64,000 bases of DNA, from assembly GCF_017309385.1 (NCBI RefSeq), contig NZ_JAFJMJ010000001.1, positions 1,736,001 to 1,800,000 of the forward strand, written 5' to 3'. Under the pieces are notes generated by a model, which had not been told where the DNA came from, did not search any database, and saw nothing but the letters and a program-made list of their open reading frames with translations. How positions within the stretch are numbered: the first letter of the stretch is position 1; each line of letters begins with the position of its first letter. The stretch comes from Amycolatopsis sp. 195334CR. Its GTDB lineage: Bacteria; Actinomycetota; Actinomycetes; Mycobacteriales; Pseudonocardiaceae. The position numbers were made by a program, and so were the translations under genes. Below are positions 1 through 64,000 of the stretch, in pieces.

Positions 1-2298
1 GGCCTCGTGGGCCTCCTCGGCGACCGGCTCGGCGGGCCACTCCGGCTCCGGCTCGTACTCGGAGAACGGCTCGGGCTCGGGCTCCGGCTCGTAGAACGGC
101 TCCGACTGGTACGACTCCGACTGGCGCGGCTCGGCGTCTGGCTGGTACGGCTCGGGTTCCGACTCCGGCTCGTAGGACGGCTCCGGCTGGTAAGGGTCGG
201 GGTCCGGCTGCCGCTCCGGCGGGGCCACCACGACCTCCGCGGCGGGCCCGTTCAGCACCGGCAGCGCCGCCACCGGCTCGGGCGGCAGCAGCGAAACCGG
301 GGCGGCCGCGCTGACCAGTTCCGGTGGTACCACCACCGTCGCGGTCATCCCACCACTGCGCCGGTTGGCCAGCCGCACGCTGATCCGGTGCCGGGTGGAC
401 AACCGCGCCACCACGTACAGCCCCATCCGCCGCGACACCTCGACGTCCACCTTGGGCGGTTCGGCCAGCCGCGCGTTGGTGCGCCGGACCTCCGCCTCGG
501 CCATGCCGCTGCCCCGGTCCACGATGTCGATCTTCCACGCGCCATCGTCGAGCAGCGTGCTGACCACCGAGACCATGGTGGCCGGCGGCGAGTACGCGGT
601 CGCGTTCTCCAGCAGCTCCGAGATCACGTGCACCAGATCGCTGACCGCCTCCGCGCGCACGGTCAGCTCCGGCGCCGCGGGCAGTTCGATGCGCTGGTAG
701 TGCTCGACCTCCGACAGCGCGGCGCCGACGATCTCGTCCGCGCTGACCGGGCCGGCCACCTCGCGCGCCGGGTCGGTGCCCGAGAGCACCAGCAGGTTCT
801 CGCTGTTGCGGCGCATCCGGGTGGCGAGGTGGTCCAGTTCGAACAGACCACCGAGGATCTCCGGGTCCTGCTCGTCGGCCTCCATCCGGTCCAGCACGGA
901 CAGTTGCCGCTCCACCAGTTCCTGGCTGCGGCGTGAAAGGTTGACGAACATCGAGTTGACGTTCTCCCGCAACCGCGCCTGTTCCCCGGCCAGCCGCACG
1001 GCCTCGCCGTGCACCGCGTCGAAGGCCCGCGCGACCTGCCCCAGCTCCTCCTTGCTGAACACCGGCACCGGCGCGATCCGCGGTGCCGACGGCGTGCCGG
1101 GGTGCGGCGGCTCCGGGTCGGTGAGGATGCCCTCCACCGCCGCGGGCAGCTGGTGCTCGGCGACCTCCAGCGCGCTGCGGCGCAGGATCCGCAGCGACCG
1201 CAGCAGCGAGCGCGTCACGATCACCGCGAGCACCCCGCCGATCAGCACCACGCCGAGCACGATCGCCGAGTCGCGGATGGCCGAGGCCCGCGCGGTGGCG
1301 GCCAGCGCCTCGGTGCGGGACTGGCTGTTCTGCTGCAGCGCGTCCTCCACCTGGCGCACCAGGTTGATGGTGTAGGTCGACGCGATATCCCACTGAATGG
1401 GATCCAGGCCGGTCAGCGGCTGGTTCGCCTCGGACCGGCGCAGCACCGACTCGACCATGTTGTTGCCGTTGTCGACCACCATGCCGAGCACCGTGTCGTC
1501 GTACATCCGGCGTTGCTCGGGGGTGGCGAACTGGCGGAAATCCTCGCGCGCGGCGTCGAATTCGGCCTCCGCGCCGAGCAGTGCGCGCGTGCGGTCCACG
1601 CTGAGCGAGCCCTGCGCGAGCGCGTCGGCGAGCACCGCGCGCTTGACCGACATGGTGTCCTTCACCTTGGCCAGCGCGTTCACCGCCAGTCGCAGCCTGG
1701 CCAGTTCCGGATCGGTGATCTCGGCAGCGGATTGATCACCGACGGTGAGCGTGGCGGTGATCAGGTCGCTGTAGGAGCGGAGCACCGAATCCGGCGGGAA
1801 ATTGGAGAACTCCCCGGCATAACGCAGCCCGGTCAGCCCGCCCAGCTGATCGCGCAGTTGGCGGAAATCGGCAGCCACTTCGGGCGCCAGCCGGGATTCG
1901 TCATCGCTCAGCGCACGTTCGAACGCACCCAGCGATTCGTTGACCTTGTCGCGCTGGCCGCGCAACTCCTCGATGCCGGTTTTCCGCCCAGTGGCGACAA
2001 AGCGGACGGTGAGGTCGCGCTCGCGCTGCAGCCGGTGGGTCAGCTCGGCGACGGTGGTGTCCACGCGCACCCGCGTGGCCGCTTCGGCGAGCCTGCCCGC
2101 CTCGCCGAGATCGAGCCGCACGCGCAGGCCGACCAGTGCGATGATCGCCACCGACGGGATCAGCAGCACGGCGAAGAGCTTGGTGCGCAGACGCCAGTTC
2201 CGCAGCCGCCAGCGGCCGCCGGGGTCCCCGGTCAAACTCTGCGCAGATGAGGAATCCGTCGCATAACCCTTTCGGGGTTCGTTTCCGCGACGGTTCAC
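1..2298 (-). CDS. Nitrate/nitrite-sensing (NIT-like) sensor histidine kinase, conservon CvnA type, partial
   Basis: The minus-strand frame is open from a GTG at 2298 to the window edge (766 residues visible, C-terminus missing). A run reading AAAGGAAG six bases upstream supports the start. A first membrane helix lies at about residues 41-58. It is followed by a roughly 280-residue helical extracytoplasmic sensor like NIT domains, a second helix near 342-362, a HAMP-like linker and an H-box with ELDHLATR. The N-box ELLENATAYSPP and the loop DRGSGM mark an HATPase near residues 540-650. The tail is low-complexity, rich in Glu-Pro and Tyr, and still continuing at base 1. The architecture is that of CvnA, the kinase of actinobacterial conservons, whose roadblock, DUF742 and GTPase partners would lie to the left outside the window. 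The ligand is not known; nitrate/nitrite is inferred from the family name only. Confidence 0.85.
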   Translation of the reverse strand, partial: MNRRGNEPRKGYATDSSSAQSLTGDPGGRWRLRNWRLRTKLFAVLLIPSVAIIALVGLRVRLDLGEAGRLAEAATRVRVDTTVAELTHRLQRERDLTVRFVATGRKTGIEELRGQRDKVNESLGAFERALSDDESRLAPEVAADFRQLRDQLGGLTGLRYAGEFSNFPPDSVLRSYSDLITATLTVGDQSAAEITDPELARLRLAVNALAKVKDTMSVKRAVLADALAQGSLSVDRTRALLGAEAEFDAAREDFRQFATPEQRRMYDDTVLGMVVDNGNNMVESVLRRSEANQPLTGLDPIQWDIASTYTINLVRQVEDALQQNSQSRTEALAATARASAIRDSAIVLGVVLIGGVLAVIVTRSLLRSLRILRRSALEVAEHQLPAAVEGILTDPEPPHPGTPSAPRIAPVPVFSKEELGQVARAFDAVHGEAVRLAGEQARLRENVNSMFVNLSRRSQELVERQLSVLDRMEADEQDPEILGGLFELDHLATRMRRNSENLLVLSGTDPAREVAGPVSADEIVGAALSEVEHYQRIELPAAPELTVRAEAVSDLVHVISELLENATAYSPPATMVSVVSTLLDDGAWKIDIVDRGSGMAEAEVRRTNARLAEPPKVDVEVSRRMGLYVVARLSTRHRISVRLANRRSGGMTATVVVPPELVSAAAPVSLLPPEPVAALPVLNGPAAEVVVAPPERQPDPDPYQPEPSYEPESEPEPYQPDAEPRQSESYQSEPFYEPEPEPEPFSEYEPEPEWPAEPVAEEAHEA

Positions 2299-2483
2299 CT
2301 GGCTTCCTTTTCCACCCAGCTCGTTCGATCGCGGACCAGTCGCCGGCAACCTACCGGAGGGTAGCGTGCGTCTCGAGTAGTCCGATGGTAGCTGTCCGCC
2401 AGCACCGCCCTTGCCGCGATGGTATGGGCAGAAGCCTTTAAGCTCCAAACAGATGCGACATTTCCCGGCCACGAGAGGCGAAC

Positions 2484-3458
2484 ATGGGCACCGGAGCGCG
2501 GCGAGCTTTCCCGGCGCTGCTGATCGTCCTGCTCACGGTCGCGCTCGGTGGCTGCTCGGCCTTCGAGCAGAACCCGCAGGCCACCCCGGCGGCACCCGAG
2601 CGGAACACTCTCCGTGTCGGTGTGGGTAACCCGATCGAGAGCGCCCCGTTGCGGATGGCGGTCGCCGACGGCACCTTCACCGCGGCCGGGCTCAAGATCG
2701 AACTGGTCGAGCAGGCCGACGCGGGCGACGGGCTCGGCAAGCTCGCCGCCGGTGACCTCGACGTCGCGTTCGGTCGCGACGTCGAACTGTTCAAGGCCGC
2801 CGGAAACGGTGTGGCGCTTCAACTCCAGGGCGAGGCGTACACCGCGGGCGCGAAGACCATGGCGCTGGTGACGCTGCCCGACTCGGCCTACAACACACCC
2901 ACCGCGAAGCGCTCGCCGACGATCGCGGTGGACACCTTGGACGGACTCGGCACGCTGACCAGCCGCTCGGTGCTGGCCACCGCCGGGGTGGACGTGAACC
3001 GCATCAGGTTCACCCAGCGTGCGCCCGACGAGATGCTGTCCACATTGCGGGACGGCGACGCGGACGCCGCCTGGCTCGTCGAACCGCAGATCACCCTGGC
3101 GCAGCAGGAGTTCGGTGCGAAGGTGCTGGCCGACACCGCCCGCGGCGCGACACTGGAGTTCCCGGTTTCCGCGTACGCGTCGAACGCGGTGTTCGCGCAG
3201 GCCAACCCGCGCACCCTGGCGTTGTTCCGCACGCTGCTCAACCAGGCGCAGCAGAAGGCGGCGGACCCGGCCATCGTGCGGCAGGCGCTGCCCGCGTTCG
3301 CCGGGATCAACGCCAACACCGCCGCGCTGGTCTCGCTGGGCAGCTACCCCAGCTCGCTGAGCGGGGTGCGCCTGCAACGGGTCGCGGACCTGATGCACAG
3401 CGCGGGCGTGCTGAAGCAACGGCTGGACGTGCAGTCCCTGCTCCCCGCCCCCGGCTGA
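2484..3458 (+). CDS. ABC-type solute-binding lipoprotein, nitrate/sulfonate/taurine (SsuA/NMT1-like) family
   Basis: 324 residues. A signal peptide ends in the lipobox LGGC (Cys about 24), so a lipid-anchored extracytoplasmic protein is expected. The mature part begins with NTLRVGVGNPIESAPLRMA and continues with the type-2 periplasmic fold typical of SsuA/TauA/NMT1 proteins (GDLDVAFG, then a DGDADAAWLVEP motif in the second lobe). No permease or ATPase is adjacent; the next gene is a convergent TetR. It is divergent from the NIT-type kinase with a 185-bp spacer, so it may act as an orphan receptor or deliver a ligand to that kinase. The substrate cannot be read from sequence. Confidence 0.8.
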   Translation: MGTGARRAFPALLIVLLTVALGGCSAFEQNPQATPAAPERNTLRVGVGNPIESAPLRMAVADGTFTAAGLKIELVEQADAGDGLGKLAAGDLDVAFGRDVELFKAAGNGVALQLQGEAYTAGAKTMALVTLPDSAYNTPTAKRSPTIAVDTLDGLGTLTSRSVLATAGVDVNRIRFTQRAPDEMLSTLRDGDADAAWLVEPQITLAQQEFGAKVLADTARGATLEFPVSAYASNAVFAQANPRTLALFRTLLNQAQQKAADPAIVRQALPAFAGINANTAALVSLGSYPSSLSGVRLQRVADLMHSAGVLKQRLDVQSLLPAPG

Positions 3459-3466
3459 CGCGCGCG

Positions 3467-4105
3467 TCAGCCCAGGCCGAACTCGGCCAGGCCGCTGCGG
3501 AGGAGCTTGAAGGCCTTGCGGGCGTCCGCGACGGCGTCCGGGTAGGCGTCCGAGGCACGGGCGCCGTTCGTCAGCCGGCGGATGTTGTCCATCAGCAAGG
3601 TCCGCTGCGTGGCCACGATCTGCGCGGCGGCGAGCCGGGCGATCAGCTCGTCGGCACCGTCCCCGCCGACCAGTTCCTTCACCAGCTCCCGCTCGCTGCC
3701 CTCGTAGAACTGCAGCAGCCGCGCGGCCAGGCTCGGCGTCGCGGTCACCATCGCGTACAGCGCGATCTGGTTCGGGTCGTCGTTGAGGCCGGTGACCGGG
3801 TCACGCCGCAGCAGGCCGTCGAGGAAGTGCGCCCGCAGCGCGATCAGCGGCGTCTGCCGCGCCGTGCGACGGCGCACCACCTCCGCGTTCTCGCCCTCGT
3901 GGTGGGCGTAGCGGTGGACCACCAGGTCCTCTTTGGTCGGGAAGTAGGCGAACAGGGTGCGCTTGGAAACCTCTGCCGCGTCGGCCACCTCGGCCACCGA
4001 GACCGAGTCGAACCCCGAAGCGAGGAACAGGTCGATCGCGGTGTCGGAGATGAGCCTGCGCGTCAGTTGCTTCTTGCGCTCCCGGAGGCCCAACTGTTCA
4101 GCCAC
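3467..4105 (-). CDS. TetR/AcrR family transcriptional regulator
   Basis: About 212 residues from a GTG at 4105 (VAEQLGLRERKKQLTRR), with a GGAGGG run immediately before it. The N-terminal helix-turn-helix is clear: DTAIDLFLASGFDSVSVAEV followed by SKRTLFAYFPTKEDLV, the TetR recognition helix and Tyr-Phe signature. The C-terminal half is helical and presumably binds a small ligand. It is divergent from the XPB helicase gene with about 100 bp between, and its 3' end lies 8 bp from the solute-binding protein gene, tail to tail. Targets are unknown; autoregulation from the shared intergenic region is the usual arrangement for the family. Confidence 0.88.
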   Translation of the reverse strand: MAEQLGLRERKKQLTRRLISDTAIDLFLASGFDSVSVAEVADAAEVSKRTLFAYFPTKEDLVVHRYAHHEGENAEVVRRRTARQTPLIALRAHFLDGLLRRDPVTGLNDDPNQIALYAMVTATPSLAARLLQFYEGSERELVKELVGGDGADELIARLAAAQIVATQRTLLMDNIRRLTNGARASDAYPDAVADARKAFKLLRSGLAEFGLG

Positions 4106-4207
4106 CCCTCCATGGTAGCCAGCCGAGCGCCCGGTGACGTGCGGATAAGTACCCGCACCCCGGCCTCTTCGACTCAGCGGAACCCCGGGGAACGTATAAA
4201 GGAGGGC

Positions 4208-5854
4208 GTGACCGATGGCCCGTTGATCGTGCAATCCGACAAGACCGTGCTGCTCGAGGTCGACCACCCGCGGGCGGAGGACGCCCGGATCGCGATCGCG
4301 CCGTTCGCCGAGCTCGAGCGCGCCCCCGAACACGTCCACACCTACCGGGTCACCCCGCTGGCGCTGTGGAACGCGCGTGCCGCCGGGCACGACGCCGAGC
4401 AGGTGGTCGACGCGCTGACCACCTACTCGCGGTTCCCGGTGCCGCAACCGCTGCTGATCGACGTGGTGGACACGATGGCCCGCTTCGGCAGGCTCCAGAT
4501 CACCAACCACCCGGCGCACGGGCTGGTGATGACCACCACCGACCGCGCGGTGCTGGAGGAGGTGTCCCGCAGCAAGAAGATCAGCCCGATGCTGGGCACG
4601 CGGCTCGACCCGGACACCGTGGTGGTGCACCCGTCCGAGCGCGGGCGGCTCAAGCAGCTGCTGCTCAAGGTCGGCTGGCCCGCCGAAGACCTCGCCGGGT
4701 ACGTCGACGGCGAAGCGCACCCGATCGACCTCGACGAGAACGGCTGGCAGCTGCGCGAGTACCAGCGCCAGGCCGCGCAGGCCTTCTTCAAGGGCGGCTC
4801 CGGCGTGGTCGTGCTGCCGTGCGGCGCGGGCAAGACCCTGGTCGGCGCGGCGGCGATGGCGCACGCCAAGGCGACCACGCTGATCCTGGTCACCAACACC
4901 GTGGCCGGGCGGCAGTGGAAGCGCGAACTGGTCGCGCGGACCTCGCTCACCGAGGACGAGATCGGCGAGTACTCCGGGGAGAAGAAGGAGGTCCGCCCGG
5001 TCACCATCGCCACGTACCAGGTGATCACCCGCAAGTCGAAGGGCGAGTACAAGCACCTGGAGCTGTTCGACACCCGCGACTGGGGCCTGGTCGTCTACGA
5101 CGAGGTCCACCTGCTGCCCGCGCCGGTGTTCCGGATGACCGCGGACCTCCAGTCCCGGCGGCGGCTCGGGCTGACCGCCACGCTGGTGCGCGAGGACGGC
5201 CGCGAGGGCGACGTGTTCTCGCTGATCGGGCCGAAGCGCTACGACGTGCCGTGGCGCGACATCGAGGCGCAGGGCTGGATCGCGCCGGCCGAGTGCGTCG
5301 AGGTGCGGGTCACGCTGACCGACAACGAGCGCCTGCTCTACGCCACCGCCGAGCCCGAGGAGCGGTACAAGATCGCGGCCACCGCGGACACCAAGACCCC
5401 GGTGATCAAGTCCATTGTGGACCGCCACCGCGGCGAGCCGACGCTGATCATCGGCGCCTACCTCGACCAGCTGGAGCTGCTCGGCGCCGAACTGGACGCC
5501 CCGGTGATCCAGGGCGCGACCAGGAACAAGGAGCGCGAGGAGCTGTTCGACAAGTTCCGCCGCGGTGAGATCGACACGCTCGTGGTGTCCAAGGTGGCCA
5601 ACTTCTCCATCGACCTGCCCGAGGCCTCGGTGGCGATCCAGATCTCCGGCACCTTCGGCTCGCGCCAGGAGGAGGCCCAGCGGCTCGGGCGACTTCTGCG
5701 GCCGAAAGCCGACGGCCGTCAGGCGCACTTCTACTCGGTGGTCGCGCGGGACACGGTGGACACCGAGTACGCCGCGCACCGGCAGCGCTTCCTCGCCGAA
5801 CAGGGCTACGCCTACACCATCCGCGACGCCGACGACCTCCGCGAAGGGCGCTGA
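4208..5854 (+). CDS. XPB-type DNA repair helicase (superfamily 2, 3'-5')
   Basis: 548 residues from the GTG at 4208. The first residues, VTDGPLIVQSDKTVLLEVDH, match the start of mycobacterial XPB proteins, so this start is chosen over longer frames. The N-terminal 190 residues are the accessory/damage-recognition region. Motif I is LPCGAGKTLVG, motif II the DEVH box in YDEVHLLP, motif III GLTATLVRED. The C-terminal helicase lobe contains the conserved QEEAQRLGRLLRPK (motif VI). Bacterial XPB unwinds DNA in an ATP-dependent way and is associated with repair. It stands alone, divergent from TetR, with a DUF72 gene 35 bp downstream that may be co-transcribed. Confidence 0.93.
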   Translation: MTDGPLIVQSDKTVLLEVDHPRAEDARIAIAPFAELERAPEHVHTYRVTPLALWNARAAGHDAEQVVDALTTYSRFPVPQPLLIDVVDTMARFGRLQITNHPAHGLVMTTTDRAVLEEVSRSKKISPMLGTRLDPDTVVVHPSERGRLKQLLLKVGWPAEDLAGYVDGEAHPIDLDENGWQLREYQRQAAQAFFKGGSGVVVLPCGAGKTLVGAAAMAHAKATTLILVTNTVAGRQWKRELVARTSLTEDEIGEYSGEKKEVRPVTIATYQVITRKSKGEYKHLELFDTRDWGLVVYDEVHLLPAPVFRMTADLQSRRRLGLTATLVREDGREGDVFSLIGPKRYDVPWRDIEAQGWIAPAECVEVRVTLTDNERLLYATAEPEERYKIAATADTKTPVIKSIVDRHRGEPTLIIGAYLDQLELLGAELDAPVIQGATRNKEREELFDKFRRGEIDTLVVSKVANFSIDLPEASVAIQISGTFGSRQEEAQRLGRLLRPKADGRQAHFYSVVARDTVDTEYAAHRQRFLAEQGYAYTIRDADDLREGR

Positions 5855-5889
5855 GGTTTGCCGCGCCCGGCGGACGTCAACCCTGGTGC

Positions 5890-6720
5890 GTGGCGGATAT
5901 CAGGATCGGCACCTCGGGCTGGCGCTACGGACCGTGGCGCGGGAAGTTCTACCCGAAGGGCCTGCCCCAGCGGCGGGAACTGGAGTACCTCTCGCGGCGG
6001 TTCAACTCGGCCGAGCTGAACGGTTCGTTCTACTCGCTGCAGAAGCCGGAGCGGTACCGGAGCTGGTTCGCCGAGACCCCGGACGACTTCGTGTTCGCGG
6101 TCAAGGGCGGCCGGTTCATCACCCACCTGAAGCAGCTGCGTGACGTGCACACCCCGCTGGCGAACTTCTTCGCCAGCGGGGTGCTCGCGCTGGAGCACAA
6201 GCTCGGGCCGTTCCTCTGGCAGCTCCCGCCGCGCCTGGCGTTCGACGCCGAGCGGCTCACCGAGTTCTTCGACGAGTTGCCCCGCACCACGCGCAAGGCC
6301 GCCAACCTCGCCAAGGACCACGACGACAAGCTCAAGGGCGAGGCACATGCTTCTGCGGGCAAAAGCAGGTCGCTGCGGCACGCGCTCGAAGTCCGCCATC
6401 CGAGCTTCGCCACGAAGGAGGCCGTCGACCTGCTTCAGGAGCACGAGATCGGGCTGGTGGTCGCGGACAGCGCGGGCATCTGGCCGCAGCTGGAGGACGT
6501 GACCGCCGAGTTCGTCTACGTCCGCCTGCACGGCGACGAGGAGCTGTACGCGAGCGGCTACACCGACCAGGCGCTCAAGGAGTGGGCCAAGAAGATCCGC
6601 GCCTGGCACAAGCGGGGCCTCGACGTCTACGTCTACTTCGACAACGACATGAAGGTGAAGGCCCCGGGTGACGCCGAGACGCTCGCGGAGTTCCTCGGCG
6701 TCGATCTGACCAGTGACTAG
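5890..6720 (+). CDS. DUF72 domain-containing protein
   Basis: 276 residues from a GTG at 5890 (VADIRIGTSGWRYGPWRGKF). The opening IGTSGW, then FYP, FNSAELNGSFYSLQ and FAVKGGRFITH, are the hallmarks of DUF72 (YecE-like), a TIM-barrel family. A conserved later motif, YVRLHGDEELYASGYT, and the terminal YFDNDMKVKAPGDAETL are also typical. The biochemical function of the family is not established. It follows the XPB gene by 35 bp on the same strand, suggesting a two-gene unit. Nothing is truncated. Confidence 0.9.
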   Translation: MADIRIGTSGWRYGPWRGKFYPKGLPQRRELEYLSRRFNSAELNGSFYSLQKPERYRSWFAETPDDFVFAVKGGRFITHLKQLRDVHTPLANFFASGVLALEHKLGPFLWQLPPRLAFDAERLTEFFDELPRTTRKAANLAKDHDDKLKGEAHASAGKSRSLRHALEVRHPSFATKEAVDLLQEHEIGLVVADSAGIWPQLEDVTAEFVYVRLHGDEELYASGYTDQALKEWAKKIRAWHKRGLDVYVYFDNDMKVKAPGDAETLAEFLGVDLTSD

Positions 6721-6809
6721 TGGCTCTCTTCGGATTGACGACGGCGGAGATCGCCAAACGCCCGTAGAATGTTCGCCATACGCACATCTGGTCAGAAAAG
6801 GGCTTACTT

Positions 6810-7085
6810 ATGTCCCACGGCCGACATTTCGTCCGGTCCGTCGCCAGAGCCATGGCGGTGCTGCACGCGTTCAGCGCGGACAGACCCGAGCTGACGCTGA
6901 GCCAGGCGGCCAAGGCCACCGGGCTCGACCGGGCCACCGTGCGCAGGCTGTTGCTCACGCTGGCCGAACTCGGCTACGTGACCCGGCACGACCGCGTGTT
7001 CCGGCTGGCGCCGCGCACCATGGAGCTCGGCCGCGCGTACCTGGCCGGGGTGTCCGCGCGGGCGAAGCCGGATCACCAGTCGTAG
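6810..7085 (+). pseudogene. Truncated IclR-family regulator (HTH domain only)
   Basis: 91 residues beginning MSHGRHFVRSVARAMAVLHA. The winged helix-turn-helix of IclR proteins is complete (ELTLSQAAKATGLDRATVRR, then LLTLAELGYVTRHDRVFRLAP), and the linker reaches ELGRAYLAGVSA. It then stops after a short unrelated tail, where the family continues for about 170 more residues of ligand-binding domain. The stop lies inside the 3' end of the convergent dehydrogenase gene (13-bp overlap), as expected if a deletion or rearrangement joined the two. It may still be made as a small DNA-binding protein, but a gene remnant is more likely. Confidence 0.75.
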
Positions 7086-8044
7086 GACAACCAGGGTTTG
7101 GCCACGTTGACCGCGGCCTCCTCGAAGGCGCGGTTCGCCTGCTGCAGCGAGTACCGCCGTCGCGCCAGCTTGCCGGGGGCGAACTCGCCGCTGGCCAGCG
7201 CGTCCACCGTGGCCGGGAAGTCGGTGGGGTGGTCGTAGCCGCGTGAGCCGCGCACGATCAGCTGCCGCCGGAGCAGGGCGGAGTTGTCCAGCGGGGCGGC
7301 GGCGCCGGTCAGCAGCACGACCGTGCCGCCGGGCAGCAGGCCGTCGAGCCCGTCGGCCAGCGCGGCCCGCTTGCCCGAGTTGTCGAACACCACGTCGAAC
7401 TCGTCGTCGCCGTCGGACCACGGGAGCGCGCCCAGCGAGCACGCCAGGTCCAGCCGTTCGGTGATCGGCTCGCGCACGATCACCTCCAGCCCGCGCGCCC
7501 GCAGCACCAGGCACAGGAACAGGCCGCGCGTGTCCGCGCCGAGCAGCAGCGCGCGCTGCCTCGGCTGCACGGCGGCCCGTCGCGCCGCGGCCACCGACTC
7601 GGCCAGGGGTTCGGCGCAGACCAGGTCCTCCAGCGGGACCGCGCGCGGGGCGGGCCAGGTGAAGTGCGCCGGGACCGCGACGAACTCGGCGAGCAACCCG
7701 GGCCGGTCCAGCCCGATCGACACCCGTTCGGCGCAGGCGGAGGAAAACCACGCGGCGCAGGCACGGCAGTCTCGGCAGCAGTAGTCGGGTTCGACCACCA
7801 CCTGCTGCCCGAGCCGGTAGGGCCGCTTCACCCGCTCGCCGATCTCGGCGATCTCGCCGACGCCCTGGCGCCCGAGCAACCACGGCACCGGCCCGACCGG
7901 ACGACGCCCGCGGAAGGCGGCCACGTCCAGGTCACCGAGGCCGAGCGCGCTCATGCTCAGCAGCACCTCGTGCGGACCGCACTCCGGCGGGTCCAGCTCG
8001 ACCGCCTCGAGCCGGCTGGGACCGGTCAGCACGACGGCCCTCAT
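7073..8044 (-). CDS. Zinc-type alcohol dehydrogenase-like (MDR) oxidoreductase
   Basis: 323 residues. The GroES-like N-domain keeps the four-Cys structural zinc loop (CCRDCRACAAWFSSAC, about residues 87-102). A Rossmann domain follows, then a tail with the motif YSLQQANRAFEEA typical of medium-chain dehydrogenases. The catalytic zinc site is altered: the usual Cys-Gly-x-Asp is LGDLD, and the usual Gly-His-Glu is GRQGVGEI. The cofactor-binding glycine motif also looks weak. A standard zinc-dependent dehydrogenase reaction is therefore doubtful. It converges on and overlaps the IclR remnant. Confidence 0.8.
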   Translation of the reverse strand: MRAVVLTGPSRLEAVELDPPECGPHEVLLSMSALGLGDLDVAAFRGRRPVGPVPWLLGRQGVGEIAEIGERVKRPYRLGQQVVVEPDYCCRDCRACAAWFSSACAERVSIGLDRPGLLAEFVAVPAHFTWPAPRAVPLEDLVCAEPLAESVAAARRAAVQPRQRALLLGADTRGLFLCLVLRARGLEVIVREPITERLDLACSLGALPWSDGDDEFDVVFDNSGKRAALADGLDGLLPGGTVVLLTGAAAPLDNSALLRRQLIVRGSRGYDHPTDFPATVDALASGEFAPGKLARRRYSLQQANRAFEEAAVNVAKPWLSYDW

Positions 8045-8173
8045 CCCACCTCCTGTGCACTACGCGCACGCGCGATGTTAGCGCAGGTGACGAGCATGAT
8101 CAGCGGATGACAGCGAGGAGTCAGCGAGCAGTGAGCGGGGTGGTGTTGAGTACACGTACGGGCGAAGTGGTTG

Positions 8174-8237
8174 CCGGCGGACTACCGCCGGTGACCGCTG
8201 GGTGCTCACGCGCTGCACTACTGGGGGTCAGCGCGTG
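8174..8237 (-). terminator. Two small hairpins at the 3' end of the SARP gene
   Basis: A 7-bp stem (CCGGCGG/CCGCCGG, loop ACTA) at 8174-8191 and a 9-bp stem (CACGCGCTG/CAGCGCGTG) at 8207-8237. The second contains the stop codon of the minus-strand SARP gene at its base. No T-run is visible, so this is inferred from symmetry and position. Confidence 0.4.
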
Positions 8238-11038
8238 GGCATGTCCGTGCCGACCAGCCCGGCGAGCTTGGCCCGTACCTCTTCGGCGAACGGATGCCCG
8301 CTCTCGGTCAGCACGTGCACCGCGCGCAGCCAGTACGCGCGAGCCTCCTCCCGATCACCGAAGTGCAGGTAGATGGTGCCCAGCTGGGCCAGCACGTCCC
8401 CCGCTTCGTACAGCTCGCCGCGCGCGGTGAACATCTCGATCGACTGGAGCACGCAGGCCACGCCCTCCTCCCGGCGCCCGAGCCCGAGCAGCGCGCGCCC
8501 CCGGCTGTGCACCAGGAACGGCTGGCTGTCGGCGAGCCCCACCCGCTGCCAGATGTCCAGCGCCGCGTCGACCAGTGCGAGCGCGGTGGCGTGGCGGCCG
8601 AGGTAGGTGTTCGTGTCGGCCATCGCCTGCAGGCTGTCGGCCTCCAAAGTGGACACACCGAGCTCGCGCGCCAGCCGGATGGCCTCCCGCCCGTGCTCCA
8701 GCGCGCGGTGCACCTCCTCGGTGTTGTGGTACGCCATCGACAGGTTGTACTGGACGCGGGCCTCCCCCTCGCGGTCCCCGATCTCGCGCTGGATGGCGAG
8801 CACGCGCTCCAGGTAGCGGATGGCCTCGGGCTCCTCGCGCGCCACCCCGTGCAGCACGCCGAGCCCGCTGAGGATGCCCGCCTGCCCACGTCGATCCCCG
8901 CACGCCTCCGCGGACGCCAGTGCGACGTCGAACACCGCCTTCCAGGCGTGCAACCGGGTTCGCACCAGGTAGTACGACTGGAGCACCCAGGCCAACTGCC
9001 ACGCCTGCTCGTGCGCGCCGATCCGGTTGGCCAGCCTGACCAGCGCGGCGAGATTGCCCGCCTCGGCGTCGTGCCAGGTCAGCGCGGCCGTGCGGTCGGG
9101 GAACGTCTCGTGCGGGACCAGGCCCCGGTGCGGGATCAGCTCGTAGCGACGACCGGGCCGCAGGCGGCGCGCGGCTTCGACGGTGCTGTCCAGCGCCCAC
9201 GAGAGCAACCGGGCCAGCGCCTGTTCTCGGGCCACCGAGCTTTCCGTGCGGCGGCACAGGTCCGCGGCGAACTCGCGGATCAGGTCGTGGAACTGGTACC
9301 GCCCGGGACGCGGCTCGGCGATCAGGTGCGCCGAGGACAGCCGGTCCAGCGCCATCCTCGCGTCCCGCAGGCCGACCCCGGCCAGCGCCGCGGCCGACGC
9401 GGCGGTGAAGTCCTGCTCCTCCTCCGGCAACCCGAGCAACCGCAGCAACCGCGCCGAAGCCTCGTCCAGCGCGTGGTACGAGCGGGCGAACACCGCGCGC
9501 AGATCGGTCTCGTCCCCGTCGTTGAGGTCGAACGAGTCCAGTTTGTCCTGTTCCCGGTCGAAGTCGGCGACAAAATCGGCCACCGGCACCTCGGGGAACT
9601 GCGAGGCCCGCACCGCCAGGATCCGGATGGCCAGCGGCAACCGGCCGCACCGCGCGACGAACTCGCGGGCGGCGATCGGATCGGCCCGCACCGCCTCCCG
9701 GCCGACGATGCCCGCCAGCAGGTCGACCGCGTCCGCCACCGGCAGTTCCTCCAGCGGGATCCGGCGGGCGCCGTGCACCGCGGCCATCGACCGCAGCCGC
9801 GACCGGCTGGTCACCAGCACCAGGCACCCGGTGCCGGGCAGCAGCGGGCGCACCTGCTCGGTGCTGCCCGCGTTGTCCAGCACCACCAGCACGCGACGGC
9901 TCGCCGTGTGCGTGCGCCACAGCGCCGAGCGCTCGGCCAGCCCGGGTGGCATGTCGTCGGCGGGCACGCCCATCGCGGTCAGCATCATCTCCAGCGCGGC
10001 CAGCGGTTCGAGCGCCGTGCCGGGGCCGTAACCACGCAGGTCGGTGTAGAGCTGGCCGCCCGGGTAGTGCTCGGCGACCTCGTGCGCGAAGTGGACGGCC
10101 AGCGTGGTCTTGCCGACCCCGCCCATGCCCTCGATCGAGGCGATCGGCGCGGACTCGGCGCGGACCAGGTCGCGCAGCTTGGCCAGCGCGTCGCGGCGGC
10201 CGGTGAACCCGGCGAAGTCACCGGGCAGCTGGCGCGGCACCAGGGTTTCGCCGCGCTGGCGGGTGTGCGAACCGTGCTCTCCGGCGAGCACCGCCTGGTG
10301 CGCGCGCCGCAGCGACGGACCGGGATCGAGGCCGAGTTCCTCGCTCAGCGCGGTGCTGATCGAGCGGAACACGGCCAGCGCGTCGGCCTGCCGCCCGGAC
10401 CGGTGCAGGGCCAGCATGAGCTGCTCGTGCAGGCGTTCCCGCAGCGGGTTCTCCCTGGCCAGCGCGATCAGCCTGGGCACGACGGCGTGGTGCTCGCCGA
10501 GTCCGAGCATCACCTCGGCCCACTGCTCGCGCACGCCGAGGCGTTCGTCGTCGAGCTGGCCGACCTCGTCGCGGAGCAGCGCGTCGGAGTCCACATTGGA
10601 CAAGGCGGGGCCACGCCACTGGGCCAGCGCCTCGGCGAAGGCGGCCGCGGCCTCGCGCAGCTCACCGCGTTCGGCGGCCTGCCTGCCGCGTTCGGCGCCG
10701 GCGCGGAACCGCCCGAGGTCCAGCGCCTCCGGCGCCACCTCCAGCACGTACCCGCCGCGCTCGGTGCGGATGCTGGCGTGCGTGCCGAGCGCGCGCCGCA
10801 CCCGCAGCACGTAGGTCTGCAGCGCGCCCTTCGACCAGCGCGACTCGTCGCTGTCCCACAGCCACCACGACAGCTCCTCGACACCGACCACCCGGTTCGC
10901 CCGCAGCAGCAGCCCGGCCAGCACGATCAGCGGCTTGCTGCCGCCGACCGGGACCGGCACGCCACCCGCCCGCACCTCGACCGGCCCGAGCACACCGAAC
11001 TCGAGCGCCGGCCCCGGGTTTGCCACCATGTGGTTCAT
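8228..11038 (-). CDS. AfsR/SARP-family transcriptional regulator (wHTH-BTAD-NB-ARC-TPR)
   Basis: 936 residues. An OmpR-type winged helix lies at about 12-100 (LEFGVLGPVEVRAGG...GGYVLEV), a bacterial transcriptional activation domain to about 250, then a STAND NTPase with P-loop IEGMGGVGKTT (about 302-312) and Walker B RVLVVLDN. The C-terminal 350 residues are TPR repeats. This is the full AfsR architecture; such proteins switch on secondary metabolism or differentiation genes in actinomycetes. No biosynthetic cluster is adjacent. Starts at 11038 (MNHMVAN) or 11029 (MVANPG) are possible; a GAGGAGG lies 2 or 11 bases upstream respectively. The start abuts that of divergent menC, leaving no intergenic DNA. 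Confidence 0.9.
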   Translation of the reverse strand: MNHMVANPGPALEFGVLGPVEVRAGGVPVPVGGSKPLIVLAGLLLRANRVVGVEELSWWLWDSDESRWSKGALQTYVLRVRRALGTHASIRTERGGYVLEVAPEALDLGRFRAGAERGRQAAERGELREAAAAFAEALAQWRGPALSNVDSDALLRDEVGQLDDERLGVREQWAEVMLGLGEHHAVVPRLIALARENPLRERLHEQLMLALHRSGRQADALAVFRSISTALSEELGLDPGPSLRRAHQAVLAGEHGSHTRQRGETLVPRQLPGDFAGFTGRRDALAKLRDLVRAESAPIASIEGMGGVGKTTLAVHFAHEVAEHYPGGQLYTDLRGYGPGTALEPLAALEMMLTAMGVPADDMPPGLAERSALWRTHTASRRVLVVLDNAGSTEQVRPLLPGTGCLVLVTSRSRLRSMAAVHGARRIPLEELPVADAVDLLAGIVGREAVRADPIAAREFVARCGRLPLAIRILAVRASQFPEVPVADFVADFDREQDKLDSFDLNDGDETDLRAVFARSYHALDEASARLLRLLGLPEEEQDFTAASAAALAGVGLRDARMALDRLSSAHLIAEPRPGRYQFHDLIREFAADLCRRTESSVAREQALARLLSWALDSTVEAARRLRPGRRYELIPHRGLVPHETFPDRTAALTWHDAEAGNLAALVRLANRIGAHEQAWQLAWVLQSYYLVRTRLHAWKAVFDVALASAEACGDRRGQAGILSGLGVLHGVAREEPEAIRYLERVLAIQREIGDREGEARVQYNLSMAYHNTEEVHRALEHGREAIRLARELGVSTLEADSLQAMADTNTYLGRHATALALVDAALDIWQRVGLADSQPFLVHSRGRALLGLGRREEGVACVLQSIEMFTARGELYEAGDVLAQLGTIYLHFGDREEARAYWLRAVHVLTESGHPFAEEVRAKLAGLVGTDMPTR

Positions 11039-12017
11039 GTCCTCCTCGCCGTCGATGCCCTCGGTACTGGTCTACGCGGCGCCGATGCGCCACCGCTTCC
11101 GCGGCATCACCACCCGGGAAGGTGTGCTTCTGCGGGGAGAAGCGGGTTGGGGCGAGTTCTGCCCGTTCGCCGAGTACTCCGACGCGGAGAGCGTGCCATG
11201 GCTGGCCTCGGCGGTGGAAGCCGGTGAGCACGGCTGGCCGGAACCGGTGCGCGACCGGATCCCGGTCAACGCCACGGTGCCGGTGCTCGACCCGGACCGC
11301 GCGCACGACCTCGTCGCCGCCTCCGGCTGCGGCACGGCCAAGGTCAAGGTGGCCGGACCGGGCACCACGCTCGCCGAGGACTGCGACCGGGTGGCCGCGG
11401 TGCGCTCGGCGCTCGGCCCCGGTGGGAAGGTCCGGGTCGACGCCAACATGGCGTGGGAGGTGGACGAGGCGGTGCACGCCCTCCGCGAACTGGACCGCGC
11501 GGCGGGCGGGCTGGAGTACGCCGAGCAGCCGTGCCGGACGATCGAGGAGCTGGCCGCCGTCCGCCGCCGGGTGGACGTGCGGATCGCCGCGGACGAGTCG
11601 ATCCGGCGCGCCGACGACCCGCTGAAGGTGGCCGTCGCCGGGGCCGCCGACGTGGCGGTGATCAAGGTCGCCCCACTCGGCGGGGTGCGGCGGGCGTTGC
11701 GGGTCGCGGAGGCCTGCGGCCTGCCGTGCGTGGTGTCTTCGGCGGTGGAGAGCAGCGTCGGCCTGGCCGCCGGGCTGGCGCTGGCCGGTGCGCTGCCCTC
11801 CCTCGAGTTCGCCTGCGGCCTGGGCACGGCCGCCCTGCTGTCCAACGATGTCACCTCGACTCCACTGTCCCCCGTGGACGGTTATCTGCCGGTGCCGCGG
11901 CGGGCGCCGGAACCGGACCTGGTCGACGCGGTACTGGCGCCACCGGACCGGACCGCGTGGTGGCTCGACCGGCTGGCCAGGGTTCAGCCGATCCAGGCTT
12001 CGGCGAACCGGTCGTAG
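11037..12017 (+). CDS. menC: o-Succinylbenzoate synthase
   Basis: Enolase-superfamily enzyme of menaquinone synthesis that dehydrates SHCHC to o-succinylbenzoate. About 320 residues (the 11055 start gives 320; 11037 gives 326). Family features are PMRHRFRGITTREGVLLRG and GWGEFCPF near the N-terminus, the catalytic lysine motif AKVKVAG, the metal ligands in RVDANMAWEVDEA, EQP and ADESIRRADD, and the second catalytic lysine in VAVIKVAPLGG. The start could be ATG 11037 or 11055; neither has a good ribosome site. The 3' end overlaps the convergent dehydratase-like gene by 34 bp. No other men genes are in the window. Confidence 0.87.
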   Translation: MSSSPSMPSVLVYAAPMRHRFRGITTREGVLLRGEAGWGEFCPFAEYSDAESVPWLASAVEAGEHGWPEPVRDRIPVNATVPVLDPDRAHDLVAASGCGTAKVKVAGPGTTLAEDCDRVAAVRSALGPGGKVRVDANMAWEVDEAVHALRELDRAAGGLEYAEQPCRTIEELAAVRRRVDVRIAADESIRRADDPLKVAVAGAADVAVIKVAPLGGVRRALRVAEACGLPCVVSSAVESSVGLAAGLALAGALPSLEFACGLGTAALLSNDVTSTPLSPVDGYLPVPRRAPEPDLVDAVLAPPDRTAWWLDRLARVQPIQASANRS

Positions 12018-12778
12018 GTGCCGTCGTTGCGGGCCAGGTTCAGCCACTGGTCCACCCATTCCTGGAGCACCACGTCCCCGCGCGGCAGCAGGTAGGCCTT
12101 CTCGGCGAAGGTGAACGGCTCGTCGGGGTGCACCGAGCACAGCTCGGGGTGCTGCTTGGCCTGCCAGCGGGTCTCCACCGCGTCGGTGATCATCAGGTCG
12201 GCGCGGCCCTCGATGATCTCGGTGAAGATGGTGTTGTTGTCCGGGTGGCGGACGATGGTGGCCTGCTTGAGGTTGGCGTCGGCGAACTGCTCGTTCGTGC
12301 CACCGGGGTTGACGATCGCGCGCACGCCGGGCTGGTCGATCTGCTCCAGCGTCTGGAAGCGCTCGGCGTTCTCGCAGCGGGTGATCGGGGTCTTGCCGTC
12401 CTTGACGTAGGCCTCGGTGAAGAAGGCGCGCTTGGCGCGGTCGAGGGTGATCGAGATGCCGCCCATGGACAGGTCGCAGGTGCGGCCGAGGTCGTCGACC
12501 AGCGTCTTCCAGGTGGTCGGCACGATGGTCAGCCGCACGCCGAGGCGCTTCGCGAAGTCACCGGCCATGTCCACGTCGATCCCGCTCCACTGCCCGGTGG
12601 CCGGGTCTCGGTAGGTGAAGGGGCGGTAGTCGCCGGTGGAGCAGACCTTCACCTCACCGCGGGCGAGGATGCGGTCGAGTTCGCTGCGTGCGTGGCTCAC
12701 CGGGCCCGCCGCGCTCGCCGTCCCCATGCCGAGCAGGGCGAGTGCGACCAGCCAGAGCGCCGTTTTCCGAACCGTCAT
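11984..12778 (-). CDS. Secreted cyclohexadienyl dehydratase-like (PheC family) solute-binding-fold protein
   Basis: 264 residues from ATG 12778 (MTVRKTALW; ATG 12796 also possible). The signal peptide is KTALWLVALALLGMGTASA. The mature chain has the type-2 solute-binding fold, but its motifs are those of PheC rather than of amino-acid receptors: GDYRPFTYRDPATGQWSGID, MGGISITLDRAKRA, DGKTPITRC, NPGGTNEQFADANLKQA and the acidic MITDAVE that supplies the proposed catalytic Glu. PheC converts prephenate or arogenate to phenylpyruvate or phenylalanine outside the cytoplasm. An exported form in an actinomycete is notable; simple solute binding cannot be excluded. It overlaps menC tail to tail by 34 bp. 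Confidence 0.75.
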   Translation of the reverse strand: MTVRKTALWLVALALLGMGTASAAGPVSHARSELDRILARGEVKVCSTGDYRPFTYRDPATGQWSGIDVDMAGDFAKRLGVRLTIVPTTWKTLVDDLGRTCDLSMGGISITLDRAKRAFFTEAYVKDGKTPITRCENAERFQTLEQIDQPGVRAIVNPGGTNEQFADANLKQATIVRHPDNNTIFTEIIEGRADLMITDAVETRWQAKQHPELCSVHPDEPFTFAEKAYLLPRGDVVLQEWVDQWLNLARNDGTYDRFAEAWIG

Positions 12779-12873
12779 ACCCGAAGCCAACCACACTCTC
12801 AGGGTCTCGATTCCGGGTTCGGCCAGGGCCGTTCCCTGATGTCCGTGGTGCGCGGGCGCTCCACCATGGACTC

Positions 12874-13092
12874 ATGACGAACAACGTGTACCAGCCCGAG
12901 ACCAAGAAGCTCCGCCGCAGCACCACCGACAAGATGCTGGCCGGCGTGTGCGGCGGCTGGGCGCGCATGCTCGGCGTGGACGCCGCGATCCTGCGCATCC
13001 TGCTCGTCGCCGCCACCATCTTCGGCGTCGGCACCCCGGTGCTGATCTACGCCGCCTGCTGGGTGCTGATGCCGGAGGACACCGCGAGCTGA
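12874..13092 (+). CDS. PspC domain small membrane protein
   Basis: 72 residues from ATG 12874. The PspC domain is plain: KLRRSTTDKMLAGVCGGWAR, then a hydrophobic helix ILRILLVAATIFGVGTPVLI and the ending YAACWVLMPEDTAS. PspC proteins sit in the membrane and are linked to envelope-stress response. It stands alone between the divergent PheC-like gene and convergent groEL, ending 40 bp before the groEL terminator. Confidence 0.88.
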   Translation: MTNNVYQPETKKLRRSTTDKMLAGVCGGWARMLGVDAAILRILLVAATIFGVGTPVLIYAACWVLMPEDTAS

Positions 13093-13131
13093 CCCGCCCG
13101 TGCCACCCCAGCGACCGACCCAGGAACGACG

Positions 13132-13167
13132 AACGGCCCGGCCCACGCGAACGTGGACCGGGCCGTT
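13132..13167 (-). terminator. Terminator hairpin downstream of groEL
   Basis: Stem of 16 bp with one G-U-type mismatch (AACGGCCCGGCCCACG pairing with CGTGGACCGGGCCGTT) and a CGAA tetraloop. It lies 22 bp beyond the groEL stop and can serve the convergent PspC gene too. Confidence 0.75.
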
Positions 13168-13188
13168 GTGTCTAGCGCCGGGCTGGAC

Positions 13189-14949
<1,761 letters not shown>

Positions 14950-14976
14950 TCAACCGGACGATCGGTGACCGCCCGG

Positions 14977-15003
14977 CTGGCACTCAGGCATACCGAGTGC
15001 TAA
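14977..15003 (-). promoter_or_regulatory. CIRCE operator 1 (HrcA site) upstream of groEL
   Basis: On the minus strand TTAGCACTC-N9-GAGTGCCAG, against the consensus TTAGCACTC-N9-GAGTGCTAA: left arm exact, two changes at the outer end of the right arm. It sits about 160 bp upstream of the groEL start. Confidence 0.92.
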
Positions 15004-15010
15004 TTCCTGT

Positions 15011-15037
15011 TTAGCACTCTCGGAGGGCGAGTGCAAG
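15011..15037 (-). promoter_or_regulatory. CIRCE operator 2 (HrcA site) upstream of groEL
   Basis: TTAGCACTC-N9-GAGTGCAAG on the plus strand, left arm exact and one change in the right arm. It is 7 bp from the first CIRCE, giving a tandem operator. It ends 12 bp before the stop codon of the upstream kinase gene (15049). Confidence 0.9.
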
Positions 15038-15048
15038 AAAGCCAGGTC

Positions 15049-16599
15049 TCAGTTGCCCGGCTTGATCGGGATGGAGGCGGGCGGCGGCTTGTTGCCACCG
15101 GTGTCACCGGGCTGCCCGGTCGCCGGGCCCTCACCGACCGGGATGGACGGCGCGGGCTGGTTGGTGCCGCGATCGGTCGGGGCGTCGCCCGCGCTGTCGT
15201 CGCCGCTGGTGAGCACCAGCACGAGCACCACCCCACCGGCCGCCACGGCCAGGCCGACGAGCAGCCAGATCAGCCAGGCCTTGCTGCCGCTCTTCTTCTC
15301 CTCCCACGGGGAACCACCCGCGGGGGACGGCGGGCGCAGCCGCATCGGGTCGCCGGGCGGCGGACCGTACCCGGGCGGGGGACCCTGCGGCGGCATGCCC
15401 TGCGGGGGCATCCCCTGGGGCGTCATGCCCGGCGGCATGCCCTGGGGAGGCTGGCCCTGCGGGGGCTGTCCCGGCTGCTGGCCGTAGCCGGGCGGCGGAC
15501 CGTACCCGGGCGGCGGGCCCTGCGGCGGCATCCCCTGCGGGGGCATGCCCGGCGGGGGCCCGTAGCCGGGCGGCGGTTGCTGCTGCGGTTGCTGAGGACC
15601 GCCTTGTCCGTACGGGTGCATCCGGGCCCCCTCGCCCTGTGGTCGTTGAGGTGCACTCTGCTGTGCCGGCGAGCCGACGGCAACCGGTTGCGACGGCGGC
15701 CCGGCGGGCACCGGCTGCGACGGCGGGCCCGCTGGGACCGGCTGCGACGTCGGTCCCGCGGTCTCCAGCGCGCGACGGGCCGCGGCGATCAGCTCCACGC
15801 AGCTGCCGTACCGGTCGCCCGCGCTCTTCGCCATGCCCTTGCGGACCACCGCGTCGACCGCGGTCGGCAGCGAGACCACCCGCGACACCGACGGCGGCTC
15901 GCCCTGGAGGTGGCCCTTGATCACCGCGGGCACGTCGCCCTTGAACGGCGGGCTGCCGGTCAGGCAGGCGTAGAGCACGCAGGCCAGCGCGTACTGGTCG
16001 GTGCGCCCGTCCAGCGGCTCCCCGCGCAGGTGCTCGGGCGCGGCGTAGGTCGGCGAGCCGAGGAAGTCGCCCCCGCGCGTGCGGTGCCCGGTGGCCCCGC
16101 GGCGGGTCAGCCCGAAGTCGGCCACGTAGACGTGCTCGCGGGCCGACTCGCGGCTGGTGACCAGCACGTTCGCCGGTTTCACGTCGAGGTGCACCAGGCC
16201 GCGGTCGTGCAGCGTGTCCAGTGCGTCGGCGACCTGTTCGAGCAGGCCGAGCGCGCGGTCGGGGGCCATCGGCGCGCCGTTGATCAGCCCGGCCAGGTCC
16301 TTGCCGTCGACCAGGCGCATGGCGATGTACAGCATCCCGTCGAGCTCGCCGAAGTCGTACAACGGCACGACGTTGGCGTGGTCGATCGCCGAGGTGCTGC
16401 GCGCCTCGTCGACGAACCGTTCGCGGAACTCGGCGTCGGCGCCCAGGTGCTCGCCGATCACCTTCAACGCCACCTTGCGACCCAGTCGCACGTCGGTGGC
16501 CCGGTACATCACACTCATGCCGCCCTTGCCGAGCACCCCGTCGATGCGGTAGTTGCCCAGCCGGCGACCGGTGAGGTCCCCCGACACATCGCCTGTCAC
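15049..16599 (-). CDS. Transmembrane serine/threonine protein kinase, non-RD type
   Basis: 516 residues. The kinase domain spans about 15-275: glycine loop GKGGMSV (24-30), Lys46 in VALKVIG, catalytic loop HLDVKPANV (139-147), DFG at 163-165, and APEHLRGEPLDGRTDQYALA. The canonical HRD arginine is Leu, so this is a non-RD kinase. A long Pro/Gln/Gly region follows, with repeats of PSQPVPAGP and PPQGMPPQGPPPGYGPPP (about 290-430). One membrane helix (about 440-463) and a short 51-residue Pro-rich outer tail without PASTA repeats complete it. It could sense an envelope signal. It precedes groEL, with the CIRCE pair in the gap, and follows the cold-shock gene by about 80 bp. Confidence 0.93.
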   Translation of the reverse strand: MTGDVSGDLTGRRLGNYRIDGVLGKGGMSVMYRATDVRLGRKVALKVIGEHLGADAEFRERFVDEARSTSAIDHANVVPLYDFGELDGMLYIAMRLVDGKDLAGLINGAPMAPDRALGLLEQVADALDTLHDRGLVHLDVKPANVLVTSRESAREHVYVADFGLTRRGATGHRTRGGDFLGSPTYAAPEHLRGEPLDGRTDQYALACVLYACLTGSPPFKGDVPAVIKGHLQGEPPSVSRVVSLPTAVDAVVRKGMAKSAGDRYGSCVELIAAARRALETAGPTSQPVPAGPPSQPVPAGPPSQPVAVGSPAQQSAPQRPQGEGARMHPYGQGGPQQPQQQPPPGYGPPPGMPPQGMPPQGPPPGYGPPPGYGQQPGQPPQGQPPQGMPPGMTPQGMPPQGMPPQGPPPGYGPPPGDPMRLRPPSPAGGSPWEEKKSGSKAWLIWLLVGLAVAAGGVVLVLVLTSGDDSAGDAPTDRGTNQPAPSIPVGEGPATGQPGDTGGNKPPPASIPIKPGN

Positions 16600-16678
16600 G
16601 CCGTGCAGCCTAATGCCCTGTCCACGGGCGCCGCTCCCGGTTCGGCGTCTCGGCGATTTTCACTGGACGAAAGGGAGC

Positions 16679-16885
16679 TCAGGAGACCTTGCGGACGTCG
16701 GCCGCCTGGCTGCGGCCGTCCCGGCCCGACTGGACCTCGAATTCGACCCGGTCCCCCTCGTCCAGGGTGCGGAATCCATCGGCCTGGATGGCCGAGTAGT
16801 GCACGAACACATCGGGACCGTCCGAGCACTCGATGAAGCCGTAGCCCTTTTCCGAGTTGAACCACTTGACCGTGCCGACCGCCAC
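16679..16885 (-). CDS. Cold-shock domain protein
   Basis: 68 residues from GTG 16885, chosen because AGGAGG lies 8 bases upstream and the protein then starts [19 protein letters not shown] like other CspA proteins. Both RNA-binding motifs are present: KGYGFIE (RNP1) and VFVHYSAI (RNP2). It binds single-stranded RNA/DNA and melts structure. It lies between the AIM24 pair and the kinase gene on the same strand. Confidence 0.95.
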
Positions 16886-16991
16886 GCCCGTTCCTCCTTG
16901 TATTGCACGCCGAAGCGCAAGGTGAGGTGGATTCACGCTACCGGATCGAACCGGCCCGGCAATGGTCAATTCGTCGCAAAATCACGGCGTT

Positions 16992-17585
16992 CTACCGGGT
17001 GCTGCGGGCCTGCACGAGCACCCGGCCGGGGCCGGCGAAATCGAGGGCCAGCCCCTCGCCGGTGCGCACCGACTGCGGTCCGGCCGGGTCGACCGCGCGC
17101 AGGCGCACCTGCACGTTGTCCGGGTAGGCGACCAGGAAGCCCGGCATCACCGTGACGATCTCGCCGGGGTCGAGGCTGAACACCTCGACCGGCCCGGTGC
17201 AGCTCAGGATCAGCGGCCCGACCCCGCCGTAGTGCTCCAGGAACCCGCCGTCGCCGCCGAACAGCGACTGCAGCGCGGGCCAGTGCTGGTCCCGGCGGAC
17301 CCCGGCGGGACGGCCGAGCACCGCGTCCTTCGCCACGCACCAGCCCTGGGTGCCGTCGAACTCCAGTGGGTAGACGTCACCGGCCCGCTTCGGCGCCAGG
17401 TCGACCCAGCCGCCCTCGGCGGGCGCGGTGAACACCACCGGCCCGCCCTTGCGGACCGGTGCGCTGGGCGCCACCCCGAAACTGCTGGCCAGCAACGCTT
17501 CCGCGGCCGCCTGCACGGCCTCGCCAGGACCGAGCACGACCCTGGCGACGCCGAACGCGGGCGTGTGCCGCGTGTGCACCCGCAT
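16992..17585 (-). CDS. AIM24 (DUF124) family protein, copy 2
   Basis: 197 residues from ATG 17585. It has the double beta-roll core of the AIM24/DUF124 family: MRVHTRHTPAFGVARVVLGP at the start, GGWVDLAP, WCVAKDAVLG, GPLILSCTGPVEVFSLDPGE and the end motif EGLALDFAGPGRVLVQAR. It lies 11 bp after a longer AIM24 gene in the same operon and looks like a diverged tandem duplicate, having lost the Gly-rich GIMKGLGRAF segment. Bacterial function is unknown; eukaryotic AIM24 is a mitochondrial membrane-organising protein. Confidence 0.85.
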   Translation of the reverse strand: MRVHTRHTPAFGVARVVLGPGEAVQAAAEALLASSFGVAPSAPVRKGGPVVFTAPAEGGWVDLAPKRAGDVYPLEFDGTQGWCVAKDAVLGRPAGVRRDQHWPALQSLFGGDGGFLEHYGGVGPLILSCTGPVEVFSLDPGEIVTVMPGFLVAYPDNVQVRLRAVDPAGPQSVRTGEGLALDFAGPGRVLVQARSTR

Positions 17586-17596
17586 CTGCCCGCGCC

Positions 17597-18274
17597 CTAC
17601 CGCTGCGGCACCTGCGCGACGACCCACGCCGCCAGCGCCGACGGGTTGCGGGTCTGGGTCAGCACCTGCCCCGGCCCGGCGAAGTCGAACACCAGGCCCT
17701 CCCCGCTCTTGATCGACTGCATGATGCCGCTGGCCACCTTGCGGGTCTGCGTCTGCACGGTGTCGGCGTAGGCGACCACGTGGCCGGAGTCGATGGTGAC
17801 CACCTCGCCCGGCTGCAGGGTGACCGTCTCCAGCGCGCCGTAGCAGGCCACCACCAGCGGACCCTGGCCGTGCGCGTGGGTGAGGAAGCCGCCCTCGCCG
17901 CCGACCAGGTTGCCGAAGCCGCCCCAGCGGGTCTCGGTGGTCACCGAATGCGCGGACGCCAGCCACGAGCCCTTCGTCACACACCAGCCGGTGCGGCCGT
18001 CGAGGTTGATCACCTGGATGTCGCCGGGCAGGTTCGCGGCCACGTCCACCCAGCCGCCGTTCTGCGGCGCGGTGAAGGTGGAGATGAAGAACGACTCCCC
18101 GGAGAGGAACGCCCGGCCCAGCCCCTTCATGATCCCGCCCTGCGCCTTGGACTGGACCTGCACGCCGTAGCTGGTCGCCATCATCGCGCCTGCCTCCACC
18201 TGGGCGGGCTCGCCCGGCGCGAGCATCAGCCTGGCGACCGCGAAAGACGGCTGCTGGCGGACATTGACCTGCAT
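17597..18274 (-). CDS. AIM24 (DUF124) family protein, copy 1
   Basis: 225 residues from ATG 18274, preceded by CGGAGGGG. The family pattern is complete: MQVNVRQQPSFAVARLMLAP, GGIMKGLGRAFLSGESFF, GGWVDVAANLPGDIQVI, GEGGFLTHAHGQGPLVVACY and EGLVFDFAGPGQVLTQTRNP. It is the first gene of a minus-strand run, followed after 11 bp by a second AIM24 copy, then the cold-shock and kinase genes. It is divergent from moeA with 84 bp between. Its role in bacteria is not established. Confidence 0.88.
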   Translation of the reverse strand: MQVNVRQQPSFAVARLMLAPGEPAQVEAGAMMATSYGVQVQSKAQGGIMKGLGRAFLSGESFFISTFTAPQNGGWVDVAANLPGDIQVINLDGRTGWCVTKGSWLASAHSVTTETRWGGFGNLVGGEGGFLTHAHGQGPLVVACYGALETVTLQPGEVVTIDSGHVVAYADTVQTQTRKVASGIMQSIKSGEGLVFDFAGPGQVLTQTRNPSALAAWVVAQVPQR

Positions 18275-18358
18275 GGAACCCCTCCGTGACTTCATGTCGA
18301 ATCGCCGTGCGGCGGGGAGAGTCTTGCACGGCGAGCGCCGCCGAGGAGGATGGTCCGC

Positions 18359-19564
18359 GTGATCTCCGTCGAACATCATCGCGCCGAGGTGACCGCCCTG
18401 CTCGGCACCAGGACCCCGGTACGGCTCCCGGTGGCCGAATGCGCGGGGTTGATCCTCGCCGAGGATGTGACCGCCGACGTCTCCCTGCCACCGTTCGACA
18501 ACTCCGCGATGGACGGTTACGCGGTCCGCGCGGTCGACGTCGCCGAGGCGAGCGAGGACAGCCCGGTGACCCTGCCGGTCGCCGAGGACATCCCGGCCGG
18601 CCGGGTGGATTCGCCCCCGCTGCTGCCCGGCACCGCGCACCGGATCATGACCGGCGCGCCGATGCCGCCGGGCGCCGACACCGTGGTGATGGTGGAGAAG
18701 ACCGACGGCGGCGCGGAAACCGTGCGCGTCTTCGCCGCCGTGCCACCGGGCAACCACCTGCGGCGGACCGGCGAGGACGTCCAGCGCGGCACCACCGCGC
18801 TGACCCGCGGCACCCTGCTCGGCCCCGCGCAGGTCGGCCTCGCGGCCGCCGTCGGGCTGGATTCGCTGCTGGTGTTCACCCCGCCGCGGGTACTCGTGGT
18901 GTCCACCGGTTCGGAGTTGGTCACCGCGCCGAACCCGTTGAAGCACGGGCAGATCTACGAGTCGAACAGCGTGATGCTGGTGGCCGCGCTCCGCGCGCTC
19001 GGCTGCGAGGTCGAGACCGTTCGCAGCGTGGTCGACGACGTGGCCGAGTTCCGCGCGGTGATCGAGCCGAAGCTGGCCTCGGCGGACCTGCTGATCACCT
19101 CGGGCGGGGTGAGCGCGGGCGCCTACGAGGTGGTCAAGGACGCGCTGACCGGCGCCGGGGTGGAGTTCCGGAAGGTGGCCATGCAGCCGGGCGGGCCGCA
19201 GGGGCTCGGCCGGTGGAACGGGGTGCCGGTGTTCACCCTGCCCGGCAACCCGGTGAGCAGCCTGGTCTCGTTCGAGGTCTTCGTCCGCCCCGCCGTGCTC
19301 GCCGCGATGGGGCACGCGCTGGTGGACCGCCCGAGGGTGCGCGCGAAGCTGACCGAGGCGCTGCGCTCGCCGGCCGGCAAGGTGCAGTTCCGGCGTGGTT
19401 TCTACTCGCACACCGACGGCGAGGTGACCGGCGAGGTCGGCCCGCGCGGCGGTCCCGGTTCGCACCTGCTGGCCGCGTTCGCCCAGGCGAACTGCCTGAT
19501 CGTGCTGCCGGAGGAGGTCACCGAGGTGCCGCAGGGCGCCGAGGTCAACGTGCTGCTGCTCTGA
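18359..19564 (+). CDS. moeA: Molybdopterin molybdotransferase MoeA
   Basis: 401 residues from GTG 18359, chosen over ATG 18350 because GAGGAGG ends directly at the ATG but lies nine bases before the GTG. Motifs are PPFDNSAMDGYAVRAVDV, GAPMPPGADTVVMVE, the MoCF fold in VVSTGSELV...SGGVSAGAYEVVKDAL, and GNPVSSLVSFEVFVRP. The enzyme inserts molybdate into adenylylated molybdopterin, the last step of Moco synthesis. It is followed on the same strand by psd, pssA and the CDC48-type ATPase, the same order as moeA2 (Rv0438c) to Rv0435c in M. tuberculosis. Confidence 0.95.
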   Translation: MISVEHHRAEVTALLGTRTPVRLPVAECAGLILAEDVTADVSLPPFDNSAMDGYAVRAVDVAEASEDSPVTLPVAEDIPAGRVDSPPLLPGTAHRIMTGAPMPPGADTVVMVEKTDGGAETVRVFAAVPPGNHLRRTGEDVQRGTTALTRGTLLGPAQVGLAAAVGLDSLLVFTPPRVLVVSTGSELVTAPNPLKHGQIYESNSVMLVAALRALGCEVETVRSVVDDVAEFRAVIEPKLASADLLITSGGVSAGAYEVVKDALTGAGVEFRKVAMQPGGPQGLGRWNGVPVFTLPGNPVSSLVSFEVFVRPAVLAAMGHALVDRPRVRAKLTEALRSPAGKVQFRRGFYSHTDGEVTGEVGPRGGPGSHLLAAFAQANCLIVLPEEVTEVPQGAEVNVLLL

Positions 19565-19786
19565 CTGCGTGTCATTGCCCCCGCACGGGGAGTGGTCAAA
19601 CTGCCGTTGGGTGGAATAGAATCCGGCTTCCGCGGGTATTCAGCCGAAAGTACCGGGCGCGTGCACTCGTCGGGGGGTGCACGTACCCGGTCGGTAACCC
19701 GGCGTTCCCGGCTGGGCGGTAGCGTGGCCACACCACGCGGCGGGCCAGCCGCGCCGCCGACCACGACCCCCGGGGATTCAGCAGAG

Positions 19787-20491
19787 ATGAGCGCCAACGC
19801 GCCGGGCAACCCGATCAAGCACGCGATCACCCTCGCCCGCGAGACCGTGCCGCCGATGCACCGCGCCGGGCGGCCCTTCGTGCTCGGCGGCCTCGCCGCC
19901 ACCCTGGTGCTGCGCCGGTTCTCCAAGCCGCTCGGCCTGATCGCCGGGCTCGGCACGGTGGCCACCGCCGCCTTCTTCCGCGAGCCCGCCCGCGTGCCAC
20001 CGACCCGTCCCGGCCTGGTGCTGGGCGCCGCCGACGGCCTGGTCTCGCTGATCGAAGAGGCCACCCCGCCGCCGGAGCTGGGCCTGCCCGCCGAGCCGCG
20101 GATGCGGGTCAGCGTGTTCCTGTCCGTGTTCGACGTGCACGTCCAGCGCGCGCCGGCCACCGGTGTGGTGGAGAAGGTGGCGTACCGGCCGGGCAAGTTC
20201 CTCTCCGCCGACCTGGACAAGGCCAGCGACGACAACGAGCGCAACTCGCTGCTGCTGCGCACCGAGGACGGCCACGAGCTGGTGGTGGTGCAGATCGCCG
20301 GGCTGGTCGCGCGCCGGATCCTGTGCGAGGTCGGCGACGGCGAGAAGGTCGACGCCGGCGACACCTACGGCCTGATCCGGTTCGGCTCACGGGTGGACAC
20401 CTACCTGCCGCCGGGCAGCCGGGTGCTGGTGAGCAAGGGGCAGCGCACGATCGGCGGCGAGACGCCCATCGCCGAGCTGCCGCAGCGCTAG
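19787..20491 (+). CDS. psd: Phosphatidylserine decarboxylase (short PSD-like type)
   Basis: 234 residues from ATG 19787. Near the N-terminus a hydrophobic stretch around FVLGGLAATLVL anchors it to the membrane. Conserved blocks are FFREPAR, RVSVFLSVFDVHVQRAP, SDDNERNSLLL and GLIRFGSRVDTYLPPG. The Gly-Ser in FGSRVD is the self-cleavage site that yields the pyruvoyl group. It decarboxylates phosphatidylserine to phosphatidylethanolamine. pssA, which makes its substrate, follows 14 bp downstream. The 220-bp spacer after moeA may hold its own promoter. Confidence 0.95.
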   Translation: MSANAPGNPIKHAITLARETVPPMHRAGRPFVLGGLAATLVLRRFSKPLGLIAGLGTVATAAFFREPARVPPTRPGLVLGAADGLVSLIEEATPPPELGLPAEPRMRVSVFLSVFDVHVQRAPATGVVEKVAYRPGKFLSADLDKASDDNERNSLLLRTEDGHELVVVQIAGLVARRILCEVGDGEKVDAGDTYGLIRFGSRVDTYLPPGSRVLVSKGQRTIGGETPIAELPQR

Positions 20492-20505
20492 GTAAGGGGC
20501 CCCGA

Positions 20506-21462
20506 GTGACCGTCCGGACCAATCCGGGCGTTCGGCTGCTGCCGAACGCGATCACCGTGCTCGCGCTGTGCGCCGGCCTGTCCGCCGTGCAGTTCGCGCT
20601 CACCGGCAACTACGCGATGGCGATCGCCTCCATCGGCATCGCCGCCGTGCTGGACAGCCTCGACGGCCGCATCGCCCGCCTGCTCGACGCCACCTCCAAG
20701 ATGGGCGCCGAGCTGGACTCGCTGGCGGACGGCATCTCCTTCGGCGTGGCCCCGGCGCTGGTGCTCTACGTCTGGCACTCCGACGGCGAACGCGTCGGCT
20801 GGCTGGCCGCACTGGTCTTCGCGGTCTGCATGATCCTGCGCCTGGCCCGGTTCAACACCCTGCTCGACGACACCGAGCAACCGCCGTACGCGGCCGAGTT
20901 CTTCGTCGGCGTGCCCGCACCGGCCGGCGGCCTGCTGGTCCTGCTGCCGCTGACGCTGACCCTGCAGTTCGGCGAGGGCTGGTGGTCGGCGCAGGTCGTG
21001 GTGTGGGTGTGGACGGTGGCGATCGCCGCGCTGGCGATCAGCCGGATCCCCACGCTGTCGCTGAAGACGGTCAAGGTGGCGCCGAAGGCGGTCGGCCCGC
21101 TGCTGGTGGCGGTCGGCGTGCTGGCCGCGACGATCATCCTCTACCCGCTCATCGCGCTGGCCGTGGCGATGCTGCTGTACCTGGTGCACCTGCCCTACGC
21201 GGTGCGCCGCTACCGCTGGCTGGCCCGGCACCCCGAGGCCTGGGACGTGCCCGCGCGCGAGCGCCGGGCGATCCGCCGGGCCCGGGCGCGCGACGGCTCG
21301 GCCTCCGTCGGCCGCTGCGGCGCCGGGTGGCCGGTGCGGCCCCGCCGGGCCGTGCGGCGCAACGGTCACGACGGTGGCGGCCAAGGCCCGAGCGGCCGCC
21401 GCGACCGCGGGCGCAGCTGGCGCAGCCTCGGCATCCGCCCGCGCGGCAACCGCTCGGACTGA
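20506..21462 (+). CDS. pssA: CDP-diacylglycerol-serine O-phosphatidyltransferase
   Basis: 318 residues from GTG 20506 (VTVRTNPGVRLLPNAITVLA). The CDP-alcohol phosphotransferase signature is complete in SLDGRIARLLDATSKMG followed by AELDSLAD. Around seven membrane helices follow. The last 80 residues form a basic, Arg-rich tail (RERRAIRRARARDG to the end), longer than usual for the family and probably cytosolic. It joins serine to CDP-diacylglycerol to make phosphatidylserine for Psd next door. Confidence 0.95.
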   Translation: MTVRTNPGVRLLPNAITVLALCAGLSAVQFALTGNYAMAIASIGIAAVLDSLDGRIARLLDATSKMGAELDSLADGISFGVAPALVLYVWHSDGERVGWLAALVFAVCMILRLARFNTLLDDTEQPPYAAEFFVGVPAPAGGLLVLLPLTLTLQFGEGWWSAQVVVWVWTVAIAALAISRIPTLSLKTVKVAPKAVGPLLVAVGVLAATIILYPLIALAVAMLLYLVHLPYAVRRYRWLARHPEAWDVPARERRAIRRARARDGSASVGRCGAGWPVRPRRAVRRNGHDGGGQGPSGRRDRGRSWRSLGIRPRGNRSD

Positions 21463-21489
21463 GCCGCCCGTTCCGGATAGGGTTCAGGC

Positions 21490-23766
21490 GTGAGTGCCCC
21501 GCAGATCACGCTGACCGTCCGCCACAGCCCGTCCGCGACCGACACCCGCCGCGGTGTGGTCCGCCTGCACCCGGAGGTGCTCGACGCGCTGGGCCTGCAC
21601 GCCTGGGACGCGGTGCACCTGACCGGCGCGCGCGTGAGCGCCGCGCTGGCCGCGCCGTCCGACGGCGACGGCCCACCCGGGGTGGTGCTGCTCGACGACG
21701 TGACCATGTCGAACCTCGGCGTCACCGAGGGCGCGGAAGTGGTGGTCGCCCCGGCCGAGGTCGCCGCCGCGAAGTCGATCACCGTCGCCGGTTCGCGGCT
21801 GGCCAGCGTCTCGCTCTCGCCGTCGACCGTCCGGCTCGCGCTGATCGGCAAGGTGCTCACCGTCGGGGACGCGGTTTCCCTGCTCCCCCAGGACCTCGCG
21901 CCGCCGCCGGGTTCGGACGTCACCGCGGTGCGCAGCAAGCTGTCCAACGCCATCGGCGGCACGTGGACCAGTGAGCTGCTGACCGTCACCGCCGCCGAGC
22001 CGTCCGGCCCGGTCGCGGTCGGACCGTCCACTGTGGTCGCCTGGCGCGACGGCGCGCGCACCGGGGACGCGGTGCCCCCGGCTTCGGCTTCGTCCCGGCC
22101 CGGTACCGCGGTCACCGTCACCGCCGCCGCCCCTCAGTCCACTGTGGACGACTTCATCGACGCCGAGGTGGTGGAGGAGACCGAGGACGAGCCGGTGGTC
22201 CCGGTCGCCGACCTCGCCGGGGCGGCCAGTTGCGCGCGGCGGTTGTCCGAATGGTTCGAACTCGCCTTCCAGCGGCCGGAACTGCTGGCGAAGCTGGGGA
22301 CTTCGGCACAGCTCGGCGTGCTGGTGTCCGGGCCGGAGGGCGTCGGCAAGACCACGCTGGTGCGGTCGGTCGGGCAGGCCGAGGACGTGCGCGTGGTGAC
22401 GCTGGCCGCGCCGAACCTCGCCGTGCTGGAGCCGAACGCGGCGGCCTCGCGGCTGGACGAGGCGATCGAGCGCACCGCGGGCGGCACCACGCCGGCGGTC
22501 CTGCTGATCACCGACATCGACACGCTGCTGCCCGCCTCATCCCCGCCGCCGGTGGCGACCGTGTTGCTGGAGCAGTTGCGCGGGGCGCTGACCCGGACCG
22601 GGGTGGCGCTGATCGCGACCACCGCGCACCCCGAGGGCGTGGACCCGCGGCTGCGCGCGGGCGACCTGCTCGACCGGGAGCTCTCGCTCGCCCTGCCGGA
22701 CGCGAAGGTGCGCACGGAACTGCTGCGCATCCTGCTGCGGGACGTGCCGCTCGACGGGGACGTGGACTTCGGCGCGATCGCCGAGCGCACGCCCGGTTTT
22801 GTCGCGGCGGACCTGCTCGCGTTGCGCCGCGAGGCCGCGCTGCGCGCCGCCCTGCGCCAGCGCGAGACCGACGAACCGGTGATCGGCGCGCGGGACCTGC
22901 TCGACGCGGTGGCCAGCGTGCGGCCGATCTCGATGTCCACTTCGGACAACCTGGCCACCGGCGGGCTGACGCTGGAGGACGTCGGGGACATGACCGAGGT
23001 GAAGCAGTCGCTCACCGAGGCCGTGCTGTGGCCGCTGCGGTACCCGGACTCCTTCGCCCGGCTCGGGGTCGCGCCGCCGCGCGGGGTGCTGTTGTACGGG
23101 CCGCCGGGTGGTGGCAAGACCTTCCTGGTGCGCGCGCTCGCGGGCACCGGCGCGCTGAACGTGTTCGCGGTCAAGGGCGCCGAGCTGATGGACAAGTGGG
23201 TCGGCGAGTCGGAGCGGGCGGTGCGCGAGCTGTTCCGCCGGGCCGCCGAGGCCGCGCCGTCGCTGGTGTTCCTGGACGAGATCGACGCGCTGGCACCGCG
23301 GCGCGGCCAGTCGAGCGACTCGGGGGTTTCGGACCGGGTGGTGGCCTCGCTGCTGACCGAGCTGGACGGCGTGGAGCCGATGCGCGAGGTGGTCGTGCTC
23401 GGTGCGACGAACCGGCCGGAGCTGGTGGACCCGGCGCTGCTGCGGCCGGGCAGGCTGGAGCGCCTGGTCTACGTGCCGCCGCCCGACGCCGAAGCCCGCG
23501 CGGCGATCCTGCGGGCCAGCTCGAAGAACACCCCGCTGGCCGACGACGTCGACCTGGACCAGCTCGCGTCCACTTTGGACCGCTACTCGGCGGCGGACTG
23601 CGCCGCGTTGATCCGGGAGGCCGCGCTGACCGCCATGCGCGAGTCGCTGGACGCCACCGAGGTCACCGCCGCCCACCTGGACAAGGCCCGCGGTGCCGTG
23701 CGCCCCTCACTGGACCCGGCGCAACTGGCCGACCTGGAAGCCTACGCCGCCAACCGCGCCGACTGA
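21490..23766 (+). CDS. CDC48/VCP-like double AAA+ ATPase
   Basis: 758 residues from GTG 21490. An N-terminal double-psi barrel like that of CDC48 (VVRLHPEVLDALGLHAWDAV) is followed by two AAA modules. D1 has Walker A GPEGVGKTT but a defective Walker B (LLITDIDTL, lacking the usual Asp-Glu). D2 is canonical: GPPGGGKTFLVRALA, LVFLDEIDALAP, arginine-finger region ALLRPGRLERLVYVPPP. This matches Rv0435c of M. tuberculosis in both architecture and position after pssA. It probably unfolds or remodels protein substrates, with D2 as the motor. Substrates are unknown. Confidence 0.92.
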   Translation: MSAPQITLTVRHSPSATDTRRGVVRLHPEVLDALGLHAWDAVHLTGARVSAALAAPSDGDGPPGVVLLDDVTMSNLGVTEGAEVVVAPAEVAAAKSITVAGSRLASVSLSPSTVRLALIGKVLTVGDAVSLLPQDLAPPPGSDVTAVRSKLSNAIGGTWTSELLTVTAAEPSGPVAVGPSTVVAWRDGARTGDAVPPASASSRPGTAVTVTAAAPQSTVDDFIDAEVVEETEDEPVVPVADLAGAASCARRLSEWFELAFQRPELLAKLGTSAQLGVLVSGPEGVGKTTLVRSVGQAEDVRVVTLAAPNLAVLEPNAAASRLDEAIERTAGGTTPAVLLITDIDTLLPASSPPPVATVLLEQLRGALTRTGVALIATTAHPEGVDPRLRAGDLLDRELSLALPDAKVRTELLRILLRDVPLDGDVDFGAIAERTPGFVAADLLALRREAALRAALRQRETDEPVIGARDLLDAVASVRPISMSTSDNLATGGLTLEDVGDMTEVKQSLTEAVLWPLRYPDSFARLGVAPPRGVLLYGPPGGGKTFLVRALAGTGALNVFAVKGAELMDKWVGESERAVRELFRRAAEAAPSLVFLDEIDALAPRRGQSSDSGVSDRVVASLLTELDGVEPMREVVVLGATNRPELVDPALLRPGRLERLVYVPPPDAEARAAILRASSKNTPLADDVDLDQLASTLDRYSAADCAALIREAALTAMRESLDATEVTAAHLDKARGAVRPSLDPAQLADLEAYAANRAD

Positions 23767-23776
23767 CCCCCCACCG

Positions 23777-23833
23777 ATGCTGTGAATGTGGCTTTCACTG
23801 CCGATTCCGGCGTGAAAGCCACATTCACAGCAT
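23777..23833. repeat. Interspersed palindrome, copy A
   Basis: Two perfectly complementary 21-base arms (left arm begins ATGCTGTGAATGTGGCTTTC) around a 15-base loop. It lies 10 bp after the ATPase stop and 32 bp before the end of the convergent LytR_C gene. A second copy with the same arms is at 56062-56118. It could act as a bidirectional terminator or belong to a REP-like family. Confidence 0.9.
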
Positions 23834-23864
23834 GTTTGGGTGCGCTGGCGGTGGCCCTTGGGGG

Positions 23865-24500
23865 CTACTTGCCCTTGGTGGTGGCGCCCCGGTAGTCGTT
23901 GGTGACGATCACGATGACCCCGCCGCTGGAACCCGCGATGCCCTCGAAGCGCGGTTCGACGCGCATGCCGAACGCGGCGCCCAGCGCCCGCGCGGCGGTC
24001 TCCTCGTCCGCCACGCCGGGGCGGAAGTAGGCGGTGGTCGTCGGGATGATGCCGCCCGAGTAGTTGCTCGTCTCGGCGACGTTCCACCCCTGCGCCCGGA
24101 AGTCGTCCCCGGCGCGGGCGGCGAGGCCGTGGATCGTGCTGTTGTTGTAGACGCGCACGGTGACCCACTTCGCCGCGGCCTGGTCCTCCGGGGTACCCCC
24201 CGGCGCGGGCGGCGGCACCGGCTCACCGGGCGGCGGCGTGGAGGCGGGCGGCGTGGGCGGCGCGGCCGAGGACGGCGGCGGGACCTCCGACGAAGCGGGT
24301 GGTGAAGGCGGCACCTCCGACGGCGGCGGGTTCTGCGCGCTGCCGGAATCCCCCGGTGGCGGGGTCGACGTGGGCGCGGCGGTATCGCCGCCGTTCCCCC
24401 CGCTGAGCGCGGTGACGCCGCCGGCCACGGCGGCCACCAGCGCCAGGCCGATCAGCACCAAGCCAGCCAACCGCAGCGGCCGCCCCTGGATCCAGCTCAT
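23865..24500 (-). CDS. Membrane-anchored LytR C-terminal domain protein
   Basis: 211 residues. One membrane helix (about residues 11-32, [20 protein letters not shown]), a Pro/Ser-rich linker (about 40-108), then a LytR_C domain beginning [20 protein letters not shown] and ending [17 protein letters not shown]. This matches Rv0431 of M. tuberculosis in layout and in sitting between the CDC48-type ATPase and DUF3263 genes. The domain occurs in cell-wall ligases but here lacks the catalytic LCP part, so an accessory envelope role is inferred. Its ATG overlaps the stop of the upstream DUF3263 gene by 4 bp. Confidence 0.88.
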
Positions 24501-24808
24501 GGCAGATCTATCCCCAACCGTCGTGCCGCGCGGGTCCGCTGACGGGCGGCACGCGTCTTGCGCAGGCGTTTGACCAGCATCGGGTCCGCCTGCATCGCCT
24601 CATGTTTGTCGATCAACTGGTTCAGCACCTGGTAGTACCGGGTGGACGACATCGCGAAGAGCTCGCGGATGGCCTGCTCCTTGGCCCCGGCGTACTTCCA
24701 CCACTGCCGTTCGAAAGCAAGGATCTCCTGCTCCCGCGGCGAGAGCCCGGCCTGATCGGCGGCGTCCGGCGGGCGGCGACGGCGAGCCATCGACTCCGCG
24801 GCGTCCAT
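24497..24808 (-). CDS. DUF3263 family protein
   Basis: 103 residues from ATG 24808 (alternatives TTG 24826, ATG 24790). The DUF3263 core is [20 protein letters not shown] followed by REL, then [19 protein letters not shown], which resembles a helix-turn-helix. The C-terminus is strongly basic ([19 protein letters not shown]), consistent with nucleic-acid binding. It corresponds to Rv0430 in the same neighbourhood. It is translationally coupled (ATGA) to the LytR_C gene and divergent from def. Confidence 0.88.
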
Positions 24809-24952
24809 CTGGGCCCTCGCAATCAAGTTCGCTTGCGTGCGCGAATCACACGGTTGTCGTTTCCGCGGCGCCCATTAGATCACGCGCGTAGCCGTCCGTC
24901 CCGGCATCACTCCCGGCGCGTCACGGGGAAGCCGTCGGTAAGCTCCCGGGCT

Positions 24953-25522
24953 GTGACCGTCCACCCCATCGTGATCGCCGGCGAGCCCGTCCTGCACCAG
25001 CCAACGCGTGAGATCGACAAGTTCGACGACGAGCTGCGCACGCTGGCCGACGACATGTTCGAGACCATGTACGCCGCGCAGGGAGTCGGCCTCGCCGCCA
25101 ACCAGATCGGCCTGGACCTGCGCATCTTCGTCTACGACTGCCCCGACGACGAGGGGGTGCGGCACAAGGGCCTGGTGGTCAACCCGAAGCTGGAGACCAG
25201 CGAGATCCCGGAGACCATGCCGGACCCGGACGACGACTGGGAGGGCTGCCTGTCGGCCCCCGGCGAGTCCTACCCGACCGGGCGGGCGAGCTGGGCCAAG
25301 GTCACCGGACAGGACCTCGACGGTAACCCGATCGAGGTAGAGGGCACCGGTTACTTCGCGCGCTGCCTGCAGCACGAGACCGACCACCTCGACGGCTACA
25401 TCTACCTGGACCGCCTGGTCGGCCGGTACGCCCGCGAGGCCAAGCGCATGCTCAAGCGCAACAAGTGGGGCGTGCCAGGCAACTCGTGGCTGCCCGACCC
25501 GGAGCACGACCCCGAGGACTGA
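24953..25522 (+). CDS. def: Peptide deformylase
   Basis: 189 residues from GTG 24953 ([20 protein letters not shown]). All three deformylase motifs are present: [18 protein letters not shown] and QHETDHLDG, giving the Cys-His-His metal site and catalytic Glu. It removes the formyl group from new proteins. The C-terminal extension ([20 protein letters not shown]) is typical of actinobacterial enzymes. It matches the position of def (Rv0429c) in M. tuberculosis. Confidence 0.97.
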
Positions 25523-25535
25523 GTCCCCGGGGTCG
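25507..25535 (+). terminator. Hairpin enclosing the def stop codon
   Basis: A 13-bp stem with one mismatch (CGACCCCGAGGAC / GTCCCCGGGGTCG) whose three-base loop is the TGA stop of def. It lies between def and the end of the convergent glucoamylase gene (25544), and probably ends transcripts from both sides. Confidence 0.65.
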
Positions 25536-25543
25536 CCCGCCCG

Positions 25544-27703
25544 TCAGCAGGAACCGAGGTAGCGGCACCGCACCACCGCGGGCTGCTCGATCACCTTCCC
25601 CTCCTGCACCGACCACGCGAGCCGGACGAACTGCGCGTGCGTCCAGGCCAGCGGCGTGGCCGACTGGTTGCCCTTGCCGGTCGGGAAGCCCGGCTGCCCC
25701 GAGGGCGCGTTCTCGTCCCACACCTGCTCGGGCATGGTGTCGCCGCTGCCCGCCACCCGGCCGAGGTCGCGCAGGCGCCGCTTTGCCGCGGCCGGCTCGC
25801 CGTTCGCCAGTTCGTACTCACCGCGCTCACCGGCGAGCAGCGGCCACAGCCGCCCGAACGTCTGCCGCGAACCCGGCGGCAGCTCCATCTCCCACTGCGA
25901 GCCGTCGGCCTTCTCGCCGTACCCGTCGCCGGTGTAGCGGTGCCAGAACTGCCCGGTCGGCGTGGCGAAGGAGATCTCCGCGTCGACCACGGCGAGGCTG
26001 TTGCGGATCACCGGGTCGTCCGGCGCGTAGATGCCGAGGCGCACCAGTTCGAGGAAGCCCGCGTCGGCGACCGCGCGCTGGTCGGCGTCGTAGCTGGAGT
26101 TGCCCAGGTTGTAGACGGTGCCGTTGTTCGCGTTGCCGTCCTTGGTCAGGCGCACGAAGTACGGGTCGTCCGACAGCGGCCCGTTCGTGGTCACCGTCCA
26201 CTCGGCGAGTTTGCCCTTGAACTCGTCGGCCTTGGCCAGGTAACGCTCGGCGGAGGCCGCGTCACCGTGCTCCTTCGCCAGTTCGGCCGCGCAGACCAGC
26301 CCGGCGATCACCGAGGCGATGGTGGACGGTGAGTACCCGTCCTGCTCCTCCCACCGCTCCTGCTGCGACCACGGTGACGCCTGGCCCTTCGGACCGCGGT
26401 AGTCGATCAGGAAGTCCGCCGCCCTGCGGATGTTCGGCCACAGCTCCGGGTCGATGCCGACCTGCTGCGCGAGCACGATCGGCAACGCGGTCTCGTCGAG
26501 CTGGATGGAGGTCCAGTACGGCGTGCCGTCGACGTCGGTGTTCTGCGCCAGGTGCCCGTCGGTCTGCTGCTGCTTGGTGAACATGTACTCGATGGACCGG
26601 TGCGCCGCGCCCTCGTCGCCGGCGGCCAGCATGCCGGTGGCGATCTGGTACAGGTCACGCGGCCAGACCAGGTGGTAGGTGCCCGAGGGCAGCCAGCCGG
26701 GGCCGTTGTCGCCGAACTGCCACGGCATGCTGGGCGACGCGATGAAGGCACCCGGGTTCTGCTTGTCCTCGCTCGCGGCGAGCATCAGCATGGACGCCTC
26801 GTACAGATCGCGTTTCCCGGCGACCGAGGACGGCGTTTTCTTGAGGTCGCGCAGATAATCGCGCCAACCGGCTTCGTTCGCTTTGCGCGCCGGGCCGAAT
26901 CCGGTCTTCAGCGAGGCTTTCGCCGTTTCGACGGCCTTTCCGCCGAAACCGAGGGAAAGCGTCGCCTTCCGTGACTTGACGCCGTCTGCATCGAGTTGTC
27001 CAGTTTGGACGACGTTGCCCTTGCCCGCGCTGTCGTAACTCTTCAGCTGGAACGACTTGAGCAATTGCGTCGCGCCGTCGGAAGTTCCGGAGAAACCGTT
27101 GCTGGTCTTGGTGAACGACGGGTTCGCGGCGAGCGCGGAAGTGACCTTGCCGTCGCTGGCGACCAGCGCGTCACCCACGGTTTTGGCCATGTCGTCGGTG
27201 CCGTTGTTGTCGAGATCCGGGTCGAGCACGGCGTAGAGCTGGTACGGCTTCCCGGTCAGCGAAGTGAAGTCCACGTCGACCAGCACGCTCGCGCGGTCCG
27301 GGTCGGTGACGTAGGTCTTGCGCAGTTTCCAGCGCTTCTTCTCGTCGGTGATCGTCTGCTCGTAGGTCAGCCCGTCGGTGCGCCGGACCTGTTCGAACTT
27401 CGCGTCGGCATCGGTGGCGGCGAAGCTCTTCCCGTCGGTCACCACGAAGCTGAGCGAACGGATGCTCGGCGTCGACAGATCGGGGTAGTACACGTCCGAC
27501 AGCTGGCCACTGTGGAGGGTGAACCAGACGTTGCTCGCCTGGTCCCGCGAGCCACCGAACCCGGTTTTCCCCGCGGGGAGCCACAACGGGTGCGCGCCGG
27601 GACCGCCTGGCGCCGCACCCCCGTCCGGCTCAGCCGTCGCCACCGCGGGTAACAACCCCGCGGCCAGCATCCCGGTCACCGCGAGGATCAACGACCTGCG
27701 CAT
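25544..27703 (-). CDS. Secreted GH15 glucoamylase / glucodextranase-type enzyme
   Basis: 719 residues from ATG 27703 (GTG 27709 is an alternative). The signal peptide MRRSLILAVTGMLAAGLLPA ends near ATAEP. The N-terminal half (about 40-300) is the beta-sandwich domain of bacterial glucoamylases (NVWFTLHSGQLSDVYYPD). The catalytic (alpha/alpha)6 barrel has GTYHLVWPRDLYQIATGML, the acid in IQLDETALPIVL and the base in GDTMPEQVWDE. It should release glucose from alpha-glucans outside the cell. It ends with two cysteines (VVRCRYLGSC) that may pair. No sugar transporter is adjacent. Confidence 0.92.
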   Translation of the reverse strand: MRRSLILAVTGMLAAGLLPAVATAEPDGGAAPGGPGAHPLWLPAGKTGFGGSRDQASNVWFTLHSGQLSDVYYPDLSTPSIRSLSFVVTDGKSFAATDADAKFEQVRRTDGLTYEQTITDEKKRWKLRKTYVTDPDRASVLVDVDFTSLTGKPYQLYAVLDPDLDNNGTDDMAKTVGDALVASDGKVTSALAANPSFTKTSNGFSGTSDGATQLLKSFQLKSYDSAGKGNVVQTGQLDADGVKSRKATLSLGFGGKAVETAKASLKTGFGPARKANEAGWRDYLRDLKKTPSSVAGKRDLYEASMLMLAASEDKQNPGAFIASPSMPWQFGDNGPGWLPSGTYHLVWPRDLYQIATGMLAAGDEGAAHRSIEYMFTKQQQTDGHLAQNTDVDGTPYWTSIQLDETALPIVLAQQVGIDPELWPNIRRAADFLIDYRGPKGQASPWSQQERWEEQDGYSPSTIASVIAGLVCAAELAKEHGDAASAERYLAKADEFKGKLAEWTVTTNGPLSDDPYFVRLTKDGNANNGTVYNLGNSSYDADQRAVADAGFLELVRLGIYAPDDPVIRNSLAVVDAEISFATPTGQFWHRYTGDGYGEKADGSQWEMELPPGSRQTFGRLWPLLAGERGEYELANGEPAAAKRRLRDLGRVAGSGDTMPEQVWDENAPSGQPGFPTGKGNQSATPLAWTHAQFVRLAWSVQEGKVIEQPAVVRCRYLGSC

Positions 27704-27840
27704 GCTCACCCCAATCTGCACCGTTACAGAAGCGGGCCCATTCTGCTCGTTGCCGCCCCACCGCGCATGGCCCATCCAGGTGAGTTTCTGACCGCGAAAA
27801 CCGGTCGCGCGGCCACCGGCCCCCTGGGCACACTGCGCGG

Positions 27841-28305
27841 ATGACCTGGGGAAACCTCACCGCGTTCCTGCTCAGTTCGGTCGTGCTGGCCCTCGTGCCC
27901 GGCCCGGCCACCGCCCTGCTGGTGCGCCAGTCGGTGCACGGCAAGCGGGCCGCCTTCGCCGCGGTGGCCGGGATCGAGACCGGCGTGCTGGTCTGGGCGG
28001 TGTCCGCCGCGCTCGGCGTTTCGGCGTTGCTCACCGCGTCCGAGATCGCCTACCAGGCACTGCGGATCACCGGGGTGTGCGTGTTGCTGTGGCTGGGTTT
28101 CCAGGCGCTGCGGGGATCGCGGGTGGCCGCCCCCGAACCGCCGACGGCCGCCTCCGGTTTCCGCGCCGGCCTGGTGATCGCGAGCGTGCTGAGCCGGTTC
28201 ACCGGCTGGCTGCGCAGGGCGGAGATCCGGCGACGCCTGGAACGGGTGACCGGTGTGGTCCTGATCGGCCTCGGCGTCCGGCTGGCGTTCGACACCACTC
28301 GTTGA
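27841..28305 (+). pseudogene. LysE/RhtB-family exporter with internal deletion
   Basis: 154 residues, whereas the family is about 205. The N-terminus is normal (LALVPGPATALLVRQSVHGK, then GVLVWAVSAALGVSALL and the helix ITGVCVLLWLGFQALRG), and so is the C-terminus (RRRLERVTGVVLIGLGVRLA). Between FRAGLVIASVL and SRFTGWLRRAEIR, about 50 residues, including the conserved Asn-Pro-Lys region and one or two helices, are missing in frame. Amino-acid export is therefore unlikely, though the shortened protein could be made. It stands 60 bp before the thiC riboswitch. Confidence 0.7.
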
Positions 28306-28364
28306 CCCCCTTGTTCATCCGGCGGTCGGCATGGCATGGTCGGGGGACAACCGAACACCGCAAC

Positions 28365-28474
28365 CGCGGGAGCTCGCGCCTTGGCGGGCTGAGAGGGTGG
28401 CTGGTGTCCTGTCGAAGGGACCCGGTGCCGCCGACCGCATGAACCTGACCGGGTAATGCCGGCGTAGGGAGTGA
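28365..28474 (+). promoter_or_regulatory. TPP riboswitch (THI element) of thiCD
   Basis: The conserved pyrimidine-sensor motif GGCTGAGAGGGTG (28387 onward) and the pyrophosphate-sensor segment GACCGCATGAACCTGACC followed by GGGTAATGCCGGCGTAGGGAG are both present. The last stem includes the purine-rich stretch directly before the thiC ATG, so TPP binding would hide the ribosome site: translational control is inferred. Confidence 0.96.
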
Positions 28475-30945
<2,471 letters not shown>

Positions 30946-31054
30946 AAACCACCGCCAGCCGACACCAGCCACCCACCACCAAACCGCCAGCCGGCCACTC
31001 CACGCGCCCACCTACCCACCCATCCCTCCCCATCCCCGGTCCACAGCCAAAAAC

Positions 31055-31113
31055 ACGGCGAAGGCCCTGAAGTCAAGGCATCTTTCCCGCCTTGACATCA
31101 GGGCCTTCGCCGT
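31055..31113. terminator. Strong bidirectional terminator between thiD and MarR
   Basis: A 25-base stem with one mismatch (left arm begins ACGGCGAAGGCCCTGAAGTC) and a 9-base loop ATCTTTCCC. It ends 2 bp before the stop of the convergent MarR gene. The preceding 109 bases after thiD show only C/A-rich sequence with no feature. Confidence 0.88.
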
Positions 31114-31115
31114 AG

Positions 31116-31595
31116 TCACACTGAAATACCGGGGTGGCCCCCCTCACCGCATCCCGTCCCAGCCACCTCCCGCAGCAGTTTCTCGCTGCACTCAAGAAAC
31201 CCAGCCAACTCCCCCTCATCCAGATGCCGCTCCAGCGTCTCCGACAGCACCCGCAAATACACCGCCCGAGCCGCCTCCAGCACCCGGCCCCCCTCCTCCG
31301 TCAGCACCGCGTAGACCTCTCGCCGGTTGTGCTCCGGCCGGTCCCGCCGGACCCAGCCGCGATCCACGTGCCGATCGATGATCCGCGTCAACCCGCCCCG
31401 CGTGACGCCGAGCCGGTCGGCCAGGTCGAGCATCTGCAGCTTCCCCCGCTCGCTGCAGCGCAACGCCGTAAGCAGGTCGTGATCGGCCAGTGAACACCCC
31501 GCCTCACCCTCGATCCCCTGGTCGAGCCGGCGCCGGACGGCGCCGTAGAGCTGCTGGAGGTTCCCCCAGGCCCGGGCCGCGTCACTGTCTGCCAT
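31116..31595 (-). CDS. MarR family regulator
   Basis: 159 residues from ATG 31595 (GTG 31598 possible). Winged helix: CSLADHDLLTALRCSERGKL, then LADRLGVTRGGLTRIIDRHV and DRGWVRRDRPEHNRREVYAV as recognition helix and wing. A Cys-rich end (GTGCGEGG) follows. It is divergent from the Ddn-like reductase with 67 bp between, the normal layout for a MarR protein controlling a detoxification or redox enzyme. Confidence 0.9.
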   Translation of the reverse strand: MADSDAARAWGNLQQLYGAVRRRLDQGIEGEAGCSLADHDLLTALRCSERGKLQMLDLADRLGVTRGGLTRIIDRHVDRGWVRRDRPEHNRREVYAVLTEEGGRVLEAARAVYLRVLSETLERHLDEGELAGFLECSEKLLREVAGTGCGEGGHPGISV

Positions 31596-31627
31596 CACCC
31601 GTCCAGTCTAGCCGGAGAACCACACAG

Positions 31628-31655
31628 TTGACGCACTAACGATTGTCGCTACGAT
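31628..31655 (+). promoter_or_regulatory. Promoter of the Ddn-like gene, likely leaderless transcript
   Basis: TTGACG (31628-31633), 16 bp, TACGAT (31650-31655). The expected start point, about 7 bp later, coincides with the ATG at 31663, and no ribosome site precedes that ATG. The repeat ACGAT occurs twice across the spacer and -10 and may bind the neighbouring MarR. Confidence 0.6.
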
Positions 31656-31662
31656 AGTTGTC

Positions 31663-32133
31663 ATGGAAATCGTGACCACGAAGAACGGCACCCGCGGCGC
31701 GCGCGGCACCAAGGCGATGCTGTGGGTGATGAAGCACCTGCGGCAGCGGCTGATCAACCAGCACCGCAAGCAGGGCGACAAGTTCCGGGGCATGGACGTG
31801 CTGTACCTGACCGCGATCGGCGCGAAGTCGGGTGAGCCGCGCACCACCCCGCTGGCCTACTTCCGCGACGGTGACGGCTGGCTGGTGATCGCCTCCGCGG
31901 GCGGTTCGGTGAACAACCCGGCGTGGTACTACAACGTGGCGAAGCACCCCGACCGCGTCTCGATCGAAATCGGCGGCCAGCGGATCCCGGTCACCGCCGA
32001 ACAACTGGACGGCGAGCGCCGAGCCGAAGTCTGGGCGCGGGTGACCGCCGAAGCCCCCAGCTTCTTGGACTACGAAGCCAAAACCGACCGGCTCATCCCG
32101 GTCATCCGCCTGACCCGCACCGAAACCGCCTGA
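31663..32133 (+). CDS. Nitroreductase-family deazaflavin (F420)-dependent oxidoreductase, Ddn-like
   Basis: 156 residues. The split-barrel motif is VLYLTAIGAKSGEPRTTPLA, followed by VIASAGGSVNNPAWYYNVAK and HPDRVSIEIGG, typical of Ddn/FDOR-B proteins that use F420H2 to reduce quinones or nitro compounds. The N-terminus is amphipathic with a basic segment (MLWVMKHLRQRLINQHRKQG), as in membrane-associated Ddn. It is divergent from a MarR gene. The 158 bp to the next gene show nothing distinct. Confidence 0.92.
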   Translation: MEIVTTKNGTRGARGTKAMLWVMKHLRQRLINQHRKQGDKFRGMDVLYLTAIGAKSGEPRTTPLAYFRDGDGWLVIASAGGSVNNPAWYYNVAKHPDRVSIEIGGQRIPVTAEQLDGERRAEVWARVTAEAPSFLDYEAKTDRLIPVIRLTRTETA

Positions 32134-32291
32134 CCCGAGGCGGCAACAAGCGGCGCAAGCCAGCGAGCCAGCCCCACCGAGCCACGAGACGGCGCCAGCC
32201 AACCCAGGCCACCACCGCGGTCACCCCACCGTGCGGCACGAGCCAGCGGGCCGTCCCACCTCCCCCGCACCGGCGAGAGACACTGGTGGGC

Positions 32292-33128
32292 ATGACGGAA
32301 GCTACGAGCCCGCCTGCCGCGCTGACCATCGCCGGCTCCGACTCCGGTGGGGCCGCCGGACTGCAGGCCGACCTGCGCACCTTCCTCACCTGCGGGGTGC
32401 ACGGCCTGGTCGCGGTGACCGCGGTGACCGTGCAGAACACGCTCGGCGTGCACGACCGCACGGACATCCCACCGCACATCGTCGCCGGGCAGATCGAGGC
32501 GGTCGCCGCGGACATGCGGGTCGGGGCGGCCAAAACCGGCATGCTCGCCTCCGCCGAGATCATCGAGGCGGTGGCCGCGGCCTGCGACGCCGCCGAGATC
32601 GGCCGCGACCGGCGCATCCCGTTCGTGGTCGACCCGGTGGCCGCGTCCATGCACGGGCACCCGTTGTTCGACGCGGCCGGCCTCGACGCCCTGCGCGAAC
32701 TGCTGCTCCCCCGCGCCACCGTGCTCACCCCGAACCTCGACGAGGTGCGGCTGCTCACTGGTATCGACGTGACCGACCGGAACGGCATGCGTGACGCGGC
32801 CGTCGCACTGCACGCGCTCGGCCCGCGCCACGTGCTGGTCAAGAGCGGCCACCTGGTCAGCGACCCCGAATGCGTCGACCTGCTCTTCGACGGCGAGGAG
32901 TTCGTCGAGCTGACCGGGCCCCGCCACGAAACCCCGCACACCCACGGCGCCGGCGACGCGATGGCCTCGGCGTTCACCGCCGGCCTCGCCCGCGGCATGC
33001 CGGTGGTCGAAGCAGCCAGGTTCGGCAAGTGGTTCGTCAGCAACGCGGTGGCGAACTCGTACCCGATGGGCGCCAAGGTCGGCCCGGTCTCGGCGTTCTG
33101 GCGGCTGGCTCCGGAGGACCGCGCGTGA
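32292..33128 (+). CDS. thiD: ThiD-like HMP-phosphate kinase, copy 2
   Basis: 278 residues from ATG 32292. Closely similar to the first ThiD across its whole length: TIAGSDSGGAAGLQADLRTF, AAKTGMLASAEIIEAVA, VVDPVAASMHGHPLF, VLTPNLDEVRLLTGIDV, and HTHGAGDAMASAF at the anion hole. It should phosphorylate HMP-P or a related hydroxymethyl-pyrimidine or pyridoxine. Unlike copy 1 it has no riboswitch and is coupled (GTGA) to the channel gene downstream. The pair looks like a local duplication later separated by the MarR/Ddn genes. Confidence 0.9.
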   Translation: MTEATSPPAALTIAGSDSGGAAGLQADLRTFLTCGVHGLVAVTAVTVQNTLGVHDRTDIPPHIVAGQIEAVAADMRVGAAKTGMLASAEIIEAVAAACDAAEIGRDRRIPFVVDPVAASMHGHPLFDAAGLDALRELLLPRATVLTPNLDEVRLLTGIDVTDRNGMRDAAVALHALGPRHVLVKSGHLVSDPECVDLLFDGEEFVELTGPRHETPHTHGAGDAMASAFTAGLARGMPVVEAARFGKWFVSNAVANSYPMGAKVGPVSAFWRLAPEDRA

Positions 33129-33931
33129 CCCGAGAACGGGTGGGGGCGGTCGTCGAGAGCAAGCGGTTCCAGAACTTCATCATCGCGGTGATCATCGGCA
33201 ACGCGATCACGCTCGGGCTCGAGACCTCACCGCGGATGGTCGCCGACCACGGCACCCTCCTGCACACCCTCGACTACCTCGCGCTGAGCATCTTCGTGCT
33301 CGAACTGAGCGCCAAGTTCTACGCCTTCCGCGGTGCCTTCTTCCGGGACCCGTGGAACCTGTTCGACCTGGCCGTGGTGGGCGTCGCGCTGGTGCCGGCC
33401 ACCGGCCCGTTCGCCGTGCTGCGGGCGCTGCGGGTGCTCCGCGTGCTGCGGTTGATCTCCGTGGTGCCGTCGATGCGCAAGGTGGTCACCGGCCTGCTCG
33501 CCGCGGTACCGGGCATGGCCTCGATCGCCGCGCTGCTGGCGTTGATCATCTTCGTGGCCGGGGTGATGGCCACCAAGCTGTTCGGCACGATCACCCCGGA
33601 GCACTTCGGCGATCTCGGCTCCTCGCTGTTCACCCTCTTCCAGGTGATGACCGGCGAAGCGTGGCCGGACATCGCCGACGACGTGATGGCGCAGGCGCCC
33701 GCCGCCTGGATCTTCTTCGTCGTCTACATCCTGATCTCCAGCTTCGCCGTGCTGAACCTCTTCATCGCGGTGGTGGTCAGCGCGATGGAGGACGAACTGC
33801 GCGACGAACTGCGCGAAGAAGAGGACAAGCAGGCAGCCGCCCAGGCCGCGGCGAACCGCGAGATCCTGGACGAACTGCGGGCGCTGCGCTCGGAGATCGC
33901 CGAACTGCGAGCCGAGCGCGAGCGCCCCTAG
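33125..33931 (+). CDS. Single-repeat voltage-gated cation channel (BacNav-like)
   Basis: 268 residues from GTG 33125, overlapping thiD copy 2 by 4 bp. Six helices: S1 about 18-32, S2 48-66, S3 78-91, S4 with arginines every third residue (LRALRVLRVLRL, 99-110), S5 128-152, S6 194-220. The pore helix and filter are FQVMTGEAWPDI, with T176-G-E-A-W180-P-D182 aligned to the TLESWSM filter of NavAb. The C-terminal 48 residues are a charged coiled coil (ELRDELREEEDKQ...), the usual tetramer bundle. It should form a homotetrameric sodium or calcium channel. Confidence 0.93.
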   Translation: MTRERVGAVVESKRFQNFIIAVIIGNAITLGLETSPRMVADHGTLLHTLDYLALSIFVLELSAKFYAFRGAFFRDPWNLFDLAVVGVALVPATGPFAVLRALRVLRVLRLISVVPSMRKVVTGLLAAVPGMASIAALLALIIFVAGVMATKLFGTITPEHFGDLGSSLFTLFQVMTGEAWPDIADDVMAQAPAAWIFFVVYILISSFAVLNLFIAVVVSAMEDELRDELREEEDKQAAAQAAANREILDELRALRSEIAELRAERERP

Positions 33932-33968
33932 GCACCGTCCTACGAGTCACGCTCGCGGGACAGCGCCC

Positions 33969-34406
33969 CTAACCGTCTTCGTCGTCGGAGAGCAGGGCCT
34001 CCAGCGCGGGCAACGCGTCGATCAGCTGGCGGCGCTGGTCCGGGGAAAGCCGGTCGATCCGCCGGTTCAGCTCCTGCACCCTGGTCGAGCGGACGCCGGA
34101 GACCATGCGCTCGCCCTCCTCGGTGGCGGTGGCCAGCCAGGCCCGGCGGTCCACCGGATCCGACTCGCGGCGCACGTACCCGGCCTCGACCAGCGCGGCC
34201 ACTATCCGGGACATGGTCGCGGCGGCCACGCCCTCCTTGGCCGCCAGATCACCGAGGCGCAACTGCCCGTAGTTCACCAGCGTGGCCAGCGCGGAGATCG
34301 CACCGTGGCCGGGGCCCGGCGCGCCCGCCTGCCGCAGCGAGCGGGAAAGCCTGCCCACAGCCAGGAAAAGCCGGCCGGACACGTCCTGAGACGGCGACGT
34401 GGTCAC
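33969..34406 (-). CDS. MarR family regulator
   Basis: 145 residues from GTG 34406, chosen because AAGGAG lies six bases upstream; a longer reading from 34478 would run through the operator. Winged helix: LRLGDLAAKEGVAAATMSRI followed by VAALVEAGYVRRESDPVDRR. A Gln/Arg-rich helix closes the dimer (LSPDQRRQLIDALPALEALL). It lies between the channel gene (convergent, 37 bp) and thiG (131 bp). Targets are unknown; a palindrome just upstream suggests self-control. Confidence 0.9.
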   Translation of the reverse strand: MTTSPSQDVSGRLFLAVGRLSRSLRQAGAPGPGHGAISALATLVNYGQLRLGDLAAKEGVAAATMSRIVAALVEAGYVRRESDPVDRRAWLATATEEGERMVSGVRSTRVQELNRRIDRLSPDQRRQLIDALPALEALLSDDEDG

Positions 34407-34414
34407 CTCACGCT

Positions 34415-34433
34415 CCTTACCGCGCACGTAAGG
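34415..34433 (-). promoter_or_regulatory. Palindromic operator upstream of the MarR gene
   Basis: CCTTAC-N7-GTAAGG, a perfect 6-bp inverted repeat 9 bp before the GTG and overlapping its AAGGAG ribosome site. Position and symmetry suggest autorepression by the MarR protein; no binding data. Confidence 0.5.
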
Positions 34434-34537
34434 TGTGGCGCGGGTCAGCCCCGAGTGGTCGAAAGTGCCGTCAACCATACGTGCCGCAACCCGGGGTTCC
34501 GCGTGAACCCACCGTGATTGTGATGGAGCCCTTCCGC

Positions 34538-35509
<972 letters not shown>

Positions 35510-35510
<1 letters not shown>

Positions 35511-36598
35511 CAGACACTCTCCTTCTCACGAAGCCGGGCCGGATCGGCCGCGGCCACCCCGGGCGGCGCCGGTGCGCCGTCGAGCGCGGCGAGCACCGCG
35601 TCGGCGGTGATCGGCGCCATCAGCAGGCCGTTGCGGTGGTGCCCGGTCGCGGCGAACACCCCGTCCGGCAGCCTGCCGATGAAGGGCAGGTTGTCCACGC
35701 TGGCCGCCCGCAGCCCGGCGGCCGTCTCGGCCAGTTCGTACTCGGCGATCGCCGGGAACACCCGTTCGGCGCCTTCGAGCAGCTCGCGCACCCCGCGTGC
35801 GGTGACCACCTCGTCGAAGCCCGCTTCGTACTGGGTCGCGCCGAGCACCAGCTCACCGCCCGCGCGCGGCACGAGGTAGATGGGACGGCCTTCCGCGTAC
35901 GCCCGCACGGTGTGGGCGGGCGGGCCGAGCGTGGTGCGGCGGGCCCGCAGGCGCAGGATCTCGCCCTTGAGCGGGCGGACCGCGGTTTCCAGCGCCGGGT
36001 GCAGGCGGGCGCTCCACGCCCCCGCGGCGAGCACGACGAGGTCGCTGGTCAGCGTGCGCCCGGTGGTCCGGACGGTCTCCGGGCCGAGTTCGACGACCTC
36101 CTCGCGGATCGGGTCGAGGTGCCGGGCCAGGGCGTCGAGCAGGGCGCGGTTGTCCACCGAGAGGTCGCCCGGGACGGACAGGCCACCGCGGATGGAGCCC
36201 GCGAGGCCGGGTTCCCGCTGCCGCAGTTGTCGACTTGTCAGCTTTTCGGCCTCGCGACCGACGTGGTGGAGGTAGGCCGCGAGCTGGTCGAGCACGCCCA
36301 GGTCAGCGCTGTCCAGAGCGGCGACGAGGGTGCCCTTTTCGGACAGTCCGCACCCGCCGAGGCCTGCGGCGAACCGCGGCCACCGGCGCAGCGACTCCTC
36401 GCCGAGGGTGAGCACTTCCTCCTCGCCGGGCCAGGCCTCGGTGACCGGCGCGAGCATGCCGCCGGCCACCCAGGAGGCGCCGGTCTTCGGCCACGGGTCG
36501 ACCAGTTCGACCTCGTGACCTCGGGTTTTCACGCGCCAGGCGACGGCGAGGCCGACGACTCCGCCGCCGACCACGGTGACGCGGTGTTTTCGCTTCAT
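35510..36598 (-). CDS. thiO: Glycine oxidase ThiO
   Basis: 362 residues from ATG 36598. FAD-binding Rossmann motif [20 protein letters not shown] at the N-terminus, [20 protein letters not shown], and the C-terminal [20 protein letters not shown] with [12 protein letters not shown] near the flavin and substrate. It oxidises glycine to dehydroglycine, the imine used by ThiG. It is the first gene after the TPP riboswitch and is directly joined to thiS. Confidence 0.95.
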
Positions 36599-36605
36599 GG
36601 AAATC

Positions 36606-36692
36606 ACGCTCCCTGCGCCGGCATGACCCGGATCAGGTTCCACGGTCGGAGCGGCAGCTCCCTCTCAGCCCGTGCCTCGGGCTCCCGTGCGG
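36606..36692 (-). promoter_or_regulatory. TPP riboswitch (THI element) of thiOSG
   Basis: On the minus strand: GCACGGGAGCCCGAGGC, then GGGCTGAGAGGGAGC and GACCGTGGAACCTGATCC followed by GGGTCATGCCGGCGCAGGGAG, the conserved sensor arms of the TPP aptamer. It ends 7 bp before the thiO ATG, so control of translation start is likely. Its 5' end lies only 38 bp from the divergent thiE start. Confidence 0.95.
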
Positions 36693-36730
36693 ACATTTCC
36701 ACCGTAACACCGCGGGGTACCGTCGCGAAC

Positions 36731-37396
36731 ATGCCTGGGCTGGATGGTGACGAGATCAGGAAGCGCCTCGACGCGGCGAAGCTGTACCTGTGCGTGGACG
36801 CGCGGGGTGCCCGCGGGGACCTCGCGGAGTTCCTCGACGCGGCGCTGGCCGGTGGGGTGGACGTGGTGCAGCTGCGTGACAAGACCAGCGGCGCGCCGCT
36901 GGAGGCGAAGCAGGAGCTGGCGGCGCTGGAGGTGTTCGCCACCGCGTGCGCCCGGCACGGCGCGCTGCTGTCGGTGAACGACCGCGCGGACGTCGCACTG
37001 GCGGCCGGGGCCGACGTGCTGCACCTCGGTCAGGACGACATCCCGGTGCCGCTGGCCCGGCGCATCCTCGGTGACGACGTGGCGATCGGGCGTTCGACGC
37101 ACTCGGGCGCCCAAGCCCGCGCGGCCGCCGCCGAGGCGGGCGTGGACTACTTCTGCACGGGGCCGTGCTGGCCAACGCCGACCAAGCCGGGCCGGGAAGC
37201 GCCGGGCCTCGACCTGGTGCGGGAAACCGCTTCGCTCGGCACGACCCGGCCGTGGTTCGCCATCGGCGGCATCGACCAGTCGCGGCTGCCGGAAGTCCTG
37301 GAGGCCGGCGCCACGCGAATCGTGGTGGTCCGCGCCATCACCGACGCGGAGGATCCCACGGCGGCGGCTCGCGCGCTGAAATCCGCCCTCGTTTAA
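36731..37396 (+). CDS. thiE: Thiamine-phosphate synthase ThiE
   Basis: 221 residues from ATG 36731. TIM-barrel motifs are [65 protein letters not shown], the pyrophosphate loop [16 protein letters not shown] (where most members have Val-Phe-Pro-Thr) and FAIGGID. It joins HMP-PP and the thiazole phosphate. It is divergent from thiO with 132 bp shared, mostly filled by the thiO riboswitch, so thiE itself appears not to be under a TPP switch. Confidence 0.95.
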
Positions 37397-38120
37397 CGTC
37401 CTTCGCCGGCCGGAAAGTCACTACCGGTGGAGTTCGGCGTTCTGGTCCGACTATTTCCGCGACCAGCAGGGCCAGATGGTCTAAAGCCGCGCCGACTCCG
37501 CGGCAGAACGTTGAACAATGGCGACAGACCGCGCGTGTAGAACTGCCGGTCAAGCGTTATACCCAGCTGTCCGGCCGAGCCGAACACCACCCGGCAGGCC
37601 GGACAGCGGCGTGTTCGAGTCGCCGACTCGCGCCGGAAACCTTTGTCGTCCCGGGGCGAAACCACCATACTGGGCACCTGTACCTGTTCTGCACCCGCAG
37701 AGGAGAGCACAAGTGCGACGGCGACGTACGTCCGCACCACCGCCTACCTCATCGTGTGACGAGCAGGGACACATTTTCACCCGGGCAATGCACACGCGCG
37801 CCACCACACGACCGAGCAGACACCGCCCGCGTGCCCACACGACCGCCCGGCCCCTCACCCGGGAAAACCAATCGGCCCCCGGAACGAGTGAGGTGGGCCG
37901 CACTTGATCTTTTTCGCGGATGACACTGCGTCACTTGATAGCACAGACGACTGGATTCCCGCCGCGTCGAAAGTTCTGCCTCAAACTCGCACCCAGAGTG
38001 CGATTCGAATCACCCGAAAACGCCATAGCTCCGAATCTTTCGATGCAATTCGACCTGGTAGCCTCTGTGCCCCGCCAACGGAAACAATCGTGCGACAATT
38101 GACTGCGAGGGGACAAGTCC
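37397..38120. other. 724-bp gap without a supportable gene, falling GC
   Basis: No open frame here has plausible codon use or a recognisable product. GC falls from about 65% near thiE to about 50% at 37,900-38,110, well below the neighbours. No tRNA, repeat or transposase trace was found. The last 25 bases carry GAGGGGAC, the likely ribosome site of the kinase gene at 38121. The promoter of that gene should lie here. Confidence 0.6.
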
Positions 38121-38795
38121 TTGTCCGAGAAAAGTGGAAAAAAAGTGGTCATAGCCGTGGACGGGCCCGCCGCCGCCGGCAAAACGACGACCTGTCTCGC
38201 CCTGGCCGACACCTTTGGCCTGCGCTACCTGGAGAGCGGGCGCACGTATCGGATCGTCGCCTACGAAGCGCTGCGCCGCGGCGTAGCCGTGGAGGACGGG
38301 CGAGCCGTGGTCGGCCTCTGCGACGACCTGATAGACGAAAGCCGCAGCACCAACCTGCTCGCCTCCACCAGATACGAGCCCCAGGAGCTGAGATCGATTT
38401 CGGTCAACCGAACGGTTTCCGCGGTGGCCAGGATCGGCGAATTACGCGGCCGCGTCACCGAGCTCATCCACCTGTGGGCGAACGCGCAAGCCCGGTGCGT
38501 GGTGGAGGGGCGGGACATCGGCACCGTGGTGTTCCCCTCGGCACGGGCGAAGTTCTACTTGACGGCGCGACCGGAAACCAGGGCGCGGCGAAGGGTCCAG
38601 CAGGAGGGGCGCGGTTCCTACGAAGAAGTGCTGAAGGACGTCATCCGGCGTGATGAAGCCGATATGTCACGGAGCGTCTCCCCGCTGAAACCGGCCCCTG
38701 ACGCGGTGGAAATCGACACCACTTCACTCTCCGTCAACCAGGTGGTGGACCGAATGGTCGACGTTTGCCGAACCCGGGGTGTAGCAATTTCATGA
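38121..38795 (+). CDS. Cytidylate kinase-like nucleotide kinase
   Basis: 224 residues from TTG 38121, chosen because GAGGGG lies about eight bases upstream and an in-frame ATG is lacking. P-loop GPAAAGKTTT; LESGRTYR stands where Cmk has LDTGAMYR; the strongly conserved VVEGRDIGTVVFPSA and RPETRARRRVQQEGRGSYEE follow. It should phosphorylate CMP/dCMP or a related nucleotide. Housekeeping cmk normally lies beside der/rluB-type genes; here it is the first gene of a cassette and is coupled (ATGA) to a HIT gene, so a specialised paralog is inferred. Confidence 0.82.
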   Translation: MSEKSGKKVVIAVDGPAAAGKTTTCLALADTFGLRYLESGRTYRIVAYEALRRGVAVEDGRAVVGLCDDLIDESRSTNLLASTRYEPQELRSISVNRTVSAVARIGELRGRVTELIHLWANAQARCVVEGRDIGTVVFPSARAKFYLTARPETRARRRVQQEGRGSYEEVLKDVIRRDEADMSRSVSPLKPAPDAVEIDTTSLSVNQVVDRMVDVCRTRGVAIS

Positions 38796-39271
38796 TCGAC
38801 AACGACGGAACGATGGAGTCGCCCTACGCCCGACGTCGCGGTGGCGACTCCCGGCGATCGGACGGTGACGACGTGACGGACTGCTTGTTCTGCGAAACCG
38901 ACGACCCGTCACTGAACGGCGTCCTGCTCGACGGACAGTTGTTCTACGTTCGCTGGGACAACTTCCCCATCGCCGAAGGACACGTCGAGATCGTGCCCAA
39001 ACGGCACGTGGCCAGTTATTTCGACCTCACCGACGAAGAAGCCGCCGAAGCGTACGAGACCATCAAGAAAGCGCGCGAACTCCTCGACAAGAAGTACCAG
39101 CCGGATGGCTACACGATCGGGGTCAACGAGGGACGAGCGGCGGGACGCACGATCGACCACCTGCACATCCACCTGATTCCACGCCACGAAGGCGACGTAC
39201 CCGATCCACGGGGCGGGGTGCGGGGAGTGCTGCCTGGCCCCCACCCGGACGAGTGGAGTTCTAGGACTTGA
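38792..39271 (+). CDS. HIT-family nucleotide hydrolase/transferase (HIT-1)
   Basis: 159 residues from ATG 38792; starts further in, near VTDCLFCE, are possible. A Cys-x2-Cys (CLFC) opens the domain, then NFPIAEGHVEIVPKRHVASY and the histidine triad HLHIHLIPR with the following GDVPDPRGGVRGVLPG, all typical of bacterial HIT hydrolases that split nucleotide-phosphate linkages through an NMP-histidine intermediate. Its 3' end overlaps the converging methyltransferase gene by 11 bp. Its pairing with a CMP kinase suggests work on the same nucleotide pool. Confidence 0.88.
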   Translation: MIDNDGTMESPYARRRGGDSRRSDGDDVTDCLFCETDDPSLNGVLLDGQLFYVRWDNFPIAEGHVEIVPKRHVASYFDLTDEEAAEAYETIKKARELLDKKYQPDGYTIGVNEGRAAGRTIDHLHIHLIPRHEGDVPDPRGGVRGVLPGPHPDEWSSRT

Positions 39272-39890
39272 GAGCTTCGGTGACGAACCAGTCGCCACGC
39301 GAGCTGTACACGGTCGTGGTGGAAATGAACCCCACAGCCAGGAGATCCGCTTCGACCGATTCCGAGGTGCGCAGCGCGAACCACCGCTCACAGGGCAGTC
39401 GCCTCCCCGTTTTCCACCCGTCGTAGTCGCCGGCCTGGAGGCTGATCGCGGCAGTTCCTCCTGGCCGGAGCACTCGCTTCAGCTCGGAGAAACTGCGGCG
39501 GTGGTCGTCACGGGGCACGTGGAGCACACTCGCGCAGGCCCACACACCAGCGAACACCGCGTCGCGGAACGGCAGATCGAGCAGGTTGAGCTGCACGATT
39601 TCGGCCGCGGCGCACCGAGTTCGGGTCTTCTCGAGCATGCGCTCGCTGATGTCACCGGAGATCACCGCCAGCCCCTTGCCGAGCAGGTACTCGGTGTCCC
39701 GGCCCGCCCCGCAACCCAGGTCCAGCACCGGACCGCTCGGCAGCGCGGCGGCGAACCGGTCCAGTTCCAGGTCCAACCCGGGGAATTGGTCGAGGGTCCT
39801 GGTCGCCTGCTCGAACTGGTCGGCGTACTCGTTGTAGGTGTGCCTGGTCGCCCGCGCGATCTCCGCCGCGCCACGGAGGTTCAGATGCAC
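39261..39890 (-). CDS. Class I SAM-dependent methyltransferase
   Basis: 209 residues. Motif I is VLDLGCGAGRDTEYLLGKGL (about 55-75), followed by the acidic motif II region VISGDISERMLE, LLDLPFRDAVFAGVWACASV and LKRVLRPGGTAAISLQAG. The fold binds SAM; the substrate is open. Conserved Tyr and Trp near the end (KTGRRLPCERWF) shape the pocket. It overlaps the upstream GAF-like gene by 10 bp and the converging HIT gene by 11 bp, so it is the last gene of a four-gene minus-strand unit. Confidence 0.88.
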   Translation of the reverse strand: MHLNLRGAAEIARATRHTYNEYADQFEQATRTLDQFPGLDLELDRFAAALPSGPVLDLGCGAGRDTEYLLGKGLAVISGDISERMLEKTRTRCAAAEIVQLNLLDLPFRDAVFAGVWACASVLHVPRDDHRRSFSELKRVLRPGGTAAISLQAGDYDGWKTGRRLPCERWFALRTSESVEADLLAVGFISTTTVYSSRGDWFVTEALKS

Positions 39891-40645
39891 TCGAAGTCCT
39901 CCCGGCCGATGTAGATGCCCAGGTTGGTCATCTCCTCCAGCACCTCACGGCGGTAGAGCACGGGGTAGCCGTGGCTGGCGTCGAGGCTGATGCAGCCGAC
40001 GAACTTGCTCCGGCCGTTGCGGATCGGTGTCGCGAGGACCGCGGCGCGGTGCTTGACCCGGTCGAAGCCCTCCCAAGTGAGGTTCATCACCCTCTCCGGA
40101 TCATCCTCCCGGACCCGGTCGAACGCATCTCGATCAGTCAGCTCGGCGGCCAACGGCCCCACATCGACGGCGTACTCGCGGTCGTACTTCCAGCACAGGC
40201 CGACCACACCCTCACCCAGGACCGGGGTGAACCGCCGCGTGACCGGGTGGGTGGACATCCGGTAGGTCGCCAGGCGCTTGAGCACCCCGCGGATCGGGTG
40301 GCGCAGCGTTCTCCGCTTCCGCCACACGTGCAACGCCAGGTCCCCGGTCTCCAGGGGCGGCTCGATGGCTTGGCTGATCACCAGCAGCTTGCCGAAGCTG
40401 GAGAGGATGCTCCGCCGCATGATCACGTTGCGGTCCGCCATCGCGCGCGCCTGCCAGGCTTCGAACGGGGTCAGCGCACCGAAGACGCCGGCGATGCCGA
40501 GCAGCACGAGCATGACGTACGGCCGGTTGCCGAGCAGCGCGTCCCAGAACGGCTTCGACGGCACGTGGTACGCCTTTCCCGCCAGGCCCAGCGTCGCGAG
40601 CAGCAGGAACGCCTTGTCCAGGAGCTTGGCCGTCGAGCGCTTCAC
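39881..40645 (-). CDS. Two-helix membrane protein with GAF-like domain
   Basis: 254 residues from GTG 40645, overlapping the ThiL-like stop (GTGA). Two hydrophobic helices lie at about 11-27 and 43-60, then a basic, amphipathic linker. The C-terminal half (about 140-245) resembles a GAF domain: GEGVVGLCWKYDREYAVDV and AVLATPIRNGRSKFVGCISL followed by DASHGY. No catalytic output domain is present. A membrane-bound sensor or an effector gated by a small molecule made by the neighbouring enzymes would fit; this is inference. The family assignment is by pattern only. Confidence 0.6.
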   Translation of the reverse strand: MKRSTAKLLDKAFLLLATLGLAGKAYHVPSKPFWDALLGNRPYVMLVLLGIAGVFGALTPFEAWQARAMADRNVIMRRSILSSFGKLLVISQAIEPPLETGDLALHVWRKRRTLRHPIRGVLKRLATYRMSTHPVTRRFTPVLGEGVVGLCWKYDREYAVDVGPLAAELTDRDAFDRVREDDPERVMNLTWEGFDRVKHRAAVLATPIRNGRSKFVGCISLDASHGYPVLYRREVLEEMTNLGIYIGREDFECI

Positions 40646-41718
40646 GCTCCGACGTCAGCCGGGTCTCGGGGAGCGTGCCGCCACGCCTTGCCGGGCAGTT
40701 CGGTGCGCGTGCCGTCGTCGCGGACCAACACCACGTCCCGCTGCTCGGTGACCACGCCGACCTGGTGGAAGTCGAGCCGGTCCGCGAGCCGGCCGAGCTG
40801 GTCCTCCGGTGCGGTGAACAGCAGTTCGAAGTCGACCGAGTCGCCGAACACGACCGACAACGGATCGAGACCGAGGTGCGCCGCCACCGCGGACACCGCG
40901 CCGGGCACCAGCAAGGCCCGCTCGTGGACCTCGACCCCGACAGCACCAGCCGACGCGAGGCCGTGCAGCGCCGCCTTGAGCCCATCCGAGGTGTCCTGGC
41001 AACTCGTCACCACCCCGCTGGCACTGAGCGCCACACCGCTCTCGACCCTGGCCACCGGTCGCCGCCAGTAGGCGAGCATGGTTTCGAGGTGGCGCTCCTC
41101 GATCACGGGGTGGGGGTCGGCGGCGCGCAGGTAGGCCATGGCGGCTCCGGCGAAACCGGTGGGTGCGGTCAGGCAGATCGCGTCACCCGGCTTCGCGCCG
41201 GCCCGGAACAGCACCCCACCGGCCGGGCACACGCCGAGGGCCGACGCGGACAGGATGAGGCGCTCGGCACCACCGATGTCACCACCGACGTTCGGGCACC
41301 CCGAGGCCGCGCACGCGTCGCGGATGCCCTCCAGCACCCGCTCGAACACCGCGTCGGTCATGTCCGGCGGGTAGCGGACCACCGAGAGCAGGCCGATCGG
41401 TCTGGCCCCCATCGCGGCGATGTCGCTCAGGTTCGCCACCACGAGGTAGTAGCCGAGGTCGTACTCCGCCAAATACCCCATTTCGTACAGCCGGAACTTG
41501 GGTCCGCGAACGTAGTCGGAGCCGGCCACCAGCTCGTGGTCGCCGTGGAAGCGGAACACCGCGCAGTCGTCCTGCGCCTCGACCCCGGCCAGCAGTTCGA
41601 CTCGGCTCCGGTCCGGCCGGCTCACCGGTTCGAAGGCGTCGCGCTGGCCGCGGAAGAGCGGCACGACCACGTTCGCCAGCCTGGTCGGTTCGTCCGAAAA
41701 CGTCGGGTCAGTACGCAT
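40642..41718 (-). CDS. ThiL-like kinase / AIR synthase-related protein
   Basis: 358 residues from ATG 41718. PurM/ThiL fold: AQDDCAVFRFHGDH (metal and ATP site), GSDYVRGPKFRLYE, the conserved YYLVVANLSDIAAMGARPIG, NVGGDIGGAERLILSASALG, and CQDTSDGLKAALHGL, the counterpart of ThiL DISDGL. ThiL phosphorylates thiamine-P to TPP. The N-terminal region differs and the protein is longer than most ThiL proteins; its place between HIT and GAF-like genes suggests that a different phosphorylated substrate is used. A housekeeping thiL elsewhere is expected but cannot be checked here. Confidence 0.8.
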   Translation of the reverse strand: MRTDPTFSDEPTRLANVVVPLFRGQRDAFEPVSRPDRSRVELLAGVEAQDDCAVFRFHGDHELVAGSDYVRGPKFRLYEMGYLAEYDLGYYLVVANLSDIAAMGARPIGLLSVVRYPPDMTDAVFERVLEGIRDACAASGCPNVGGDIGGAERLILSASALGVCPAGGVLFRAGAKPGDAICLTAPTGFAGAAMAYLRAADPHPVIEERHLETMLAYWRRPVARVESGVALSASGVVTSCQDTSDGLKAALHGLASAGAVGVEVHERALLVPGAVSAVAAHLGLDPLSVVFGDSVDFELLFTAPEDQLGRLADRLDFHQVGVVTEQRDVVLVRDDGTRTELPGKAWRHAPRDPADVGA

Positions 41719-42415
41719 GCCGTCGGTCCTCCGCTCGGCTGTGGACGCCGGCCAGCCTGGCCGACCACGACCGGACCTCCCGCATGGTCGAACGAAGCAC
41801 TTCCTTGCGCATGACCACGGCGTAATCCCATTCCGGGTCTTCGATCGAAAGGGTGGCGCCGACCACCGCACGCAGGTACTGCCGCCGCTGCGTGGTCGGC
41901 AGGTAAACGCGGCAGCCCTGCTCGTGCAAGCGCAGGAAATAAGCCGAATTCGGCCACGGCGGAAGAGAAAGTTCGGCCAGTGATCCGAGATCGCGGTAAG
42001 CCAGCCCGTCACCGATCATGATCCGGTCCACCGCGGCCGGGGAAACGGGAAGCAGGTGCAGGTGCGCATGCGTGATGCAGGCGTGGCTCACTTCTCCTCT
42101 GCTGGAACCGTGTTCGAGAAACAGCGGCTCCCGGAAAGCCTCGCGGTAGAGTTCGGCCACTCGGCCGATCAGTTCCACCGCCTCTCGCTGGTGCACGGTC
42201 AGCACCTGCGCGAAGGACAGGTAGTGCTGCTTGGGCAGCAGCAACAGGTGGCCGTCGGTCAACGGTGACAGGTCGGCCAGCAACTCGAAGTTCTCCGTCG
42301 AATGCACTCGCCTCGACGGCGGGTCGCCTTCGTAGAAACGGCTGAACGAGGTATCGGCCGCACCGGAAATTTCCTCGCAGAAATCCGCCCCCGTGCACTG
42401 CACGGCAGTGATCAT
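41708..42415 (-). CDS. HIT-family protein with C-terminal extension (HIT-2)
   Basis: 235 residues from ATG 42415. The histidine triad is THAHLHLLPVSPAAV, preceded by DGHLLLLPKQHYLSFAQVL. About 75 residues after the HIT core form an extension with two Trp-Pro-rich segments (LPPWPNSAYFLRLHEQGC, DPEWDYAVVMRKEVLRS), which is unusual for a simple HIT hydrolase and may recognise the substrate or bind a partner. It is the first gene of the minus-strand arm and overlaps the ThiL-like gene by 11 bp. Confidence 0.8.
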   Translation of the reverse strand: MITAVQCTGADFCEEISGAADTSFSRFYEGDPPSRRVHSTENFELLADLSPLTDGHLLLLPKQHYLSFAQVLTVHQREAVELIGRVAELYREAFREPLFLEHGSSRGEVSHACITHAHLHLLPVSPAAVDRIMIGDGLAYRDLGSLAELSLPPWPNSAYFLRLHEQGCRVYLPTTQRRQYLRAVVGATLSIEDPEWDYAVVMRKEVLRSTMREVRSWSARLAGVHSRAEDRRHAY

Positions 42416-42734
42416 CTTTCCCCCCGACGTCGCGTCGCGATGCGGCCTGGTGTAGCGGCATTTTTCCGCATGCGCTGCGCGAACTCGAACCCTCGCCGGA
42501 AGGTTAGCTCAAACGTCGCAATAGCCGTCGGGAAAGGTAGACCGGCTGTTTGGAACTTCGCCGAACAGCGACTTCACTACTCCGGACTGGCCTGCGGCAC
42601 CCGCACAAGTTGTCCAGTTTCTGCCCGGCCGCCGATTAGTGATAACTCTTTCGTTTCCGATCGCAGGAAATCGCCCACACCGGAGACGGCGACCGCCCGG
42701 CGGTGCGGCCGCCGCCGGGCGGTTCGACGCGGTC
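42416..42734. other. 319-bp gap upstream of the HIT-2 arm
   Basis: No supportable gene. The half next to HIT-2 (42416-42660) is poorer in GC than its surroundings, mirroring the gap on the other side of the cassette. The promoter for the minus-strand arm should lie here, but no clear -35/-10 pair was recognised. Confidence 0.5.
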
Positions 42735-43649
42735 TCAGCCCCCGTCGCCGGATTGGCCCTGGGGAGCGCTCGGTTGCGTGCTCGGTGCCGGTTTCTCGGT
42801 GGTGGTGACCGACGGCTTCGGGGCGCTGCTCGTCGGCGGGTCCGAGGGTTCGGCCGGGGCGGTGGTCGTGGGGGCGCTGGACTCGGTCGCCGGGGCCTGC
42901 GAGGGTTTGCTCGCCGGGGCCTCGCGGGTTTCCGACGCCGGCGCCTGCTCGGTGGGCGCGTCCTGCTTGCCACCGCCACCGCCACTGACGATGTGGCCTA
43001 TGGTGCTCCGGCCATCCCCGGAGATGCTGCTGCCGGTGGCGAACTCGAACCCGGTGATCACCAGGATCGCCAGCACGAACCCGACCACGCTGGTGCCGAT
43101 GACCAGCGGCCACCGCAACTTCCGCAGGCGGCTGACCTGCTGCTCACCCTCGGGCGCCTCACCATCGGTAGAGGTCACCGGCAACTCCGCCGTCGCTCCC
43201 GATGGCTCACCGGCCTCCGAAGACTCGCCGGGCGCCGACGGCACACCAGGCGCCGCGCCGCCCGCAGCCGCGCCTCCGAAAGCCGCGTCGCCCGAAGCTG
43301 GGCCCGCCGAAGCCAGGCCTCCCGAAGCCGCGTCGCCTGAAGCCGGGCCCGCCGAAGCCGGGCCTTCCGAAGTCACGCCGCCCGAAGCGGCCGTGGCGCC
43401 CGAAGCGGGTGCCACCTGGGGTCGCGTCGTCAGCGTGCGGGCCTTCAGCGCCGCCGCCTTCGTGCGGTCGAGGGACCGCAGGTACAGCTCCCCGCCCACG
43501 GTGGTGATCACGCTCGCCAACCCGGCGCCGAGCACCGTGCCCGCGACGCCCAGGGTCGAACCGAGTAGGGCCGCGGTCACCGCGGCCAGCGCGGCCGCCG
43601 CCACCTGGATCGGTCTGATTCCTGATTTCTTTTCCGTCTCCTCTGACAT
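42735..43649 (-). CDS. Pro/Ala-rich membrane protein of unknown function
   Basis: 304 residues from ATG 43649 (MSEETEKKSGIRPIQVAAAA). A hydrophobic Ala/Gly segment spans about 14-46. It is followed by a degenerate repeat in which PASAGPASGDAA and SGGLASAGPASGD recur (about 85-130), a second membrane helix (WPLVIGTSVVGFVLAILVIT, about 180-200), a Gly run GHIVSGGGGGKQD, and a Thr/Pro/Ser-rich tail. The repeat is encoded by variants of a roughly 30-bp unit, so slippage is likely. Composition suggests a cell-envelope protein with a long disordered exterior. No domain is recognised. Confidence 0.75.
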   Translation of the reverse strand: MSEETEKKSGIRPIQVAAAALAAVTAALLGSTLGVAGTVLGAGLASVITTVGGELYLRSLDRTKAAALKARTLTTRPQVAPASGATAASGGVTSEGPASAGPASGDAASGGLASAGPASGDAAFGGAAAGGAAPGVPSAPGESSEAGEPSGATAELPVTSTDGEAPEGEQQVSRLRKLRWPLVIGTSVVGFVLAILVITGFEFATGSSISGDGRSTIGHIVSGGGGGKQDAPTEQAPASETREAPASKPSQAPATESSAPTTTAPAEPSDPPTSSAPKPSVTTTEKPAPSTQPSAPQGQSGDGG

Positions 43650-43802
43650 GGATCCGTTTCTTCTCCACCCCTGCGACTACTCCTTCTCCCAACGAACAAG
43701 GCGTCCGGGATGCTCCCCGCGTTGCCCGATGGTGAGCCCCGCCACGCTGTCTGTCCACTGTGGACTACGCGCGATTCACCGATCCTTGACATACTCACCG
43801 TT

Positions 43803-44753
43803 ATGCAGCTGATCTCCCTCGAGCACATCCGGACCGCGGCCGGCCGGATCGCCGGCGCCGCGATCCGCACCCCACTGCTGCCCCAGCACTGGGCGACCGG
43901 CGCCCCGCTCTGGCTGAAAGCCGAGAACCTGCAAGGGATCGGCGCGTTCAAGATCCGCGGCGCGTACAACGCGATCGCCGCGCTGAGTGAACCCCAGCGC
44001 CAACGCGGAGTGGTCGCCTACTCCAGCGGCAACCACGCGCAGGCGGTCGCGGTGGCGGCGAAGATGTTCGGCGTCCCGGCGGTCATCGTGGTCCCGGACA
44101 GCACCCCGCGCAACAAGGTCGAGGCCACCACCGCGCACGGCGCGAAGGTGATCGAGGTGCCCATCGCCCAGCGCGAGATCGCTGCCCAGACCCTCGCCGA
44201 CCAGCGCGGCTTCAACCTCATCCCGCCCTTCGACCACCCCGAGGTGATCGCCGGGCAGGGCACCATCGGCCTGGAGATCGCCGAGGACCTGCCCGGCACG
44301 CAGGTGGTGCTGGTGCCGGTCAGCGGCGGCGGGCTGGCCTCCGGCATCGGCACCGCGATCAAGTCCCTGCTGCCCTCGGCCAGGGTGTACGCGGTCGAGC
44401 CGGAACTGGCCGCGGACACCGCGGAAAGCCTGCTCGCCGGCACCAGGGTCGACTGGCCGGTCGAATGGCGGGCGCGCACCATCGCCGACGGCCTGCGCGC
44501 GCAACCGTCCGAACTCACCTTCGCGCACCTCAAGCGGGTGGTCGACGGCATCGTCACGGTCAGCGAGGACGAGATCCGCGCGGCCGTCCGGGTGCTGGCG
44601 ACCAGGGCGAACCTGGTCGCCGAGCCCAGCGGCGCGGTGACCACGGCCGCCTACCTGTTCCGGCGCGACGAACTGCCGGAGGGCCGCACGGTGGCCGTCG
44701 TCTCCGGCGGCAACATCGACGCGGCCCTGCTCGCCGAGCTACTCCGGGCGTGA
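43803..44753 (+). CDS. Threonine/serine dehydratase (PLP, fold type II, no ACT domain)
   Basis: 316 residues from ATG 43803. The PLP lysine is in GAFKIRGAYNAI. The phosphate loop is SSGNHAQAVA and the glycine loop PVSGGGLASGIG. Late motifs are NLVAEPSGAVTTAAY and VVSGGNID. Lacking the C-terminal ACT regulatory domain of biosynthetic IlvA, it belongs to the short catabolic/serine-racemase-like type, giving 2-oxobutyrate or pyruvate plus ammonia; racemase activity is also possible. Its end overlaps the converging MFS gene by 15 bp. Confidence 0.9.
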   Translation: MQLISLEHIRTAAGRIAGAAIRTPLLPQHWATGAPLWLKAENLQGIGAFKIRGAYNAIAALSEPQRQRGVVAYSSGNHAQAVAVAAKMFGVPAVIVVPDSTPRNKVEATTAHGAKVIEVPIAQREIAAQTLADQRGFNLIPPFDHPEVIAGQGTIGLEIAEDLPGTQVVLVPVSGGGLASGIGTAIKSLLPSARVYAVEPELAADTAESLLAGTRVDWPVEWRARTIADGLRAQPSELTFAHLKRVVDGIVTVSEDEIRAAVRVLATRANLVAEPSGAVTTAAYLFRRDELPEGRTVAVVSGGNIDAALLAELLRA

Positions 44754-46238
44754 CCGGGCGTAGGCCGACGGCGGCGCGTCCACCCCGCAGTGCAGGCACT
44801 CGCCCGGTTCCGGGTGGTCGTGCTCGGGTTCCGGCACACTGAGCACGTCGTTGCGCACGCCGATGGCCACCAGCCCACCGGCGACCGCCAGCCCCGCGCA
44901 CACCAGCAGCGCCGTCCGCCAGCTCGCGGTCAGCGCCACCGGATCGGCGTAGGCCGCCCCGGTCAGCCCGGCGACCGCGGGCAGCAGCGCGATGGCGAGC
45001 AGCCCGCCGGTCCTGGCGATGGCGTTGTTCACCCCGGAGGCGACCCCGGCGTACTGGTCCGGCGCCGCGGCCAGCACGGTGGCCGTCACCGGCGCCACCA
45101 CGGTGGCCAGCCCCAGCCCGAACACGGTCACCGCGGGCAGCACCGCCCCCAGGTACGAGGCCCCCGGTTCGACGCGGAGCAACAGCAGCATGCCCGCCGC
45201 GACCAGCATCGGCCCGGCCACCAGCTGCAGCCGCGGCCCGATCTTCTGCGCCAGCCGTCCCGAGTACCCGGAGAGCACCAGCATCACGACGGTGATCGGC
45301 AGCCCGGCCAGCCCGGCCGCGGTCGGCGAGTACCCCAGCGACACCTGGAGCTGCAGCACCATCAGCATCATCACGCCGCCGAGCGCGGCGTAGACGACCA
45401 GCGTGAGCCCGTTGGCCAGGGTGAACGTCCGGTTGGCGAACAGCTGCGGCGGCACCAGCGGATCGGCCGACCGCCGCTGGAGCACCACGAAGGCCACCAG
45501 CCCGGCGACCCCGGCCACGCCGGACCCGAGCACCAGCGCGTCACCGGCCCCGCGCACCGGCAGCTCGACCAGCGCCGCGGTGATCCCGGCCAGCCCCACC
45601 GCGCCGACCACCGAGGCCAGCACGTTCGGCTTGCCGGTGTGCTGCTGCTGGTCGCACGACTCCGGCACGTACTTGCGGGCCAGCCAGACGCAGACCACCG
45701 CGATCGGCAGGTTGATCAGGAAGGCCAGCCGCCACGACCAGACCTGCACCAGCAGCCCGCCGACCAGCGGCCCGATCGCGGCCGCGATGCCACCGAGCCC
45801 GGACCAGGCGCCGATCGCCCTGGCCCGTTCGGCCCGCGGGAACGCCGACTGCAGGATCGCCAGCGAACCGGGGGTGAGCAGCGCGCCGCCGATGCCCTGG
45901 AGGATCCGGGTGGCCACCAGCATCTCGGTGGTCACCGCGAGCCCGCACAACACCGACGCGACGCCGAACCAGACTACGCCGATGACGAAGACCCGCCGCC
46001 GCCCGTACCGGTCCCCCAGCGAACCGGCGATCAGGATCAACGACGCGAGCGCCAGCATGTACCCGTCGAGGATCCACTGCAGACCGGAAACCGAGGCCTC
46101 GAGCTCCTCGCCGATCCGCGGCAGCGCGACGTTGACGATCGTGCCGTCGAGCATGGCCATGCCCGACCCCAGGATGGTGGTGGCGAGCACGCCCCGCGCG
46201 GCGGGCGTTCCCCAGCGGACGAGATCGGGTGCGGTCAC
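44739..46238 (-). CDS. MFS drug-exporter, DHA2 (EmrB/QacA) family
   Basis: 499 residues with 14 predicted membrane helices. Family motifs are [17 protein letters not shown] (motif D1), [17 protein letters not shown] (motif A), [19 protein letters not shown] (motif B) and [17 protein letters not shown] (motif C, antiporter). Proton-driven export of drugs or metabolites is expected. The cytosolic tail is odd: [16 protein letters not shown], with His and Cys-x2-Cys that could bind metal. GTG 46238 overlaps the GntR stop by 4 bp, so the regulator and exporter are coupled. Confidence 0.92.
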
Positions 46239-46993
46239 GGCCGGTTCAGCGTGGTGACGAACTTGTACCGGTCACCGCGGTAGATGGAGCGGACGAACTC
46301 CACCGGCTTGCCGTCGGCGGCGAACGAGTGCCGCGACAGCAACAACATCGGCATGCCCACGTCGGCGCCGAGCAGTTCGGCCTCCTGCGGGCCGGCGAGC
46401 GCGGTCTCGATGGTCTCCTCCGCGCGTTCCATCTCCACGCCGAACTGCTCGCGCAGCACCGCGTACAGCGAACCGCCCGCGCTGACGTGCTTGCGCAGCC
46501 CGCGGAAGCGCCCCAGCGGCAGGTGCGTGGTCTCCAGCGCCATCGGCTCGGCGTCGGCCAGGCGCAGGCGTCGCATGCGCAGCACCTTCGCCCCGGCGCG
46601 GATGCCGAGCAGCTTGGCCAGCTCGCCCTCGGCGGGCAGCTCGTCGATCTCCAGCAGCTTCGACGACGGCTCGCGCCCGGACGCCCGCATGTCCTCGGTG
46701 TAGGAGGACAGCTGCAGGCGCTGGGCGAACTTCGGCTCGGCGGCGAAGGTGCCCTTGCCCTGCACGCGGTGCAGGCGGCCCTCCACGGTCAGGTCGGCCA
46801 GCGCCTGGCGGACGGTGGTCCGCGAGACGCCGAACTCGCCGGCCAGCGCCCGCTCGGTGGGGATGGACGACCCGGCGGGCAGTGCGTCCAGCAGGTCCAG
46901 CAGGTGTTGCTTCAGTGCCCAGTACTTCGGCTCGCGTTGCCCCCTGGTCCCGGTGGCCGAGCCGGATTCCCCGGGCGGTGATGTCTCCAACAT
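46235..46993 (-). CDS. GntR/HutC-family regulator, DasR-like
   Basis: 252 residues from ATG 46993, chosen over GTG 47008 because AAGGAG sits six bases before it. The winged helix is [20 protein letters not shown] followed by [20 protein letters not shown]. The C-terminal UTRA domain binds effector: [20 protein letters not shown] at the end, and [13 protein letters not shown] in the middle. DasR senses phosphorylated amino sugars and represses chitin/GlcNAc genes. A dre-like palindrome lies in the intergenic region and amino-sugar genes are divergent, supporting the assignment. Confidence 0.87.
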
Positions 46994-47068
46994 GAGCGGC
47001 TCCTTCACAACACGCGCGACTCCTCACGGAAAAAGTACTCTTCGACGGGACTGGGTCGACCAGCTAGC

Positions 47069-47084
47069 ATTGGTCTAGACCAGA
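47069..47084. promoter_or_regulatory. dre-like DasR operator
   Basis: ATTGGTCTAGACCAGA; the inner TGGTCTAGACCA (47071-47082) is a perfect palindrome matching the DasR consensus ACTGGTCTAGACCACT at 13 of 16 bases. It lies 16 bp before the ATG of the SIS gene. A weaker half-site-like sequence, ACTGGGTCGACCAG, is at 47050-47063. Confidence 0.85.
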
Positions 47085-47099
47085 CAAGAGGAGTGCACC

Positions 47100-48149
47100 A
47101 TGACCGTAGAGGGTCAGCAGCCCGGCGCGCACATGGCCGCCGAAATCGCCGAGCAGCCCGCCGTGCTGGCGGCCCTGCGGGAGCGGCAGCCCGAGATCGC
47201 CGAGGTGGCCGACGCCATCGCGAAACGCCCGCCCCGCTTCGCTTTGCTGGCCGCGAGGGGGTCCAGCGACCACGCCGCGCTCTACGCCAAGTACCTCATC
47301 GAGGTGCTCCTCGGCCTGCCCGCGGGACTGGTCTCGCCGTCCACCGTGACGCTCTACGGGGCCGCTCCGGACCTCCGGGACGTGCTGCTGGTGACGGTCA
47401 GCCAAAGTGGAGGTTCACCTGATCTGGTGGAATTCACCGAGTCGGCCCGCAAGCAGGGCGCACGCACGGTGGCGGTCAGCAACACTCCGTCGTCGCCGCT
47501 GAGCGCCGCCGCGGAGCTGGCGGTGGACATCGGCGCCGGGCAGGAGCAGGCGGTCGCCGCGACCAAGACCTACTCGGCCACGCTGCTCGCGCTGTACCTG
47601 CTCGTCGACGCGGTGCGCGGCGGCAAGGGCGCGGACGCCGACGGGCTCGGCGAGCTGGCCCAGCAGACCCTCGACCGCTCGGCGGCGGGGGTGCAGCGCG
47701 CGGTCGACCGGTACCGCTTCGTCAACCGGGTGATCACCGCCGGCCGCGGGTACTCCTACGCCAGCGCGCTGGAGGCCGCGCTCAAGCTCGCCGAGACCAG
47801 TTACCTGGCCGCGCGCGCGTACAGCGGGGCGGACCTGCTCCACGGCCCGGTCGCGGCGATCGACGGTGAGACGGCCGTGCTCGCGCTGACCAACCGCGGC
47901 AAGGGCGGCGACGCCATGCGCGAGGTGCTGGACGCGGTCGCCGGCCGCGGGGCCGACGTGCTGGCGATCGGCTCGGCCGCCGCGGACGTCCCGGCCGCAC
48001 TGCGGATCGACGTGCCGCCGGTGGCCGAGGAGCTCGCACCGATTCTCGACGTGCTCCCGGCGCAGAGCCTGGCGCTGGGCCTTTCGCTGGCCAGGGGCGG
48101 TGACCCGGACCGGCCGCGCGGGCTCAACAAGGTCACCAAAACCCGCTGA
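47100..48149 (+). CDS. SIS-domain amino-sugar isomerase/deaminase-like protein
   Basis: 349 residues from ATG 47100, with AAGAGGAG eight bases upstream. Two SIS domains like the isomerase half of glucosamine-6-P synthase: ARGSSDHAALYAKYLIEVL, VTVSQSGGSPDLVEFTESAR and VAVSNTPSSPLSAAAEL in the first; RGYSYASALEAALKLAETSY, GADLLHGPVAAI in the second; the end is PRGLNKVTKTR. It lacks a glutaminase domain, so it may work as a GlcN-6-P deaminase (NagB-II type) or bind amino-sugar phosphates. A DasR-type operator and the kinase gene next door place it in GlcNAc use. Confidence 0.87.
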   Translation: MTVEGQQPGAHMAAEIAEQPAVLAALRERQPEIAEVADAIAKRPPRFALLAARGSSDHAALYAKYLIEVLLGLPAGLVSPSTVTLYGAAPDLRDVLLVTVSQSGGSPDLVEFTESARKQGARTVAVSNTPSSPLSAAAELAVDIGAGQEQAVAATKTYSATLLALYLLVDAVRGGKGADADGLGELAQQTLDRSAAGVQRAVDRYRFVNRVITAGRGYSYASALEAALKLAETSYLAARAYSGADLLHGPVAAIDGETAVLALTNRGKGGDAMREVLDAVAGRGADVLAIGSAAADVPAALRIDVPPVAEELAPILDVLPAQSLALGLSLARGGDPDRPRGLNKVTKTR

Positions 48150-48222
48150 TCTTCTCGCCACGACTGGTGACTCGTGACCGAATTCACGGCATAGTCACCA
48201 TCGTGTTGCGAGGAGGCCCCCA

Positions 48223-49212
48223 GTGAGTGACCCCAGCCGTCCCTGCGTCGTCGGTGTCGACGCGGGCGGGACGTCCACCCGCGCGCTCGCCGTCGACGCC
48301 GACGGCATCGTGCTCGGCAGCGGCCGCGCGGGCGGTGCCAACCCCAACGCGCACCCGCCGGAACAGGCCGCGGCGAACATCGCCGCCGCCATCGGCGACG
48401 CGCTGCGCGACGCCGACCCCGGCGCGGTCAGAGCCTGCGTGGTCGGCATGGCCGGGGTCAGCAAGCTCACCGATCCCGCGATGGCGAAGGTGTTCGACGA
48501 AGCCTGGCTCGGCCTCGGGCTCGGCTGCGGGGTGCGCATGGTCGCCGACGCCGAGGCCGCCTTCGCCTCGGCCACCGACGCCCCGGACGGCACCGTGCTG
48601 GTGGCGGGCACCGGCTCGATCTCGGCCCGCATCCGCAAGCGGCGGCTGGTCTCCACCACCGGCGGCTACGGCTGGCTGCTCGGCGACGAGGGCTCGGCGT
48701 TCTGGATCGGCCGCGAGGCGGTGCGGGCCACGCTGACCGCGCTCGGCAAGGGCGGCCCGTTCGACGGGCTGCCGCTGGCCGTGCTGCGCGAGGCCCTGCA
48801 CCTGTCCGATTTGGACGCCCTGCGCGCGCAGACCGAAACCGACCGGTTGCTCACCTCCCGCCGGTTGATCACCACCTGCAACTTCGAATCGCCGATCCGG
48901 CTGGCCAGGTTCGCCCCGCTGGTCAGCGCGACCGCCGCCGAAGGTGACGCGACCGCACGGGAAATCACCGACCGCGCGGCGGAACTGCTGGTGGCCAACG
49001 CCCTCGCGGCCCGCGAACCCGACGAGGACACCCCGCTGGTGCTCGTCGGCAGCGTGCTGGTCGGCGACAGCCCGGTCGGCGCGAAGGTGCGGGAAACGCT
49101 CCGTGCACTGGAAATCCGTTCGGCCACCGATGGCGTACTCGGCGCCGCCTGGCTGGCGGCAGTGGACGCCTTCGGCGAGAACGCTCCGCGACCGGTGCTC
49201 GAAATCCAGTAG
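48223..49212 (+). CDS. N-acetylglucosamine kinase-type BadF/BadG ATPase
   Basis: 329 residues from GTG 48223 (AGGAGG six bases upstream). The ASKHA fold is clear: VVGVDAGGTSTRALAVDADG (phosphate 1), VLVAGTGSISARI (phosphate 2), and the linking GGYGWLLGDEGSAFWIGREA, diagnostic of GlcNAc kinases of the BadF/BadG/BcrA group. It phosphorylates GlcNAc at O6, giving the substrate for deacetylation and the SIS protein. It follows the SIS gene by 73 bp. Confidence 0.9.
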   Translation: MSDPSRPCVVGVDAGGTSTRALAVDADGIVLGSGRAGGANPNAHPPEQAAANIAAAIGDALRDADPGAVRACVVGMAGVSKLTDPAMAKVFDEAWLGLGLGCGVRMVADAEAAFASATDAPDGTVLVAGTGSISARIRKRRLVSTTGGYGWLLGDEGSAFWIGREAVRATLTALGKGGPFDGLPLAVLREALHLSDLDALRAQTETDRLLTSRRLITTCNFESPIRLARFAPLVSATAAEGDATAREITDRAAELLVANALAAREPDEDTPLVLVGSVLVGDSPVGAKVRETLRALEIRSATDGVLGAAWLAAVDAFGENAPRPVLEIQ

Positions 49213-49266
49213 AGCGCACCAACTCGGTCATCGACGAGCCGCGGCTTCGGCGAGTACGGTGGTAAC

Positions 49267-49300
49267 CGGCCCCCGGACCCTCCCCCCTCGCCGGGGGCCG
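49267..49300. terminator. Terminator hairpin with C-rich loop
   Basis: Perfect 10-bp stem CGGCCCCCGG/CCGGGGGCCG; loop ACCCTCCCCCCTCG. It lies between the GlcNAc kinase gene and the convergent DUF3159 gene (2 bp from the stop). The same type of loop occurs in hairpins near 56.4 kb. Confidence 0.8.
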
Positions 49301-49301
49301 T

Positions 49302-49973
49302 CTACTTCTCCCCGGTGCGCTCCTCCGGCAGCCGCGGGTGCCGCAGACCGGGGTGTTCGGCGGGCAGCGAGCGGTAGAGCACCCAGCCGCTGACCGCCAG
49401 CGTCAGCGCCACCAGCGGCCAGGACAACACCGTGCGCGCGATGCCCAGCGCCACCACCTGGCCGCTCCACCACAGCGAGCCGTACACCAGCACGCGCAGG
49501 GTGTACTGGCCGAAGACCCAGATCCAGCTCGCCCGCGAGTACGCACGCAGCAGCTCGGGGTCGCGCCGCCAGCGCGTCTTCTGCCCGAGCGCGAAGCCGA
49601 CCACCACGCCCAGCAGCGGCCACCGCACCACGATGCTCGCCGCCCACAGCAGCGCACTGGCCACATTGGACAGCAGCTGGATCAGGAAGAAGTCCTCCGC
49701 GCGCCCGGTGTGCAGCGCGATCAGCGCCGCCGCGATGACCGCCGCGAGGCTGACCACCACCGCCCGCGCCTTGTCCCCGGTGACCAGCCGGAAGACCCCT
49801 AACACCACGGCGACCCCGATGGCCACCCCGGCACCCCAGGCGATGGACGAGTCCGCGGCCAGCCAGCCGACCACGAAGGCGGCCGGCGGCACGCTCGCGT
49901 CCAGCGCGCCCTTGCGCCCGCCGAGCAGCTGGGCCAGTGACTCGCGCGATTCGGTCGAAGGGGACTCGGTCAC
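49302..49973 (-). CDS. DUF3159 family membrane protein
   Basis: 223 residues from GTG 49973 (VTESPSTESRESLAQLLGGR); GTG 50009 with GGAAGG before it is an alternative. Five or six membrane helices: about 29-60, 68-90, 100-120, 130-150 and 165-205. The DUF3159 marks are LLGGRKGALDASVPPAAFVV, GRAEDFFLIQLLSN, LGVVVGFALGQKTRWRRDPE and LYRSLPAEHPG. The family is confined to actinobacteria; function is unknown. It sits alone. The 255 bp between its start and the next gene hold no further feature recognised. Confidence 0.88.
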   Translation of the reverse strand: MTESPSTESRESLAQLLGGRKGALDASVPPAAFVVGWLAADSSIAWGAGVAIGVAVVLGVFRLVTGDKARAVVVSLAAVIAAALIALHTGRAEDFFLIQLLSNVASALLWAASIVVRWPLLGVVVGFALGQKTRWRRDPELLRAYSRASWIWVFGQYTLRVLVYGSLWWSGQVVALGIARTVLSWPLVALTLAVSGWVLYRSLPAEHPGLRHPRLPEERTGEK

Positions 49974-50228
49974 CCCTACAGCCTGCCTCAAACCGCCAGC
50001 GAAGGGCACCCTTACCTTCCGGGGATCCGCTAGATCATTCCGCAGGATGATGCCGGGCGGCCGGTCGAGGGCGTCTAATTACGGGTGCCAAGATGACGGT
50101 GGACGTACGACACTGTGACGTCCGAGCAAAACAGAGGTTGCGGCAATCGGGATTGTGGGGCGATCTTCGAGTGTTGATGCCGTTACCGGAGAGGTTTTCG
50201 CAGGGCACGGGGTGGAGGGAGACCCAGA

Positions 50229-51029
50229 GTGTTTGGCTTTGACAGCTACGTCGCCGTCGGCGACAGCTTCACCGAAGGGCTGAACGACGAGCTTCCGGAC
50301 GGCAGTTTCCGGGGATTCGCCGATCGGCTGGCCGAGATTCTGGCTGGGGGCCGGAGTGACTTCCGTTACGCCAACACGGCGCTGCGGGGCAAGATGCTCG
50401 CCGAGATCGTCGACGAGCAGATCCCGCTCGCGCTGGAGTTCAAACCCGATCTGGTGACGCTGTGCGCCGGGGGCAACGACATCGTGGTGCCCGGCGTGGA
50501 CGTGGACGCGGTGGCCGCGCGCTTCGAGGAGGCCGTGGTCGCGCTGCGCGCCGCGGGCATCACCGTGGCCGTGTACACCGGTCCCGACACCAAGGTGATG
50601 TCGGTGATGAACCGCCTGCGCGGCAAGGTGGCGATCTACAACGCCCACGTGCGCGCGATCGCCGACCGGCACGGCGCGCACGTGGTGGACCTGTGGTCGA
50701 TGGACGCGCTGCACGACCTGCGGGCGTGGAGCGACGACCGGCTGCACTTCACCCCGGACGGGCACCGCCGGATCGCCTTGCGCACCGCCGAGGTGCTCGG
50801 TGTGCCGACCAGCCAGGACTGGCGCGAGCCGTGGCCCGCCGAGCCGGAGCCGACCTGGATCTCGCTGCGGCGCTCGGATCTGGAGTGGACGCGGACGCAC
50901 CTGCTGCCGTGGATCCGCCGCCACCTGCGCGGCGAGTCGCTGGGTGACGGGCTCACGCCGAAGCGGCCGCGACTGGACCCGCTGCGTCCCTCGGACGGTG
51001 GGCTGGTGGAGTCCCAGCCCACTCCCTGA
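50229..51029 (+). CDS. SGNH/GDSL hydrolase
   Basis: 266 residues from GTG 50229. Block I FDSYVAVGDSFTEGLND (catalytic Ser in GDSFTEG), block II Gly in NTALRGKML, block III AGGNDIVVPG, block V DDRLHFTPDGHRRIAL (Asp and His). No signal peptide is seen, so a cytosolic esterase/lipase is likely. The C-terminal 50 residues are charged (RSDLEWTRTHLLPWIRRHLR). The downstream ESX-like genes begin 76 bp later on the same strand. Confidence 0.9.
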   Translation: MFGFDSYVAVGDSFTEGLNDELPDGSFRGFADRLAEILAGGRSDFRYANTALRGKMLAEIVDEQIPLALEFKPDLVTLCAGGNDIVVPGVDVDAVAARFEEAVVALRAAGITVAVYTGPDTKVMSVMNRLRGKVAIYNAHVRAIADRHGAHVVDLWSMDALHDLRAWSDDRLHFTPDGHRRIALRTAEVLGVPTSQDWREPWPAEPEPTWISLRRSDLEWTRTHLLPWIRRHLRGESLGDGLTPKRPRLDPLRPSDGGLVESQPTP

Positions 51030-51105
51030 GGGGTTTTCCGGACAGGAGCGTCAGGTGTGGACTATTGTCCGTCACCTGAAGTGACTGGGGGGAGGCGGTT
51101 TCGTC

Positions 51106-51513
51106 GTGTCCACATGGCAACAGCCCGCTGACATCGGCAAGTGGCTCGACGTGGTCCCGTGGGTGATCACGGACTCGCAGCCGGGGGCGGCCGGGCCGCC
51201 CGCCGGCGGGTTCGCCATGAGCCGCAGCGAGATGATCAACGTGCTGACCGAGGCGAAGCAGCTGCGGGTGCTGGTCGACACCCAGATCATGGCCACCGCG
51301 CCGCTCAGCCGGATCACGCCACCGGGGCGGGATCCGGCGAGCGAGCGCTACGTGGCCGCGGCCAACGCCACCGGCGTCAACTACATCAACCACCTGCGGT
51401 TGCAGTCGAAGTACCTCGGTGACCTGGTCGGCAAGCTGAACAAGGCGCTGGGCAACGTCGAAGAGGCCGACGCGAACTCGGCCGCCGCGGCACGGAAGGC
51501 CGGCGAGCACTGA
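51106..51513 (+). CDS. ESX-associated PE-like helical protein
   Basis: 135 residues from GTG 51106 (GGGGGGAGG about eleven bases upstream). After an N-terminal 35 residues with little structure, the rest is helical (MSRSEMINVLTEAKQLRVLV; KLNKALGNVEEADANSAAAA). There is no family match by eye, but its size, the coupled PPE-like protein next door (TGATG overlap) and the EspG gene after that mark a PE/PPE/EspG-type secretion unit. It would form a helical hairpin dimer partner of the next protein. Confidence 0.6.
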   Translation: MSTWQQPADIGKWLDVVPWVITDSQPGAAGPPAGGFAMSRSEMINVLTEAKQLRVLVDTQIMATAPLSRITPPGRDPASERYVAAANATGVNYINHLRLQSKYLGDLVGKLNKALGNVEEADANSAAAARKAGEH

Positions 51514-52793
51514 TGGGCTGGTTCCTCGGTCAGGCGGGCGGCTCCTGGAGCGGGCTCGACGAGTACCTGAAGAAGCTGGAGGAGGACGGCGCGTTCATCC
51601 CGCCGGGCGACCTGGTGCAGATGATCCGCGACGGCGCCGGTCCGGCCAGCCTCCAGGAGGCGCGGCAGCTGGGCCTGAACCAGCACGACGAGCAGCGCGA
51701 ACTGGAGGACGGCGCGCGCCGGCTGGTGGCCAAGCTCGAATCGGCGTGGACCGGCAGCGCCTCCGACTCGGCGCGCGCCAACATCCAGCCGCTGGCCACC
51801 GTCGCCGAGGTCGCCGCGAAGACGCTCAAGGTGAACTCGGAGATCGTGCAGAACCAGGTGCACAGCTTCGACGCGCTCAAGGCGAACCTGCACCAGGTGT
51901 CGAACGACCCGCCGGAAAAGGGGTTCTGGGACAGCGCCACCCCGTGGGACACCGACACCGAGGACCAGATCAACCAGCGCAACCAGCAGGTCTCCGAGAA
52001 CAGCGAGAAGTACTCGGTCTACGTGCAGACCAGTGACGACAACAAAGCGTCGATGGTCACCGATTACGGGCACGTCCCCGGTTACAGCGGAAACGATTTC
52101 GAGGTCGAACCACGCAAACCGGGCGATCCCGGCGACGACAAGGGCGATCAGGACGGGAAATACCGAATTCCCAAAAAAGACGATTCGACCAGCGTCAGCG
52201 GATTCACCGGTCACCCGACCACGCCGCCGCCGAACATCCCGCCGCCCGTGCAGCCGCCGCACCACCCGCCGGTGCAGCCGCCGAACCCGCCCATCCCGAT
52301 CGGCACCACGCCGTCCGGGTACCAGCCGCCGAAGCCGAACAAGCCGGCCTGGCCGGGCATCCCCGGCCTGCCGCAGGGCGGCCCCAACGGCTTCGGGCCG
52401 CGCGGTGGCGGTGCCGGTGGTGACTTCGGCGCCGGTGCCTTCGGTCCCGGTGGCGGCATCCCGTCGGCCGGGGTCGGCGGCGGTGGCTCGGGTGTCGGTG
52501 GTGGTTCGGGGGCCGGCGGTGGCGCCGGTGCGCCCGGAGCGGGCGCCAGGGTCGGCGCGGGCGGCCTGCCCGGTGCCGGTGGGCCCGCCGCACCCGGTGG
52601 CGCGCCGGGCGGCTCCGGTTCCGGCGCGGGTGCCCGCGGCGGTATGGGCGGCATGGGCGGCGGCGGCGGTGGCCAGGGCGGACAGGGCGGCGAGGACAGC
52701 GAGCACCGCCGTGCCTCCTACCTGGAGGAAGCCGATCCCGACGCGATCTTCGGCACGGACGAGCGGACGGCGCCGCCGGTGATCGGGCAGTGA
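51513..52793 (+). CDS. PPE/WXG100-like secreted protein with Pro- and Gly-rich tail
   Basis: 426 residues. Residues 1-200 are helical and contain AWTGSASDSARANIQPLATV, a Trp-x-Gly turn as in WXG100/PPE proteins. From about 235 the chain is Pro-rich (PPNIPPPVQPPHHPPVQPP), then Gly-rich (GGGAGGDFGAGAFGPGG, 295-395), and it ends in an acidic segment EADPDAIFGTDE. This is the layout of ESX substrates with a surface-exposed low-complexity end. It overlaps the PE-like gene by one base and EspG by 4 bp. Confidence 0.72.
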   Translation: MGWFLGQAGGSWSGLDEYLKKLEEDGAFIPPGDLVQMIRDGAGPASLQEARQLGLNQHDEQRELEDGARRLVAKLESAWTGSASDSARANIQPLATVAEVAAKTLKVNSEIVQNQVHSFDALKANLHQVSNDPPEKGFWDSATPWDTDTEDQINQRNQQVSENSEKYSVYVQTSDDNKASMVTDYGHVPGYSGNDFEVEPRKPGDPGDDKGDQDGKYRIPKKDDSTSVSGFTGHPTTPPPNIPPPVQPPHHPPVQPPNPPIPIGTTPSGYQPPKPNKPAWPGIPGLPQGGPNGFGPRGGGAGGDFGAGAFGPGGGIPSAGVGGGGSGVGGGSGAGGGAGAPGAGARVGAGGLPGAGGPAAPGGAPGGSGSGAGARGGMGGMGGGGGGQGGQGGEDSEHRRASYLEEADPDAIFGTDERTAPPVIGQ

Positions 52794-53506
52794 GCGTGCG
52801 ACTGCCCCAGCCGATCGTGCTGCCGCTGGCGGCGTTCCGGCAGGCGTGGAAGTGGCAGCGGCTGGGCCCGCTGCACCCGGTGATCGGCATCGAGGAGCGC
52901 TGGGCCGACTCGGACACCCAGCGCGACCTGGAGCGCCGCGTGGTGGACGGGCTCAACCGCGCCGGGCTGGCCCGCAACGGGGTGCTGAGCAGGCACTTCA
53001 AGGAAGTGCTGAAGGTGCTCGCCGAGGCCGACCGCGAGTTCTACGGCTGGGTCGGCCTGGTCGACTCCGGCAACTCGGCCGGGGTGCTGGTGGCCACCGA
53101 CGAGTTCGGCAGCGCGGTGCGGGTGTTCCGCGACGACACGCACATCCGGCTGGACCACGCCGAGTACCACGCGCCCGAGCGCTGCCTGGTGGACTCGCTG
53201 CCGCGGGTGCCGCCCGCCAAGGTGCCGGAGCTGCGCGTGCCCAAGTCGGGCGCGGACGCGGTGACCGAGCTGACCAGCTCGCGGCGCACCGGGGTGCACA
53301 AGCTGCACGCCGCCCGCCCGGACCGCGGCGGCTCCCGGCGGCGCAGTGCGCCGCTGACCGTGCTCGACCTCGCCGGACGCGGTCGCGTGATGACCTTCGT
53401 CACCGAGGGCAAGGGCGCCGAACCGCAGGTCAACTGCGCTTCCGGCACGCCGGAGGCGATGGTGCGCCATTTGCACGCGGCGGATTCCGCCCTCCGGCCC
53501 TACTGA
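52790..53506 (+). CDS. ESX secretion-associated protein EspG
   Basis: 238 residues from GTG 52790. EspG pattern: LPLAAFRQAWKWQRLGPLHP at the start, a central FYGWVGLVDSGNSAGVLVAT, and VMTFVTEGKGAEPQVNCASG near the end. EspG is the cytosolic chaperone that binds PE-PPE heterodimers before export. It is coupled (GTGA) with the PPE-like gene, so the three genes form one export set. The core ESX machinery (EccA-E, mycosin) is not in this window. Confidence 0.85.
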   Translation: MSVRLPQPIVLPLAAFRQAWKWQRLGPLHPVIGIEERWADSDTQRDLERRVVDGLNRAGLARNGVLSRHFKEVLKVLAEADREFYGWVGLVDSGNSAGVLVATDEFGSAVRVFRDDTHIRLDHAEYHAPERCLVDSLPRVPPAKVPELRVPKSGADAVTELTSSRRTGVHKLHAARPDRGGSRRRSAPLTVLDLAGRGRVMTFVTEGKGAEPQVNCASGTPEAMVRHLHAADSALRPY

Positions 53507-53546
53507 GGATTAGCACCCGGATGAACCCTCAAGTTATGGTCAGAAG

Positions 53547-54080
53547 ATGTCCGGCCGCCTGTTGCTGATCCCGTTGGCGCTGGTGGTGACCGCCGCGTTG
53601 GCGCTGGTCATCACCTGGACCGACGGTGCCCGGCTGGAGGCGGAGCTGGCGCAGCGGTCGGGCACGCCCGCCGCGGCGCCCCCGGCCCAGCCCGCCATCG
53701 CCGCGGAAGGCGCCGAGGGCGGTGACGCGAAGCGCGAGCTCCAGGCCGAAATCGATCAGCTGCTCGCGGCCGAGCCGATCACCTTCACCCCGGACACCGC
53801 CGAGCTGACCGCGGAGAGCGAGCAGACCGTCTCCCGGATCCGCGAGGTGCTGGCGAAGGCGCCCGCGGACGCCACCTTCGAGGTGGGCGGGCACGTCGCG
53901 AAGACGCCGGGGGACGAGGAGTCCGGCCTGGAGTTGTCGCGGCAGCGCGCGGAAGCGGTGGCGAAGCTGGTCGCCGGTGAAGCGGTGCCCGCCGAGCGGA
54001 TCACCGCGAAGGGCTACGGGGACACGCGACCCAAGGCGGGCGGTGGGGACGACCGCCGGGTCGAGATCACGGTCAAGTAG
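53547..54080 (+). CDS. OmpA-domain membrane protein (ArfA-like)
   Basis: 177 residues. N-terminal helix LLLIPLALVVTAALALVITW (about 5-24), an Ala/Pro linker, then an OmpA-like domain (about 70-177): ITFTPDTAELTAESEQTVSR, LELSRQRAEAVAKLVAGEAV and ITAKGYGDTRPKAGGGDDRR, which carry the conserved peptidoglycan-binding pattern. It resembles the C-terminal half of M. tuberculosis ArfA/OmpATb. The next gene matches the small ArfB type, 12 bp downstream. Confidence 0.85.
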   Translation: MSGRLLLIPLALVVTAALALVITWTDGARLEAELAQRSGTPAAAPPAQPAIAAEGAEGGDAKRELQAEIDQLLAAEPITFTPDTAELTAESEQTVSRIREVLAKAPADATFEVGGHVAKTPGDEESGLELSRQRAEAVAKLVAGEAVPAERITAKGYGDTRPKAGGGDDRRVEITVK

Positions 54081-54092
54081 GGGGATTCGACG

Positions 54093-54611
54093 ATGCTGTG
54101 GTTGTTCGGCCAGATCTGGGTCTGGTTGCTGGTCGCCTTCGGCCTCGGGGTGCTGCTGACCTGGGTGGTGCTGTCCGTGGTGCACCGCAAGGAGCTGGCG
54201 CGGGCCGAGGCGGCGGCGCTGCCGTCGAGGCCGTTCTACGAGGACGAGGCGCCGGCGGCTCCGGTGGTCTATCCCGAAGACGACTACGACGACGGCTTCA
54301 CCTACGACGAGCGCCCCCGCAACGGCCACGCCCACCCCGAGCCCAACGCCTACGGGCACGACAACGACTTCCCGAAGGAAGACCAGGACGAGCCCTACGC
54401 CGGCCACGACCCGTACCCGGACTCGTACCCGGGCAACCTGCACCCGGTCGACGCCTACCCCGACGACGGCTACCCCCGGGACGACTACCCGGACGAGCGG
54501 CCGCGCGGCGGTCAGCCGGACGAGATCGAGTGGCCGGTGGAGAACGCCCAACCCGCGTGGCCGACCGACGAGGACTGGCCGCCTGCGGAGCCCCGGCAGC
54601 GCAACTGGTAA
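54093..54611 (+). CDS. Small-helix membrane protein, channel accessory (ArfB-like), acidic tail
   Basis: 172 residues from ATG 54093. A single membrane helix (LWLFGQIWVWLLVAFGLGVL, about 2-28) is followed by a long acidic, Tyr/Pro/Asp-rich disordered tail (EDDYDDGFTYDERPRNGHAH and DAYPDDGYPRDDYPDE). ArfB proteins are mainly the helix; here the tail is much longer. Position after an ArfA-like gene supports the assignment, but the match is short. Confidence 0.6.
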   Translation: MLWLFGQIWVWLLVAFGLGVLLTWVVLSVVHRKELARAEAAALPSRPFYEDEAPAAPVVYPEDDYDDGFTYDERPRNGHAHPEPNAYGHDNDFPKEDQDEPYAGHDPYPDSYPGNLHPVDAYPDDGYPRDDYPDERPRGGQPDEIEWPVENAQPAWPTDEDWPPAEPRQRNW

Positions 54612-54638
54612 TTTCGGCTGTCCATTCGAGGAGGGTCG

Positions 54639-55145
54639 ATGCCGCTGCCGCACTGGACCGCGGACGGGGTGCTCCCACCCGGCGCGCATCCGGCGGATCT
54701 GGCCGATATCTACGAGCGCCTGGTCTGCGACGCGCCCTATCAGAACGAGCGCGAGATCTTGTTCGGCGCGCTGAGCAGCTATCTCGGCGTGGTGTGCCGG
54801 GTCATCCCGTCGGGGCGCGCCTGGATCGACGGCGGGCTGGCGCTGTGGTCCAACGAGCCGCCGGGCACCGTCGACGTGGTGCTCATCCCCGACGAGTGGG
54901 GCAGCCTGAAGAAGCTCGACGGCGCCGCGCGCGCCGCGCTGTACGGCATGGTCACGCTGCGCGGCGCGATCATCGGGCAGCCCGCGATGTACCTGGACCA
55001 GGTGCAGCCGGTCGGTGGCCTGCTCGACGGTTACCTGTGCGTGCCGGGGCACGAGGAGGCGTGGGCGCAGACCTGGTCGTCGGTGCGCGGGCCGTACGGG
55101 CCGATCGAAGGGCTCGTGAAGGGGTACGCGGAGGTCCGCTGGTGA
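54639..55145 (+). CDS. DUF6932-like (nucleotidyltransferase-fold) protein
   Basis: 168 residues from ATG 54639 (GAGGAGGG eight bases upstream). It opens with DGVLPPGAHPADLADIYERL, then SGRAWIDGGLALWSNEPPGT and VDVVLIPDEWGS. The pattern resembles DUF6932, where WIDGSFVTxKxxPxDID carries the metal-binding acids of a minimal polymerase-beta-type fold; here the second acid would be the VDVV Asp. It is coupled (GTGA) to the next, unknown gene, giving a two-gene module. No function is claimed. Confidence 0.6.
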   Translation: MPLPHWTADGVLPPGAHPADLADIYERLVCDAPYQNEREILFGALSSYLGVVCRVIPSGRAWIDGGLALWSNEPPGTVDVVLIPDEWGSLKKLDGAARAALYGMVTLRGAIIGQPAMYLDQVQPVGGLLDGYLCVPGHEEAWAQTWSSVRGPYGPIEGLVKGYAEVRW

Positions 55146-56017
55146 ACAAGTTCCGCGAGCTGGCCGAGGACATCCCCGGCGGGACGTGGCTGGACGACCT
55201 GGCACGCGCGTCGGCGATGGCGGCGCACGCGAAGTTCGAGCGCACCTCGCGGTCGCCGCTGCTGCGGGTGTCGGTGATCGGGTCGTCGCAGCAGGACGCG
55301 TACACGTTCTCGGACATCGGCCGCGCCCTCCAGGACGCGACGGCGAAGATCGGCCGGATCATCCGCGATCCGCAGAGCGAGATCACCTACGTGCAGCCCG
55401 CTGATCGCGAGAAGGCACCGCTGATCCAGCGCGGGCAGGCGGGCAACACGCTGTTCTTCGGTTTCCCGGAGCCGGAGCCCGCCGACGCCCTCATCCACGA
55501 CGGCATCGAGACGCTGTCGGAGCGCGCGGTCAAGGAGCTGTGCGACTTCCTGCCCGCCAACGGTTCCGATGACGGCGCGCTGGACGCGGTGCTGCTGCAG
55601 CGCGACACCGTGCGGAACGCGGTGAGCGACATCGTGGCGGCGGTGAGCAAGAACGCCGGGATCGGCTTGCAGCTGACCACGACGGCCGGCGAGGACGTGC
55701 TGCGGAGCATGACCACCGAGCAGGCGCGCGTGCTGCGGGGCAGCCTGCGGGAGTCGCGCGAGGAGGTCGGGTACGAGACGGTGTCCGGCAGGCTCGACGG
55801 CGTGCGCACCCGGCGGCGGATCTTCTACCTGGAGCGCGAGTCGGGCGGCACGGTGCAGGGTGCGGTGGCGCCGGACCTGCTGGACGAGATCAAACTGAAC
55901 CTCGACCGGCCGGTCACCGCGCGCCTGCGGGTGGTCCGCACCACCACCATCGACGGCCGCCGGGGCCGCCCGGTGTACGAACTGCTCGAAATCACGCCAG
56001 AAACCAGCCTCTTCTAA
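55142..56017 (+). CDS. Unknown partner protein of the DUF6932-like gene
   Basis: 291 residues from GTG 55142. No domain is recognised. Visible parts are an N-terminal KFRELAEDIPGGTWLDDLAR, then a beta-alpha stretch LLRVSVIGSSQQDAYTFSDI, a middle region with LFFGFPEPEPADALIHDGIE and a charged end with RRIFYLERESGGTVQGAVAP. The 4-bp overlap and similar codon use tie it to the DUF6932-like gene. It could be the effector or substrate half of the pair, or a DNA/RNA-associated protein. Confidence 0.6.
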   Translation: MNKFRELAEDIPGGTWLDDLARASAMAAHAKFERTSRSPLLRVSVIGSSQQDAYTFSDIGRALQDATAKIGRIIRDPQSEITYVQPADREKAPLIQRGQAGNTLFFGFPEPEPADALIHDGIETLSERAVKELCDFLPANGSDDGALDAVLLQRDTVRNAVSDIVAAVSKNAGIGLQLTTTAGEDVLRSMTTEQARVLRGSLRESREEVGYETVSGRLDGVRTRRRIFYLERESGGTVQGAVAPDLLDEIKLNLDRPVTARLRVVRTTTIDGRRGRPVYELLEITPETSLF

Positions 56018-56061
56018 CGCCCTTTTCTCGGGTGTCACGGGCCTGCCGGGGTGCCTCCCGA

Positions 56062-56118
56062 GTGCTGTGAATGTGGCTTTCACAGCGGATTCGGCAGTGA
56101 AAGCCACATTCACAGCAC
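56062..56118. repeat. Interspersed palindrome, copy B
   Basis: Perfect 21-base arms (left arm begins GTGCTGTGAATGTGGCTTTC) with a 15-base loop. Apart from the outermost base, the arms equal those of copy A at 23777-23833, and the loops also match when one is inverted. It follows the unknown gene by 45 bp, again in a convergent gap. Confidence 0.92.
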
Positions 56119-56400
56119 GGGCGCCGGGGCAGCGGGCGGCAGGCAGCGAGGCAGCAGGCATGAGGCGCCGGGCAGCCGGAAGCGGGCACCGGGCGGCGGC
56201 AGGCAGCGAGGCATCGAGCGTGAGGCGGCGAGGCAGCCGGAAGCGGGCAGCGGACGGCAGCCAGCGAGGCAGCGAGCGGCGAGGTAGCGGGCGGCGAGGC
56301 GGGCAGCGGCAGCCAGCGAGGAAGCGAGCGTGAGGCAGCGGGCAGCGGGCAGCGGGCAACGGGCAGCGGGCAGCGGACAGCGGACAGCGGACAGCGGAGG
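56119..56400. repeat. Degenerate GGCAGCG-type repeat tract with a regular 7-bp array
   Basis: From 56119 the sequence is built from variants of GGCAGCG and GAGGCAGC. At 56334-56396 it becomes a regular array of nine 7-base units (GGCAGCG x3, GGCAACG, GGCAGCG x2, GACAGCG x3). A 7-base period is not compatible with a coding repeat, and every frame across it lacks a sensible protein. Confidence 0.88.
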
Positions 56401-56408
56401 AAGCTTGA

Positions 56409-56447
56409 CAGCCGGCCGGCGCTCCCCCTCGGCGCGCCGGCCGGCTG
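56409..56447. terminator. Hairpin 1 with C-rich loop
   Basis: Perfect 14-bp stem CAGCCGGCCGGCGC/GCGCCGGCCGGCTG around the loop TCCCCCTCGGC. First of three stacked hairpins in the gap between the unknown gene (+) and the second SARP (-). Confidence 0.75.
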
Positions 56448-56452
56448 GTGGT

Positions 56453-56485
56453 GCGCCGGACCCTCCCCCTGGCCCGGTCCGGCGC
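56453..56485. terminator. Hairpin 2 with C-rich loop
   Basis: Perfect 10-bp stem GCGCCGGACC/GGTCCGGCGC with loop CTCCCCCTGGCCC. It begins 6 bp after hairpin 1 and shares its CTCCCCCT core. Confidence 0.75.
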
Positions 56486-56523
56486 GGTGGCTTCCGCTCG
56501 CGTCCCACCGCGGCACCGGAAGC

Positions 56524-56578
56524 CGCGGTGATCGCCGGCTTGTGGCCCTCCCCGGCCGCCGGGCGATCACCGCGTTTT
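56524..56578 (+). terminator. Hairpin 3, rho-independent terminator
   Basis: Perfect 13-bp stem CGCGGTGATCGCC/GGCGATCACCGCG with a 25-base loop containing CCCTCCCC, followed directly by TTTT (56575-56578). The T-run makes it a plausible intrinsic terminator for plus-strand transcripts. The remaining 105 bp to the SARP stop show nothing distinct. Confidence 0.7.
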
Positions 56579-56683
56579 GAACACTACGCGTGAGCGCCGC
56601 CACCCTGCTAAGAGTTCACTAAGTAGATATTTCACCTGTCCGCGAAGATCTTCCGCTCACTGGACTTCGCCGGTGACTTACCG

Positions 56684-59485
56684 CTATTCGTCCAGCGCGG
56701 CGAGTTCCGCACCGAGCTCCACCGGCCACGGCGCGCCCGCCTGCCGGAACCGTTCCTCGGCGAGTTCGAGCTGCTCACGGGCCTGCACCCGGTCGCCACG
56801 GGCCTTCCGCACCCGACCCAGCGCCGCCCGGGAAACGCCCTCCTGCAGAAGGAATCCACGGCTGGTCGTCAGGCCGATCGCCTGCCGCGCATACCGCTCC
56901 GCTTCGCCCAATTCGCCGGTTTCCAGGTACAGCTCCGCCAGGTTGTTCAGCGATACCACAGCGTAACTGTCGTCCCCGAGTTCACGGTCGATCGCGAGCG
57001 AGCCGAGCTGGTGCTCGATCGCCTCGGCGAACCGCCCGGACAGCTTCTCCGCCTCCGCGCAGTTGTTCAGCGCCTGCCCGCGCAACGCCGGATCGCCGGT
57101 CCGCTCGGTCTCGGCGATCGCGTGCCGCAGCCGCTCGATCGCCTCGTCGTACCGGCCGGAACTGCTCAGCGCCGCGCCCACGTGGATGTTCGCCGACACC
57201 AGCAACCGCTTGTCCCCCACCTCGACGGCCAGTTCGAGCGCGCGCTCGGCATCGGCGAGCCCACCGCCGTCGATGCCGAAGGTGAGCGCGATGGCGCACC
57301 GCGAGATGAGCATCCAGCAGTGCGCGAGCGGGTTCCCGGACGCCTTCGCCGCGGCCAGGCCCAGCTCGACCAACCCGGTCCACTCGTCCCGCAGCGGCCG
57401 CACCACGCGATAGGTGTGCACCACGCGCGCGAGCTGCCAGGCGTCCTCGAACCGCCCGGCGCGGTAGGCGGCCTCGCAGGTTTCGAGCAGGTTCGGCCAC
57501 TCCAGCGCGAACCAGTCCAGCGCGTCGTCGAAGTCGGCGAAGCCGGGCAATTCCGACTCCGGCACCGCGGCGGAGAAGTCGAGCGAGTCGACGATGCGCA
57601 GCAGCCGCCGCCGCGCCCGGTCGCCCGCCGCCTGGTAGTACCGCACCGACCGCCGCAGCACGGCTTCGCGTTCGGTGGCGGCCAGTTCCGTCTCGGCCAG
57701 CCCGCGCAGGTACAGCCGGATCAGGTCGTGCGGCGCGAACACGTCCCGGCCGACCTCGGTGAGCAGGTGGTACGCCGCGAGCGTGCGCAACAACCGCCGC
57801 GCCTCGGCGACACCGGTACCCCCGAGCGCGGCGGCCAGGTGCGGCCCGATCGACGGCCCGGTGAACGCGCCGAGCAACCGGAACAACGCGCCGACCGGCT
57901 CGGGCAGCCCCCGGTGCGACACGTCCAGCGCGGCCCGCACGCTGGTCTCCGCCACGTCCACCCCGGCCACGTCCAACGCGGTCAGCCGGGTCCGCTCGTC
58001 GGCCAGCTCCGCGACCAGGTCGTCGACGGTCCACTGTGGACTCACCGCCAGCCGGGCGCCGGCGATGCGCAGCGCCAGCGGCAGGTACGCGCACAGTTCG
58101 GCCAGCTTGCCGTAGTCACCGGGCCCGGCCAGTTCCTCGATCAACCGCACCGCGTCGGCAGGCGGCATCGTCTCCAGCGCCCGGAGGCGCGCCGCACTGG
58201 ACACCACCAGCCCGTCCAACCGCGCGCGGCTGGTCACCACGGCCACCGACCCCGGCGCCGGCGGCAGCAGCGGGCGGACCTGCTCGGCCGAACGCGCGTC
58301 GTCGAGCACGACCAGCACGTTCGCATCGGCCAGCAGTGAGCGGTACAGCGCGATGCGCTCGTGTGGTTTCTCCGGGAGTTCGGCGGGCCGGACGCCGAGG
58401 CCGAGCAGGAACTGGGTGACCACCTCACCGGGCGCGAGCGGCGGGTGCTCGGGGTCGAACCCGCGCAGCGTCGCGAACAGCACGCCGTCGGGGAAGTCGC
58501 CCGCGGTGCGGTGCGCCCACGAGATCGCCAGCGCGCTCTTGCCGACGCCGGGCGCGCCGGTGACCACGCCGACCACGCTCGCCCCGTGCCGCGCGTGCTC
58601 GACCAGACCGTCCAACCAGGTCAGCTCGTCCGCGCGCCCGGCGAACCGCGGCACCGCGGGCGGCAGCTGCGCCGGGCTCACCCGGACCAGCCGGGGCGGC
58701 GGTCCCTTGGGCACCGACGGGTCGGCCAGGTCGTCACGCAGGATGCGGTCGTGCAGTTCGCGCAGCTCGCCGCCGGGGTCGATGCCGAGCGTGCCGACCA
58801 CGTGCCGGGCCGCGCGGCGGTACACCGCGAGCGCGTCGGCCCGGCGGCCGGCGTGGTAGAGCGCGCGCATCAGCTGGCCGATCGTGCGTTCCGCCAACGG
58901 GTTCTCGCGGACCATCGTGGTCAGCTCGGAGATCAACTCGGCGTGCCGCCCGAGTTCGAGGTCGGCGTCCACCCGGGCGCCGTGCACGGCGAGGCGCAGG
59001 TCCTCCAGTTCGGGCGCGTGCACCGAATCCGGGACGCCGGAGAGCACCGGGCCCTTCCAGAGCGCGAGCGCCTCGGCGAGCACGGTGGCGCGGCGCTCGG
59101 CGCCGGCCGCGCTGGCGTACTCGAGCAGCGCCCGCGCGCGGTGCACGTCGATCTGCGACGGGTCGACGGTCAGCTGGTAGCCGGGCGGGCTGGTGTGGAT
59201 CTGCGCGCCGTCGCCGCCGTCGCCCTGGATGGACCGCAGCACGCGGCGGAGGTGGGACACGTTGCCGTGGACTATGGTCCGCGCGGTGGCCGGTGGATCG
59301 TGGCCCCACAACGCGTCGATGATGTCGTCCAGTGGAACGACCTTGTTGGCGTGCAAGGCGAGCAGCGCCAGCAGGCCGCGCACGCCGGGCCCGCCGACCG
59401 GTACCGGGCGCGAGCCCGCGAGCAGTTGCACCGGCCCGAGCAGCTGGAACCAGGCTTGCCGGGACGCGAAATCCCCTTCGCTCAC
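56684..59485 (-). CDS. AfsR/SARP-family transcriptional regulator (second copy)
   Basis: 933 residues from GTG 59485 (GGGGAGG five bases upstream; longer readings lack a site). wHTH about 12-108 (FQLLGPVQLLAGSRPVPVGG), BTAD to about 270, NB-ARC with P-loop VTGAPGVGKSALAISWAH and Walker B VLVVLDDARSAEQVRPLL, then TPR repeats. It has the same architecture as the SARP at 8.2-11 kb but is clearly diverged, so these are old paralogs rather than a recent copy. No biosynthetic gene set is adjacent. It is divergent from the toxin-antitoxin pair with 127 bp between. Confidence 0.9.
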   Translation of the reverse strand: MSEGDFASRQAWFQLLGPVQLLAGSRPVPVGGPGVRGLLALLALHANKVVPLDDIIDALWGHDPPATARTIVHGNVSHLRRVLRSIQGDGGDGAQIHTSPPGYQLTVDPSQIDVHRARALLEYASAAGAERRATVLAEALALWKGPVLSGVPDSVHAPELEDLRLAVHGARVDADLELGRHAELISELTTMVRENPLAERTIGQLMRALYHAGRRADALAVYRRAARHVVGTLGIDPGGELRELHDRILRDDLADPSVPKGPPPRLVRVSPAQLPPAVPRFAGRADELTWLDGLVEHARHGASVVGVVTGAPGVGKSALAISWAHRTAGDFPDGVLFATLRGFDPEHPPLAPGEVVTQFLLGLGVRPAELPEKPHERIALYRSLLADANVLVVLDDARSAEQVRPLLPPAPGSVAVVTSRARLDGLVVSSAARLRALETMPPADAVRLIEELAGPGDYGKLAELCAYLPLALRIAGARLAVSPQWTVDDLVAELADERTRLTALDVAGVDVAETSVRAALDVSHRGLPEPVGALFRLLGAFTGPSIGPHLAAALGGTGVAEARRLLRTLAAYHLLTEVGRDVFAPHDLIRLYLRGLAETELAATEREAVLRRSVRYYQAAGDRARRRLLRIVDSLDFSAAVPESELPGFADFDDALDWFALEWPNLLETCEAAYRAGRFEDAWQLARVVHTYRVVRPLRDEWTGLVELGLAAAKASGNPLAHCWMLISRCAIALTFGIDGGGLADAERALELAVEVGDKRLLVSANIHVGAALSSSGRYDEAIERLRHAIAETERTGDPALRGQALNNCAEAEKLSGRFAEAIEHQLGSLAIDRELGDDSYAVVSLNNLAELYLETGELGEAERYARQAIGLTTSRGFLLQEGVSRAALGRVRKARGDRVQAREQLELAEERFRQAGAPWPVELGAELAALDE

Positions 59486-59576
59486 TACGCCTCCCCTGCG
59501 TCGTGGACGAGCAGGGGAAGACGTTACTCGCAAACCGGGCGAGAAGCGGCGTGTCACCGATCGCCGGTAAACCACC

Positions 59577-59605
59577 TTGGCGTGTCCGTACACCTGCCGT
59601 ACAGT
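59577..59605 (+). promoter_or_regulatory. Promoter/operator of the DUF1778-GNAT module
   Basis: TTGGCG (59577-59582), 17 bp, TACAGT (59600-59605), with the ATG 7 bp later, so the mRNA is probably leaderless. Two direct copies of CCGTACA start at 59586 and 59597, exactly 11 bp apart, overlapping the -10: one helical turn, as expected for paired ribbon-helix-helix dimers. Confidence 0.65.
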
Positions 59606-59612
59606 TGTCAGC

Positions 59613-59882
59613 ATGAGCACGAAGAACGATCGCGTGGAGCTGCGCATGAGCAGCGCCGACCGGCAACTGCTGGAAAGCGCCGCCGAGCACGTTCACGAGA
59701 CGTTGTCGGACTTCACCCGCAGTGCCGCGGTGCAACGCGCGCAGAAGGTGCTGGCCCGCACCGCCATCACCCTGATGCCCGAGGACCAGTTCGACGATTT
59801 GCTGCAGTCACTGGACGCTCCCGATCCCGCACCGAAGCTCGCCGAGGTGGCTGCCCGCCCGAGGCGGTTCGAACGCAAGTGA
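59613..59882 (+). CDS. DUF1778 antitoxin (ribbon-helix-helix, TacA-like)
   Basis: 89 residues from ATG 59613. The N-terminal RHH strand and helices are KNDRVELRMSSADRQLLESA and VHETLSDFTRSAAVQRAQ, characteristic of DUF1778. The C-terminal part after LMPEDQFDDLLQSLDAP is the toxin-wrapping segment, ending in a basic RPRRFERK. It binds its own promoter and neutralises the acetyltransferase toxin encoded next (GTGA overlap). Confidence 0.92.
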   Translation: MSTKNDRVELRMSSADRQLLESAAEHVHETLSDFTRSAAVQRAQKVLARTAITLMPEDQFDDLLQSLDAPDPAPKLAEVAARPRRFERK

Positions 59883-60382
59883 TCTACCAGTCCCAGTTCC
59901 TGGCCGAGCACCACGATTCCGGCGAGTTCGACTGCAAGGTCACCGACCTCAACCGGTGGTTGGCGAACGAAGCCTGGCGCGCTCAGCGCGCGGACACCGC
60001 GCGGACCAACGTGTGGACCGAACCCGAGAGCGACAAGATCCGGGCGTACTACTCGATCACGCCCACGATGGTCGCCCGTGCCGACCTCAGTGGCGGACAA
60101 GCTTCCGGCTACACCTCGGCCATCCCCGGTTACCTACTGGCCAAGCTGGCGCTGGACCAAACCCTGCACGGCCAGGGACTGGGCGGAGAACTCCTCTTCG
60201 ATGCGATCAGTCGCATCATCGGTGCTTCGGAAGCCTATGGCGGCCGCCTGATCGTCGTCGACGCCATCGACGACAACGCCGCGGCCTTCTACTCCCGGTT
60301 CGGCTTCGTACCGGTCAAGCAGACCGAGGACCGGCTGGTGATGAAGATCAGCTCCGCCCGCGCCGCGCTCAAGGCCCTCTGA
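59879..60382 (+). CDS. GNAT-family toxin (TacT-like)
   Basis: 167 residues from GTG 59879. The GNAT core: DLNRWLANEAWRAQRADTAR, AYYSITPTMVARADLSG, the acetyl-CoA loop QTLHGQGLGGELLFDAISRI, and AFYSRFGFVPVKQTEDRLVM with the catalytic Tyr. TacT/AtaT toxins acetylate the amino group of charged tRNA and stop translation. Direct coupling to a DUF1778 antitoxin gives a complete type II pair. Confidence 0.92.
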   Translation: MIYQSQFLAEHHDSGEFDCKVTDLNRWLANEAWRAQRADTARTNVWTEPESDKIRAYYSITPTMVARADLSGGQASGYTSAIPGYLLAKLALDQTLHGQGLGGELLFDAISRIIGASEAYGGRLIVVDAIDDNAAAFYSRFGFVPVKQTEDRLVMKISSARAALKAL

Positions 60383-60397
60383 CACAACCCCGGACAC

Positions 60398-60446
60398 AAC
60401 ACCGCCCTGCACCATCAGTCCCGATCTGATGGTGCAGGGCGGTGTT
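60398..60446. terminator. Terminator between the toxin gene and ectD
   Basis: Perfect 21-bp stem (left arm begins AACACCGCCCTGCACCATCA) with the 7-base loop TCCCGAT. It lies 15 bp after the toxin stop and downstream of convergent ectD (138 bp), and can end both. Confidence 0.9.
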
Positions 60447-60583
60447 GCCGACTGCCACGGCCGGCGAGCGGACGGTCTCACCCCGAGCAAGGAGTAACCG
60501 TCGCGTCACAACAACCGTGACGGAGACAACGTAACAGGCCACGAAGGGTTAGCGAAGAGCTACCCCTCGCGGCCTGATAACGA

Positions 60584-61489
60584 TTATCGCCGGACCGGGG
60601 TGAAGTCGCGGCCGGCGATGAACTCCGGCCTCGCCTTCTCCGCAGCGAACGGCTCCACCACCGCGTTGTCCACGCTGTTGAACACCAGGAAGATGTTCGA
60701 GCGCGGGTACGGGGTGATGTTGTTCCCGGAGCCGTGCATGATGTTCGAGTCGAACCACAGCGCCGAGCCCGCGGCACCGGTGAACTGCTCGATGCCGTGC
60801 TCGGCGGCGAGCTTCGCGATCTCGTCCTCGTGGGGCACCCCCACCTTCTGCTCCTTGAGCGAGGACTTGTAGTTGTCCTCCGGGGTCCGCCCGGCGCACT
60901 GCACGAACGTGCGCTGGGAACCCGGCATCACCATCAACCCGCCGTTGAACGGGTAGTTGTCGGTGAGCGCGATGGAGCAGCTGACCGCCCTCGGCACCGG
61001 CATGCCGTCCTCGGCGTGCCAGGTCTCGAAGTCGGAGTGCCAGTAGAAGCCGTTGCCGCGGAACCCGGGCATGTAGTTGACCCGGCTCTGATGGACGTAC
61101 ACGTCGGACCCGAGGATCTGCCGCGCCCGGTCGAGCACTCGCGGATCCCGGACCAGCTCGTTGATCAGGTCGCTGATCTTGTGCACTTCGAAGATCGAGC
61201 GGACCTCACCACTGGCTTTCTCGGTGATCACCCTCTCGTCCGCCTTCAGCTCTTCGTCACCGGAGAGCCGGACGAGTTCCTGCCAGTAGGCCTGCACCTC
61301 GGCCGGGGAGAGCAGGCCCTCCACCTCCGAGTACCCCTTGGCGTCGTGCGAAGCCAAGGTCGCCGCGTCGATCGGACCGTCCGCCTCGGTGCCCCACACC
61401 GTGGGGTCCAGGCGGTCGATCGCCCCGGCCTCCCCCGCCGGGAGTCGGGTCGGGTAGGCGTCCCCGATCCGGGTGTCCATCAGAGTCAA
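60584..61489 (-). CDS. ectD: Ectoine 5-hydroxylase EctD
   Basis: 301 residues from TTG 61489, chosen because AGGAGG lies eight bases upstream; ATG 61480 would leave it 17 away. Non-haem iron, 2-oxoglutarate-dependent: the HxD motif in FYWHSDFETWHAEDGMP and the distal His in NIMHGSGNNITPYPR, with the signature SRVNYMPGFRGNGFYWHSD covering the substrate site. It converts ectoine to 5-hydroxyectoine, a stronger protectant against heat and drying. It is the last gene of the operon, 32 bp after ectC. Confidence 0.97.
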   Translation of the reverse strand: MTLMDTRIGDAYPTRLPAGEAGAIDRLDPTVWGTEADGPIDAATLASHDAKGYSEVEGLLSPAEVQAYWQELVRLSGDEELKADERVITEKASGEVRSIFEVHKISDLINELVRDPRVLDRARQILGSDVYVHQSRVNYMPGFRGNGFYWHSDFETWHAEDGMPVPRAVSCSIALTDNYPFNGGLMVMPGSQRTFVQCAGRTPEDNYKSSLKEQKVGVPHEDEIAKLAAEHGIEQFTGAAGSALWFDSNIMHGSGNNITPYPRSNIFLVFNSVDNAVVEPFAAEKARPEFIAGRDFTPVRR

Positions 61490-61521
61490 ACTGCTCGCCT
61501 CCTCGTGCTTCGCTCTTTCCG

Positions 61522-61914
61522 TCAGGACTCTTCGGTCACCAGCGGGTACACGCCGTTCTCGTCGTGCACCTCGCGACCGGTGACCGGCGGGTTGAAGACG
61601 CAGACCGTCTTCATGTCGGTCTTGGGCAGCACCTGGTGCTTGTCGTGGTCGTTGAGCAGGTACAGCGAACCGGGCTTGAGCTGGTGGCGTTCGCCGGTCG
61701 CCTTGTTGACCAGCTCGCCCTCGCCCTCGTAGACAAAAACGGCCTCGATGTGGTTGGCGTACCAGAAGTCGTTGACCGTGCCCGCGTAGAGCGTGGTCTC
61801 GTGCACCGAGAAGCCGACCTTCTCCTTCGCCAGGATGATGCGCTTGCTGCGCCAGTTCGGCGTCTTGATGTCGGCGTCGGTGTCGGTGATCTCGTCGAGG
61901 GTGCGGACGATCAA
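61522..61914 (-). CDS. ectC: Ectoine synthase EctC
   Basis: 130 residues from ATG 61914, standard length. Small cupin: [20 protein letters not shown] at the start, [18 protein letters not shown] and [18 protein letters not shown] for the metal and substrate, and [20 protein letters not shown] at the end. It cyclises N-gamma-acetyl-diaminobutyrate to ectoine. It follows ectB by 20 bp. Confidence 0.98.
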
Positions 61915-61934
61915 AGTCGTGTCTCCTTAGCTTC

Positions 61935-63194
61935 CTACTTGGTCAGCACGGCGCGAACGGACTCGCCGATGATCTCCAGGCCCTGGTCCAGCTCGGCGTC
62001 GTTGATGGTCAGCGCGGGCAGCAGCTTCATCACCTCGCCGTCCGGGCCGGAGGTCTCCATCAGCAGACCACGGTCGAAGGCCTCCCCGCACACCGAACCG
62101 GCCAGCTCGCCGCTGGCGAACTCGATGCCGCGGGCCAGGCCGCGGCCCTTCGCGACCAGCCCGGCCTCGGGGTACGCCTGCACGATCTCCTCGAAGACCG
62201 AGGCGATGCGCTCGCCCTTGGCGCGGGTGGACTGCTCGAGCTTGTCGTCGCTCCAGTACACGCGCAGCGCCTCGGCGGCGGTGACGAACGCCGGGTTGAT
62301 GCCGCGGAAGGTGCCGTTGTGCTCACCCGGCTCCCACACGTCCAGCTCCGGCTTGATCAGCGTCAGCGCCAGCGGCAGGCCGTAGCCGCCGATCGACTTC
62401 GACAGGCAGACGATGTCCGGCTTGATGCCGGCGTCCTCGAAGCTGAAGAAGGGGCCGGTGCGGCCGCAGCCCATCTGCACGTCGTCGAGGATGAGCAGGA
62501 TGTTGTGCCGCTGGCACAGGTCGGACAGGCCCTTGAGCCACTCCAGCCGGGCCGCGTTGATGCCGCCCTCGCCCTGCAGCGCCTCGACGATCACCGCGGC
62601 GGGTTCGTTCAGCCCGCTGCCGGAGTCCTCGAGCAGCCGCTCGAAGTACAGGAAGTCGGGGTAGGCGCCGTCGAAGTACTTGTCGTACGGCATCGGGGTG
62701 GCGTGCACCAGCGGCACACCGGCGCCCCCGCGCTTCATCGAGTTGCCGGTGACCGACAGCGCGCCCAGCGTCATGCCGTGGAAGGCGTTGGTGAAGTTGA
62801 TGACCGACTCCTTGCCGGTCACCTTGCGGGCCAGCTTGAGCGCGGCTTCGACGGCGTTCGCGCCACCGGGACCGGGGAAGACCACCTTGTAGTCCAGCTC
62901 GCGCGGACCGAGGATCTTCTCCTGCAGCGTCTCCAGGAAGTCGCGCTTGGCCACGGTGAACATGTCCAGCGCGTGGGTCACGCCGTCGCGCGCGATGTAG
63001 TCGATCAGCGCCTGCTTGAGCGCCGGGTTGTTGTGGCCGTAGTTCAGCGCGCCCGCGCCGGCGAAGAAGTCGAGGTAGCCCTTGCCGGTCTCGTCGTAGA
63101 GCATGCTGCCCTGCGCCCGGTCGAAGACCACCGGCCAGCCGCGGCTGTAACTGCGGACCTCGGATTCGAGTTTCGAAAAGATTTCCATGTTCAT
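61935..63194 (-). CDS. ectB: Diaminobutyrate-2-oxoglutarate aminotransferase EctB
   Basis: 419 residues from ATG 63194 ([23 protein letters not shown] 63188 also fits). Class III aminotransferase: [40 protein letters not shown], and the PLP lysine in [20 protein letters not shown]. It transfers an amino group to aspartate semialdehyde giving diaminobutyrate. It is second in the operon, 48 bp after ectA. Confidence 0.98.
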
Positions 63195-63242
63195 CGCCAG
63201 TTCCGTCCGTCCCTGTGGAGTTGCCCCGTGGTTATGTGCGAA

Positions 63243-63743
63243 TTACCTGCGCGCCAACGGCCCGATTCGATAAAGGTGCTCGGGTTCGTGCGCGCCGTCG
63301 TCATCCGGGAAATCGGCGGAACCGAAGAGTTCAGCGCTTTCCAGATCGGCTTCCCAGCGCTTCGCGAAGGACTCGAAGAGCTTGATGGAAGCCTGGTTGT
63401 CCGGGGTGATGGTGGTCTCGAGGTAGCGAACGCCCTGGCCGACCAACCGGTCGAACAGGGCGTCGAGCAACGCTCCGGCCAGCCCTTTTCCGCGTTGGGA
63501 CGCGTCGACGGCGACCTGCCAGACCAGTGCCGCCTCGGGTTCGGACGGCTTGCGGTAGCCGATCACGAAGCCCACCGCCGCGCCGTCGGAACGCGCGACC
63601 ACCGAGGTGTCGGCGAAATCGCGGCACCACAGCAGATAGGCGTAGGCCGAGTTCAGATCGAGCTTCTGGGAATCGCGCGCGATTCGCCAGAGCGCGGCAC
63701 CATCTGCCTTGGTCGGGGATTCGATCAAGTGCTTTCCGGACAT
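63243..63743 (-). CDS. ectA: Diaminobutyrate acetyltransferase EctA
   Basis: 166 residues from ATG 63743. GNAT fold: LNSAYAYLLWCRDFADTSVV, acetyl-CoA loop DASQRGKGLAGALLDALFDR, YLETTITPDNQASIKLFESF, and the EctA-specific EPEHLYRIGPLARR ending. It N-acetylates diaminobutyrate at the gamma position. It is the first gene of ectABCD; the promoter should lie in the following 250 bp. No ectR or ask gene is seen. Confidence 0.97.
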   Translation of the reverse strand: MSGKHLIESPTKADGAALWRIARDSQKLDLNSAYAYLLWCRDFADTSVVARSDGAAVGFVIGYRKPSEPEAALVWQVAVDASQRGKGLAGALLDALFDRLVGQGVRYLETTITPDNQASIKLFESFAKRWEADLESAELFGSADFPDDDGAHEPEHLYRIGPLARR

Positions 63744-64000
63744 GTCAAACGAACTTAACAGAATCGCAAAGGGGGCTCAGCCCGAACGAACTAGTGCAGG
63801 TGCCCTACCAGGGCAGACACAGAAAACCCTGTGAGTATGGCAACAGTAACGTAGGATCGGCCGATTCCGTCGCCTATAATGCCGCAGCCAATCGATACCG
63901 CTTCGTGACGAAGCGGTCTCACTTCGGACACGGTAGTGGTCACGCTCACCAGATGCATCCCAAAGTGCACGTTTGGCCTAAGCATACGTTGGGTACTCCG
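63744..64000. other. Regulatory region upstream of ectA
   Basis: About 257 bp at roughly 52-55% GC, much lower than the coding sequence. Features: TATAAT at 63874-63879 on the plus strand, a perfect hairpin CCGCTTCG-TGA-CGAAGCGG at 63898-63916, and scattered A/T runs. No convincing gene is present. It probably holds the osmotically controlled ectA promoter and perhaps that of a gene beyond the window. Confidence 0.55.

Follow-up and report, generated by a model that had tools for sequence, protein, structure and literature searches.

The analysed window, a stretch of 64,000 nucleotides from Amycolatopsis sp. 195334CR (Pseudonocardiaceae), contains at positions 38121-42415 a block of six genes arranged in two convergent arms. 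The first arm, on the plus strand, encodes a Cmk-type P-loop kinase (cmk, 38121..38795; 224 amino acids from a TTG start) and a HIT protein (hit1, 38792..39271; 159 amino acids from ATG). The second arm, on the minus strand, comprises hit2 (41708..42415; 235 amino acids), which codes for a HIT protein with a Cwf19-like C-terminal part, a thiL-like gene for a kinase paralogue of the ThiL/PurM fold (40642..41718; 358 amino acids), gaf for a membrane-anchored GAF-fold protein (39881..40645; 254 amino acids), and mt for a SAM methyltransferase (39261..39890; 209 amino acids). A previous sequence-only reading of this DNA had described all six genes as overlapping or touching, including the convergent ends, and had pointed to lower-GC DNA on both sides. 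Both descriptions hold for the window: the overlaps amount to 4 bp (cmk-hit1), 11 bp (hit1/mt, convergent), 10 bp (mt-gaf), 4 bp (gaf-thiL-like), and 11 bp (thiL-like-hit2), and the G + C content falls to 0.61-0.64 at 37500-38499 on the left and to 0.64 at 41750-42749 on the right, versus 0.70-0.77 in most profile windows further out.

Upstream of hit2, at 42501..42521 on the minus strand, lies the element TTGCGACGTTTGAGCTAACCT, which has no other match in the window (0 expected) and whose 13-base core also precedes hit2 in 10 of 16 relatives, as well as in one cassette remnant (L073). This element is probably the promoter of the second arm. A crude dyad count yielded no regulatory motif common to both arms, with the top dyads located upstream of hit2 only, and no Rfam family reached gathering scores at 37000-43700. 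The thiamine genes thiE and thiO adjoin the cassette in the window.

Protein families of the two arms

The kinase matches PF02224 with 202.8 bits and the NCBIfam model TIGR00017 with 171.1 bits (cut-off 135.55). HIT1 belongs to PF01230 (E 6.5e-21, computed on a longer reading frame), resembles Fhit and Ap4A phosphorylases according to its PDB relatives, and has an intact HxHxH motif; searches against phages returned general HIT relatives only. The methyltransferase was assigned by PF08241 (E 6.5e-20). For the GAF protein, no Pfam, NCBIfam, or PADLOC model matched at E <= 0.1, and neither a PDB profile search nor a single-sequence GAF scan of the genome contigs was informative. Its structure model is nevertheless confident (pLDDT 92.9) and matches GAF domains in both Foldseek and VIA searches, with fRMsr and others among the structural matches, so that the GAF-like assignment made from the letters alone is upheld by fold, without a sequence-profile match. 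The soluble domain comprises approximately residues 67-254.

HIT2 exceeds the PF01230 cut-off (32.7 bits; E 5.4e-07) and likewise retains HxHxH. Its profile aligns with CWF19-like protein 1 (E 3.7e-08) across the HIT domain and the C-terminal part, and CwfJ_C_1 was detected in 29 of 81 HIT2 relatives, with CwfJ_C_2 absent among the families listed. By sequence, HIT2 would thus be a member of a HIT family with a Cwf19-like C-terminus. Its resemblance to eukaryotic Cwf19L1/CwfJ lies in this profile alignment, and it differs in being bacterial, in lacking the N-terminal region, and in keeping the catalytic triad, at which human CWF19-like protein 1 shows an alignment gap. The chemistry of Cwf19-like HIT proteins in eukaryotes is not known to be settled.

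The ThiL-like protein lies just above the TIGR01379 cut-off (185.7-186.8 versus 184.15 bits; 187-217 bits over the 17 cassette copies described below) and is named thiamine-phosphate kinase in public records. Compared with 19 housekeeping ThiL sequences, it keeps 47 and has switched 74 of the conserved sites, these being positions chosen by their conservation in housekeeping ThiL. Moreover, a separate thiL is present in each of the 17 genomes that carry the cassette, and an identity of the ThiL-like protein with the housekeeping enzyme was therefore ruled out. The sequence-only reading had considered that the cassette might hold the only thiL and the only cmk of the organism; this fell for thiL and stands for the kinase in so far as the genome contains no further PF02224 match.

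That last observation, together with the equivalog models naming cmk and thiL, the record names, and the adjoining thiE and thiO, would fit a cassette composed of spare housekeeping paralogues (cmk, thiL, HIT proteins) placed next to each other by accident. This explanation is very improbable given the separate thiL genes and the switched sites, the six-gene order fixed in 17 of 17 loci at six kinds of site, and the occurrence of thiE/thiO next to the cassette in just 3 of these 17 loci.

Retention and mobility of the cassette

The GAF protein was found in 17 of 390 genomes searched within the family, and every one of these 17 carries all six genes in identical order and orientation. The expectation that the same six stay together in other actinobacterial genomes was thereby confirmed within the family. 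The catalytic motifs were recovered in 17/17 by motif scan, including the P-loop and the RRD..D..R motif of Cmk; one HIT2 (G110) is frameshifted, behind its catalytic motifs. Two incomplete remnants are both broken, in contrast to the 17 loci with intact motifs; in the remnant of G080 cmk is split by a frameshift, and the P-loop was therefore missed by the scan. Protein distances among the six correlate mutually at 0.85-0.96, versus 0.68-0.82 with the housekeeping ThiL (16 genomes), indicating that the six proteins diverge together. Over the 17 loci, with a script choosing the gene starts of the relatives, junction overlaps are less uniform than in the window: mt-gaf overlap in 15, thiL-like-hit2 in 14 (one being a fusion), gaf-thiL-like in 12, and hit1/mt in 13 (0-21 bp apart in three and split by 1,049 bp in one), whereas cmk and hit1 overlap in only four, with gaps of 38-168 bp in the other 13. 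The fusion joins HIT2 and the ThiL-like kinase in Actinokineospora terrae (record P0262), a single species.

The 17 loci sit in six kinds of surroundings, and no neighbour family of at least three loci crosses between kinds; one neighbour family (F44) is common to two loci. In G087, a related genome, the flanks on the two sides are 88-90% identical to those of the window but only 112 bp apart, compared with 5,381 bp in the window (blastn). Window positions 37398 and 42780 align there to L158:11732 and 11845, and the absent stretch (37399..42779, its ends being the alignment limits) holds the cassette. G087 thus represents an empty site and the 5.4-kb stretch an insertion. Insertion at a tRNA gene was rejected, as none occurs at 35000-45000, and so was insertion between long repeats, as one 12-base direct match was all that was found. 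The fixed order in 17/17, the six kinds of surroundings, and the empty site rule out chance clustering; the six genes were gained and kept as a set within the family, and the block appears to move between related actinobacteria as one unit.

Beyond the family, samples drawn across the class (394 genomes) and across the order (397 genomes), each including the genome of the window, yielded full-length GAF matches within the genus only, plus three and two weak partial matches, respectively. Relatives of HIT2 and the ThiL-like protein also occur in Streptomyces lydicus, Nonomuraea, and Thermomonospora, for which no GAF protein was among the matches listed. The six genes stay together in the GAF-bearing genomes of the family; outside it the unit may be smaller. 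Among plasmids, the GAF protein had no relative and the matches listed for the ThiL-like protein were housekeeping-type thiL or unannotated; viral contigs contained no relative of GAF or HIT2.

The patchy (17/390), mobile, and fast-diverging cassette with its decayed remnants would fit a conflict or anti-phage system, in which a nucleotide signal or modified nucleotide would be produced or eliminated by the enzymes, with the membrane GAF protein as effector. HIT1 matches the PADLOC ThsC model (E 5.3e-13), which recalls Thoeris systems with a HIT component. Furthermore, eight stretches outside the cassette contain HIT1 relatives, and the two with an adjacent cassette-type cmk lie near a TIR-domain protein (L117, within about 5.4 kb) and near CRISPR-Cas genes (L149, about 1.5 kb away). 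However, neither TIR nor any other Thoeris protein is among the six according to Pfam and PADLOC, nor did Pfam reveal a classical effector domain (nuclease, TIR, pore). The 59 flank proteins contain seven PADLOC families with one member each and no prominent system, and of the ten nearest genes scanned in the flanks most are ordinary, such as those for DnaB, peroxidase, and DNA ligase. The flanks of the cassette are not defence islands, and viral contigs and plasmids lack the relatives named above. We regard this main rival as rather unlikely.

A putative nucleotide-conjugate module

The explanation we favour, at a probability of roughly 0.45, is a self-contained, horizontally mobile module of six genes whose products synthesise or edit a small molecule linked to a nucleotide and sense this molecule at the membrane. 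From the protein families we infer that the ThiL-like kinase would phosphorylate a small substrate other than thiamine phosphate, and that HIT2, as its partner, would move or remove a nucleotidyl group on that phosphate via its central histidine, after which the methyltransferase might cap the product. HIT1 would release the NMP portion for rephosphorylation by the CMP-type kinase, and the first arm is therefore proposed to serve turnover or salvage. The membrane-anchored GAF protein may bind the product or a precursor and then report or respond.

For the module as a whole, at the probability just given, speak the fixed order and orientation in 17/17, the six kinds of surroundings, the empty site, the co-divergence, the motifs kept in 17/17, the HIT2-ThiL fusion, the separate thiL with the 74 switched sites, the cmk beside a HIT1 relative in two of the eight outside stretches, and the GAF fold. 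Nucleotide-type genes near four distant HIT2 relatives point the same way: these relatives (L074, L075, L154, and L155, the last two on plasmids of Streptomyces sp. Mg1 and Rhizobium leguminosarum) lie near NMP-kinase-like, dCTP-deaminase-like, PRPP-synthetase-like, or Que-type deazaguanine genes. They differ from the cassette in their partners: tblastn found no relative of cmk, the ThiL-like protein, GAF, or the methyltransferase at L074 and L075, and at L154 and L155 the cassette partners are lacking as judged from annotation and reading frames alone. Against the module stand GAF folds that elsewhere are enzymes or sensors of other ligands, the cmk-hit1 overlap in just 4/17, the six of eight outside HIT1 stretches without cmk, and the frameshifted HIT2 of G110. 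No gene for making a scaffold or for export was found among the six. The proposal of the sequence-only reading that the genes make, edit, and sense a nucleotide-like metabolite is partly supported, by the retention of the set, the motifs, and the GAF fold, and weakened by the HIT2 and ThiL relatives listed where no GAF protein was.

Microcin C-type clusters encode a ThiF-like adenylating enzyme and a precursor peptide; Pfam found no ThiF-like adenylating enzyme domain among the six proteins. HIT hydrolases are reported to confer resistance to peptide-nucleotide antibiotics such as microcin C (PMC7157772), and the immunity protein MccH, a HIT hydrolase tied to a nucleotide-linked compound, is comparable to the cassette proteins by description. 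A resistance or detoxification function, with HIT proteins cleaving nucleotide-linked antibiotics and the kinase and methyltransferase completing inactivation, would also agree with the pairing of cmk and hit1 without the rest of the cassette at L117 and L149. It leaves the dedicated ThiL-like kinase fused to HIT2 and the fixed GAF partner unexplained, no transporter or toxin-making gene is among the six, and we consider it improbable.

A more specific form of the nucleotide-conjugate module, tentative and on balance doubtful, would be a portable nucleotide-signal (or antimetabolite) system. Here a neofunctionalised ThiL and the Cwf19-like HIT protein would build a methylated nucleotide conjugate with GAF as dedicated receptor or effector, and the Fhit-like HIT protein and CMP-type kinase of the convergent arm would turn it over.

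The sequence-only reading knew of no described pathway with this set, and in agreement with it, searches of literature listings and abstract openings found no paper on the six genes. The data suggest a compact, hitherto undescribed system for producing or processing a nucleotide-like small molecule and for sensing it. If so, a 4.3-kb package that both carries out and senses its own nucleotide chemistry would be exchanged among actinobacteria, concealed by the housekeeping names of its genes (cmk, thiL, HIT); automatic names such as 'thiamine-phosphate kinase' and 'cytidylate kinase' can mask such systems. ThiL-fold kinases and Cwf19-like HIT proteins would thereby gain a bacterial pathway amenable to cloning in one piece and to testing, and a new small molecule might emerge as well.

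Architecture and conservation of the cassette

Within the family the cassette is one unit, and each of its six proteins belongs to a known protein family. On the plus strand of the window, cmk (38121–38795) encodes a cytidylate kinase and hit1 (38792–39271) a HIT protein; the convergent minus-strand arm carries the genes of a methyltransferase (mt, 39261–39890), a GAF protein (gaf, 39881–40645), an AIRS/ThiL protein (thiL-like, 40642–41718), and a second HIT protein (hit2, 41708–42415). These assignments are from Pfam/NCBIfam except for the GAF protein, which had no Pfam, NCBIfam, or PADLOC match at E ≤ 0.1 and was recognized by its modeled fold. Searches of an open-access library, which omits most subscription papers, turned up no publication on the six-gene set. 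The tight packing noted in the sequence-only reading was confirmed (overlaps of 4, 11, 10, 4, and 11 bp from cmk to hit2), but overlap at all junctions holds for the window and not for the 17 loci described below, where cmk and hit1 overlap in only 4. The hit1/mt ends overlap in 13 loci, are 0–21 bp apart in three, and 1,049 bp apart in L024, where the approximately 1-kb insert (L024:7962–9010; one genome) holds a gene read as MerR-like.

The GAF protein occurs in 17 of 390 genomes of the family sample, including the window's genome, and in 5 of 46 genera. All 16 relatives, examined as 20-kb stretches, contain the same six genes in unchanged order and orientation; the set is complete in 17/17 GAF-bearing genomes. 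The surroundings of these cassettes were of six kinds, and neighbor families present in at least three loci were never common to different locus groups. HIT2 scored above 188 bits in 19/390 genomes, comprising the 17 cassette genomes and two with remnants. The remnant in G080 retains cmk, hit1, and hit2, with cmk split by a frameshift and the central His of HIT2 replaced by Arg, and that in G127 retains cmk and a frameshifted hit2. The scanned motifs of Cmk, HIT1, the HIT2 triad, the ThiL-like protein, the methyltransferase, and the GAF protein are intact in all 17 cassettes; hit2 of G110 has a frameshift downstream of the triad that reflects a mutation or a sequencing error. The window has a single copy of the element TTGCGACGTTYGAGYTAAYCT (0 expected). 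It precedes hit2 and is probably the promoter of the minus-strand arm; its 13-base core is found at the corresponding place in 10 of the 16 relatives and in the remnant L073.

Insertion and probable transfer

The cassette stretch is an insertion in the 9.93-Mb genome (window at C1:1736001–1800000). In G087, a related genome lacking the cassette, the left (up to 37398) and right (from 42780) flanks align at 88–90% and lie 112 bp apart, so that 5,381 bp including all six genes are missing. Neither a tRNA nor long terminal repeats were found at the insertion site. The empty site of G087 (L158:11733–11844) is a long hairpin that separates two convergent genes and probably terminates transcription from both sides; the insertion replaced a hairpin of this type.

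Pairwise-distance correlations, computed on 16 of the 17 cassette genomes, were 0.85–0.96 among the six cassette proteins and 0.68–0.82 against house ThiL, the product of the host's separate standard thiL. Saccharothrix carnea and G064, which belong to one genus, share 97% identity in house ThiL and 67–79% in the cassette proteins, and their cassettes occupy different sites. Both join the window's group of three in the six-protein tree (support 91/94) and Lentzea in the house ThiL tree. These patterns make horizontal transfer of the cassette likely rather than proven, since the tree support is moderate.

A GAF search outside the family yielded at least 107 matches among 7,999 scored candidates, and those listed include relatives with 44–49% identity in Micromonospora, Solwaraspora, Actinomadura, and Streptomyces. 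For Micromonospora musae and for Streptomyces sp. SID3343, the GAF and HIT2 matches fall on contigs of the same size, so the two genes are probably found together. Other organisms had no GAF among the matches listed: Streptomyces lydicus, which has HIT2 relatives; a Nonomuraea, where relatives of HIT2 and ThiL lie on same-size contigs; and Thermomonospora, which has ThiL relatives. Distant GAF relatives without the cassette were seen at L051:7638–8474 and in the stretches L056, L057, and L058; one cassette-free relative, in a Thermoleophilia MAG, has an integrase-like gene nearby.

GAF protein, ThiL-like protein, and kinase

Structure prediction bore out the suspected GAF-like nature of the gaf product: the model is confident (pLDDT 92.9), and residues 67–253 match GAF domains, including cAMP-bound Lcd1 and cyclic-nucleotide GAFs, and also methionine-sulfoxide reductases. 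Residues C151, W152, and C218 are invariant in 17/17 sequences. Of the two transmembrane helices initially proposed, one is clear from hydropathy (within 37–64) and the second appears only as an additional N-terminal helix in the model; on these grounds two helices are likely.

The sequence-only reading had asked whether the cassette holds the sole thiL and cmk of its host, which proved false for thiL and may be true for cmk in the window's genome. All 17 cassette genomes encode a second ThiL (267–284 bits versus 187–217 for the cassette copy). Compared with house ThiL (19 reference sequences, 16 from cassette genomes), the ThiL-like protein keeps 47 near-invariant sites, including acidic metal/ATP-type ones, and has switched 74, often to a residue that all 17 cassette copies share, from which we infer that it may act on a new substrate. 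A separate cmk is present in 15/17 cassette genomes. No second cmk was found in the window's genome or G138, and no good match in cassette-free G087 either. In these three genomes the old cmk place next to der is occupied by a different P-loop gene (L052:2506–3141, L053:3745–4380, and L054:3485–4120, respectively; AAA_17/AAA_18 in Pfam for the window's copy, the one scanned), possibly a non-orthologous replacement of cmk. Cassette Cmk keeps 45 and switches 28 sites relative to 20 cmk sequences, one of which (L115) proved cassette-type.

HIT proteins and proposed cassette function

At E ≤ 1e-20, 24 of 370 sampled genomes contain HIT1 relatives: apart from the 17 cassette genomes, these are G080 and six more. 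In G119 there are two additional copies. Of the eight non-cassette stretches that contain such a relative, two also carry a cassette-type cmk (L117:16441–18063; L149:11462–15832, with hit1 in two pieces). These stand-alone pairs lie approximately 5.4 kb from a TIR-domain protein (L117) and 1.5 kb from CRISPR-Cas genes (L149), neighborhoods that would fit a conflict system, a rather unlikely reading that we rank second to a portable module.

In Actinokineospora terrae (1/17 loci) HIT2 and the ThiL-like protein are encoded in one open frame (P0262, 563 aa, HIT and AIRS domains), and this fusion is the strongest individual clue that these two proteins may work together. The HIT2 family profile aligns with CWF19-like protein 1 across the HIT and C-terminal parts. 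Distant members accompany a dCTP-deaminase-like gene (L074, 29% identical) or genes that Pfam identifies as dTMP-kinase-like, GMP-kinase-like, and QueC, with others read as QueD/QueE (L075, 23% identical). The latter cluster (L075:3800–14600) has low GC and comprises QueC, putative QueD/QueE, NMP-kinase-like genes, the HIT2 relative, and an exporter; its product is perhaps a 7-deazaguanine nucleotide. Plasmid-borne relatives retrieved with Streptomyces lydicus HIT2 lie near a dCTP-deaminase-like gene in Streptomyces (29.0% identity) and near dTMP-kinase-like, PRPP-synthetase-like, and PfkB genes in Rhizobium (30.7%). These neighborhoods suggest that the HIT2 family has a nucleotide theme, but they do not prove one for the cassette itself. 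With a probability of roughly 0.45, we favor the cassette as a portable module, whose order of steps we infer, that would make or edit and sense a nucleotide-linked small molecule.
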